Origin: Cruorifilaria tuberocauda
Lineage: Eukaryota; Nematoda; Chromadorea; Rhabditida; Onchocercidae
DNA length: 64,000 nt
Direction of reading: 5' to 3'
Assembly: GCA_013365365.1 (NCBI GenBank)
Contig: JABVXU010000008.1
Coordinates: forward strand, 434,001 to 498,000
Part shown: one piece after another, positions 1-64,000 of the stretch
How positions within the stretch are numbered: position 1 is the stretch's first letter
Layout: each line of letters begins with the position of its first letter
The notes under the pieces: model-generated
Databases searched by the model: none
What the model saw: only the letters and a program-made list of their open reading frames with translations
What the model was told of the DNA's origin: nothing
Made by a program: the position numbers and the translations under genes

Positions 1-103
1 CACATATTTTTGCACTTTTTTAAAAAAAAAAGTGTCAGAAGATGAACAACAATAACATTGTACCGGATTTAATTTCTAAATCAAAAAATTTTTATAGGCT
101 TAC

Positions 104-268
104 CAAAGTTTGCTGTCGTTTCGGCAAAGTAGAAAAGATTAAGGCACCAAGAACTAAGTAAGTAAGGAGTATTAAACCAAAGAATAGAGTTCGCCGTAAA
201 GCTAGTTCTACTCGAGGCTCCACACCACACCCCATCAACGCTTGAATAATACACACCAACTGCCTCAT
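104..268 (-). CDS. First exon of a membrane protein, possibly a two-pore-domain K+ channel (partial)
   Basis: A 55-codon first exon begins at an ATG at 268-266, directly after an in-frame stop (TAG), and ends at a strong donor (CAAACTTTG|GTAAGCC). The rest of the gene lies beyond the left edge. Residues about 20-45 form one hydrophobic helix (core LFFGLILLTYLVLGALIF) after a basic Arg-Arg and before a polar end. The spacing and the pattern TYLxLGAxIFSxL resemble the first transmembrane helix of KCNK/TWK two-pore potassium channels, which normally sits this close to the N-terminus. That is a resemblance only: no pore motif (GYG-type) is in the window, so another membrane protein is possible. 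The exon itself, with start, open frame and donor, is well supported. Confidence 0.5.
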
Positions 269-323
269 CTAAACAGCTTTAACCTCAACATATATCAACG
301 CTCTCAACTTTTATCCTTCACGT

Positions 324-365
324 GCACACACATACATACATACACACACACACACGCACACACAT
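324..365. repeat. CA/CATA microsatellite
   Basis: About 42 bases of alternating CA with interspersed CATA units, upstream of the partial minus-strand gene at 104-268. Likely length-polymorphic. The rest of 269-821 holds no convincing gene. Confidence 0.9.
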
Positions 366-821
366 CACGTATCTCTTCCACCTTCTGCATTGCTCATGAT
401 ACCACACATAGCATCCTTCGCGCTTTTGTTCCGGTTTACCACAAAAATAAATTAGGCGAAATGTCGTTTGCGAAAAGTAAACTTCCGACTAATTACCTCC
501 GGTTTATAGTTGTAATGAAAATGCCAAAGTCTGTTAATTTTTGAAGGTCGATGGTTCAGTGCTAACAATGAAAAGCCTGCTTCTTTTTTATAGCCAACAC
601 TGAAAGATCATAAATCAATTCAACGCCAATAACGATTGATCATCGCCTTTATTAAAGTAATTTACTTAAGCGCAAATAGTGCAACACAAAATTTCTCAAA
701 GCATGGATAAATCAGCATAGAAATCCACGTTAAAGTATAGAAACAAAATCAACATTTTTCTTCAAAAACCGAGCAATAAAAAGCAATTTTGATTAATATC
801 GCTTCTATCATTTCAGCTTAT

Positions 822-3800
822 TCAATGCTGCATAGCGAACTGAGAAAAATAGCTCAAAACATCTTGGATAAATACTTCAAGATCGACTCGTGAGTTCGGA
901 TAACACTGTTCCATTATTTCATTGTAATGCTTCAACTGTTTTAGGAATTCATCCTGAAAAGTTTGTAAACCAAATACAGTAGGAGAGCAATATCTAAAGC
1001 ACAATTAAGATAAAGTTCTGTACAATTCTACGTTTGAAAAAAACATCAGACAAGAGAATAAAAAGCTGAAGCAGACAAACACTAACTTGCATATTCCTCC
1101 AAACAACTTGTAGTAGCGGCGAATTATCAATTAGATGTTTTTCTATCTTCTTGTATAACTGTTCGAATCCTTTTTTGACCTCCTTTTCCGGATAAAGTGA
1201 TATCACCTATACAGTAAAATTACGAGATTCGAACAAACTGAGATTTCTGGTAGTTTGAATACAAGAAAACACTTCCATGTCATGTAAAGGAAGAGCACCG
1301 CATGTACCTTTTTTAATTCTGATCGGCTGAACTGTTGGTGAAATGCTACCTCCTCAGGCTTGACTCCTTGCCGAATGACATTTTCTACTAATTCGAAAAA
1401 TTGCTGAAAGAAAAGTACATATAAATTAATTCAAAGAGCAACTTTTATGAAGCAACCTTTTCTTTTATAGAAGCAGATTGTATTTCCACGTAAATGCCAT
1501 GAAAGTGCTTACTTTATTTCCAGAATAATAAGTTATATGCATGAACTAACATGTATTTTCTCAAGAGGCCTTCCCATCAATTCTTTCACATAAACCTGTA
1601 TGTTATCTTGATATGCTTTTTTTGCTTCTTTCCTTCGCGAATCCAAGCAATCGATTTTCAGTTCCGATAAAATAGCTGCAAAGAAATCTGATTCTGATCA
1701 AAAATCCCCTCTTCAATCAATTTGAACAGTAGTGTCATGTATTTTGATACGCTCTCGCAAGACATAGGATTCATATTACTTAACACTGTTATTAACAAAT
1801 ATTTTAGAGTATTAAACCTTATACCATCCTCACATAAACAGAAAAATTACTGCAAAATTTAAATGTTTAAGCGTACAGTACAAATGATGATAATTTTCGA
1901 ATCGAACAACTGCCGCTGGTGATTTCGAAAACGGTGATATAGCAGCACATTCGATCCCATCTTTCAAGGAAGTTATAAGCTGTATATACCACCGATCTAG
2001 GTCAGCTCGACGATCAGTCCCAGCAAAAGCTGCTTCTGCTGTACGAGCTAATTCCTATGAAAAATATGCACTTTAGTAAGAAGTGTCTAACACAATTTTC
2101 CGGACTTGAATTGTGGTTGAAAACATAGCTTATAAGTTCTGCAGAATTTTTGAATAAAAAGTATACCGCAAATTGGTAAACACTTTCCAGAATTCCAATT
2201 CGTATTCTTTTTGAAATCTTGATTTCAGCTAACTGGTAAGATTTACTATCCTGCAAAGACATTTAAGTTTCATATACTAGGACCTTAATTTTTGCAAAAG
2301 TATTACACACAACCACCGCTATGAGAACTCACTATTAAGAGAAAAAATGAATAACATGTTTGAAACATTTACCAAATATGCATCCATCTGTCTTTTAACC
2401 AGCACAACTAAACGTCCGAAAACCATAACAGAAAAATACGATGATGCATCTTGCAACGAAAGTGCCTTTTTCGACAAGAACACAAACATCACAAATACAA
2501 ACCTAATAAAACTTGTGGAAAGTAAACGGAACTAAATCTTAGTACTTTTATTTTTCCAAATAAAAATAAAGACCACGACACCATGGAATTTCTAGCTTTG
2601 TCATCGAATGATTCAATTTTTTTCTCTTTAACGCATAAATTTAAAAGAAAATACATACGGCGGTTGCAATCGACAGCAGGACTTGATGAACTTGTCAAAA
2701 TGTTCATGCAAAGGCTCGAACAACGGCGACAAAATAACACGCACCTAAATCGCACAGAAAAATGATTAATGTTTTATATTGTCACTAACACGGCTCTACT
2801 CAAAAATTAAAGGGGATTTTGAAGAAAAACTCTCAATACGTTCTCTGCCAGGAAGAGTTGATTTACCTGGTCAGTAATTTGTTTCTCAACATTTTTGTCT
2901 ATACCACCACTGTCTCCGCTTGATGTGGACTGAGTTTCTAATGCAGCCAAAAGATCACCGGCCATATGGAAGAATCTTGTGCAAAACTTCTGTTCCGACT
3001 CGACCACAGGACCAACTTCACCTAACACGACTTCGACCAACTAAAAAAGTACATAACACTAACAAATTATCATTTCATCCATTTTTCGTCTAATTTAGTC
3101 CAATTAAACACATCCTCAAAACTGGTATGAAGAATGCAGATTTTGTGGAGAAACACCATTCTCGGGCTTTACCTCATCAGAATTACTCTTATAGAAATAT
3201 AAAATGCATTTACTCTGATGACTTCCTTCGAATCAATTTTATTTTCAGCAGAAAAAGACTTATCGACCACAGATTTCATTGTGTCAGAACCTCGAAGAGT
3301 AGATTTGCGTTCTGAATTGACAATTTTGTTCAGTTCACCACTTACACTTTCAAAAAAGCGTTCAAATTCCTTCTTGTAGATTAACTTAGTATTTTGCACA
3401 TACCTCTGAAAAAAAGGATTTGAAAGTCACGTACTCACATGTCTGTCTTCTACAATTACATTCACACCATTGAAAATCCAAAAAATCAGGCCCTATATAA
3501 TTGAATACAAAAACTTCTGCATCTGTACTGTCAAAGTATACCTGTATGAGTGTTTGATACGCACCTGGTCTAACCAATTTCAACCATCTCATCAAATCCG
3601 AAAATGGTCGCAGCGCATGAAATCTTTCAGATTGTTTTCGTATTGCAATTTCATGCCAATCTGATACTTCTATCAAATCGTTCTAAAATTTCCAATGCTT
3701 AGACGATATTTTATTGAATAAAACACAAGCACAGTAAACGTACCAAATTTGAGAATAATGCAGACATGTGTGCCATCAGTTTTTCGATGAAACAGTCAGT

Positions 3801-5842
3801 TAATTGATTAAACTGCTCAGTTCTTTCCTTATATGCTATCATTAAATGCATTGAAGGATTAATTTTTGCCGCTGAATAAGTTTGCAGAGCACGAGCAGCA
3901 GCACAACATCGACTAATACTGCAATGTAAATTGCATTCAACAAGAGACATACCAAACATAAGATTTTTACAGCTTCAACATTTCCGCTCAAGAAATGCCA
4001 TCACTCTCAAACAGTTCCATAAACTTAATAATTAAACTTGTTCTTAACCTCCAATCTTAGTGAAAGCTTTAAATAAATACCTTTGTTTCTATATTTACCT
4101 CAAAATCAGTAATTTTAGTTGATCCTAGATCACAGCAACTCTTACAAAAATGAAAGTAAACTCTTACAAAAATTGAAGATTACCCTCCGTTTCTCGTCAA
4201 GTCTTTTTTATATATCTACATAGCTTATTTAGCGTTTCAATACTATTTTGATAGAAATACTAGATTATAAATCTTTATAAATGGTAAACACGAACTACCT
4301 TATAGGATCGGATAAGTTCGCATTCTGTAATGCACGGATGTGATCTTCACTAACGATATCTACAATTGTCACCAATTCCGATAAAAAATCTTTCAAGATT
4401 CGAGTATTTTTCCGTTCAACACATCCAAGGCTATCTTTTTCTTCGATCAATTCAACACTATCGCGTACATGCTGTTTAATTCATAAGAAATAATTAAATC
4501 AACTTCTCTTCCTCACTTTCAACTCATATTCATGTCTATAAACTTCAAACGTCAATTTCAATACGCAAATCTATACCCATTCAAGAATTAAGCAATGATT
4601 CTGGTAATTTATAAACAGATACAACATTGTAAACCAAGCAAATCGGAGAGGAGTACTAACATAAAGTAATTCATCGAAGCTATCAAGCTCTTTATCCAAG
4701 AAATCAGCTTCTTCTAGGGCATCTTCAACAAGTGTAATAAGATCATTTACAGCAGCTTCACTATCCATTATAGACTGTATGTTGGCACCATCCAGAAGTT
4801 GAAGCTGTGATGCAAGCACTGAGGAAAATTTATCCGCTTCACCAATCGTAAGATTAGCACGGGCAAGCAAGCGACGAAAATCAGCTTCCTCTTTAAAAGA
4901 TATTGGCTGAAACGATATCTACAAAAATTCTTGAAATTGCTAAAACAATGTATACCAGGAACTGAAACTCGGATTAAATCTGATTTCTGCATAGGGAGGT
5001 ATTTGTTGGAAAACTAAAACATGACAACTAATTACAGTTCAAAGTATATATTTCTGCACTAACCTGATAATCAAGTAACCCTTCATCGGTGTCACCGTCA
5101 ACATGCTCTGCTATAACAGCTGTGCGCGGTGTTTCAACGGGAATTGGAACGTTCACAAAATCTGGTTTCTGCACAGGGAGGTATTTGTTGGCAAACTAAA
5201 ACGTTGTAACTAATTACACGCTTTTTAAATTTCATGAAGACTTGAAAAATTACAGGTGATAAAAAATGGAAGACCTTATACAACTGTTTGATAAATGAAT
5301 CTTTCTCTTCAGTTGACGAAGCGCAAAGCCGGAATAAACGATCTTCAACAACCAATTCGAATTCCGGTGTCAACTGCAACTAAAGATTTTCTTTAGGAAT
5401 TCTTGAAATTTTCCGAGATAAAAGAATTTAATTAATTACAAGGTAAGAGCTACCAAAATGCAGTTTACCTTTCGTGGGTTTATGCCATCAACTGTCTTAA
5501 TATCTCGCAATGTGAACTGTCTTTTCTTCTTGTAATAATCCTCCTTCTCATTCCTCACAAAACATAGACGCACAGCTATCGGTTGATCCGTGGTCACTGC
5601 AAGGATGTTATAAATTGCAAGAATTGACAGAAAACGGTTCGAAATTTAATAAATAGATGAAAATTAAGTTGCTGCATTAAAAAAAGACTTTCAAGATTAC
5701 TAATTGACAAACCAGTTAAGCAAAGGAATGTTGGCTTTCGTCGTTTTTTGTTGTCGACGCGAACAATATTAGCTACGGCAACTAAACGTTCATCTGCTAC
5801 TTGAAACACGGCTCGCTGCAGATCAGAAATAATGGCACGCAT
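822..5842 (-). CDS. sec-3: Exocyst complex component Sec3 (EXOC1)
   Basis: Sec3 is an exocyst subunit that helps tether secretory vesicles to the plasma membrane. Eighteen exons join in frame to 841 aa (human EXOC1 is about 890): 5842-5713, 5596-5469, 5379-5275, 5168-5064, 4918-4661, 4471-4299, 3912-3744, 3682-3542, 3405-3214, 3040-2867, 2744-2659, 2502-2373, 2250-2167, 2054-1877, 1675-1551, 1403-1308, 1206-1087, 953-822. The N-terminus ([14 protein letters not shown], then [20 protein letters not shown]) is the Sec3 PH-like lipid-binding domain. Residues near 180-200 carry [17 protein letters not shown], almost identical to human, at the start of the coiled coil. The C-terminus has [17 protein letters not shown] and [12 protein letters not shown]. 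The start was chosen because it aligns with the human start; the ATG at 6148 opens a different, unrelated frame. Exon 11 uses the donor CC|GTATGT, which keeps frame. Intron 4 carries a duplicated splice-site block (see 4976-5036). Confidence 0.96.
4976..5036 (-). repeat. Local duplication of the sec-3 intron 3/exon 4 junction (decoy exon 4986-4956)
   Basis: 61 bases at 4976-5036 match 5158-5218 at about 54 of 61 positions, in the same orientation, roughly 180 bp apart. The 5158-5218 copy spans the real acceptor and first codons of sec-3 exon 4. The 4976-5036 copy lies in intron 4 and recreates an acceptor (TATGCAG|AAATC). Followed by a GT at 4955-4954, it outlines a 31-nt pseudo-exon. Confidence 0.85.
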
Positions 5843-8821
5843 TACAAATAAATCTGTTCAAATCTTCCACATTGTTTTTCCAAACTGCAAATTGAAGGTA
5901 ACACGGATTGAACATGCCTTTAACAGCAAGGTACAACTGTTAATCAAACCATCGCTAATATAAGGTGGAAGAAGAGGAAGCAAGAGATGGAAAGGTTTCG
6001 AGGGCAATTTTTGCTTAAATATTTTTCTTGCACAAGTAACTCCTGAATAAGCTAAAATAATTCGTAGGGCATGAAAGGAATGGAACCACAATGGATTACA
6101 CACCACTTTCATTACATTAGCGGACGTTAGTTCTTTCGTCGCTTCCATAATATCCCATTATGAAAAGATTTTGGTTACATTGAACACATATTGAAAATTA
6201 TGCATTCTCGAGAGGAAGCGTAAGATCAGTAAGATACCGTAAGATCAGGTTTTTACACAATACTCGAGAGAAAGTGGTATGAAGAATGTGACTCAATCGA
6301 AGAAATTCGCAATCAAGTACTCAAGTTTCGATTTTATGCAACTGCACATAATGATCACACGAAACAGACAATATCTTTACTACTGCCAGAGTGATAAAAT
6401 TAAAACTTCACTCGAAATATTTTGCCACTGAAATTAAATTCATTTCATTTTAGCCCAAAAACACTTCTCTAGTAGTAAATTTATCTATCATGAACACACG
6501 TTCTTATGTCGAGTTTGTTAGGGTAATATTTGCTATTGCTAGTGGGTGTTACACTTTTTCCACGAACTGTTTAAAAACTACGCGTACCTTGCAGTGCATA
6601 TTGCTCTACAAAGTTATCAGTACTGCCTTCTTTTGCACGATAATGAGTGGCGCATAATAATGAATAGAAGTGATCGGTTAAAAAAACTTGCAGTTAACTG
6701 ATCACAGTGACTTCCACTTAAGAGTAGGAATTGTTACATGAAATTCTGCGTGAAAAATATGAATATATAGTAGTATTAAGACTCCCAATGGAACGAATAA
6801 TTCGAGAAATAGATTTTACATCTTGCTTTGTTATAAAAGTGAGATTTTCGCACTAGTTGTGGTACCCAACTGAGACAACTAAGTTATCCACTGGGTTTCA
6901 TCCTGTTAGTTTTCATAAAACTTCTTTAGAATTTTAACTAACGTAGTTAAGATTGAATTATCAAGGTTCTGGTGATGGAATTTATTGCTGTTCCATTTGT
7001 TTGCAAAATAGAATTCCACAAATTTATGACTTATATATCTCATGCAATTACCTTAGTTACGACTTAAACTGATCGATGGTCAAATAAATTCTCTTTTAAG
7101 AAAACGGATGCATGGATCTCCCAACCGAAATATTTCGTAGAAATTGTAGAGAAAGATTATTTAAAAGTTAATTCATCTTCTATACATAAAATAAACAATA
7201 TCATATATTTAGCAAAGAAGTAGTTTAAGTTTGAAATTTTAAGTAATCCAAAATCAATATTTATGATAAAATTAGTCATCATTAACTTATACATTACTTT
7301 TCATGAGCATATTAGCAAGTACCATGCCACATCTTGCTTTCTTTCATGAACGACTAACTCATTCATAAACGAATATCTGTCGATTTTTGCAGCAGCTCTT
7401 CCCCAACCATATTCGAGCATTCGAGCAGCAATACTACATTTTTCAACATAAAGAACGCTTAGTTCATGAAATCATACAGTTTGTGTGATGCTCCCAAATA
7501 AACTGATATTTATCTACTTTGCCTCCATTTATTACCCAACTCATTTCCTCACTTATTTTATTTGAAAAACTACTCAGTATAGAAATAAGTAAATATATCC
7601 TTACTTTTATGTTGCTGCTTCTGCGAGTTTTTTTAACGAACTAAAATTAAACCATTACTAATTTGTACAACACATTTATAAAATTAAACACATAAGACAT
7701 CATAGTTGGTTCTAATTCTTGTGCAGTAGACTTCTTTTTTGTTACTGAATTTACGTTCAACATTTCATTTTTTTTTCATATGTGTATTAATCCATGCAAA
7801 ACACAAGATGCTTTGGTATCGAGTAGAATTTTTTTGGAAGATGACAATGTTAAACAAATGAAGCATATAGATTTTAAAAATTTCCAATCGCTGCAAGTAA
7901 AATGTTCCCAAACCAATCTATCACAAATTATAGAGAATTTGATCATTCTGACATCTCTTAGATTATAGAAATAAGGAGATTCAAACTGATCTTTCGACTT
8001 CATAAATCTAGATAAGTATTAACTAATGTACTATATGAAAAACTGATGCGAATGAAAACTGACATTCAAATTTGTTCTGCCTACACAATATACAATACTT
8101 GAATAATTTAACTGGCTGAGTAAGAAACTTTCCTAAAAAATATTATCCACAAACTGACTATTAGTAATGGATGATTCAAATGTATAGCATTCCTAATGTA
8201 TGCTTATCGTAATTAAGTTTTCATGATAAGAATAATGGTAATGAATTTAGAAATACTAATTAATATGATTAAATTCTGTCAACGAAAACAAGAAACTTTT
8301 AGGAAAATCACAAAAAAAGATGTAGAAAAATATGGTACTATTTATGCTTATGGAAAAACTGTTAAACTGTTAAAAGCAAGATAAAATTCGATCATTCGTA
8401 ACAAAATCTGGAAATTCTTACATTTTTGAGGAAAAAATACCATACAAATAAGAAAATACAAAAAAAAAGTTCTAGAGAAAATGCTGCTGCAACAGTATAT
8501 TCGATATCTTCCACGCAACATAAATCGGACAAATAGATAAACTATATTTATGAATAAAGAAATAAATCTGAAAACTTGCCAACGTGAAACACTTGCAGAT
8601 TACAAAGTAAAATTTCAATACTAATAAACACTTAAATTATAAAAAACAAAAATTCAAAGAGCTATTAAAGAAAGGAAGGCTCCAATATGCCAAACAAGTC
8701 GATAGAATATAGCAGCACAGAAAAGTAACCTTCAAACAGAGATCTAACAAAGATGAACGAAAAAGTTCATATTTAAGTGAAAAACTGGTAAGTTTTTGGA
8801 ACATGTATTCCATTTCGGGAA
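5843..8821. other. Intergenic, sec-3 upstream and TMEM68 downstream
   Basis: AT-rich sequence between the start of sec-3 and the stop codon of the TMEM68-like gene. Short open frames (5858-6148, 7776-8003, 7780-7968) have no recognisable domain or paired splice sites. I see no gene here; promoter elements of sec-3 should lie in the first part. Confidence 0.6.
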
Positions 8822-11519
8822 TTAATTGACATCGAGCGATACTCCACCATCTGCATGAGAAATCAAAATTTTTGGCGATGATAACTGATCGGATTCTGAG
8901 GAAGTAATGCTATCGCCGTGAGTAATGTTGTTTGAGCACAGATTATTACAAGTTATTTCTTCTAATAGAACATCCTGCTTAGACCGCCGCTTATCATAAA
9001 ACCTGGAAAATCATAAAAGTTTACGTGGAAAATTGAGGTAGTCCTTCAAACCTTACAACATTTAATTCATGTAAAGATAGAGGTTTTAAGTAATTTAACT
9101 CCTTTCAGTACTGTTAAGATTTTTAATCCTTTGAATAAATCATAAAACTAAGATTTTTTTCCATATTTCTCCACATTAATTAATCAGAAAATTTTCACGT
9201 TTCATCCATTCCTAGAATTAGTAAATTGAATAACCCGAAATTACAAAGATTTATGAACTAAAAGCACAAATAATCTTGGCTTAACGGAAAAAATGGATAA
9301 AAAAGGAAAATTTTTCCAACCAAATATGTCGAAATTTTTGGAGTTGGAGCCAATTATGATATACTTAATAAATTACTTACCACTTTATATTATGCAGCAT
9401 TAAAACTCTGCATACACATGTTTGCATGTATTTATACGAATAATGTATGAAAGTATAGAAAAAACACACCTCTGCATGATTCCGTGCAATATACTTCCAG
9501 GTAATCGTTGATGCTCCCTAATTAAGTCATGAACTTCTTCTTTCACAGCTTTTTTGACATCTTCTGGATTCATATCAGAAGAAAAATAGAGAGGTTTGCC
9601 CAGATGTGTTCTAGAAACAGCTGTAGAATGAGCGTTCTAAGAAAAAAAAAAGATCAAGCTAAGAAGAAAGAAGTGTAGAAAATGAAGACTGACCAAGGAA
9701 TAAACTTGGAAATCGTTACGCAGCGATGAAATGGGCCACTTAAAAATTATCTGCCGAAGCCTACACAAACACCTGTTGGAATCCTGCAGGGGAAAGCTCA
9801 ACATAAGAATAAACGTCATTAAATTGTCGAAACATACATCATTTTAACCGGGAAACCACCGTATACTGGACAAAGTGGTAATCGCGTTTTTTCATATATC
9901 CATCGAAACATTTCTGAAATACATATGAATCACCGATTACCAACATAATCTAAGTTTTACACAAGCTACAAGATGATTTAGTAAATGGTTAACTTGAAAA
10001 TTGAAGAGAAATAAAGTAAATCCTTACTTCGTCCACAACGCGGAGTACGAAAAGCATCACGACAATTCTCAGTAAACATCGGAATTACAGGCTAAAACAA
10101 TATAATAAAATGATAAAAATGAAACAAAAAGCAAACAGGATTAACTAATAATTCATGTTTATTTGAAGAACTTCAGTTATAATCATCCAATTTGAATACC
10201 TATCAGGCATTATTTCTTTCGAAAAATTTCTCGGATTTCACTAAAATATGACCTGAAAACTAACCGTTCCTGGACAACCGATAATGACTTTGGCAAAGCC
10301 TAGACGACGAGCCCACATAATATTATAGCGAGTGGGGTCAGAAAATAAGGCTTCACGAACACCACCGGGAGCAATGCACAGTAAATGGCCATCCTTCAAC
10401 CGTGTCATGCAGTCGTCCACTGTTCCAGGAGTTATGTAAAAGACTTTACAAATTTTTCCCCACCCTGAAAAGATACGTATCAAGTTTTAAAAACATTAGA
10501 TTAAGATTAGGTTCTAGAATTCAAGTAAGACTTCTTAAAGAAAATAAGAATTGAATACCAGGCATTTTGAAGATGAATTTATCACCAACACAGTGAAGAG
10601 TGCGTTTCTTATGAAGCATACATTTTGCAATAACATAATATACATCTATTGGTAAAGTTCCGTGGTAATATACAAATAGAGCAGGACCTTCATTAGGTAC
10701 ATTTTCCAGACCTTTTATTTCATATCCTATAAAAATGAATTACTGAGCGGACCATACTTGACTTGAACGGACTCTAATTCAGTAATTTACGAAATTCTCT
10801 TTCGAAGTATTCTGCCACATAAAAAATTCCAGAACTCTGCTGAACTAAAAATTGTATGAAGCAACAAGACAAGAAAATCATTTTTGAAATGATAATTAAA
10901 CGAAGATCAGCTTTACTGTCAAACGACGGTCAGCAGTACTAATGGAAAACATACGGCCATTCACGTACTTGGAGAGCGATATTCAATCAAATAAAAAAAA
11001 AAACTTTTCATTTACCGTGCCAGACATATCCTACCGCATCCCAGAAGGATGCAATACTGATACGTGCACCATCCCACATACTACTAGCGTAAGCCTCTCG
11101 AATCCGATTCCGCAGGCCATAAATATGAAGAAAAATGACACAACCGTATATAAAAAGTAGGAGAAGAACTGGTAATATGAAAGCGACTAATAGTGGTAAG
11201 AAGAGCCAAGTAAGATACTGAAAAATGACATTTTTAAAAAAAAAAAACCATTTCATGTGCATTCCAAATAAAGCAACTTTTCTACTAACACTTATGGAAC
11301 ATAAGAATGCAGTGTTCAGTTTTTACTCTAAGAATGAAAATGCTAAGAAAATGCGACTTAATGAAATCCGGAAAAAATAAATCAGAGAAAAGTTAATATC
11401 CTAGCACATAGAATATTCCAGTGCACCTCCAAATAATCCCAATCAACATAATCAATTGCCCATGAAATCCATAATAGTAAAACTTCCACATACGGTTGCA
11501 ACCATGAAGGCCACTGCAT
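8822..11519 (-). CDS. TMEM68-type membrane acyltransferase (PlsC/LPLAT fold)
   Basis: Homologue of TMEM68, an ER-membrane acyltransferase family related to diacylglycerol acyltransferases; known members act in neutral lipid synthesis. Eight exons keep frame and give about 379 aa (human about 324): 11519-11427, 11217-11016, 10726-10559, 10464-10265, 10091-10028, 9913-9849, 9636-9470, 9002-8822. A hydrophobic N-terminal hairpin (FIYGCVIFLHIYGLRNRIREAY, shown in part: CVIFLHIYGL) is followed by WDGARISIASFWDA. The catalytic block is YHGTLPID (an H-x5-D motif) and the second motif is IAPGGVREALFSD. Further conserved pieces are VIPMFTEN, FRWIYEKTRLP, YGGFP, RTHLGKPL and HQRLPGSI. A serine-rich tail of about 60 residues extends past the human C-terminus. 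The exact start is uncertain because the frame stays open upstream (another ATG at about 11555), and the first donor (GAG|GTGCAC) is weak. Confidence 0.88.
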
Positions 11520-12905
11520 ATTTTTCAGTGATAAAAGAGTACCTTTAATCCACATGAACTTCAAAAGATTATTTATTTCTGAAAATTTCGAATGTAATAA
11601 TAGAAATAATAAACAATGAGATAACAGAATGAAAAACCTGACCAGAACATAGCTCAAGTAATAAGGATTATTCAGAAATGCAGGTATGAACATGTTATCG
11701 CAGGTGTATACAAAAATTTATATTCATATATGAAAGCAAGCACTGCACAATCCATGCATATGCATGAAATTGATTTAGAGTGAGAGTTACATATTTCTGA
11801 GAATGGAGCAAAACCTGCAACGCTGTATAAGGGAATCTTTCTGAGATTACAAGGCTAACTAATTTTCATTCCCAATGAAATTTACAGAAGATTTAAAACA
11901 GACAGTAGGTCACAGGCTACATAGTAAGCATTCAACAAACGAAGTGCGTTTAAATTAATTATCCCAGGCTCTATGCCTATTTTAAAAGATAAATGATGTT
12001 TTATATCTTTTGATAAGAGCAAAGTAATGTATGAAATAAAACAATCTACCGAGGCACTGGAAATTTCCTTGCTGTAACCGCAGTGGCACCACCGAATATA
12101 ACGGAATCCATGTCTGTTATGGAAATACTTCCAATAAATAATACAACCAACCGGAAAATGTTACTTTTCGATAAAACTGCACAGTTTATGCATTCAACTG
12201 CTAAAAAATATAGCAATTAAGATTGTTTCAACCGGAGATATACATTGGGAAAAGTAAACACTCAAAACTAAATGAAAAGGATCATCGCGAAGAGCCAACA
12301 TCTCGCTATACCGTTTCCAGTGCTTTCTAATATACTAATGTACAACTGATTAAATTCATGTTTTGCCAGATTTTGAAAACTGACCACGTTTAGTTTACAA
12401 CAGCTTCTGTGGAACTTCCAAGAAATGATAAACCTTAGTTTAATTTTCAAATACTTTATTTAAGGTTTAAATAAATATTCACTAAACAAAATATGCAACA
12501 AAAAATACCAGCTAAATTTAAAAAGCAGAAATCCTTTAAGATACATTTGAGGTATTGCAAAATTAAACTAAAAGTAAGGAAAAAAGAGTGAAAATATTCA
12601 CTATTTACGTCACTCTAAGTGGACAAAGAATGACCGCAAAAACAATTTTTATAAGGCTATTGAAAAAAGAACCTGCATTTTTTAGAAAGAAAAAAATAGC
12701 CGAGACCTACCTAATCACAAAATTTGGCAACTAATGAATCAGATTTCGGACTATTTTTAGTCCACTTCATTCTATGCTTTCAAAAAGTTCTAACTTGCAA
12801 TCGAAAAAGTAATTCGAAAAAGCGCTATCCCATCCCAAATATTAGCGATCGAGAAAAGTTTTTAACGGAGATATTTCAAGAGCAAAATTGAAATGGAAAA
12901 ATTTC
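11520..12905. other. Intergenic between COA1 and TMEM68 homologues
   Basis: About 1.4 kb between two minus-strand genes. The open frame at 11520-11693 continues the first TMEM68 exon upstream and may hold its true start. The frame at 12268-12450 shows nothing recognisable. No RNA gene or repeat seen. Confidence 0.5.
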
Positions 12906-13881
12906 TTAACTCTTAAAATGACAACAGAACTGATTAAAAGGCAAAATAGAACAGATATCATCAGAATTATCAAGAAGAGCTAAACTTCCAGACCATTTCC
13001 CATTATCGTAAATGACAACACTGTATCCCGCTTCATCGAGCTCAAGCTCAATTTGTGCAGTCTCAAAATCTTCGTCATCTTCATCACGTTCCGCTCGGAC
13101 TACCATTATTCCACCATCGCGTTCTCCACAAATTGGAATTCGTAACTGGAGCAGTATAAGTCAACTTATTAGAAAAATCATTTGCTTAAAATTATAATGA
13201 AGTGGATTCACATCTCGCTCAATTGAATTCCTGTATTCAATATTTCATTAATTAAGCCAAATAAATCGAATGAATGATGTAATTGCTTTTGAAGGTTAGC
13301 ATCGGTTATCCGTTATGGAGAAATATAATAACAAAGGATCTTTTATTAACTTTCACCTCAGACTTCCGTTCACCAACATAATTTCTTTTTCTGTCCACTA
13401 AATCAATTTCACCAACAGTAAGTGGTAATCCCAGAAACTCGATAGCTTTTTTGTGTTTCGATAACACTGTGAATGCACCTCTAGAATGATGAATTTGATA
13501 AAAGAAAGCTAGAATATGGAGGATAGAGACAAAGTCATAATATACTATATAATTTGTTATATTGAATTTTGTATATTACAACGTTTGTCTACTGGATTCT
13601 GCAGTACATAACGGACGACGATACTAATGAAAATATTAACTTTAATAAAATTTCAGAAATTTTCCTCAAATTTCTATTCATTCTTAGAAATGAGAACTTT
13701 CGAAATATGCCAATAAATAACCTATCAAAAGATTTTCTTACCTGTAATGGGAGAATTCACGGATTTTTGACTGGATTTTCTTGTGTAGATATATGTGAAT
13801 ATATATAAATTGAGAGATTAGGATGACAGCTCCACCACCGGCAACATTCGTTACTGTAAGATACCGGCCATTGAATAACAT
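12906..13881 (-). CDS. COA1: COA1 homologue, respiratory-chain assembly factor
   Basis: COA1/MITRAC15-type protein, an inner-membrane mitochondrial factor needed for cytochrome c oxidase and complex I assembly. Three exons join in frame to about 167 aa (human 146): 13881-13742, 13480-13357, 13145-12906. One transmembrane helix lies near residues 14-32 (VAGGGAVILISQFIYIHIYL). The conserved core is KHKKAIEFLGLPLTVGEIDLVDRK, seen as AIEFLGLPL and GEIDLVDRKRNYVG, followed by LRIPICGERDGGIMVV, which parallels the human LKIPVSGSKSEGLLYV. A very acidic loop (DEDDEDFE) replaces a short glycine loop of the human protein. The start ATG at 13881 is the first in frame after an AG (TTTTTCCAG) at 13893-13892 that could be a trans-splice site. 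The small gene opposite, at 14142, is divergent. The residue-level match is moderate, so the family call rests on the pattern across two exons plus the membrane segment. Confidence 0.78.
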
Positions 13882-14141
13882 ACGTCTGGCTGGAAAAAAA
13901 CTTTGTTGATTAAGCGGAAAAAAGGGAAGGCAATAAATAACTGTTTAACTTAATTATGACAACGTTCTCATCGCAATTCAACGGTGGCATGACACGCGCA
14001 AACAACCTCTGCCACCCATTCCCACAAATACCAATTCCTTCTCCGAGAAAAACTACCCAATGTTACAAATTTCGTTGCATGCAAATTAGAAGTCCCTTCC
14101 TGGGTTATAAGGTGATCATTATTGTTTCAGAGGTATATAGG
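13882..14141. promoter_or_regulatory. Divergent promoter region between COA1 and ZNF593 homologues
   Basis: Only 260 bp separate the start codons of two oppositely transcribed genes, so this stretch should hold both promoters and 5' ends. A trans-splice-like acceptor (ATTGTTTCAG) ends at 14130, 11 nt before the plus-strand ATG. The open frame that runs through here on the plus strand from 13956 is upstream of that acceptor and probably not translated. Confidence 0.5.
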
Positions 14142-14773
14142 ATGCCGAAGAAGCATACGACCTCAAATAAAACAAAGAAGAGAAAGGGGAAAGACATGGA
14201 TCAGATTATTGAGGAAATGAAGTCAGAGAAGCAACGATGTTTTACAGCCCAGCATATAGAGTTTAATTTCGATTTGTCAGGTAATTCTTTATCAAAGTTT
14301 ATTTATATTTTGTGTTTCTTCGTTTTTCTATTTATTAATATGCAAGAAGTGGAGATTAAATTAAACTAACTGCGAAATCATGGAATTCACTATCTTCATG
14401 CTTCAATTTTCCACCGTACTATTTTAAGTTTCGTTCGTATATGTTTTTAAGATTTGTTCAGGTGATGGACGATTCTACTGTGTTGAATGTGCTCGATATT
14501 TCATCGATGACAAATCTCTCAGTAGTCACAGGTCAAATAAAGGTATTGCTGCTTCCAATTCTTTGAAAAGATTTTTCTCATGTTTTCGAAACAAAAGGAA
14601 ATTTTGTATGAGATCGACGAATTTTTTTCGCATACTTTAGAAATTGCAACTTTTGAATGAGAATGATTTCTTTTCAAGTTCATCGACAGCAAATGAAGAG
14701 ATTACTAGAGCTAGCATATACGCAACGCGAGGCTGAAGAATCTGTTGGATTAAAAACTACAACTTTTACTTGA
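14142..14773 (+). CDS. ZNF593: ZNF593/Bud20-type zinc finger protein
   Basis: Small C2H2 zinc-finger protein of the ZNF593/Bud20 family, which in yeast travels with pre-60S ribosomes and aids their export from the nucleus. Three exons (14142-14280, 14462-14542, 14679-14773) join in frame to 104 aa, close to the family size. The N-terminus is strongly basic (MPKKHTTSNKTKKRKGKDMD). The finger is YCVECARYFIDDKSLSSH with the second histidine at H(5)H, split by the last intron. It is followed by MKRLLELAYTQREAEESVG, which matches the family tail (KRLKQL-x-x-x-YSQEEAE). The start was set at the ATG just after the TTGTTTCAG acceptor ending at 14130. Confidence 0.92.
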
Positions 14774-16257
14774 GGTGCTATGTACCACTCAGTTTGGGAA
14801 CTTTTCTATATGTCTGTTAGACGTTTCTGGATCTTCTTAACATTAATGTATTTATATTCGTTCCAGATTTGCTCAGTAAATTTCAATGCATTGAATATTT
14901 AGCCTCAGCACGACATTTAATGCAGCGATCCGAACCTTATCGCCAATGCCGACTTTAAAACTTCACTCCTTAACCTTCCCTAAAATTATCTGAAATTAAA
15001 AGAGAGAAATTGAAGATTTGCTTCTATTCAGAACAGTAGATTGTGACTTAAGCGATTCTAGATAACATCGTACACCGATCATTACAGATGCTTGTTGTCC
15101 TATATATTTATTGGTCTCCAAGAGACATCTACGTCCGTCTACAGAACAGAATCAAAAAGAGAACATTGCCAGTATTTTCGAACAGGTCTATTACAATTGC
15201 ATGTACAGTCTGAAGTACGATACTGAAATTGTTAGTTCGTCGTATTGGTCTTCCCAACATCATTCTTATTTCCAGATTTTAACCAAACATAAAACTTTGA
15301 ACCGTTGTTATAAGAACTATATCTGTTCCTATAATATGTATCACAAGCAAGCGATAGAGAGTTTTCAGTTTTAATGAATTTCAAATTGATAACGGCTTTC
15401 ATTTTAATTGATGTATTCATCAGCGTGGGAACAAACCGATCCCCGAAATTTTCAAGGCGAAGTTATTTCGTCAATTCCACTAATCGTTCCACTGATATAA
15501 AACGTCATTTTTAATGCATTAGTTCAATGTTCTTACTAGCACGAATGGTACGCAATTTCAGCCACAACAGTCTCCTAAATTCAGCATAAATCACGAACTA
15601 GACTTCTTTGACAAATTCTTGTTGTTTTCTATCATATTTCCAAATAATTATAGCACTGCTCTTAATGTCATAATTGGTCATTCACATTGCAAGAATTTAA
15701 GGCCTAGCTTTTTTAACATCTGCTTTGTCCTCCCAATCGAATCTTAGGTTCACAATTTATAGATCAAAAAAGTGATAAACGAACCAAGAGATCAAATTAA
15801 GACACTTGTGGCAAATTACATCAGCGATATTATAAGCAGTAATCTATCGTAGTATGATGCAAAGACCACCAATGTTCATGCAAACAACCCAGCGCTGTAT
15901 TTAACTCACCTTGAAGTCTATCATACCGCAATCATCGACATCAATTTAAACACACTGTTTCAAAAATGTCCAAAGAATACCGCATGCCGACTTCTGCACA
16001 GAGGATATAATTTTTTAGAAACATAGCAACAGCAAATGTATTGAAAGCTCAAACTCATAAATTTTATGAATAAAATCTCTTCAGTTGCGTTGCTATAAAA
16101 AGCAGCAAATCAAGATCCTAAATATTTTTTTGTATCCTTAATCATATTTCCAAATAATTACAACAACGCTATAAATTCTGGTAACAAAATGTTAAAATGC
16201 ATACAACAAATTAAATGTAAATATCACTGTATTCGTAAAAGCGATCAATGCCTTTTA
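14774..16257. other. Intergenic between ZNF593 and FAM210 homologues (convergent ends)
   Basis: About 1.5 kb between the 3' ends of two convergent genes. An exact 20-bp direct repeat occurs at 15631-15650 and 16141-16160. The 87-codon open frame at 15111-15374 has no recognisable family and no supporting splice structure. Nothing else seen. Confidence 0.5.
15631..15650 (+). repeat. 20-bp exact direct repeat (partner 16141-16160)
   Basis: The 20 bases at 15631-15650 (beginning ATCATATTTC) recur exactly at 16141-16160, 510 bp away, in the intergenic stretch before the FAM210 3' end. Confidence 0.85.
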
Positions 16258-17765
16258 CTAGGATTTTTTAGATCCAATATTTTGCCGTTTTTTTTTTGCA
16301 ATAGACCCCATTCGGTTAAACTTTAGTTGGTAACGACGTTTTATTTTCCATATTTTGTTCGTATATTTCAATCGCATCTTATAATTCACTTCCTTCGCAG
16401 TCATTAAACCGAGTCGTCGAAGAATTGGGAAACTGAGCTGTATTAACAACAGAGTGGTAGCATAACGGAAAGGAGTAGCGATCTGAAAAAATTCGACGTG
16501 ATGTGATGAAATTAGCAACTAATATTCTTATTTTAAAAATCTCACCAATGTTTCCGACTATACAAGGAGTAAATTTTCTGGTTGTGATAAGATGCTGCAT
16601 GGATCCTATACGGATCTTTGAAGGAAATACTATATGATCATCGAGCTAAGCTAATCATCTACGATTGCTTACTCTTAGCTATTTTAACGCTCTCCCTCTC
16701 TTTCTTTCGGCATATCTAAAGTTGTGAATAAGTTTAATGAGAGAGCATAAACAGTAAAGTTCATACCTTGTAGAGTAGAAAAGCTACAACAGCAACTCCT
16801 GCATTTGGAGGAACTGATTTTACTCTATTAACAACGTAAGTAGGTACATGATATTTCTCCAGTAATGCAACAACATCAAAGCCACTGAAAGTGTTGAAAA
16901 CATTAGTGTAATTAACTAATAACTAGTTTTAGTTTTCCATCTTTTCACTAAAGGGGAGAATAACCTTTTGACAGCGATATAGAGGAGAATAAACCACATG
17001 ACACAACTTGCAATATGTATCGGAATAGCGATATACCAGTAACGTTTCAAATAATATTTCAATTTTGCAAATAATCCTATAGGTTTTGCTTCCTGCAAAA
17101 ATAAAACATTTGGGTGAATTTTTGGCGAGAGCTTCCCGTCAATAGTGGGAAATAACCGAAAATTCATTCATACCACATATTCTTTTTGGACTGCTTCCTC
17201 CGCTTTTTTCAGTTTCTCATCATTTTCAGGAAGAAAAGTATCGTGCCTCTAAAAAGCATTGTTGAATATACATGGAATAGCAAAGAAGTGAGATGTATTC
17301 ATATAAGAATTTCAGAACCAGAATCCTTTTCGTATACTACAGAACCTTCTTAACGGTAAGGAATATCAGCGATCGAGATTAAGGCCTGTAATTCGTAGCA
17401 CAAGCGAAATAAGTTTTCATTAGTTCCCATTATTTGAAAACAATTTTTACTTAACAATCAACTCTTGCATAAAAAAGAAAAAAATCTCTAAATCCACTGA
17501 TGATTCAAGCACGTACTGTTTCAGTAGCATGAATGAACTTCCTTGCTTCGTGTAGGACACTCGCATTTGGAATAGGATTCGAAATGGATATGTGTGTGTG
17601 CAATGAAGTAGTTAACTGCAGACTGGACGAAACAAAAGTGGTCATAGTTTTTTCATATGGATAATTCAACAATCTACTTGGCTCAGCTGACAATTTCAGA
17701 AAACTTAGCAAACATTTGCTCTCTAAATTGACCACATGCGATCGTATCCCTAATGAAGCTAACAT
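16258..17765 (-). CDS. FAM210-type mitochondrial protein (DUF1279)
   Basis: Member of the FAM210A/B family; DUF1279 proteins are mitochondrial and have been linked to mitochondrial translation and metabolism. Five exons (17765-17517, 17248-17174, 17092-16965, 16884-16767, 16482-16258) join in frame to 264 aa, near human FAM210A (272). The first about 85 residues are poorly structured and serine-rich, fitting a targeting region. A short charged helix (EKLKKAEEAVQKEY) precedes the domain. The DUF1279 core reads YWYIAIPIHIASCVMWFILLYIAVK, seen as YWYIAIPIHIASC and WFILLYIAVKSGFDVVALL, then PPNAGVAVVAFLLYKIATPFR, i.e. the family pattern of a two-helix membrane segment with YKIxTPxRY. The C-terminus is very basic (IAKKKRQNIGSKKS). 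The start follows a TTTTCAG acceptor at 17769-17767. It lies 414 bp downstream of the TRAP-delta gene on the same strand. Confidence 0.85.
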
Positions 17766-18179
17766 CCTGAAAATCGATGAATCGAATAGATGTACTACAC
17801 ACAACTATATACGATCAATTTTCAAATTTTTACGATTGATGAACTTGTCACGCCGTAAAATGCGAAAACTTGCATAGATCGGATAATTTTAACCATGCCT
17901 TTACTGAATTATAAATAAAACAGCAAGTTTCCCCGGTAGATAGATGGACAAAGCAAACCATAACAATTAATGGAATAGACAAGGAAGACCCACACAAATA
18001 ATACGCTAAATCTAATTTCACATACTCTGAGATGATGAAGAATATAGGAATCACTTGCACAATATTTAGAAATTAAAATCTCAAAAATCCTTTGAAGTTG
18101 CACAAAATTATGACGTAAAAAGATTTCTTTACTCAACAGAAACAGTCTTATCGCAATCACGGTTATCAGTACTTGTACT

Positions 18180-19590
18180 TTAAGCCATCAACTGACTCTT
18201 AAAGTGATAACCAATATATAAAGCAATTAGAGCGAAAGCCGTAACAACAGTTTCTGATGCAATTGGAGATGATTTTGAGACACCCTGAAACAAATATAAT
18301 ATCCCATTTTATACTTCATATCTAGTGAGAACAGTTGAAATCTTAACCTAAAGTCCTGAATAATCTTCATGGTATTCTCAGTTACTAATTTTTTTCCACC
18401 AATTTCAGGAAGCTTAGATTTTCTTAAAACTTATATACTTAAAACATTGGACAAACAAAATTACAGAAAGGCCGCACAGTAACTGAAACCGATTTTCAAT
18501 GAAAAAATTCAAACATACCGGATGTTTTAAATGAACTGTGAAGAGCGATTTGACTTTGGAGGTGTCATCATGGGCCCTTTCCGCCTAGGAAAAAAAATAA
18601 AACTCATGCATGTTTTCACTGATAATTTCAACTCCACATTAAAAACATTTCTTACTTCGCATGCCCTGAAATTCATAACTTCCCAAAACCCTTCGAGAAT
18701 CCTTCCGCTTGTTAAACTCCTGAGTTCTAAAAAATTCTTATGCTAAATGAATCGCTACAAGTTTTCTACTGTTTTGCTTTAAAGCATGTTTAAAACTGAA
18801 ATAATTTAGTCAAGCAGCGATCAAGATCATCGAATCTCTAAACCTCAAATAATTCAGAAAAGTATTACGCATCAAAATATTCCATTAAACAAGAAATTCG
18901 AAAGCTGAAGATGAGCAACCAAAGTACCTTGCGATATGCAGTTAAACCATCTTCATCGTATATTACTACATTAAATGTTTGAGCTGCCGAGTCGTCGTGC
19001 CCCAACTGCCAAGATATTTGATGTTTTGATGTTTCTTCCGAGACAGCAGCCTGATATACTCTCCCATTGACAATACCATAAACAGCCATATCCTACAACT
19101 GATAATTGAAAATTGAATGTTTCCTGTTATGAAGTAATTGAAATAACAGCTTTAATGTTTTAACGACCATCTGAAAAAAATCAAAAGAAAAAAAAAGCTA
19201 GCCTTGATATTATTGGCGCATTGCAGGCTAAATTCAATAATATAAGTTGTGCTAAAATGAAAGAAGGCATCGGTAGTTGAGAATGTTATAGCGGAATGAT
19301 TCGGTGACTCACATGTGACAGCTAAAACAATTATCTGTGACGAATGAAGTCCAAAATCTACCGTATAAAGCATAACACAACATATATAGCACAACGAGCT
19401 TTGGATTACTGATTATATTAAAAACTGAAAAACTCTTGAAAGATATGCTGAAATATTACAAGCTGATTCGTACACCACAAAATAGTGTAGAGTGAAGCAA
19501 TCATTCCACTTATTTGTTTGAATTTTCCGTACAAAACGCACCTTCAGTTCCGATCATGAAAGACACCAATACAATAAATCCCCGAATCAT
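18180..19590 (-). CDS. SSR4: Translocon-associated protein subunit delta (SSR4)
   Basis: TRAP-delta is part of the TRAP complex that sits beside the Sec61 channel and helps translocation of nascent proteins into the ER. Five exons (19590-19542, 19321-19203, 19092-18928, 18584-18519, 18284-18180) give 167 aa (human 173). A cleavable signal peptide is encoded by exon 1 ([17 protein letters not shown]). The lumenal domain has the paired cysteines of the family (TCESPNHS and SLQCANNIK), then [22 protein letters not shown] and VVIYDEDG. A single C-terminal membrane helix ([21 protein letters not shown]) ends in a short cytosolic tail; key piece [14 protein letters not shown]. Intron 2 has no GT donor that keeps frame; the best fit is a GC donor (AAG|GCTAGC at 19203/19202). 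Confidence 0.95.
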
Positions 19591-20508
19591 TTTGCGTCCT
19601 ATTTGTTTATTTCCCTGTTGAGGCTTCCCTAATATCTGTAAATAATGAAGGATATATAATTTTGTAAGTTTTGAATTAAATTACTTCACAGACAGTCAAA
19701 CACAGGCTAAATCTTCAACTGTAACATAATCTCTTGAACCTCATTCAATATCCAAAACGCTGAAATTTCGAATTCTTGCAACCAACCTATCGCCTTGATA
19801 GGTTTGAAAAGCGACGTTTCGAACAGTTTAAATTACCCAATGCCTTTTCGGATACTCGAAAACGCCCCCCTCCCCCTTTCCACAACGTAAAAGCCTAAAC
19901 AAGCCCAAATCACATCCTACCACGGGCATCCGCATTTTTCACGCAACAAGAATTTCTTTGCTTCATATTCCATACTGCAGTCGTCTGGCGCTTACTCTTT
20001 CGTGGGCCCTGCTAACTCTCTCCTCCCTCTCTCGCTTCTTAACCAACACTTGCCGGACAACTTGTTTACCTCTCTCTATATGTTTGGAATATATTGTCAT
20101 CCCTGTCACCTGTCAAATTTCAACATTTAAGTCTTCCCACCTAGTCATTGTCAGAGGCTAACCGATAAGCCTGAGCATATGATAATATGTGATATTGATT
20201 TTATCGGAGTGATCCTGTTCCTAAGAACAATAGTTGAGTGGATAAGATGACAAGACGCCGATCTGATAAGCGATGGAAAGGTTTGGTAATAACATGTTGG
20301 AGAGTAGGGGTTGCTTACACTCATTATTTCTATACTCATTATATCAATTTAAAAAATTTTTTGTCTTTAAAATTAGTTTTAAATTTCCAAAGATTTAGAA
20401 TGAGACCAAAAAATAAAATATAAATTTTAGGAAATTCACATTGAATAATTCGTAAGTTCTCACGATAGGTAGCTGCTGTTCATTGCGATTTATGCAAATT
20501 ACATTCGA
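19591..20508. other. Divergent intergenic region, TRAP-delta / nft-1
   Basis: About 0.9 kb between divergent genes, so both promoters should lie here. It includes a C-rich run (19863-19880) and pyrimidine-rich stretches around 20010-20070. The open frames at 19958-20161 and 20238-20423 show no family features. Confidence 0.5.
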
Positions 20509-23383
20509 ATGCGCGTTCATGCATTACTAAGTAATACTATCTGTCGTCAGTTTTCCTCACTTATGAATGAACCGCATTCCTTAATCGCCGTTTGTCAGTT
20601 AACATCGACTAATGATTTAGAAGCTAATTTCAAAGTAGCAAAATGGATGATGGAGCGTGCTAAAGAACGAAATGCAAAGGTCCAAATTTTGACACTGATT
20701 TTACCCATCTCAAATTTAATTATTTAGATTTTATTTATTTGTTTTACTGATTTTACCAGCCACTTTGGCAAGATAAGATTTAATGTCTGACTTTATTCCC
20801 AGGACATCAGAAAATCAAATTACAAGTGAGGCATTCGGTGGAAGAGCTATGCGTAAAAAGTTATTTTCTACTACACATTCATTGGGCGTATTTGTGGTAT
20901 ATGGTGCCTTAGTCCTTTGCAGCTCCAAAAAGCTTTAATTTTCTGGAGTACTGAAAAATTGATATCTGTTTTAATTTGAAAAAGGAGTTTTCAAATTTAG
21001 ATGGTTTTCTTCCCGGAGTGTTTCGATTACGTTGGAGAAGGCCGTGATGAAAATGAAACGCTGGCTTTGACTATGAGCGGTAATTACATTGGTCGCTATC
21101 GAAATTGTGCCAGAGAATATAGACTTTGGCTCAGTTTGGGTGGATTTCACCAAAAGGTTCTGAAAGTATTTTACTTCTAAATTTAGGTATGCTAGGATTT
21201 ACTAGTGAATTTATGACTTTTTTTTTAGGATCCCATTGGATCACGGAAACCTTTCAATACCCATCTTATCGTGGATGATAGAGGAGAAATTCGTGGTATC
21301 TACAGAAAAGTTCATCTATTCGATTTAGATATTCCTGGAAAAGCGCGATTAATAGAAAGCGAATTTTCAAGTCGTGGAGACGAAGTTGATTTAATTTTCT
21401 TGAAATTCGAAGTGTTACATCTTTTTTATTTCACAATTTTTTAAAATAGTTTCATTCAATACAAGATTTTAGATTTTGAAGCCAGTTTGTACACCTATAG
21501 GAAATGTTGCCATGTCCATTTGTTATGACTTGCGCTTTGCTGAATTGGCATTATGGTATCGCATGAACGGAGCCCATATTTTGACATACCCGGCGGCTTT
21601 CACTGTTAATACTGGTCTCGCACACTGGGAAGTATGTGTTTGACGATTTTCGAAAAAAATTCTCTTTTCGTGGTCTTTGAATTCGAAGAACTAGACAAGT
21701 TCATCATTTTCAGCCAAGCGATTATTTTAGAAAATTTCAAGCTTTATGTTTTTTTAAATTTGGCATTTTATTTTTTAGACCTTGCTAAGGGCCAGAGCAA
21801 TCGAAACACAGTGTTACGTTATCGCTGCTGCGCAAACTGGTAAACATAACGATAAAAGATCGTCATATGGTCATGCAATGGTTGTTGACCCTTGGGGAGC
21901 AATTGTTGCTCAATGTTCGGAAACTATAGGCATAGCTTGAATTCTTTCACACTTAATTCTTTTTTTGTTATATGGATTAGATGGAAAGTCCTCTTCATTT
22001 TTAACTTTTTAGTGTTTCATATGGGTCCCATAAGTGGTTTGCTTTGTGGTTTTTAACTTTGTAAAGGTTGTCTTATTTTGCGATTATTTTTTGTAGAATT
22101 TTTTTTTCTTGTTTTATGATTTTTTGTTACTTTAAAATTTTTTTTATTGTGTAGTTTTCTTGATATCTTGTTTGTGGTTTTTAATGAATTCAACAGAGCA
22201 GGGGATTGGTAGTAGACTTTTTATCCTTTATAGAGCAACTTGAATTATTAAATTTTATTCGTTCTGAGCAAAAAATGCTTTTAAGATGTGTGCTTTGCTG
22301 AAATAAAATTAGATTATCTCGATGAAATACGAAAAGTGCAACCTGTTTTTGATCATCGACGTTCGGATTTATACTCATTGATAGCGATACAGAGAAGCGA
22401 AATCGGTTTATATCAACTTTTTTAGATTTTACGCTACACTTAATTATTTACTTAAATTTAATCTTAAGATCAAGTTTCAGGAAATGAAGTATATGCATTC
22501 GGTAATCACAGCATCCCTCCCGAGCACGTTTTTTATCGCACTACTTACACATTCTGCTTCGTGAATCGAAGCCCCGTACTCCCTGGACGTTAGTACTTTT
22601 GTATAAACTCATCTAAAGTATTCAATATATTTTACCCTGCATAATCATTTAACCATCTTTTTGAAATAACAACGAAGACCAAAACATCATATGACAAAAC
22701 AAGACCTTGTACATTTTATATTAAAAGATTTAGTATTCGTTTTATGTATGCAAATTTCTCTTTGACGGAAACAACGAGCATTTTACAAATTGAAGTGCTA
22801 TTACCTTTCAGATGTGCTAGTATGTCCGATCAGAAATGTGGAACGACTTACTAAATTAAGTCATGTCGAAACTTCCGATTTATTCATAACTGCAAAGAGA
22901 ATACAGGCAATGCTGGAAGATTATTATAAAGCAACGTCTTCGACTGTTTGCATTCAGGATGGCTCTGAAGCAGGACAGACTGTTGCAGTAACTATGAATA
23001 TTTATTTTCATATTTTTAGAAACCGTTCAGAAATCTCATAAATTAAGAAGACTTTTGTTTATCGCTGATTCATTTATCTGCTCGCTTATAATTTTTAAAG
23101 TGTAAACTTCATGTAAATAATTTTAAATAATTGCGTAACTTATGGTCAGAAAGTTCGCTTCATTTATTAATAAAATATCGCAAACAATCGTAATCTTTTT
23201 TAGCACGTGCATATCCACATACTTCCACGCAAGAAGGATGATTTTGGTAGTAATCCGGATAACATTTATTGCGGATTAGCTGAGCATGATAGAACTGGGC
23301 AAAAGAAATTCCGGGATAAAGAAGAAATGCAGGACGAAGCCAATGTATATCGATGTTTGCTGGTTACTAAAGAAGCTGAGTGA
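20509..23383 (+). CDS. nft-1: NitFhit: nitrilase-Fhit fusion protein
   Basis: A single chain joining a nitrilase-superfamily domain (amidase acting on deaminated glutathione in the Nit1 branch) to Fhit, a diadenosine polyphosphate hydrolase. The fusion is known from worms and flies. Nine exons (20509-20679, 21001-21156, 21229-21384, 21473-21631, 21779-21929, 22286-22405, 22481-22588, 22812-22987, 23204-23383) give 458 aa (C. elegans NFT-1 is 440). The nitrilase triad is visible: Glu in VFFPECVDY, Lys in YRKVHLFD, Cys in SICYDLRF. The link region reads [14 protein letters not shown]. The Fhit part carries [12 protein letters not shown] and the histidine triad [10 protein letters not shown]. 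All junctions keep frame, but exon 5 to 6 needs a GC donor (ATAG|GCATAG after 21929) and a weak TTTTAAG acceptor. That join restores [19 protein letters not shown] as in the worm protein. The first about 18 residues could be a mitochondrial targeting sequence. Confidence 0.96.
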
Positions 23384-24902
23384 TAATGTATACATCGTAG
23401 GAAGTGTTTGGGGGTGTACTGTGTTTGGAAGACATTAAGCATCATCTTCAATCATAACTAGATGGCATTAATTGATGCTGTAACAAATCAGTCAATTATA
23501 GGTAAATTGTTTCTGTGGGCATAGTGAAGGTATAAAGCAATGTGCAGATGAAACCAGCATATTTTCGAACTATTGTTGCATAGGGGTTTTTTATTATTTG
23601 GTTCATTGGTTTTTTAATTTTTAGCTGTATATTGTTCACTTCCTGTTATAATAAATTTTTCGATGAAACGTCATTTTAATCAAAATATTGGATTCCATGT
23701 TGATCCCTAATTTGTCCTTTCATCCGAAGGTTACAGTTGGTGACGGAAGCTAGAATTTTCTCATTTAAACGATCTGCGATAAAGCTTGGTATCGTCCAAC
23801 CTTTATTTCTATAGAACTCTAAACCTTCTTTTCAATTCATAATAACATTGAAAGAGAGGCCACAAGAACTTAAAAGAAACCGTTACGGCTGATGCTATGC
23901 ACTTTTCTATAACTTTCGAAACTGAATAATTAATTTTTGGAGTTCAATTACGAGGTATGACTCTTTGAGAGGATTCCTTGGTTTCAAGTTTCTCTTATAA
24001 TGAGTAGTAATTTGTAAAGTTCGAGTATGAGATTTCAAGCTCAGAATGCTATATTTCGATAGGTGGATTTGGAGTATTCTACAAATTGACTAGGAATGTA
24101 CAGCATGCAACAAATTTCATTTGGATTGGCAGCGTTTAAAATAGTTTCAGGGCATAGTGGGATATACATCAAAAGTTTTAAGTAGACTAGTAAAATGCAG
24201 TCTTAGCTACCGAAGTTGAGTAATTCAAAGTAGCTGGTAAAGTAACTGACAGTTGGATCAAACGGTTCGACACTGGTGTCATCAGCCTCTTCCGAGAGGT
24301 AAATGCATGGCGATGACCAGCATCCCCACTATCAAATAACGCTGTAATAACACTAATGTCCAGACGGTCCTGATGATACTGTGGTTTTTTCCATTCCGAA
24401 TCTCACAGAAACGTCTTAAAACCGCAACTATTCAGATCATATCTCCTAGTGTCGTTTTCGTTAACAAGTTCTATCGCACTGATTTCGAAGCAGTTTTTGG
24501 TTGTGCCATTCATTTGTCAAAATTTTATGTATTTGGTGATTATGCCTCAATCATTTTTCTTAGATTAAAATTTCTCTTTTACCGCAATTGATTGAAGATA
24601 CTTTCCTTATTTATTAGAAATTTGATATATTCTAATTTAAAAGTTCAGTTTTCGAAACAACAATGATTTTACTCCGCCTCAACTGGGCTCGATTTCTATC
24701 GCGTTGTAATTAATTTTTTACAGAAGGAGAGAAGGAAGGGGTAAAATTTTGCTGCTCACAGTTCTATTATGATGAAAATTTGACTGGAATCTCTTCAAAA
24801 TAATCTCATTCTTGATTTTTTTCATGTATCTTTCTCCACGCTGTGAGTTCTATAAGTCCAATGAAATTGGTTTTACAAGTTTTTTTCAGATTTGTAAGAG
24901 GG
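23384..24902. other. Intergenic between nft-1 and the GALNT10-like gene
   Basis: About 1.5 kb between two genes on the same strand. The frame at 24373-24591 has no family features. A pyrimidine-AG acceptor (TTTTTTCAG, ending at 24889) 13 nt before the next start codon is a likely trans-splice site. Nothing else seen. Confidence 0.55.
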
Positions 24903-27900
24903 ATGATGTCATGGCGTTACTTCAGGAAATGTATCAGAGAGTTACTGCGGATAATTATTTTGGCCTTTTGTTTTATTGGTTTGTACACAATTTTTTCTGT
25001 ATCAAAACTGTCAGCGATTCATCAAAAGGAGCAAAGTGGCATAATAACTGGTGTTTTCATTGGAGACGTTGCTCAGCAGATACAGATTCGTTCGTTTTTT
25101 CTTTTTTTGGAGAGGAAGAGAAGTACAAGAGAAAATTTACTGATTGAGTGAATATTGTAAAGAAACCAAAGCAGTTTTTTGAAGTTATATTGTGGAAAGT
25201 TTTGCAATGCAAAAAAAATCAGTTTTGTCCATCAATAAAATTTTAGTAGATAATGACACTGATCAATTTGCTTCATATAAAAGTTTCGGTAGAAAAGACT
25301 GGCATGATTATGAATTGATGGAACGTGATGCAGTAAGACAGGGTCCTGGTGAGGGTGGCGAACCAGTGGTAATAGAATCTGACGAGTTGAAAAAATTACG
25401 GGTTTGCTTTCTGAATTCTTATTTTAAATTTATGATTATGGAATGGGAATACGGAAAGTCAAACATGCAGGTTCAGTAAATATCATAAGAGTTTTAAAAT
25501 CCTGACAACTCTATCAGATTTCATGCGGAAGTAGTTCAGAAGTTGTAATCTGATCAGCTAATCATTTGACCGATTAATTACTTATTTCATTCTTCTTTCT
25601 ATATTTAGGATGATCTCTATCGTGTAAATGGTTATGATGCCTATGTCAGTGACTTGATTGCTTTGGATCGTTCGGTTAAAGATATACGGCATTCCGGGTG
25701 CAAGAATATGGTTTATCTAGAGAAATTACCCACTGTAGGAGTGGTATTTCCTTTTTATGATGAGGTATGTTCATCGTCAGGATAAAAAATTAAATTTTCA
25801 CCATTATATGATGTTAGTTCTCAACCAACGTATTTTTTCCTGTAGCACAATTCCACGCTGCTAAGAAGTGTATATTCTGTTATAAATCGTTCTCCAAAAA
25901 ATATAATGAAAGAAGTTCTTCTTGTCGATGATGGAAGCACAAAACCGTCCCTGAAAGAACCGCTTGAGGAATTTCTGAAAAAGGCTGGTCTTAATCACAT
26001 CGTGAAAGTTATTCGTACGCAGTAAGTTTTTGAAGTTAACTCAGCAAACTCTTTGAATTCACCTCAAGTTTTTCTACATCTTTCTAAAGGACTTTTTACT
26101 GATTTAGAAAAAGAGAAGGATTGATTCGAGCACGTCAATTGGGTGCAAGGCATGTAACGGCGGATGTGATTGTGTTTTTGGATGCACATTCAGAAGCAAA
26201 TTATAACTGGTTGCCACCACTCATCGAACCAATTGCGCTTGATTATAAGTAGATTTTGTGATTGATTCGATTGTAAATTTGCAAACTTTAGCAAAGTTTG
26301 GTTTTAAATCCGTAGAATTATAGCTTCATTTAAAAAAGTTGTTTTACTTTATGAAAGTCTGCCTCACATTCACAGATGTATAATATGTTTCTTTCAGGAC
26401 AGTAGTTTGTCCTTTTATCGATATTATTGATTGTAATACTTACGAGTACCGTGCACAGGATGAGGGTAGCAGAGGTTTGAGATTTTTATTTTTTTTTCGT
26501 TTTTTTAAAAAAAAACTAGAAAGTTGAAATTTCTAACTTTCAGGTTCTTTTGATTGGGAATTCAATTATAAGCGCTTGCCTTTAACAGAAGATAATAAGA
26601 AAAATCCAACGCGTCCTTTTCACAGTCCCATTATGGCTGGTGGATATTTTGCCATCAGTAGGAAATGGTTTTGGGAGTTGGGAGGTTATGATGAGGGTCT
26701 TGAGATATGGGGCGGTGAACAATATGAATTATCTTTCAAGGTTTGTTGCGATCTTTTTTTTTAACGCAAACAATTCTCTTTTTTAAATTTCCACTTGTCG
26801 CCACATCGTTAAAATTATTCTTTTCGTGTCACTATCTATCAAAGCACTGGATTTACGTTGTTTTTCGAAAACATTGTTACTTTCATTTCTAATGCTCAAA
26901 AGAAAAAAGTTATTTGAAGTCTTTTCAGCTTTCGATGTGGTTGGTATGCTGAAATATATGTTATGGATGGTAGTATTACCATTTGAGTAGATTGAAATGA
27001 AATAAAATAATAAAAATATGTAGATTATTTCTTCGAAATTTCTGCTTAACGAGATATTATTAGGTGTGGCAGTGTCATGGTACGATGGTTGATGCTCCTT
27101 GTTCACGAGTTGGACACATTTATCGCTGTAAATATATACCTTTCCCAAATCCAGGTGTCGGGGATTTCATTTCCAGAAATTATAGAAGGTAGATTTCTAT
27201 TTTTTGTATCGAGCAGATAATAAAGCATCGAAAGTTTGAAATTATCAAGTGAAAGAGTTTTCAGAGTCGCCGAAGTATGGATGGATGAATATGCGAAATT
27301 TTTGTACAAGCGTAGACCACTATTGCTCACTGTTGATTTTGGTATGGTATGTTAATCTGAAACTAAAGTTTTCAACAATTGATTCTTACCGATCAATTAC
27401 TAAAATTAAATTTAAATTTATCGCCTTGTCGGTGATTTCTTCTACCGCGACAAGATTTAATTTCTTCCTTTCTAGACGAGAGTGTTCTTTCTTTCCTGTT
27501 ATTGTCGACGATCTTCTTTGACCGTGACAGTCTTTCCTTATATTCGTAAGTAAGCAAACTGTTAGCCTTTACGTCAGGCAGATGTGATTGCTGATACTTT
27601 GCGTGTACCTCAAACTTGGGTAATTAACCTACAATAACACGACATTAACACATTAAAAAATTTCGCAATATCCAGACGAGTATTAAAGACGATATTCAGT
27701 CAGACAAAGAGATACGGTAATCGTTATACCCTTTCGTTAAGCAGCCACCCTCCTTGAAACCAAACCTTTTAATGCTTTATAGTTTGGTACTTTCTTTATT
27801 CTGGAGGAGGAGGATCTTGACCAATCAAATTTCAATTTTAAGAACAAAGGATTTCGTTAACAAAGCTTGTAAAACCACAAACATGCATTTAGCTTACAAT

Positions 27901-28930
27901 ATCAAATCCAGAACAAAGGATTTCATCATCCTTCATTTCCTCGCTTTTCCAGCGACACGCCTCAAGAAATGTTTTTAGGTGATCTCAGTAGGCAGAAAGC
28001 AATTAGAAAAAGGCTTAAATGTAAATCGTTTGATTGGTTCATGAAAGAGGTTGCTTTCGATCAGGAAAAATACTACCCTGCAGTAGAACCCGAAGATAGC
28101 GCTAAAGGTCAAGGACGTTTATATTTTTCTTCATTTTGGTTTGTGCAGATCGTTTGTTTGATCTAAAATTTCTTAACACTTACATAAATAAATTATACAG
28201 GTGAGCTTCGCAATGTTGCAGCGAATAAATGCGTGGATACACAATTCAAAGAGGCCGAGAAAAAGTTTGGTTTACGGAAATGTATCAGTGATGACCCAGT
28301 CAATAATGGCGAACAGGTAAATATTATTTCTTTAGCTGCAGGACTTTTTTAATTTCTTTCTCTAATTCACTTTAAAATTTGGAGATCTGCTAAATTTTTG
28401 AGAACTTTCGATTGACATTTTGGCGTGAAGTACGACTCGATACTCGTTCAATGTGTTTCGATGTTTCAGTTTCTGTGAATCAAGCGCCTATTGTTTTATT
28501 TTCGTGGTAATTTTTGGAATGAATTTCCCATAAGTTTTCAGCTTTAAAAATTCTGTTTTTTGATGAACTCGAAGGAGTAGTCGAAGTTATAGAGATCTCC
28601 TTTCAGTACCTCAATTTCTTGTTTTTTCAAGAAGAGATAGTGTAGATCGAATAGTAAGAGACGCTGAATTTTTCTATTAAATTTAAAATTTTTTCCAGCC
28701 ATGGCATGCAAGGTAACCAACATTTCAAATATCTGCCTGACAAACAGCAGATATACCATCCAATTAGTGGTTTGTGCATGGATTGCGATGTGGATCGAGG
28801 AGAAATTTTCATGAATCCCTGTGACTCGGAACGACGAAGCCAGAAGTGGACATGGACAAAAATTAATCTGAAATTGATTCAGCAGCGTAATGAAAAAAAA
28901 GGCGTAGACTTAGTGAAATACTCGGAATAA
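24903..28930 (+). CDS. GALNT10: Polypeptide N-acetylgalactosaminyltransferase, GALNT10-like
   Basis: Golgi type II membrane enzyme that starts mucin-type O-glycosylation by moving GalNAc from UDP-GalNAc to Ser/Thr. Thirteen exons join in frame to 610 aa, the size of human GALNT10: 24903-25050, 25247-25401, 25609-25764, 25846-26021, 26108-26248, 26398-26474, 26544-26740, 27064-27188, 27265-27341, 27979-28107, 28201-28316, 28403-28506, 28699-28930. A short cytosolic N-terminus and an anchor helix ([15 protein letters not shown]) are followed by a stem. The GT-A domain has [37 protein letters not shown] (metal-binding DxH, here DAH), [11 protein letters not shown] and CSRVGHIYR. The ricin-type lectin domain starts near residue 460 ([13 protein letters not shown]) and contains [13 protein letters not shown] and [18 protein letters not shown], which fit GALNT10 better than other isoforms. 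Exon 1 to 2 is the least certain junction. Intron 9 carries an SL1-like sequence on the other strand. Confidence 0.94.
27609..27629 (-). ncRNA. SL1-like spliced-leader sequence (relic or atypical SL RNA gene)
   Basis: On the minus strand, 27629 down to 27609 reads the nematode SL1 leader with a single T missing near its 5' end (21 of 22 bases). It is followed at once by GT (GAG|GTAC), which is where the donor of an SL RNA sits. Downstream, to about 27500, I see no clear Sm-site (AATTTTTGG type), and no 5S rRNA is nearby, although filarial SL genes usually lie in the 5S repeat. It could be a pseudogene, an orphan copy, or chance; chance is unlikely for 21 bases in 64 kb. It lies inside intron 9 of the GALNT10-like gene, antisense to it. 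Confidence 0.5.
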
Positions 28931-30916
28931 AAAAGTTTTAATTCTGATTTAATTCATAATTAAGTTTCTTTTAGTCTGGAGTAACATCACCAAGGGTACA
29001 AGAAGAATCGCCATTAAATACATCGATATCGACATGAAACAAGTGGAACTCTTCAACATTTAGATTGTCTAATTACTCTATAAAAGAATCAAACACAACT
29101 TGCCAGCATTGCCATACCATATCTCTAGGTTCTTTATCTTATTTCGTTTAATGATTTCATATAATAACTAGAAAACTGATTTGATTGGATTTACGGAGGT
29201 TGCATTTTTATCGTGTCGGTTTTTTATTGGATTTTACTCATTCCTGAGTACATGAGAAAATGTTTCTAGTCCTCCGTCTTTTTGAAAGTTTTTTTGAAGT
29301 TCTATTTCTTTCAAATTTTTCATTAACAAAAATGAAGAAAATTCGCATTGGTTTGTACCAATGGATCTTCAAAATTGTGTACTGCAGATGTTTCGTAATT
29401 GCATTCCGATTGTTTTGTTAGCTCAGCTGTAGAAGTATCATATATGGAGGTATTTTCGGGATGTTCTTTACAGTTCAATATGATACTTTGTCAATTACTC
29501 ACAAACTTCTAACCTTTATAATTGGATTATCGGCATGTTGGATTAAGCTACGAAGACTAAAATGCTTTTCATTACTTTGATAAATTACAGAGCTCTTTTT
29601 CTATCCATGAAATCTGGTTTTTCACCACAAATTTCAATGATTTTGGTGGTTTGGGACAGTTTCAGACAATGTAAATATTTATTGAGAAAGCAAATCGTTT
29701 AGCATGCCAATAATGAATCCTTAGATGGTCTTTCTTGTTTTACATAGTGTCGTAGTCTTTATAAATTGTCTTTGGTACTTGTTTACCTTTTTTATTCCTG
29801 TTCTGATGTCGTAATAGAACATAAATGGAGTAGGGATTTTAATAATTGCTCAAGACTGGAGGAGATATGAGTACCAGATCACAATTTACATATTGCAAGG
29901 CTTACATGGAGTTTATTACTTTTTCGTTAATTCGTAAAGAAGCTTTCACTTTGGAATATCATGAGTTTCATTAGGCTGTTCTCAACAATGCAGAAATTAG
30001 AAATGTTTCTGTTCCAGAATATTCCAGAGTATTACATTTTGGATATTGAGGCGATAATAATCGCTTTCTTGCTGTAATCTGGAATGAAAGATAATTACTA
30101 GTTTGAAATTTTTGGAAGATTTTTGTTCGAAGTTGGTTATATAGATCTGTTCCGAATAATGGATTATTTGATATGTAAGTAGTCCATTATTTTCTAGGTT
30201 TAACTTATCATTGTAGGTGAGCAAAAAATTCTATTGAATTGACTACAATTTGATAACAAAGAAACATTTCTAGGCCAAGAAGGACATTTTAAATCTCAGT
30301 TTACCGAATGAATGTTGCATGTATTGGATGCGGTAAGGTTTGCAATAACCAAAAACCGTAGAATCGGCTAACTTTTAATTATTGATGCAGATATTTATTT
30401 CGTGGATATAATCTGGGAAAAGTATTAAATTAAAAAACCCAAATAATTTGGAAATTTTCCATTGAAACTAACAACAGGCATGGCGCTAGATAAAATGATA
30501 TTGGTTTGAAAGTGGGTGGCCTAGCCCTGTTAACATTTTAGCAGCTGGAGGAAAAAGCAGCAACTCTTGGATGGTGCAATCTGTTTTGGAACAGTGTGGA
30601 AAAACGGAACGATTATTGCTTCACGCATAAATAATGCACATTCTGTATGTATATGTACATTTTAGGAATATTTTGCTTGAGATCACTGTGAAGTGGAACA
30701 GATGATAGTTAAAGGATTGAAATGGAGAAGAGAAAATTACGGTTCATTTCCCAAAGATGAGATAGATAGGTATTTTCCATGTTTTCATGTATTCCTATGA
30801 TCTGGTAATTCATGTCTATACATATATTATATATGCAACAAATAAAATACACGTACGTTTGGTTTTTCTGTTGATGCATTAAAATTATTTTTTTCTGGTA
30901 ACTTTTCTATTTTCAT
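28931..30916. other. Gene-poor region left of the inverted repeat
   Basis: About 2 kb of AT-rich sequence after the GALNT10-like stop codon. Apart from the expected 3' UTR I see nothing. The 75-codon frame at 29997-30224 (-) has no recognisable features. Confidence 0.5.
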
Positions 30917-31625
30917 CTTTTTCTGTCACCATGCTACGCAGAATGAACTGTTTGCGATCTTGAAACAATTCTGCACTTATTAATACGGTAATAAAAGGTC
31001 ATGTCATGTTTGTTGCATACATGCATATAGTACTTAAATACTGTTTTATATTTGCGTCAAATTCCATTAGTTAGCTAAAAGCATCTAAATCTGTGTGCGA
31101 AAGTCAACAATTCATAAAAGTTTGACTAATCCAACTGTTCGAAAATTTCAAAAACTCATCGCGTCGAACTACGAAGTTCTTTGATCATTCTATAAAAGTC
31201 ATATTTTTCAAATAAATTGTTCGTTAAACTCGGACGTTAAATTTAAGTTGGCAAATTGGACATCCAAAAACTTAGCTAACAGTGAAAAACCAGGTTTTCT
31301 CATTGAAACAAGGATGTATTAAATATTTAGATGTATAAATCATCAGATGCCATCATAGAGAGAAAAGAGAAAGAAAATAAACACACAATTTGGTTCATAT
31401 AACCAAGATAATTTCACTCACTGCAAAAAGAAATTGTAGTAGCTGCTTCAAAAAGTTATGCACATAATAAATAAAATTACGTCAAAAAAATTCTATAGAT
31501 CCAAGCTTCCTATCCCACGACTTAAATTTACACCGAAAAGGTTTTCAACTCAAGAATTTGTAGGCGAGGATACTTGTTTGCCAGTATAAATTTTATTATT
31601 CATGGATCCTTCAGGCAACAAATTG
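30917..31625 (+). repeat. 709-bp inverted repeat, left arm
   Basis: 709 bases that recur as the reverse complement at 33512-34220. Reading both arms side by side I find one difference (C at 31350, paired with a base that reads T in the other arm) and no gaps. The arm is AT-rich and has no open frame of 60 codons. Outside 30917 and inside 31625 the similarity stops abruptly. No target-site duplication is visible at the outer ends (outside bases ...TTTCAT on the left and AAATTC... on the right). Confidence 0.96.
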
Positions 31626-33511
31626 ATAAATGAGAAGCACGACCCCTTAAAAATGTAAAGAGCATTTGGCACAAAGTTTGGAGTTTTCAACCAGTTCGAC
31701 GCAAAAGTTTTCACTAAGTAAAATGAAATTTATGCTTTTTGATAACGTTTCAGAACAGATATTATTCTGTTCGTAATTTTCGTTTTAGAGATAAGTCTCT
31801 TTAATTTCAAAACATTTGTAAATTTGTTGGACAAATTTTTAGAAATTTCAAATAAACTAAGAAAACACTGTTATAATATCAAATATGCTGTTTTTGACAT
31901 TTTTACAGGTGTACTGTTCTCAGCTATTGCAGTTTGCAAATAAGCGGCACACAGAGAAAGTATGGAAATAATTTCAATTTAACGAAGTCCTTTTTACTTG
32001 GAAGTTTATTATAATTGATGTTTCGGTACTTAATTCTCTTATGTATTTTCCAATTTTCTCCACCAAAACAATACCCAATCCATTATTAGTATCTTTTTCT
32101 CAATAACCATTCAGCTAAAGTTTGGATTTTATTAAATTCATCATATGTATTTAAATAGAATAAACTAATCGGTATCTTAGAATTCCTCATGAATGAATAG
32201 TGTTGATTATTTTGATTGAAACTTTACCAGCGGAATGTAAAAAGCGAACACAACATTTCCTTTCATTTTTCTCAAATCTCACAAAATGAATTATTTGGAG
32301 CTAATTACTGCAAATAAAATAACATGAGTTGAATGTCTATATCACATGATCATTACAATTAAAATTTATCTGATGCAGATGGTAAAAGAATAAATAAAAA
32401 CGTGTTATATAGATGGTACAAATGCTGAGAAAATACCTCAACGTCTCAAATCTTAGATAAGAATCGAAAGCAGGAATATTTAAAACATGTTACACAGTTA
32501 GGATAAGAATAATCAAAGGAGTAATAAAAATGATCAAGAGGTGAATAAAACTACTAGTTTAGTTTTTTTGCCGACTTTTTTTCTTTAAATAATTGAAATT
32601 ATAAGTTCGTTTTGCAATTGAAAAATAACTATTAATTTGAGCTTTCGCAACACTTATTTCGGTTATATAATCTATACCACTGTTATCAGTTACTTCGTGA
32701 TATAAATCCCATTTTTAAATTGATATACTTTGTTAGTATCAAAAAAATCTGTTGATATTCGATATTGATTTTCTAGTGAAATATTTCGATTTCCTGCGAT
32801 ACAAAACGAACGATCACTTTCTTATACGGCAGTATGGTATATTTATAATTAATTTAATGTAATCAAATAGTAGAAACGAATGATGCTTATGAAGGTATAA
32901 CTACCATTAATTTTGAATAGCGGAGCATTATCACTTATTGTGATCTTGAATTCAGCAATTTTCAATTAAGAATCTCAAGAATTTCGTGTTTTTCGAGCGA
33001 AATATAATCATAACCAAGTCGTACCAATATCATGAAGTAGTTGCAAGGATTTAAGATAATCAGCATTATATCAATCAGTAACTTGGACCATTATTTAGAC
33101 AAATAATTTTTAAATTCATACGATGGTTTCAAACGAACTTTTCAAATGCAGGATGAATATACCTAATGGAATTATCTCATTTATTATGATAATCAAATAA
33201 TACAAAATCAAATAATACGAAGTTTTAGGAAATTCTAAGAACTTCACTGAGATGTATAGAATAACAACACTTTACCGCTATTTGAAACGCGGTAATCGAG
33301 TGCCATAGGCATCAGTCAGTGATTTAATTACTTAATCATTTTGTTCCACTGCAAGTACCAAAAGTTGCGATAAATTTACAAGTTCGTTGGTAAATACAAT
33401 GAACCTTCGAATTTACGAGTAACAAATAGAGTATAAAATATTTTCAAAAATTTTTACAGAGTTGAAGCTTTTCTGTTTTTGAATGTAATAATATTTTTGA
33501 ATGTAGAATAA
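31626..33511. other. 1.9-kb spacer between the inverted-repeat arms
   Basis: AT-rich (A+T visibly well above the flanks), with no open frame of 60 codons on either strand and no recognisable transposase, integrase or reverse transcriptase fragment. It carries one copy of a 48-bp dispersed repeat (31831-31878). Confidence 0.7.
31831..31878 (+). repeat. 48-bp dispersed repeat, copy 1
   Basis: 46 of 48 bases match 36209-36256 in the same orientation (differences in the TTTTT/TTTCT and AAACT/AAACC positions). One copy lies in the inverted-repeat spacer, the other about 4.4 kb to the right, just downstream of the nuclear receptor gene. Confidence 0.85.
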
Positions 33512-34220
33512 CAATTTGTTGCCTGAAGGATCCATGAATAATAAAATTTATACTGGCAAACAAGTATCCTCGCCTACAAATTCTTGAGTTGAAAACCTTT
33601 TCGGTGTAAATTTAAGTCGTGGGATAGGAAGCTTGGATCTATAGAATTTTTTTGACGTAATTTTATTTATTATGTGCATAACTTTTTGAAGCAGCTACTA
33701 CAATTTCTTTTTGCAGTGAGTGAAATTATCTTGGTTATATGAACCAAATTGTGTGTTTATTTTCTTTCTCTTTTCTCTCTATGATGACATCTGATGATTT
33801 ATACATCTAAATATTTAATACATCCTTGTTTCAATGAGAAAACCTGGTTTTTCACTGTTAGCTAAGTTTTTGGATGTCCAATTTGCCAACTTAAATTTAA
33901 CGTCCGAGTTTAACGAACAATTTATTTGAAAAATATGACTTTTATAGAATGATCAAAGAACTTCGTAGTTCGACGCGATGAGTTTTTGAAATTTTCGAAC
34001 AGTTGGATTAGTCAAACTTTTATGAATTGTTGACTTTCGCACACAGATTTAGATGCTTTTAGCTAACTAATGGAATTTGACGCAAATATAAAACAGTATT
34101 TAAGTACTATATGCATGTATGCAACAAACATGACATGACCTTTTATTACCGTATTAATAAGTGCAGAATTGTTTCAAGATCGCAAACAGTTCATTCTGCG
34201 TAGCATGGTGACAGAAAAAG
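33512..34220 (-). repeat. 709-bp inverted repeat, right arm
   Basis: Reverse complement of 30917-31625 over its whole length with a single mismatch seen. Together the arms and spacer span 3,304 bp (30917-34220). Confidence 0.96.
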
Positions 34221-36729
34221 AAATTCGTCAAGAGAAATGGCAAATCAAACGGCAGTTCAAATTTGGCGAAGGTTAAAATGTTCTATGGTCGATCAAACAC
34301 GTGGAGGAAATAAATGATTCGCGTTATCAATAAGGTGTGATCCTTGTCTATCCTAGGTGTATGAGAGTGCTGTATCAATCACATATCATTGCCAGTACCG
34401 TAATTAGTTAGTAGTTGTCATATTGATTAATTACAATTTTCAGAACAACTGGAAAAAGTCAATAATATATTAGTGTTTGTTCTTCATGTAGATATATGTG
34501 TGAATACAGTGTTTAGAAATCAGGTTCTTTTTTCAACATATAATAATTCATTTTTAGATCTAACTTTTGATTATATCTAATCATTCTATTCATTTGAAAT
34601 ATAAATTTGCGTAAGGTTTTGAAGATGCATAACCAATGATTTCTTTTATAATTATATACAAAGAGTCGGCAAACGTACATTAAAGAATTAAGTTCTGCAC
34701 TAACGTCAATAAACTGTTTCAGTTCTATAAATAGATAAATATTTGAATGTATTGTAAATAAGTTGCTTTCGGTAAGTCCCACTTTTTCACTTTTTGATAC
34801 TAATAGTACTTCAAGAAAGGATCAGGATTAGCATTTTCTTGCATGTTTGAATAGCACCCTTCGTCTTATACTCATCCGATTACCTAGTTATTGATACATA
34901 TTTTCTAGACTTGTCGGCATCGCTCCAAAAAGTTCGCTCTTCGTCGTATCACTCCATATTGTAAATAAATCTCGTGGAATACTGTAAAGAGTTAATCGAC
35001 TTTCTGCTTATAAAGGATTGTTCCTGAAATTCTAAATAATGTGTCACTATTCCTTACAAATCCATAAATCACTTACTTTCTATCTGTCTGTTGGTGAGAA
35101 AGAAATCCAATGTCTTCGTCCTCATTTCTTTTCCTCTCTAAAATCCTTTTAAAGTTATTTGTAAGGGAAAATATAAATCGCATTGCGAGGTGTATATTCC
35201 CTTGGCAAATAGACCAAAATGTTTGCTGTAGTTTTCATAATTGGAGTATGACTGATTTTGTTTAGCAGAACAGAGCAGAAGAAAGATTAATTATGCGAAG
35301 AAGGCTTGTTAACAATGTTACCCGCTGTGAATCCATTCCACTGTAAATATTTTCGCGGAAAGAAGTTTGATATTAAATTGTGAACTATACTGATCTTCAG
35401 ACCATTCCTTCGAAATCATATGCAATGATCAGCTATGGCTCAATTAACTTTATTATGTGCCAATATCACTTATTAGAATCTCATATCTTTTCCATATTTT
35501 TTGTCTTATATAAAGAATATCAGAATAGTTCCGGAAGATCTGAAAACGAAACAAGACGATATTTAATGTGGAACTTTCAACTCTAATTTCATAATAATAA
35601 ACAAATTAGGATAGTTATCAACTAGCATCATTTAACCGTGCATTAATATCATTAGAAAATTCATATCTCCAATGATCTTTCTCACATTATCAGAAAACAA
35701 TTCTTCCTGCACTAATTCTTCTGTTTTCATAATAAAATTAGCCACTTGTTTATGGGACTTAAAATTGATAAATAATGAAAAGTCCGAATGATACAGTAAA
35801 CTATGCTTCTTTCAGCATTGAAATATTATTGTACAGGAAATTGGTCACTAAATTCAGCACAACTACGAATCTCTACTAAGAGCAATGCTCGTGGTACTAG
35901 GTCATCCTTATGTGTTAAACACGCGATTTCATAGCCTAATACCATCGTATTCATCTAACGAACAGCCTGCCTTCATATATAATTTTGATGAGTGCTTTTG
36001 TTGTGTTGAAATACAAAGGATATTTGTTGTACCTCTTTGTATGAATTTTTAAAGATTATGCATTTTAGGTGAAAAAAATAAATAAATAAATACATATATA
36101 ATGTCAAATCACCGAACTAATATCAAACTAAGCATATATCTCCTGCAAAACACCGGAAGTGAGCACCTTCATGTCCGTTTAAATTTGACCAATGCCAGGA
36201 ACAGGTGAACAAATTTCTAGAAATTTCAAATAAACCAAGAAAACACTGTTATAATAATATATGAGGTTAAGATCAGCCATCACTAGCAGATCAGTGAAAT
36301 GACCAAACGAAGAAATACTAATGTGAAATTGGTTTCGGCTATATGCGCTACGTTCGTTCCCACGCAGTTGTGCCACCATAAAAAATAGAGAAATGAGTGA
36401 TGGAACTTCTAACACGCTTGGTCATAGTAAATATGATATTGAAATAATAAACAACATATTTATAATTTGATCATACTAGTAAACAGTAGCTTACTTCATT
36501 GTACCGGAAAAATTCATATTAAAATTTTTCGAATTAAAGGAGAAAGCTAATAATTGTATTTTTTCATATCACATAATGAAGCTTTTAACCCGTCATTGCC
36601 TTTTTTTTAAAAAACAATGCTATGATTGTAATCGATACACCTAGTTGATAATCCGGAAAATGTAGCAGAAAAGGAAAGAAGTATTCAAGCTGACAGCAAA
36701 ATCTTACTGCCTGATTACAAAGATAGAAG
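34221..36729. other. Gene-poor region between inverted repeat and nuclear receptor gene
   Basis: About 2.5 kb, AT-rich. Copy 2 of the 48-bp repeat is at 36209-36256. Open frames at 34513-34782 (-), 35380-35586 (+) and 36179-36415 (-) show no domains or good splice context. It includes the 3' side of the nuclear receptor gene. Confidence 0.5.
36209..36256 (+). repeat. 48-bp dispersed repeat, copy 2
   Basis: Partner of 31831-31878 (46 of 48 identical), same orientation. Confidence 0.85.
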
Positions 36730-39700
36730 TCATTGTTTTGATAGAATCCTTTGCGATCGTATCTCCTTAGGCAATAAAATATCAGCGACTAGCGCAGACA
36801 TCGATGCATTACCAATCGATTGCTTGAAATACAGCTCGGAGAGAATCGTCTCGAATTGAGGCATTGTTTCCAAGAGTACCATGCAGGAAATATATCGTAA
36901 CGGCTGGCACGGATAAGTAATTTGTTGATGTTGCGCGAAATTAAATGCTGTCAATTGTTCCATTTGTGGATTGCGTCCTGAAATTTATAGATATTATAGA
37001 TAATGAATATAGTAGCTAATCCCATAACGATAGTGGATAAGATATGGAATCCAACTAAAATATTGTAGCTGAAATTTCCTGTACGGTCATACTCGAGGGG
37101 ATCACTGCTTTCCTTCATTTGCTTCTTCCTTATTTATATAAAAATTATTGATGAAATGAATACCTTTGATAAGACTCAGAAGACGTAATTGATTATACTC
37201 CGTGGAATCTAGCCTTAACTGTTCCAGTTGACTTACTGCTGATAAAAGTTTCATTCTCATTTGGATATTGATTGTTCGCTCATTTACCAGAGCACTGCTT
37301 TGAAGGAAACGGTTTTCTACGGCGGAAAGCAGGAAAAGTACACCCCAAGAAGATGTAAATGCTGCTACCTGAAATCAGTACATTTCGTTATGATAACTAA
37401 GTTAAATCTAAATTGATATAAATGATGAGGTTCACTAGGTGACTATTAAAGAAATTAATTTTAGTCTCAAAGAGCTATTTTTTGGGAGTGGTAAGATTTA
37501 GTATTCATATAACTGTCAAACAGTTTTGAAGTTCTGAACGCTTTATGATAAAAGTGACACACCGACTTAGACTTAGTTTCTCTAATAATATCGAAAACTG
37601 ATGTATTCAGGCCACAGATGTTATACGTTTCACTTATTTTTGCCACGGTTATAATGCTAAGAAAATCGACGATTGGACCGATGTAAGATTTGGAAAAATA
37701 AATGAACTTGACACTTAACACTGACCTCTCCACAAAGCCTATGAAATGCTTTTTCCAAGAATTTTTGAAAAACTATCAGTATCAAAGGTTCAGTAGTAAA
37801 ATGTGAGGAAATGCGTGAACGGATATGATGAAAAAGAATAAAGCAACTTTCATACCATACTGATTATTACACAAATCAAAAAAGAAAAAAAGCAAAAAAG
37901 AAAAAAAGTAGGTACTTGTTCTTGAGGAGATAAGCAAGTGAAAGCAAGTAATGATTTAGACCAATGTAATATTTGAAAAAATAAACGGGCTGCTGCATCT
38001 TTTGTCGTTGATGATATTTCATTCATTGCACATGATACAGAGGAATCTGATTCTGATCCAAATTCGGGCTATAGAAAAAATTTATCAAGATTTTTTTGCA
38101 ATTTTGGCAGCTTCATTTTAACTTGTCAATGTATTTATATGTGATAACAGTTTCATTTAAATATGTAAATATTAAATACATATTTTATTTAAATATGTAT
38201 TTAATTAGAAAAATTGATGTTTGAGGGAATATGGAAGCACTTAGTAAAGTGAACAAGTGAGATATTACAAGTGTTAAAACTTACGGATCGTTCTCCAGCA
38301 GAAGGTGGTGACGAATAAAAAGCGATATGCCTTCGCATGGTTGAATTTCTTGGGCCTCTTTCATGTTGTACTGCTTCTTTATTCATGCCTATCTTCAAAC
38401 ATTTCGTTAGACGACATGCTCGACATTGGTTACGATGTGTTTTATCCACCAAACATTTACCTTCTTCGCCACCACCTCGATTTTTGCACACATATTGACG
38501 ATGCCGTCGAATGGAGCGCTGCAATTCAGTAATTTAGAATTTCTTGATGATTATTCAAATACTTGGGAAATTAATGGAAAGAGTAGCAAGGAATTCAAGA
38601 ACGTTAACAAGGAAATAAATATAATATGCGAAGAAGTGTAGTAAGAACCTTGAAAAATCCAGCACAGCCATCACAGCTAAATATTCCATAATGCTTTCCT
38701 GATGAATGATCTTGACATACCCGACAAGGCACATCTAGTAGTATGCGACCTGAAAGACGGTTTCAATTGAAATAATCGTAGATGTTGGTTAATCCGTAAA
38801 GAAATTTCAACCACTTTCTAAAGCAACCTCAAATAATTCCATTTGTAATTAGCGCGGATAGGCATGATATGAATCAATATATTTATGCCGTTATTTTATA
38901 TTTATTTACTATCGTCAGAATAAAAATTTTGTATTCAAATTTGCTCTCCGGAATGGTTTGATAGAATTAAGTTTAAAAAATTCTCTTCTAAATTACGTAT
39001 GGAAAAATCATTCCTTTGACAATAATACCTAAAAATGTAATTTTCGACATTTCGTAATCATGGATGTATTCATGTTTTGCGCAGTCATTTAAAAGTTTTA
39101 GCAAATTTTTAAATGGTTTATGAGTTCATGTTTGAGTGTAAGTAATACGGTAGAATATAATTAAAGAATCATTTTCTGAATAAAATGTTAGAAGATAAGT
39201 AATGATGTGAAAAAGCACCCGAGGCAATGCTTTGGTCTGCTGCTGAGATAAAATGCATGTCTCTTTCAGTGCTAGTCAAAAGATATGTACAAACAAAATA
39301 TTTATCCCACCGATCATTTCACAATTATTATTTATTCAACAATCTCCACTATGCTCTTTACTTGTATTCTATGCTTTGCTTTCTACTTTGAAATTATAGT
39401 TTGACATGGTCAGTTCTTACGATATCGTTGACAATCATCTCATTAATCAATATCAATCTTCTCCACTAATTTCATGAATTATAGCAAAATAATAAATGTA
39501 TAAATATAGATTTTCTTACTGGTTTCCGTTTTTCTGATCAAAAAGAATCAATCATACAATAAAAACACTGGTCATTTTAGAAATGATATTCGAATTTTGA
39601 CATACTCAAAGTTGTGCAAAATCGATTTTTCTAGATAAAATTTAAGAAATGAAAGACCTTCCCAATTCAAAAATTCATTACAAACTCAAATGCGGTGGAC

Positions 39701-39847
39701 TAGCTTTCAGAGCGATACCAATATGATTTAAAGTTCAGACTTACTAGAACTTTCAATCTCTATAAACATCTCAGCTTCTACTAAAAGATACTTACCATGT
39801 TTTTCTTCATTAATTGGTACTTTCACTCGTATACATTTTAGCATCAT
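36730..39847 (-). CDS. Tailless/TLX-type nuclear receptor (NR2E group)
   Basis: DNA-binding transcription factor of the tailless/TLX group, which in animals controls neural and anterior development. Six exons keep frame and give 330 aa (human TLX is 385): 39847-39796, 38749-38649, 38518-38285, 38068-37916, 37368-37164, 36977-36730. The first zinc finger has [18 protein letters not shown] and P-box CDGCAG; the second ends [14 protein letters not shown], followed by the group-specific [19 protein letters not shown]. The loop between the first two cysteines of the second finger ([12 protein letters not shown]) has ten residues; TLX has seven. The ligand-binding domain is recognisable from [35 protein letters not shown] and, near the end, [19 protein letters not shown]. 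The hinge is very short. Exon 1 ([18 protein letters not shown]) is inferred from a good donor and phase and is the weakest part. In worms nhr-67 and nhr-111 belong to this group; I cannot tell which is the orthologue. Confidence 0.92.
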
Positions 39848-40651
39848 ATATAATTATCCTTTCTTCCTCACTATCTTTGAACGGATATTTTTCTTGCCAC
39901 TTTGGATTTGATATCATAAATTACATTTTCAATAAGTCAATTTCTGCACATTTTTCTATATGGTACTGCTTTGAAACTTTGCTTCTTAATTCTTCTAACC
40001 CAGTTGGATTTCTCTTATGTTCTTTATGATAAACATAAATGAATGAAGTTCTTGTTAATAACCTTCCATATGTGAAGTTACGAAGAAGTAATGCGAAAAG
40101 GAATAAAAAGGAAATGATCTAGGACCGGGTAATTATTCTACTGAAATCAGGGGATAAAACTCTGAACAAATTTTTGCTTCTTATCCATACGACAACTGGA
40201 TCTTCTGTATCAATTAATCCTTTCTTAATTTTGCAATTTGTTTTTTTGCTTTTATCACACGTCATTTTAATTCTCTAGTTTTAACTCAAGTTAAGATTAC
40301 AATAAAAATTTTAGTGAAATACGGGTAAATCAGTAAGTTTATTTAAATTTCCAGCTTACGAGTTTTCGCTATAGCTGGCAATATATTCTTTGCCTTTATA
40401 GGTGTAGCTATATAAATCAATTACAAGCGCAAAAAATCCCCTGTTATCTTCTTTAATTTGTAATATCAGTACTTAAAGTGTCATTTTAAAAGTGATGCAT
40501 AATGCTCTAAAAGTTACTAACGCTAATCCAATTGTGATTCCTATAACAGTTGAAAAATAGGACTGATAAATATTTTGAAAATGAAGGCATCATGAAAAAA
40601 TAATGACTTAAGACAATGACGCGAGCAAAGAACATCACGATTTTTGTCGCA

Positions 40652-40879
40652 TCAAAAAATACAGTATTGAAACTTTCGATAGATGATATTCAGTTTATAC
40701 ACATATACCTTACCCGAATTGTTACCAATAATTAATTGAGTATCTTTCGCTGAAAATTGAATTGTGAATTGCAACAAGTGAACTATATTAAAAGTAAATC
40801 GGTTCAGTATGTACTTAGCTTTACATATCGTCAGGTCGCTGGACATTAAAATGCTTGCCACTTCTAGTGGAATATACAT
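40652..40879 (-). pseudogene. WD-repeat-like open frame, isolated (doubtful)
   Basis: A 75-codon frame contains QFSAKDTQLIIGNNSGKVYV, which resembles the C-terminal half of one WD40 blade. A good acceptor (CAATTTTCAG) and a donor (TCGG|GTAAGG) flank its centre. No further blades were found within several kb on this strand, so it is either a relic, an orphan exon or chance similarity. Confidence 0.2.
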
Positions 40880-43800
40880 CCTATATGTATTTTTTGTAGA
40901 AATATAAAGTTAATCTTTCTTTAATGCTAGTAAGCATAAACGTAGTACTGGGAAAAAATCTAAAAAAATCTGTAATATAAATATTGATTCAACATATATT
41001 CATTCACTTTAGTTTGAAATTGTTCTACTTATTCTATCTCAAATGCTTAAGACTTAAGCACTTACGTGCTTTTATGGTTTAGGTAAATTAGTTACAAAAT
41101 TTATGAAAAATTCCAAATAAACTTCTTTATTTTGGATTTGAACATATTTTTCTGCGGACAATACGAAAAATGACAAATAAATGATTCCTTCTCTTAAAGG
41201 ATGTTAGTTTTTCACCAATTTTGAGATATCATTTTTAAACTAAAATAAAGTTCGAATGATATCTTCATCAATTAATAAATGTAATATTGTACTTTTTAGG
41301 AGTATCGTACTGAGTTTATCAATATATGGAAGTAGCACTCGAAGTTACTGTAACCGAAATGTTCAAAAGGTTGTTGAAAACGGAAGTACTTAAATTCCCC
41401 CCAACAATAATGTGCTGAAATGGTATCATATTCAACACCATTCATGAACTATTAATCAAAAAGAAGAGTTATGTCGACAATTTGGTATAAGATATGAAGT
41501 GTTAGCAAATAATCTGTACTCTTGTATTTTTAATTAACATCGTTACTATTAGTAACTTTTGGAATTGAAATTCTATAATTCAACAAAAATTTTATTTATA
41601 ATTAAAAACTGTTGAATATAAAGAAAAAGTATATACAAGATATATAGCAAATTTTCTCTAAATCTTAATTTGTCAATGCAAGTTATAATTCTAATTCATG
41701 TGAGCATATGTTTTGGTTTTTTTGCTAAATAATATTAGTGCATAAGAATGCCAAGTCTTTATCGACAGGAATGGAAAGAAATTTTGGATAAAATAATATC
41801 TTTATAGAACGCTCGACTGGAAATAGCAAATAAAATTCATAAACCTAAAAAATTTTTAAAGTTGAAAAAGCCGATGTCATAATTTGGAAATACGACAGTT
41901 AGAATCGGTTTAGTTTTTGCTAAAAATTGACCTGAAAGTTTACAAAACTTAGGATTAAATGACTTCATAAAAACCGTCTGAATGGAAATTTTTGCCAGAC
42001 ATCTTGAGGAAAATTTGCTTAATTTCAAATGAAGCCGTTCCAAAAAAATCCGAAACTATTAATAGATGCATCAAGCGGTGTCTCATTTTTATTTAGTCAT
42101 CAATTTTTTTGCTTAGTTTAACCTAGAATAAAAAGAAATACGAATGAATCTTTACAGAATGTTAATTGAACCAGGTGAAACTGAAATTTTTTCTTGCTTC
42201 TGAAGTCAAAAGTAACGATTTCTTTCGAACACCTAGTAGCAAATTATTATTAAATAAATTAAAAAAATTTTATCTTTTGATCCGTAACAAATACTGATTT
42301 ATATAAAGTTATTGATACCCATATTCTAAGTATAAATAATGACTGTATACAATGAAATAAATCATAATTATTTTGAGTAAAAAAGATAAAGTAAGGACAT
42401 AAAAAGAATAACAAAGCTGGTTATCATTATTTTTTGATAAAGATGGTCCTACGACGATTGCTTGTATAATTTTTCGCAATAAGAGAATGAAAATGGAACC
42501 AATCTTTTTTTCGAAAATGGGAAAATATTGAAAAATCCTGTCAATATATATTGACTTATTACTAGCCAGAAACATACTTGATGGATTTGTGGATGATCCG
42601 GAAGTTTGCATATATGAAAGTGGCAATGATTCTCGCTTAGACGAAACAGGAATTGTCGAGGGATTGACTTGATGTCGAAAAGCAAAAAGTAAATGGTTGC
42701 GATAAATGTTCCAAAGAAAGTTAACAAACAGTTGTTGGCCGCAATCAGTATGGGTGTGTCTCTTCCGGAACACTCCCTCTTTTCTTTCTCCCTCACTCTA
42801 TTTCTCTCATTTTCTTTTCCTGTCCTTTCGATGATTGGCGTGATAGCATTCTCCGGGATACGGTGGGCGTGTATGGACATTTGTCAACCATTTAGATCGA
42901 AGTCCTACTTGTATCTCCATTGGATAACTGAGCGGTCTTGCAGGAGTAGTTTGTCGTTTAAAGAAAAAGCCGACAATTCAGAAATGAAGTAGTGATTTCG
43001 AAGACAGGACTCTTGGAAAGTGTTTAGAAATAATACTGTCGTGATAAATTTGTCTAAATCCACTTAAACTCAAAGTATCTGATGTGTGTGTTATCCTCAG
43101 AGATTGATTCTGGATACTCAATGGATACTCAATGAGGACGCGATCCTCTTCTCATTGTTGCATGTTCGTTTTTCTCACTTCACTTGGTAGCCGTCACTTC
43201 TCGAACCCGCACTCCTCACTCTTCACCCCACACCCCTCATCCCTGATCCCTCATCCTTGCTTTCAAGGATGAATATAATATTTTGTAAATTATCTTTTCA
43301 TAAATAAGGATAAAAAGACAAATCGAGTGTTGAATTATTGAAATACTGTGGCTGTTTAAATTTTGTGTATCGAGGAACAAGGAAATATAAATATGATTAT
43401 TGACTTCAATTCTTTTTGAAATTTGAAAGATTTTGAAAGCTTGAACAGTTTGATATGACAAAGATTTACTTGCAGGAAGGGATGGAGAAGAGAAGAGGAA
43501 GGGAAGAGGCTAGAAAATGAATTGATGGAGTTAAGGGAAAAGGTAAGCGGATGCCCAACATATCCCCCACCATCACATAATAACGGGAAACAGTGTAGTG
43601 CGGGTGATTAGCGATTTGCCGCATTTCATTGTTCAAAATCGCTTTCATGCCCAATTGAACAGCTCAAAATTGATAGATTTATTTGAGCGGTGTTATATGC
43701 GCTACTGCTGTGCTACTGTCAATCAGGCAAATTGCTAGTTTAATTTCCAGGTTTTCAAATTTCGAAAATGCCAAGTTATTTTGTTTTTCCTGTTTGCGTT

Positions 43801-46800
43801 TTGACTGACCAAAAGTTAACGCTAGTAAATTATTCTATACATTTTAGGATTTAGGATTGCTATTGTGCTTGAAGAAGATCACTTCTTTGCAGCATCCATT
43901 TCTGCTGAGTCTCACAGACACGATTTTACACTAAAAAAATTAAAATTCCTTATCAAAATTTGACCCACTTCTCTCTTCCGCACCCTTTTTGAAACATCCA
44001 AAACAAATAAGATCACGGCAAGAACTTTTGAAAATAGCACAACACTTAATATTGTCTGTGATTTTTTCAAGAAAAAGATTTTGGAAAATCTGGCTCAGGC
44101 TTGCCGAATTGCCTTAGAGACTACAGGCATATGGCATCCTATGCCAAGTACTGCTAAAAGAGCAACACAATAATAAAGTAGCGAAGAGTAAATCCATGTA
44201 GGCACTTCAGAAGGCTCTCAAACATCTAGGCCAAATGCTTGTCTTCTTTTGGCTGTTGGCCTGAGACTACTTATAACCGTTGAAGGGTCCATTTTATGTC
44301 ATCATTGCAAATGTTAAAAATGCTTTTCACTTCCGACTGCATTGAATCAAATCATTAAATTTTTTCCATTTTAAATTATTAATACACTTTGATTGTTTTG
44401 TAAAACAACAAATTACAAAATTCTTTTCAAATTTATCAAGGATTTGTGTAGATAAAGAATAAGAGTTATCCATTACTTTATTTAAAAATATCGTTGGATT
44501 AAGCCTGAGTCCGAGCGCTAGTTCAAAAGCTTTAGTCAAAGGAAGACAATAATGAAGCATCGTAAAATAATTCAGTTGTAGTATTCAATTGAAATGAACA
44601 TGAATATGTAAGGCGTAACAAGTATCGGGAAATGCCGACAAATAATAAAAGAGGCAGATGCTTATTTTTGATACGATTATTGAAAAAAAAAGAGTGGTTT
44701 TCAACTAATCTGCAATGTAGTATCCAAATGATACCTGAACAATAATGTTACTATTATCACTGTTTCGAAATTTAATTCAGACAATAATATGAACCGACAA
44801 ATATAATGAATATGATGAAATCTATTGATTTATTAGCTTATTTGGCTTTTATGAGTTTATGATTTCTCAGTAGTAGTTTTCGCTTCTTTAATGAAATGAT
44901 TTATTCATTTACAGGTGAAAAACATCTTTATAAACCGTTGAATATGGAGCATTGAAATCTAAATAAACTCGAATCTCAAAACAATAACTGTAGCGAAGTT
45001 TTTCATGTGAAATGATATATGAACAACAGACTATAACCAAAATTACCCGACAATCTGTAGATGGAAAAATTTCTTTGTAGACTTTAAAAGCAATTATAAA
45101 TTTCAAACTAGAGGGAATTTTTAATAGCGCGAGTATTAAAACATTATGGAGTTGGTAAATTTCTGATGATTTTCCTGATACACTATTATAACTGGCATGT
45201 TAAGATATCATCATCCCTAACCTTTGGCAAGAAGTGATTTTAAGGAAATTACGAAGTCAATTTATAACTGGTTTAAGCTAAAGTTCTAAATTTAGGTGAT
45301 TGAAATTTCAGTTTTCATGAACGTAAGTGTAGCTTATGATGGAATATAATAATTTACGGGTAAATATGGCTTTGCTTCTTTTAAGAGGGAAGTCCGATGA
45401 TATATAACAGTAGGATTATCTTCATTACGTAATCCACGGTGGCATCTCATGTGAAACACATGTTCAGTATTCTTCAAGCTGATTCTCTCTGGATCTTCCT
45501 TTTTTTAACTTTCTTTTTTTGATTATCTATCTAATTCATTCTATAACTTCCAAATTTCTTCTTCAGTAATCGAGCTTGATGTTATTTTAATAAAATTATT
45601 CATATTTAGATAATAAATCTAGTATGTTACTTCATTAGATCATTCATATCGTTCTACTGAAGCTAAATGCTATGAGTGGTTACCGAGTATAATAATCAAA
45701 AAAAAAATTTTGAAATTTTACAATATCATATTGTTAAAAGTCTCTTTGGGACACTTTTAGATTTCAGGAAAAGAGGAGAAAAAGGGCGAAAAACTCATGC
45801 AAAAAGTGACAGCGCAGTCAGTTGTATATTGGATAACATTTTTTCTGCAACTATTTGCATATTTGTTAGTGGTAGAAAATGGAATACTTGTGAAGATAAT
45901 GTTATAGATACGGTATTAAGTGACTATTTCCCATTCGGTCATACGAAAGCTGTAACCTCTCGACCTTCAGCTTCAATTCTCCAGATATTTCTATAAAAGG
46001 ACTCTGTATACACCGGATATCAAAACCACTTCAACCAATATACCAAATGACCTGACATTTTTGCATTTGTCAACAAATTGACACTTCTTGCTCGTCACAT
46101 CAAACCAGTGACTGCCCCCTGTCACATCATTATTTCTATTCAAAATAGTTTATACTTCCTTTGCTTCTCCATCGGAAAACTCGAAACGGAATTTTCCTGT
46201 TTTCTTTACAATAATCGCTTCTACCAAATATTAATTTATATGAACAAAATGCTTGTAACGGTGTTTCATATTTCTACAATTTAAATGATTTCTTGCGATG
46301 GTTGTAAGTCGCATTTACTAATAATTTATACAGTGTTTCACTTCACTCGCACAACTTTTCACTCAGTGGTATATTATTTTCTTACTTGAAATACTTTAAA
46401 GCCTCTTATTTGAAAACTGAATGTCAAGCAGTATACATGGTAAGATTTATGTACAGCAATGGAGTGACTAATTTGCAGAAGGCCATTAGAGTTATCGCTC
46501 GATCATCATATCGTTCAATATTGTCCACTCAACTAGCCTGCTAATTATATTAATTTGCATATGGACACTTGAACGTACTAGCATTCATAATCCGAGTAAA
46601 TCATTTGTCACCCCACAAACAGTTTATTTCAACGAATTACTGATAATGTTATATTTGCTTCATAAGAAAAAAAGCTCAAATATTTTTAAAAACCTAGCAT
46701 ATCATATCAGTGGGGAGGGCAAAATTGTTCATGTGCCAATATATTCATAATATCGAACAAATCAGTATTTTGAACAAAAAATCCTCCAAATCAAACAACT

Positions 46801-47341
46801 TTAAACGGAAAATTTCAATTTTCCATTAAAAAAAACTTTGATAAACTTCAAATCTTTCAGCTGTTTTCTTTAGGAACGCAGCATAGAATAGACATTAAAA
46901 TACTCAACTTCTAATACTTAAACCCAGCTTCTTGACCTTCTAGGCCTCATGGAAGAGAAATCAGGCAAACCGCGAAAAATATGAGAAATCTCCTAAGCCA
47001 AATTAGAGTTTCAGATGATATCACCTAACGTAGATGCAATATATGAATTGTCCATAATCTCATATTCTTTTCCTGCAACAGTTTTATATATTAGCGTCCA
47101 GAATAGTCTATTATCAGTAAGCGCAAATTTCCATCTTAAAATTGTGCTTTCGCTTTATTAACAAAAGTTTTCCATATTTGAAATTTATGTAAAAGGACTG
47201 TGACTTCATGAAGTTTCAATGCAAAATATTTAATTTAATAATTTGGTCAAACAGGATCTTTAAAACCTTTTATTTATATAACTAGCAATTATTATATCGT
47301 TCGATCAACTGAAAAACATCGTATGCATTGTTTTTACAAAC

Positions 47342-47374
47342 AATATATATATGTATATAACTATATATATATAT
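47342..47374. repeat. TA microsatellite
   Basis: About 33 bases made almost entirely of TA/TATA units, broken by G and CT interruptions. Confidence 0.8.
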
Positions 47375-47779
47375 TTCATGGCTGTAAAGGATTTTAATTT
47401 AAAAAACTATAAAATATTTCATAAATAAAAAGGACAATGCTCCAAAATAAATGGCACACTTTCACGGTTTAAGAGAGAAAAAAGAAGGAAGGCATAATAA
47501 TTTTTAAATTAAAACCTCGGCGATCAAACACTGGATGAGAGATGAACTATATATCCATGAAGGTAACCGTAAACACATGAGCATCGGTTTGGGATTTTAA
47601 AATGAACAGTGATAAAACACTACTAAATTTATTTGAAAAAAAAATAAAGGAAAAATAAAAAGAAAATAAAAGGAAAAAATGAAATTTGAGAAAAATGAAA
47701 CATACACAACGAAAGACAAAATAAAAATGAAGTGAAGTTGTTAGCCGATGAGATCGAATAACATTAGCCAGGAGAGTGT

Positions 47780-50700
47780 CTAAGGAAGCAGATCGCCAGC
47801 TAATCCTTTTTCATGATATTCTTCCAACCCCTGAAAAAATTGGTCATATTCCAATACCATAAACCCTAAAAATTACCAATTTTTTTTGATATTTTGGTAC
47901 TTTTTATAAATTCCCAAAAAACTTATAAAGAAATCGCGTAAAGGACAAACGATTTAAAATTCAATTCATATAAGAAACAAATACCAAGAATCGATTAGTA
48001 ATAAGATTAAGAAAACGCAAAATATATGGATCGTAAGATACGCTTCTATAAATGCAATGTGGTAATACTACTGCAAGCCAAATACGGCTTTACAATAGCT
48101 AAAGATTCCTAAATCGGTATACCCAATTCACTGCTAAAATAATCCAAATACAAAAATCGTCCAAATAAATCGAATAAGAATAGCTTCTTAAACATTTAAT
48201 AAATTAGGATTGCAGAAAAAAACCTGTTAATGTACATTGGTTGCAACAACTTACTTCTCCAGAGTAAGAGTATAAAGGATGGATGAAAATGGGACGATCG
48301 ATGTGAATCGGCACATTAGCTTTTATAAGCCAACGCTTGCATTCAGCATAATAATCACGGCGGCATGTGCTCATACAGTCCTTTCCCACATTTTCTGCAT
48401 TTTTCAAAGGACTGAACTCTTCTGAACGTTTAACTTCCCACACGTGGAAATTTCTAAACCAATGAAAATATAGCAATGATTAACACCAAAAAAATTAGAG
48501 TAGCTAAAGTGTGAAGATTCATGATGTAATTTGTTGATAACTCAAGTAGCACAATAAAAATATATTCCAGAAATTAGGTAAGTGAAGGATATAATACCGC
48601 ATTTTGGAGTTAGAGGAAATGCGCTTGAGATACAAAAAGAGTAATTGAGAGGTTAATGAACGAAACGAATTGATGATCAAGCGCATCAACTATGCAAGAA
48701 GGCTATACCCCTCATTACAGCTAGCAATTGCACTCCTGCACTCAGTGATGATATACGAAAAAAAGTTTACTTAGCACATTTGAAAGCATCGAATATGAAA
48801 AACTCGAGTTTGTAGCCATTTTCAGTTTCTGGTTTCACTAAGATTCCAGTCATTCGATCAATAAATGGAATTTTTTTGAAGGCGCGATGAAGAGGTAATT
48901 TATAATTGGCTGCTGAAAAACAAGATATATTGGGTAAATTTAATTAATAAAAGCAAATCTATTCAAAAAGTAATTTGTGTTCTTCTAAAGTGTGAGAAAC
49001 GAAGGATGAAAAGTATTCCAGATTATTGGGGAAATCCAAACTAAAACTAGTCAAAAAAACGTGGACAAGGAACCAAATAAAGAGCTAGATGAATTTTGAT
49101 CTTCCACTCTGATATCCTACAATTTGATGATATGTCGGGCACACTTTCTACATTAAATTCTTTAAATCAACTCACATCCCGTATATGCAATAATTATCTT
49201 TTCAGTCAGTTAAAGGGCACTTTTTCACAAACCTGCATGAACAAAGTCGCAAGTGAAGAAATGATTTGCAATATTTCCTGCACGAAATTTCAGGCGCCCA
49301 GAATCATCCCGTGCCAAAGATAGTTCTGTGGATAAATCGGAATACTCAACGACTTGAACACCATCCATTGTTTGACATATCACACCAACTCGTTCAAAGG
49401 GATCGGTTTTTTCTACGACCTAGAATCATTTCCAAAACAATCCCACACAGATCTTAAAGTGTTAGAATTTTCCGGAAAAATAGTTGGAAATATCTATTCC
49501 TCTATTTATGAAGTTTTGAGTCCGAATTTTCGATTATTTGTTATAACTAACAAGACTGCTAATCATTCATTGCTTGGTTGCTTAAATCGATCATAAGGAT
49601 AGTCAAACTACATTAATGCAATACACCTACCTTTGCAGCACAATCTACACTGTTCTTGATACAATATCCGATGAAGTGGGGATCTGCCACACGACACAAA
49701 ACATTATCAACACCAAAAACATGAAAATACTTGATCAAATTATTTATAGAAGAAGTACAATGTGCTTCCAAACATTCATAAAGGCCGCCGTTTCCATCTG
49801 AAATAAATTCTAGTAAGATTCATTAAATTACAGTAAAGATGATATACTATGGAAGCAATAAATAAAGATCTCACTTGGAGAAACTTCGAAGCTGCTCTTC
49901 GAAGATAAAAATAAGCCACCATTTATGTCATAGCAAGGAATTGATCGCTGTGCAAGCACTATAAGTTGACTTGGATCAATCATAGCTACTGGAAGCACAT
50001 CACGCAGATGTTTCAGTGTTGCCTCTGCGGTAGCCGAACTCGTTAACACAATCCTACGCAATACATGATCTGGATTAGCTATGCTTGCAGTCTTTATTGT
50101 AAAAATTACATTGGTGATAAAGCAGTTCCAATCACATTCTACATCATAATGACCAAAACTGAAAACTGACTTGAACTTAAAAAAAAACCATACCACCAGA
50201 TTTTAGGTTTTGAATTCGGGAATGCCATTCGAGCAAGGTCTTGCAGACGTGAAATACGTGCCGCTTGAATGGCAAACAATGAATCGGTTATATCGCACTC
50301 GGTGAATCCCAGGGAAAGGGTACCTTTCGGTACCGTTGAGCCAAGTCGTGTTGCCTGACCGCCTGCCAAAACTACAGCAGCAACTTCTCCCTTTGCTATT
50401 GCTTCCAAACCTAAGCATTATTAAACAATACATATTCGGATACGTGATAAATTTCTAAAATCCAAACCAACTTCAAAACAACTAGAAAAATTGCAATAAA
50501 AGACATTAGGACATCTAGGAAGAATGGTTATTTTTGACTGTAAACAACTGATATGCATAATAAAGGATTCAATGCAATATATTGGTACCTATATTCCAAT
50601 ATTCCTTCATAATATTTTCATCAATATCATCTGCAACAGCATAACGGTCTCTAGCGATTGGTTCCAAGCCTTCCAACTTCTGTAAAGAATCAAAAACTTG

Positions 50701-50990
50701 AAGATATTCGAAGAAAATACCTCCTGCCACACCATAACACCAGAAAAACTCATAATCACAGCTTATCATAATAAATTACAGAAACGGAAAATTCAAAATT
50801 CGCAATGCAATCGCTGACAAACCATCGGAATTCCAGATTCCTTGAATGCTTTGTCTATTTCGTGCATATTATACAAAGTAAACTGGTCCACTAATTGTTG
50901 TCGCTCCTCAGGAGTAAGATCATTCCAGAAGCGCAATAAATAGTCATGTTTGCCAAATATGGCCATTGCCTTTGATCGATCTTCACGCAT
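47780..50990 (-). CDS. uap-1: UDP-N-acetylglucosamine pyrophosphorylase (UAP1)
   Basis: Makes UDP-GlcNAc from UTP and GlcNAc-1-phosphate, the donor for N-glycans, GPI anchors and chitin. Nine exons (50990-50823, 50679-50589, 50410-50194, 50083-49875, 49797-49631, 49419-49233, 48912-48771, 48453-48255, 47830-47780) join in frame to 476 aa (human about 505-522). The N-terminus carries HDYLLRFWNDLTPEERQQL. The nucleotide-binding motif reads VVLAGGQATRLGSTVPKG; the usual form is GGxGTRLG, so one glycine is alanine here. Other conserved blocks are SPNGNGGLYECLEA, FHVFGVDNVLCRVADPHFIG, VVEKTDPFERVGVIC, FRAGNIANHFFT, GYKLEFFIFDAF and EVKRSEEFSPLKNAE. After KIW an insertion (CIANPDHVLRR) precedes the strand that in human starts WYIMTS. 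The start follows a TTTCAG acceptor at 51043-51041. The product is in the cytosol, and it supplies the sugar used by PIGQ-dependent GPI synthesis, encoded 7 kb away. Confidence 0.95.
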
Positions 50991-53477
50991 GGCTTTGCGT
51001 ACTGTCAGTGCTGTACTAACGCTTACTTCGAACTTCGAATCTGAAATTTACTTCGAATACTGATTAAAACAATATTACATGTATCTTTTTATCTTTATTA
51101 ATATATCTAGAAGGGCTTTTACCCTTCTTTTTTTAAATCAATTTCTAACATTAATTGTAAGTTAATCCAGGAAGATCGAAACAAGCAAACTAGAATTTGA
51201 CAGGAATTTAAACACGCCATTTTTCCCATAGGAATTTTTCAGTTTATAAAATCATAAACCGTTTTACCGAATCAAATGCTGAGAAAATCGAACCGAGATA
51301 GGGAAAGATGTGAACTTACTTGGTAGCATTTATTTTTGAGAGATCAATTTCTAACATTAATTGAATTGAAGAATGTTTCTACGCAATTGAGCAAATACGT
51401 AATTAATAAATCTACCGAAAGAATGATGCTTATTTTGAGTCATAATATTTCAAACAGAACTCATTCGGGAATAAGAAATGATGAGATGTAAATTTTTAGC
51501 TATCCTCCACAGTCCTGTTCCTATCTCCTCCTTTTTCCGGGGGATGAAGAGAGGAAAACAGGACGAAGGAAGAGGGAAAGAGCAGAAAAGAATAGCAGAG
51601 TGAAAGTGAAATGTTCGAACCTGGAAATCAAGTACAACTGCAGTGGAATTATTATTCAATGAGGAATGAGGAAGCTTATTCGTAATAATGACAAACACAG
51701 GAGAAAATCACGACCAAATCTCTTCCCGTTAATATATAGGAATGAAAAAGACACAGGGAAAGAAGACAATTTAGATATCAACCTATTGAGAGAATTTGTT
51801 CGCACAATTGTGCTTCATGAGTTAGTGCGATACTTGAAGTGTTTGGCATGAAGTTTTGAGATAATGAATGGTTACGGTGGTGAGGTTGTGCGGTGGTTTT
51901 GTTGGAGTTTGTGAGTTTTTTGGAGAGGTGGTGGGAGGGCTTTTGGTGTTTGATATTCTTCTGTATTCCGCTTAGAACGCCATCCCTATTCTATTTTCTT
52001 GTACGGATTTGGTGAGATGCAACTAATTTTATGTCCATTTTTAGTTAATCTAATTTCAGTCTTTCCAACTCTTTCTCGGTTTTTTAAAAAGATTTGATTG
52101 CATAAAAATTGTTTTCAGACTTGGAAAATAAAATGATAGAATTTGATGGGTTGTGGGTAATTCAGGATTAGAGTAATATTTTCCTCAAAATAATTTTGAT
52201 TCCATGTGAAATAGCATCGTAGAATTGACTGAATTGTATATGGACATACTGCTCTGATTTGGATGTAACTTTTTACACGTGCTTTATGAATACTCACTAG
52301 TTACGAAACTTTATTATCGAAGAAAACCTCTAATACATCCAAGTGACTAGGTATAAATGGTAATGTCCAGTGGCAACAGTTTCTTGGAACGATCAACCAG
52401 AACTAAATCCTCTTTATTTCCGTATTTGCCAATACGTAATCTGTTTTGTGCCTCTATAGGCGGCAGCGTTGGTATGTTTTTTATTCGCAATACTTTTCTA
52501 TTTCGAGGAGAATTGTTAATGTGGTTTGCTTTGTAAATTTTATGGAAGCAGTGTCTCATGAAGTACGATCGACATTGTTGATATCAGTAAGCTTATATCA
52601 GTGAAGAATTAAATAGTTACCATGGCACTATAAATAATATTGCAAGGAAAACGATATTATGCATATAATTGTGCTACTGCTGATGACAGGGGTGTGGGAA
52701 ATGAGGACAGGATATTACGAATTGCGCACATTTTGCTCATGAAGTGTTGTAAAAGGTTGCGCAGCAAGTGGTTTTTTTTTTATTTATAAAAATTTGTTGG
52801 TAATTTAATCATTTTTGTTACTCTGTAACACTACTCCTGTTTTGTATTTCCTCTTCGCAGCAGTTAGTATTGCTGCTTCGTTGAGATTTTGTTTTCTATT
52901 TTTGATTGCTGTTCAAGTCGAATTACAAATAATCATAAGGCGGATGGTTCCTCGCGTTTGTTTTACTTTGAACGACAATAGTATAACGTTGTACTGGAAT
53001 GAAAATGTCATCAAATACTTGAGGAAACTTTTTTGGTCTTTACTTTTTCTGTGTGTGAGTGCAATAAGTACATATTAATGTCGCTAATATGCTATTTTTC
53101 CCTTATTTTTTTGTTCATTTGCATCGCTGTTGACGTCATGTAGTTGTTATATTACTGGAATATGCCAGTGGTTATCCATTAGGCTTTAGACCTAATTGCT
53201 GGAGGAAGTTTTTTCATCCATCAGTTGCTGATTTTATGGTGATGTTGGTTTTTTTAATTCTGCTGCTAAAAATCTGTTTTGTACATAAAATTTTTGCAGC
53301 TTTTTTTTCAAAAATTATTCGAAAGTTTTAGCTTTAGAAATGCAAATTTTTTTCCACATAATGATTCTCTTCCCTCTCTATAGAACCATAATGCTCAATT
53401 GTTGAAATTTACACAATACATAAGTTACAGTACTAGTATTTGTACTATTCGGCTGCATAATTGTTTCAAAATTGCAG
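50991..53477. other. Divergent region between uap-1 and the phosphate carrier
   Basis: About 2.5 kb between divergent genes. It should hold both promoters and the undetermined first exon of the phosphate carrier. A G-rich stretch on the plus strand lies at about 51874-51945 (repeated GGTGG/TTGG units). Open frames at 51450-51698 (-), 51666-51851 (+), 52347-52559 (-) and 52815-53078 (+) show nothing recognisable. Confidence 0.5.
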
Positions 53478-54949
53478 GTAAATCTGATGAAGTGGAATTT
53501 GGTTCTGTTAAATATTTCCTCTTATGTGGTCTGGGCGGGGTAATCTCATGTGGTACCACACATACAGCTATTGTTCCACTTGATCTTGTCAAATGTCGAA
53601 TACAGGTATCGTATAGAATTTAAATTGTGCAAAAACCATAGAATTTCTCATTGTGTTTTGATATTTATGTAAATTTATTTTGAGCTAATGATAATTTCCA
53701 GGTAAATCCGGAAAAATACAAAGGAATTGTGCAGGGTTTTCGTACTACAGTGAAAGAAGAAGGCTTACGTGCTTTGGGGAAAGGATGGGCACCAACATTA
53801 GTTGGTTATTCGCTTCAAGGACTTGGAAAATTTGGTTTTTACGAGATGTTCAAGATTTTCTATAGTGACATGTTGGGTGAGGTATGGTTATGTTGCTTTT
53901 CTTCAGTATACTTCACTGATATTATGCGCTGCATTAGATTCGTCCTGATGGATTAATTTTTTTTTATTTTATCTCGTTTTTTTGAAAACTTATAGATAAT
54001 TTGGAGAACTTTTGGTAACATTCGTATTTTGCTCTTTTAGGAATTGTCTTATCAATGGCGTACAAGTTTGTATTTGGCTGCTTCTGCATCTGCGGAATTT
54101 TTCGCTGATATGTTATTAGCACCAATGGAAGCTACGAAGGTTCGAGTGCAAACAGCTCCAGGTGCTCCGCCAACGCTTCGCGGTTGTGCACCAATGATGT
54201 ACAGAAATGAAGGAATGACAGGCTTTTACAAAGGCAGGCGTATCATCTGATTTTGTAAAATGATGGTATTTATTAAGATGCTTTATATTTTTGGGAAGTA
54301 AGCAAAAGACGGCGCTGAAAAGAAGTGAAAGGTTATTTATGCAGGTAAAGTATTTTGAATGCTTTTCAGGTTTGCCACCACTTTGGATGCGCCAAATACC
54401 TTACACCATGATGAAATTTGCCTGTTTCGAACGTACGCTGGAAATATTATACAGGTATGTGGTGCCAAAACCACGTTCTGAATGCACAAAGCAAGAGCAA
54501 TTGTTAGTCACGTTTGTGGCAGGATATATTGCTGGTGTGTTCTGTGCTGTTGTTTCTCATCCAGCAGATACAATTGTTAGCAAACTGAATCAAGAATCTG
54601 GCTCTTCTGCGGGTGCAGTCGCTAGAAAATTGGGTTTCATGGGTAAGTTTATGTGTGTTCTGTAATTAGATAGTATTTTAAAGACTTATCCTTAACTAAA
54701 ACTTTCTAAATCTTTCCAGATAATAAATGCTGTAGTCAACAATACTCCTCAAAATAAGTGGAATACAGACTATTATTTGCAGGTCTCTGGAAAGGACTTT
54801 TACCTCGCATTATAATGATAGGAACGCTTACGGCATTACAGTGGTTTATCTATGATTCCGTGAAAGTATATTTTAAATTGCCACGACCACCACCACCAGA
54901 AATGCCGCATTCGTTACGCAAAAAGCTTGAAACAGCCGGAAAATTATAG
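53478..54949 (+). CDS. SLC25A3: Mitochondrial phosphate carrier (SLC25A3), first exon missing
   Basis: Inner-membrane carrier that imports phosphate with protons for ATP synthesis. Exons 53478-53605, 53702-53881, 54041-54233, 54370-54642 and 54783-54949 join in frame to about 323 aa of the mature protein. All three repeats of the mitochondrial carrier fold carry the signature: [23 protein letters not shown] and [12 protein letters not shown]. The match to animal phosphate carriers is very close ([59 protein letters not shown]). The coding sequence needs a start in an upstream exon ending in phase 1 before 53478; I could not fix it. An in-frame extension back to about 53384 (after a CTCTATAG acceptor) is an alternative. 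Exon 3 ends either at a GC donor (AAAG|GCAGGC, after 54233), which gives the conserved YKGLPPLW, or at a GT six bases on (after 54239), which adds Arg-Arg. Confidence 0.95.
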
Positions 54950-57608
54950 AGCATATTCCTGAATAATTTTGCATGTCTGTTTACACATAATTGGATTTTC
55001 TTCTTTATATACAATTACTAGTTAGACTTTTGATGTTTATGTATTTAATATGAAACTTTGGTATGCAAAATCAACGTCAATAGAATCTGCTCAAGTAGAC
55101 ATAATAAATTGTTTCGCAGAATTCGAATTTATATACGTGAATGATAGCGGTAAAACTTATAAAGCTTCCTCTGCATATTTATTGATTAATAAACTCAGTT
55201 GTTAAAAACTCAAGTGGTTTCACTTCTTTAGACTTTTACTGTTCTTGACCCTTCGAAATGCAGCACAAATTATTGAAATGTGAAATAGAGCTTATAATAT
55301 CAGATTATACTGAAGTACTAGGCAGCGTTCTACAGTGTTGGCAGACGGTGAACTGTATCTAGTGCCTTTTCCATCCTTTGAAAAGTGAACATTATTAGTT
55401 TTAGTGGGGTCGTCTCTTCTTTTTTCGTCATGTCAACTGGGCTAGTCAGGACTGCACGGGATCTATCTGCATGTTATAACTATTACTGGAAAGTACTGCT
55501 AATCTTTGAGTATTCTTCGTGATGGATATTGGAGAATGCAATTATTTCTCTTGAATGAGCGGTTCTTAGCAGTGAAAACGCTTTCTGGTTGCGTTATGGA
55601 TCTTTAGGGATTTGTCTTGTATTTTCCGATGGTTCTCTTCGTGGGTATGATACTTTTTGTTATGCTTCGTAGAGGAAATGCTGCACCTAGAACATTATTT
55701 CGTAAGCAAAAGTGGTTTGGTGGTTCAGTTTAAAAAAAGTTTTTGTCTGTTGTATAGTGAATAAAAGTAGCTTTTTTATCGAAATTAAATTGATTTAAGG
55801 AGTTTGCAGTTGATAGTGGAATTGTTGATTGTACATGTCTGTATTATGTGAAGAGTTTGTAGATATTCATTTGTTAGAGTTTGTATGTGTGTCGTACGGG
55901 TCATACGGTTCAGTTGACGTGTATGGGAACAGTGCTATTGGTAGTTTGAATTTGTAGTTTTGGGAATCAATCTTGTAGTTTCTGGACTTCCTGAAAGCTT
56001 CGGATTCTCCTCTTTTATCCTTCATTATCAATGATTGAAAATGTTGATTTTTTATTGTAGAATTTTGTTATTCGTTACAACTATTTTTCGGCAAACTTAG
56101 TTAAATTTGTAAATAGCTGGTGCATCTAGAATTATTCACGTCGAATATTGTGATTATAAATTCAAGATTTCCTTGAAAAGGCTCAAAAAGTAGGGCATTT
56201 GATTTATGACAAGCGAAACTATTTTGTCCTTTTGGAAAAGAAGTTCCTTTTCAGCCGTACCCAGCGAAGTTCCTGTGTTTTTGCATTTCTGTATTCTTTG
56301 TAGATTTGGTGACATTGTCTTGTATTGCAGCATATGTGGCTGCTACCTTTCAATTAGATTTGATCAAATACGGGATTGAGTATAGCACGCTTTCCAGAAA
56401 TGTGCGTTAAATGTTGAATAATCTCATTTTAATCTGCATCATGTTTGGCCTTCCTATATTTGACTGGTGCTCTGTTCTCACTTCCCTTTCAGATTGACGG
56501 AAAGGATGTATCGGCCGTTATTCAAGAAATCTTAACTTGTTGCATACTTCTTGCACTAAAATTGGTTGCACTGTTCATACTTTTTAACGATTATACATAT
56601 CTGGATTATACTATGGTTTTTTTTTCTTGAAGGTAAATATGGCGAAGAACCATGAGATCATTTTATTGTTTTTAAACGATGAGAGAGTTGCCAAATACTG
56701 GGAAAAGCTTGTACTGTTGTATGCTTTGGTGACTAATTGCAGGGCTTAGGGAATTAGTTTCTATGAGATGTTCAGACTGTGTTACCCGGAGGTTAGAGGA
56801 AAGTTTGTTTCCCAATAATTTTTTTTTAATTTAATTTTGATTTATTTTCCTTCAAACAAATTTGGAATAAATTGTCTCTAGTAGACAAACATATCGATTT
56901 TTTTCACAATGACAATAAATATTCATTTGGAAAATATTGCTATCTCTTGCTGCATTTTAGTTTTTCTCTTGATTCCTGAATTCTCTCTTTAAATACAGTA
57001 ATATTGTAATTTTATGTACTGTTAATTCTTATATGGAATACTGTTGTAATATTTTTGAATATTTTTTAATTTGAAATACAGGATCCTGGTTATTCAGTTT
57101 TATAAGTTTATGGAAAGGTTTATTTCAGGGAAATTGCAGTGATTTTTCGGAGGAAAAATGTTATTATTTTCATTTTTCAGTATTTTCGATTAATATTTTT
57201 TTCTGGCAAATGAAAAATGTTACATCCCATAAAACTTAAATGCCATGAAACATTTCAGTTTGTTATGAATAGGAAGCATATCAGTCAATTGGGGAATTCT
57301 AAAAAGTGTTGTAATCATATAAGTTCATTCAACTTCGTATGTAATCATGTTTGTGCACTTGTGATCCAAATTTTGTAAATGATTTTATTACCTTCAGTAA
57401 AAATGTAACTTTTGTCCATTAGTTTCCTAATGTGATTTGTACACTGTTTGTAATAGATGTTTATATAATTTATATTCTAAATATTGCAATTCGAGTAAAA
57501 TAGAAATCTATTTTTTTTTCCGGTGTTGCTGATTGTTTCAGGAAATCAAGATCCGAAATGGTGAATGAACTGCGCGGACACTGCTGAATAAAAAAAAGTT
57601 ACGCAACA
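54950..57608. other. Intergenic between phosphate carrier and PIGQ
   Basis: About 2.7 kb, both neighbours on the plus strand. The frame at 56445-56630 shows no recognisable domain. A TTGTTTCAG acceptor ends at 57540, about 70 nt before the chosen PIGQ start, and could be its trans-splice site. T-rich stretches at about 56817-57200. No gene seen. Confidence 0.5.
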
Positions 57609-58986
57609 ATGTCTGATCCGTTTTATCAGTTATTCGTTCTTATTTCGTCACTTGCGAAATATTCCGCAGTTGTGTCCAGACTGCAGTGCAAGTGGAAAGG
57701 TTCATGTCGGTCGGTTTTTTGCAAACATTTCAAGCTAATCTATATAAGTCTATAGAGCATTTACATAAAAACTCTTTAGGATACAACGTCAAATTCTGGA
57801 TACTATCCTTGGAGTAATCGTTTGGAAAGAGCTGTCGGAGGTCGATTTTTTTTCTGGTTATATTTGGAATGGACTTGCTATGATGATCACTAATTTGGAG
57901 GAAGTTGTCTTTTGATTTAGATTTAGAGATTATTGAAGCCGCGGAATATTGGTGTGGGAAGTGACTTGATTAGAGAATTCTGAACCATTCAGATAATATT
58001 ATCAGTTTTTAGCTAATACACTGGCTCACTACATATCCTGCTGGCTTGAAATTAAATGCTCATTTGAATACTATATTATCGCAGTTCTTCGTTTATCATA
58101 TCTACTTATGGCAAAGTAAGTTTATTACTAATATGATCTGAGTTCTTTGTTTATGGTAAAGTTTTTTTAAGATCGGAAAGAAATGCTGGTTCTCGAGGCC
58201 CGTAATTTATTACTTTTAAAAAATTTTTAGAAAATCTATTACTTTTTTATTTATATCCTAATAGTGCAATCTCAAAAAATCTTGAAAACGAAATCCCAAA
58301 TATACTGCCAACTTTCATTATAACAACACTTTCCTTTTCCAGCTTATTTATCAGTGGCAAGTGTTTACATTGGATGTGGTTTTATATCTTTATCATGCTT
58401 TTTCGGGTTGTCCGTTTTTTTCGCTGCTTTATCTGATCTCCTCCGGCTACTTACCGTGCATATATACTGTTTCCACATCTACGCTTTGAAGCAAGTGGCA
58501 TTATTTTTTATTTTGCCGATGTTTGAAAGTGATTATTTTGTCTAAAGATATTGAAAATTGCGTTATTCTTATAGGTTAGCGACATTGTTGGTGATGTCAA
58601 TAAAATCACTTTGGAGGTTATTTCGTGGTCGGAAATATAATCCATTACGTCAAAGGGTTGATTCAGTGAAACTGGACACAAGGCAGCTGTTCATAGCTAC
58701 TCTATTTTTCATTATATTACTTTTCCTTCTTCCTACAATACTTGTTTATTTCTTTGTATTTTCATCCGTAAGTTTTGAATTGTAAAATTTTGTTAATAAT
58801 AACTTTATCATTTCAATAGGGACTGGAAGTAGAAATTTTTATCTATGAAAAATTTGATCAATTTTTATCAATAATGGTAAATAGTTGCAGTTACACTGCG
58901 CAGTACGCATTATGCAGATGGTCCTTTTGTTGCTGTCGATGATTCAGGATGAAGTTATCTTCCGTGCTTTTAAACTGCATTGTTAG
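57609..58986 (+). CDS. PIGQ: PIGQ/Gpi1, subunit of GPI-GlcNAc transferase
   Basis: PIGQ (yeast Gpi1) is an ER-membrane subunit of the complex that moves GlcNAc from UDP-GlcNAc to phosphatidylinositol, the first step of GPI-anchor synthesis. Exons 57609-57691, 57780-57903, 58013-58115, 58343-58490, 58575-58767 and 58891-58986 join in frame to about 248 aa. The conserved Gpi1 core is clear: QRQILDTILGVIVWKELS, WLTTYPAGLKLNAHLN, FFVYHIYLW, SDLLRLLTVHIYCFHIYA, SLWRLFRGRKYNPLRQRVDS and TRQLFIATLFFIILLFLLP, with several membrane helices. Human PIGQ is more than twice as long, mainly through an N-terminal region absent here; upstream exons may have been missed. Exon 4 to 5 requires a GC donor of ideal form (GAA|GCAAGT after 58490). 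The 3' end is uncertain: translation may stop at 58986, or splice from 58953 into an open 60-codon exon at 59259-59438. Confidence 0.87.
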
Positions 58987-59131
58987 TGAAGAGTATGTAA
59001 TTTCGAAGCTTTTAAAATTATATTTTTTGATTCACTACACCTCTAACTAAATTTTATTGATATACGCCATTCTAATAAATTTATTACACTTTTCATCGTG
59101 CGCAAGAAATGTAACACGGAAAGTTATTCGG

Positions 59132-59191
59132 ATGTATGTGATTAAGAACTACTATGTGATCATTCACATAGTAGTTCTTAATCATATATAT
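59132..59191. repeat. Near-perfect 60-nt hairpin
   Basis: A 21-bp perfect inverted repeat (59139-59159 with 59164-59184) has a 4-nt loop (59160-59163). It extends outward to a 28-bp stem (59132-59191) with two G-T pairs. It lies between the PIGQ coding end and the CEP41-like gene. It may be a terminator-like RNA fold, a tiny fold-back element, or an RNA hairpin. Confidence 0.85.
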
Positions 59192-59300
59192 GAAAATAAT
59201 TGATCTGGGAATTTTTTAATTATAAAGACCTGACTTTCGAAAAATTATATTTTCTTAGAAAACTTCTGGAAATGTTTCAATTTTTCCTGTTGCGAGCATA

Positions 59301-59412
59301 CGATATCTGTACTATAAGCTACTTCCAGGGAACACACGATATTGGTATCTAAAGCTACTTCCAGGGAAACCAAAGTATATGATATCTGTACCAAAAGTTA
59401 CTTCCAGGGAAA
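59301..59412 (+). repeat. Three imperfect tandem copies of a ~32-bp unit
   Basis: Three blocks begin with CGATATCTG-like bases and end with CTACTTCCAGGGAA-like bases: 59301-59332, 59337-59368 and about 59380-59412. They sit in an open frame (59259-59438) that follows a TTTTCTTAG acceptor, so they could be coding (repeating a Y-x-L-L-P-G motif) or lie in a 3' UTR. Confidence 0.7.
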
Positions 59413-59460
59413 TAAACCTTGGGTTAAAAGAAGGATAATTTCTCATTGCATACTAAATTT

Positions 59461-60373
59461 ATGAAAAGTAAAGGAATTACTAGCAAAATCATAGTGCGAA
59501 AATTGTTACTAGGCAACGGCTTCCCTGCTCAACCCTTCTGGACTATTGTCTCTGCTCGCACACTCATGTTTATTGCCGTACCGTTACCTACTATTTCGAT
59601 CGATAGAGTTGTAAGTTTATCTAAAGTTGAAAGCGCAATTTTTTTAAATATCAGCTGGCAACAAGTTATATCACTTTTCATATTCAAGATATGCCAGAAA
59701 TTTCTTCTTTTACTCATTGAGTTTTTACAGGTTGCTATATTGACTAACGAAAAAGCGCTAGCAACAAAACCACTCATCATTCTAGATGTCCGGCCAGAAG
59801 AACAGTTCGCTAAAGGGCATATTATCGGAGGTTTATTGCAAAATTTAGCATGGATTTAAGTTGCCAAAAAAGCGACTTACATATAATTTGCAATAATAAT
59901 TTGAAATATTGCAGCTGAACACTATCCTCGATTTCTTTTATGCCGTGAACAGTATGAAACAGAATCAATGAAGAGAGTAGGTACGCGAGGAACACTGATT
60001 GTCTGTGGTCAAGTTTATGGAGCTGGACAAGTTGTATCAACGTTTTGTGATAGAGGATACGATGCGGTTCTATTAAGAGGAGGTATATGAAGCATTTCTT
60101 GTCATGACGAAAAGCCTTAAGAAACAGCTTTCGAAATTACGTGAGTGGGGCGTGGAAACCCCACTACTTACAATTAAAGTTTCTCTACAGGAAAAAGCTT
60201 AACTTTCTTAAGATTTGGATAGCTGGAGATGCAAGTACCCAGAAGGATTATTAACGGCAACAAATGGCAAACCGATTAAACTGGAACTGTCAAAATTAGC
60301 CGCCCAACTTGCTGTCAATCGAAAACCAGTTTTTGAAAGAAGCAAGTTCAATGAATCTTTGCCATTTCCATGA
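59461..60373 (+). CDS. CEP41-like rhodanese-domain protein (frame break in last exon)
   Basis: Contains a rhodanese-like domain most like that of CEP41, a ciliary and centrosomal protein linked to tubulin glutamylation. Exons 59461-59610, 59731-59830 and 59915-60082 keep frame; the last exon runs from about 60214 to 60373. The domain has PLIILDVRPEEQFAKGHIIG, then TLIVCGQVYGAGQVVSTFCD and RGYDAVLLRGG, as in CEP41 (LLLDVRDRDSYQQCHIVGA... ). A cysteine sits in the active-loop region where CEP41 has none. After GG the expected L-x-x-W-x-x-x-x-PEGL pattern is present (DSW...EGLLTATNGKP), but as I count it the exon is one base short at about 60237-60242, so the two halves are in different frames. 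An alternative acceptor (GCAAG|TACC at 60236) would restore frame by skipping eight or nine residues. The N-terminal exon looks unlike CEP41 and may not be the true start. Confidence 0.68.
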
Positions 60374-61088
60374 CTTTATTTCAAATTACTGATTAGTTTC
60401 TTCTCTTAAAATGCAAGTTCCAGAAGGGGAATATTCAATAAATGCAAGCTCACGAGAAACTTGTTTTATAGTTGGATTCTTGAAAGCAACGACGAGCTCG
60501 ATAAACAGGAATAGCGTTCGTGTAGAAGTGAGTCAAGAAAGCCAAATGAACAAACGTAGAGCTTGGAGATAATTCCTATGCCATTAATTTCCCTATCAAA
60601 ATAATGCTACTAGATGTGAAACTCCTTCTGAGACAACAAGGTTACCATCCATTTAATTCATCCCCGGTGCTAAATACACTGCACCTCACAAAAATATAGG
60701 TGACGACTTTGCTCTCGTGTTCTGTATTCATTGACTAATAAAATATAATACATGGCACATTTAACTTTAACATCTTTAACATGAACAGTAATATTCAGTC
60801 AACAAAAATTAAAAAAGGTATGAGTCCGAAGGTTTGAGGATTTTATTATTTGAATATTATAGAGTAGCCAAAATTATTGTTGATCTAATATTCCTAAAGT
60901 CAAAAATCAAATACCCCAACGGAGGCATAACACGGATTCTTTACATGGATATCTCTAAGAAATACTTTCGCTGCAGCATTTCATTTTACTAAATATCTTG
61001 ATAATTTAGCGAAATAAAAGCAAAAAATCGTTAGACCAAATGTTAGACCATTTTTAAAATGAAGCATATTCATAATACCCAAAATCAT
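60374..61088. other. Intergenic between convergent CEP41-like and NDUFB11 genes
   Basis: About 0.7 kb between the 3' ends of convergent genes. It should contain both 3' UTRs. No other feature seen. Confidence 0.55.
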
Positions 61089-62758
61089 CTAAATAATAAT
61101 TTCGAAATTCTGAAGCTCCTCATCCGATGGCAGAACAATTTTGTCTGGTGGAACCAAGTCTTTGCTGATATATGGTAATCCTGCTTTTTCTCTTCGCGCC
61201 ATTTCTAAATGAGCCTCTCGATATGCCCAATCCCTCGCTCGTGGCCTGTAACAAGCTGTAACGATCGTCGCTACTTAAAAAAAGATAGGCCTTTTCCAGA
61301 GAGCTGCAAAATGTTTTTCCCTCATATCACAAAAAAGTCATTCCCTTGCCTAGAGTATGTATGTCCTCAAATCCTTATCACTTTCGAGAGACGGTAAGAG
61401 CAACAGACTTGTAAGCAAAGCAGAAATCGTTTTATGAAGAATAACTAATACAGCTTAATATGCTAAGTCTAGTTATACATTTAAAAATTGTCTTATGCAT
61501 ATTATGAGGTATATACAGTTTTTTTTTTCTATCTGTTCGAAATAAACTGTAGGAACCTATTAAAAAGGACCACTATTAAAGCTAAAGCTTGAATATATAA
61601 GCAAGGAAAATTTTTTTCTTCCTGGATGGGTTAGTACTGTTAAAACTATTATTAATAAAGTAGAGCATTCGTGAAAATTAAAGGGAATGTTTAAAAAACA
61701 AACCAATCAGGGGCAGCATACAATAAGTACAATGTCACCCAAGTAACCATTATTGTCAACAAAACAAACATGTATTGATGGAATTTCAACCAATCAGCAT
61801 GTTCATCATAAGGAGATAAACCAAACCAAATCCAGTTACGACGCTATAAATTACGAGACAAAATGAGTTAAAATATTAGTGCAAAAAATTCGAAATTTCA
61901 AGAAAAGCACCGTATCTCGAAATAATTATATAAACGAACAATCTGACCGCCTTGATCTTTTGCTAAAGGTCTTCTCCAGCCATCACCAAAAAGCCAATCT
62001 AAACGACCACCGTTCAATTTTGGCCATGGATTTTCATATGCATAGGAGTCAGAACCAGGTCTAAAAGCATGAAATATGAATATAAGGATTCTTAAACTTA
62101 CTACTCTAACATCATTTTTACACAAAACGATTTTTGCGAGCAAAGTTCATTCTTTACCAAATAGTCTTTTGTAATTTGTAATCAATTAAGTTTAAAAATA
62201 TAGAAGAGCCTATCCAGTGAACTATCAGGTAACATTATCCTCCATTAAATTGTGTATGATCTTTTCGGGTGTACGAAAAACTGCAGTTTGGTCTTTAGCA
62301 TTTTCTTTTCGTAGTACTCGAAAATCCATTGAGTGTTTCGATCTTTTTGGTCTTAATAACACATTCCAGATATGTAAACAAACAATAGATTAGTACATCC
62401 CACGTTAAATACTTTTATAACGAAAGATAGTGTTATCTATCCTAATTCTATGCTTCAATATTTCCATCATCATTTTAACAAATAAGTAATCTAAAACCAT
62501 AAATAAATGCGATCCCATTGAAACCCAGCAATGGTTTCAAGATGACATGAAATAAATTCTACAAGATAAGATGTACATATAAATCTCTAAGTTGATAATA
62601 AATGATGAACTACGAAAACCTCAATGATGAAAATTTATTCATAATAATTCTGCTAGCGGTACTTTTGTTTATTCAAAGTGAATTCACCTGTAATCTGCCG
62701 GCTTCCTTTCAATATTCTCTTCACCATTAGCTCCGTGTGGAACTGTCGATGAAAGCCT
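61089..62758 (-). CDS. NDUFB11: NDUFB11, complex I beta-subcomplex subunit (first exon missing)
   Basis: Accessory subunit (ESSS) of mitochondrial NADH dehydrogenase, in the membrane arm. Exons 62758-62688, 62060-61940, 61843-61704 and 61245-61089 join in frame to about 162 aa. The N-terminal part (RLSSTVPHGANGEE, ENPWPKLNGGRLDWLFGDGW) is nematode-specific in my memory of the family. One membrane helix follows (MFVLLTIMVTWVTLYLLYA). The C-terminus aligns well with the human subunit: APDW, DWAYREAHLEMARREKAGLP and PPDKIVLPSDEE against PDY, [20 protein letters not shown] and DPSKIQLPEDE. The exon 2 donor was chosen at ATT|GTTCG (61940) because the nearer GT breaks frame. A start codon with a targeting sequence must lie in an exon above 62760 that ends in phase 0; I could not identify it. 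Confidence 0.85.
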
Positions 62759-64000
62759 CTGGAAAGTGAGAGAAACGATGTGACGACAAAGTGATCGATG
62801 GAGCAACATTCAAGTCGGAAGCAACTTGGAAGTAAGCTGAAATTAGAAATTTACGAGGACGTTACTCATCTCTTATCATGCTACGACACACATCATAATG
62901 AACACAGAGCTGATATGAGTTTCTTGACTTTCCGAGATAAGCCGGATTCAGAGAAACAGAACCGGATTCAGAGAAACAGAATTATTGGAATCATCCAGAA
63001 GTCATTACAATGAAAAGATGAAGAGTGTAAGAAGCATAATCACCTAGGGTAGCTGTCATTCCATACGGGCCGTGTTTCGTAACTCTGGAGAGTTCTTTTG
63101 ACTATTTTGTATAGTTAGTATCAGAGTAGTTCTGCTGTGTCAATTGCTGCGCTGTTTCACGCATGTAATTTACGGCGTGAATAAATAGTCTTGTACCTGG
63201 GTAAAATTACCGACTTGAAGTGACTAAAGAAATTTAGAAGATTTAACTGTTAGAATCTTCTCTTTTCACTGCGGAGTAATCAATGTTAAACACAAGTTTT
63301 TGCATCACCAAAGTTAGACTTAAAAGATGGAAGTTAAAGTCAAGTTTCGCTTCACTTAATGTTACTATTATTAAATACATGGGAGAATTTGAAGGTCAGT
63401 CGTTAATATATAAATGATGAGGTTCAATGATATTCGTACTTTGAAAACTTTGGCAGTTGGGTAACAGATGTTTTTCTGTTCTACTTACTGCCGTTGTAAC
63501 AATATAATGGGTGCCTGAGGAAGATGAAGATTTGTAGCTTGTATTAATATGCACACCAGCGCACTTCATATTTTTTATTACATTTATTAATAGGGATCCG
63601 CTCCATATTTTAATCGTTCTTTTGTGAGTTTGAACTTAAAAATTAAATAAGTATGGCTCAGATCATCAGTAACGCGTAAGCATCCTGTTATCTCTAGCGT
63701 CCTGAAATGACTTCCATTAGTTTCATTTTTCATGTCATGACGATGATGTCTCATATCACTGCTCTTTCCTCAGGTGATAATCACAACTAATTCATAACGG
63801 TATAGAAGGAATTGAAGGCTTAAGCTTTTAAACTATTTAACTGTTCATGAGCGATATTGATTGGTGTGATAGATGGTAACTTCGGCTTTATGGTCTTTGA
63901 TTTAACAAGTTTGCATACATTGTACTGATCATTTTTTGCTTTCGCTACTGTCTTATTGCTCTCATTAATTTTTTTAACGTTTTGTTTCTTGCTTTCGGTT
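62759..64000. other. Upstream region of NDUFB11 to window edge
   Basis: Should contain the missing first exon and promoter of NDUFB11. A 20-bp unit is perfectly duplicated in tandem at 62942-62981. The open frame at 62798-63013 crosses this duplication and has no recognisable features. No other gene seen to the right edge. Confidence 0.45.
62942..62981 (+). repeat. Perfect tandem duplication of a 20-bp unit
   Basis: Two identical 20-base copies, each beginning CCGGATTCAG, back to back (62942-62961 and 62962-62981). Confidence 0.9.

What the first reader, a model, noticed from the sequence alone, without database searches (positions are those of the whole stretch)
30917..34220. 709-bp inverted repeat with about 99.9% identity around a 1.9-kb AT-rich spacer
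Two arms of exactly equal length (30917-31625 and 33512-34220) are reverse complements with one mismatch seen and no gaps. Such identity in non-coding AT-rich DNA means a very recent inverted duplication, ongoing gene conversion, a fold-back transposable element, or an assembly artefact. There is no open frame in arms or spacer and no visible target-site duplication, so a standard DNA transposon is not supported. If transcribed it would give a long dsRNA, a natural small-RNA source; the spacer could also invert by recombination between the arms.
Basis: partly seen in the sequence, partly recalled or inferred. Interest (0 to 1): 0.78.

Follow-up and report, generated by a model that had tools for sequence, protein, structure and literature searches.

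The report
Recent local inverted DNA duplication
In what looks like a filarial worm genome, a unique 0.7-kb stretch of apparently non-coding DNA between two genes occurs twice as near-perfect mirror copies, most likely a recent break-and-repair accident of a known kind rather than a transposon or a gene.

Summary
In detail: 30916-31625 and 33512-34221 are gap-free reverse complements over 710 bases with one mismatch, around a unique AT-rich spacer of about 1.88 kb. Twenty simulated 64-kb sequences gave exact inverted matches of at most 16-20 bases. The arm matches only its two copies in the 71.7-Mb assembly; the spacer only itself and one 51-base piece. The outer ends share no word of 4 or more bases, and no Rfam family or above-cutoff Pfam domain was found in arms or spacer. 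It lies between two converging genes, GalNAc-transferase-like and nuclear-receptor-like, in what looks like a filarial nematode. Best reading: a recent local inverted duplication of unique intergenic DNA by break repair (staggered-break micro-inversion or template switch). Transcription, inversion and function are untested; an assembly artefact, or an older repeat kept alike by gene conversion, cannot be excluded without reads or an outgroup. Near-perfect inverted repeats in nematode intergenic DNA are already described (PMC1803023). Ordinary to mildly interesting.

The parts
30916..31628 (+). left arm of the inverted repeat (core identity to 31625)
33509..34221 (-). right arm, reverse complement of the left (core from 33512)
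31629..33508 (.). AT-rich spacer, 1880 bases, 28.0% GC; only one other match (51 bases) in the assembly
31350..31350 (.). the one mismatch inside the core arms (C here; opposite base 33787 reads T)
28658..28930 (+). last frame of the left neighbour, ricin-B-lectin C-terminus (GalNAc-transferase-like)
   Evidence: PF00652, E 2.8e-9; frame 26537-26764 matches PF02709 Glyco_transf_7C, E 9.6e-8; that both frames belong to one gene is inferred
36730..36984 (-). probable last coding frame of the right neighbour, a nuclear-receptor-like gene (DNA-binding exon at 38201-38533)
   Evidence: zf-C4 exon. This last frame and the two frames 36951-37133 and 37102-37374 gave no Pfam hit; the assignment rests on recalled NR2E-type C-terminal motifs

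Best explanation
A recent local inverted duplication of unique intergenic DNA. One 0.71-kb stretch was copied in reverse orientation about 1.9 kb away during repair of a DNA break, either by a micro-inversion with staggered breaks (fill-in leaves an inverted copy of one breakpoint stretch at each end of the inverted segment) or by template switching to the opposite strand. The two routes cannot be told apart here: the first predicts that the spacer is inverted relative to related worms, the second that it is not. Shown: structure, identity, copy number in the assembly, lack of a target-site duplication. Inferred: the event, its recency, the intergenic position. Transcription into a hairpin, if any, would most likely be a side effect.
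For: Only the two arms match in the assembly; spacer and flanks give themselves plus short pieces (51 bases at 94%; about 100 bases at 74-76%). No target-site duplication. No Rfam match in 30800-34350 at E up to 1. No Pfam match above cutoff in the 17 arm/spacer frames of 40 aa or more listed (1, 8, 8). One difference in 709 sites, 0.14% (Poisson 95% range 0.004-0.79%). Identity stops sharply at both ends. In Drosophila, inverted duplications at inversion breakpoints are ascribed to staggered breaks, including a case where the copy comes from one breakpoint only (PMC5080602, passages seen). A second, older local copy (51 bases, 94%, direct, 31828-31878 and 36206-36256) suggests that the region has been copied locally before.
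Against: No related genome was available, so ancestral state, spacer orientation and age are not shown. High arm identity could also come from gene conversion in an older repeat. The assembly itself is unverified. The genome search skips very common words, so absence of further copies is not absolute.
Confidence: 0.68

Rival explanations
1. An older inverted repeat whose arms are kept alike by arm-to-arm gene conversion, as proposed for some C. elegans intergenic inverted repeats.
For: In Caenorhabditis such repeats have, in one example, arm identity above 95% within each species and below 80% between species; the paper also says that many C. [quoted passage not shown]
Against: The cases worked out there lie between paralogous gene pairs; here the neighbours look unrelated. 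One recent event explains the sharp ends and the single mismatch without conversion, but this does not exclude conversion.
Confidence: 0.14
2. Assembly artefact: one arm was placed twice.
For: Only one mismatch in 710 bases; assembly method and reads are unknown.
Against: Each arm has its own distinct flanks on both sides, in one contig of 522060 bases with no N in the window. A missed-adapter fold-back read would give a palindrome without this spacer and without unlike outer flanks (recalled). In 20 stretches of 10 kb only one other inverted repeat of 60 or more bases at 75% or more was found (168 bases, 82%; E cut-off 1e-10), so such joins are not rife, though the sample is small.
Confidence: 0.13
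3. A non-autonomous fold-back or long-terminal-inverted-repeat DNA transposon of 3.3 kb.
For: Long terminal inverted repeats around a centre without a sizeable open frame.
Against: No target-site duplication, no second copy seen in the 71.7-Mb assembly, no transposase domain in the frames tested.
Confidence: 0.05

Closest known systems
Long near-perfect intergenic inverted repeats of Caenorhabditis (Zhao et al. 2007, PMC1803023; parts 1-3 of 4 read)
   Same: Nematode, intergenic, arms nearly identical, with a spacer.
   Different: The worked-out cases lie between paralogous gene pairs and are shared among species; this one lies between genes that look unrelated and its conservation is unknown. 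The intergenic spacers of the two examples that the paper pictures first are 126 and 414 bases, against 1880 here.
Inverted breakpoint duplications of staggered-break inversions in Drosophila subobscura (PMC5080602; passages seen)
   Same: A stretch duplicated in inverted orientation at the two ends of a segment; it may derive from one breakpoint only.
   Different: There the uninverted arrangement was compared; here there is no outgroup, and the putative inverted segment is only about 1.9 kb.
Fold-back transposable elements (recalled, no call)
   Same: Long terminal inverted repeats around a spacer.
   Different: As recalled, those are dispersed and flanked by target-site duplications; both features were tested here and not met.

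Membership tests
Fold-back / TIR DNA transposon | several dispersed copies | tested here: not met
   2 matches, the two arms; spacer itself plus one 51-base piece
Fold-back / TIR DNA transposon | target-site duplication at the outer ends | tested here: not met
   no shared word of 4-9 bases in the 28-base stretches around the ends
Fold-back / TIR DNA transposon | transposase or its relic (autonomous forms only) | tested here: not met
   all 17 arm/spacer frames of 40 aa or more scanned; three gave weak hits below the curated cut-off, none to a transposase; shorter frames not scanned
Local inverted duplication | two near-identical inverted copies, no others seen | tested here: met
Local inverted duplication | single-copy state in a relative | not testable with these tools
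   the output says that the genome has no relatives here
Conversion-maintained nematode inverted repeat (PMC1803023 kind) | repeat shared between species while sequence diverges | not testable with these tools
   no relatives held
Conversion-maintained nematode inverted repeat (PMC1803023 kind) | flanked by paralogous genes | tested here: not met
   glycosyltransferase-like against nuclear-receptor-like neighbours
Staggered-break inversion duplication | spacer inverted relative to the ancestral order | not testable with these tools
   no outgroup; possible joins printed cannot be judged alone

The most novel reading that the evidence does not exclude
A newborn hairpin small-RNA locus: read-through from one of the two converging genes crosses the repeat, folds into a 0.7-kb dsRNA and feeds the worm's RNAi pathway in cis on the 3' ends of the neighbouring genes, while recombination between the arms flips the spacer between individuals.
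Probability: 0.06. Interest if true: 0.5.

Novelty: new member of a known kind. Interest (0 to 1): 0.22.

Why it matters
If real and polymorphic, it would be a clean, young example of how long inverted repeats are born from unique DNA in a parasitic nematode, before gene conversion or decay blurs the junctions. By itself it tells little about function.

Tried and rejected
Transposable element: rejected for lack of copies and of a target-site duplication. Hidden gene or RNA: no Rfam match in the window at gathering score or in 30800-34350 at E up to 1; no tRNA in the window (bacterial code setting). Of the 17 arm/spacer frames of 40 aa or more (3 arm, 14 spacer) all were scanned against Pfam (1; 8; 8). 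Three gave weak hits below cut-off, taken as chance in AT-rich DNA: 31746-31943 to 7tm_7 (E 0.0087, 15.8 bits, cut-off 26.6), one spacer frame to DUF5475 (E 0.023) and DASH_Ask1 (E 0.087), one to DUF192 (E 0.021). Frames shorter than 40 aa, and a search for spliced genes, were not done. Junction microhomology: the alternative joins were printed but cannot be judged without the ancestral state. Composition along the interval gave no hint of orientation.

Literature: searches returned no paper; some searches gave listings. Of the papers listed, three were opened: PMC1803023 (parts 1-3 of 4), PMC3213143 (passages; not used in the argument) and PMC5080602 (passages). No claim is made that this locus is absent from print.

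Full report
Observation. The inverted repeat is real in the sequence given: 30916-31625 pairs with 33512-34221 without a gap over 710 bases, with one mismatch (31350 C against 33787), and the repeat finder extends it to 713 bases. It is far beyond chance: the longest exact inverted match in each of 20 simulated 64-kb sequences of the same dinucleotide composition was 16-20 bases. In a self-comparison of the window (E up to 1e-10, 60 or more bases, 75% or more) the only other row was a 76-base palindrome at 59124-59199.

Surroundings. To the left, a plus-strand gene ends at 28930 with a ricin-B-lectin domain; an upstream frame matches Glyco_transf_7C, so it is GalNAc-transferase-like. To the right, a minus-strand gene has a zf-C4 exon at 38201-38533 (best solved chains COUP-TF1, HNF4-alpha, NR2C2). 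Its last coding frame is probably 36730-36984 by motifs that I recall from NR2E receptors; Pfam gave no hit there or in the two frames next to it. The two genes converge, so the repeat sits about 2.0 and 2.5 kb beyond their probable stop codons. No gene annotation was available, so 'intergenic' is inferred from open frames. Joined pieces of a phosphate carrier gene at 53-55 kb (306 residues) are 94% identical to proteins named for Loa loa (100% of the query covered) and Cercopithifilaria johnstoni (99%), and 86% to Setaria digitata, which points to a filarial nematode (best 120 of 4614 hits listed; the species is not identified). The assembly has 71680031 bases in 1108 contigs; the window lies in a contig of 522060 bases.

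Copy number. Searched against the whole assembly, the arm gives 2 matches, the two arms. The spacer gives itself and one 51-base match at 94%, at window 36206-36256. The left flank gives itself and two pieces of about 100 bases at 74-76% on other contigs. The right flank gives itself and the spacer end of the same 51-base pair. The tool warns that very common words are skipped, so absence is not absolute.

Base rate. In 20 stretches of 10 kb from the same assembly (17, 3) one inverted repeat of at least 60 bases and 75% was found, 168 bases at 82% in L026. With 200 kb of 71.7 Mb sampled, 12 of the 20 stretches from the window's own contig, this only says that near-perfect long inverted repeats are not very common here. 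PMC1803023 likewise calls them very rare in C. elegans, citing other work.

What it is. No target-site duplication, no second copy and no transposase domain speak against a transposon. Identity that stops sharply at both ends and one difference in 709 sites fit a single recent event. Two repair routes give this anatomy: a micro-inversion with staggered breaks, which leaves an inverted copy of a breakpoint stretch at each end (described for Drosophila inversions, PMC5080602, passages), and template switching to the opposite strand (recalled, no call). The junctions were printed, but an outgroup is needed to choose. An older repeat kept alike by gene conversion, as proposed for C. elegans (PMC1803023), is possible; there the repeats worked out separate paralogous genes, here genes that look unrelated.

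Function. None shown. If transcribed through, the arms would form a long dsRNA, but the arm matches nothing else in the assembly, so small RNAs from it would be expected to act only in cis. Spacer flipping by recombination between the arms is possible in principle and untested.

Verdict. A real, recent-looking but ordinary structure: a new instance of a known kind. The main uncertainties are assembly quality and the missing outgroup.

Noticed in passing
31828-31878 and 36206-36256: A 51-base direct repeat, 94% identical, found only at these two places in the assembly; one copy is in the spacer, the other about 0.5 kb beyond the probable stop codon of the nuclear-receptor-like gene. It suggests an older local copying event.
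   Followed up: partly
29020-29125: A piece of about 105 bases with relatives at 74-76% identity on contigs C275 and C168 (L006, L007), probably an old dispersed repeat.
   Followed up: no
59124-59199: A 76-base imperfect palindrome, 82%.
   Followed up: no
L026:6067-6546: Another inverted repeat, arms of about 168 and 158 bases at 82% with a 154-base spacer, the only one in the 200-kb sample.
   Followed up: no
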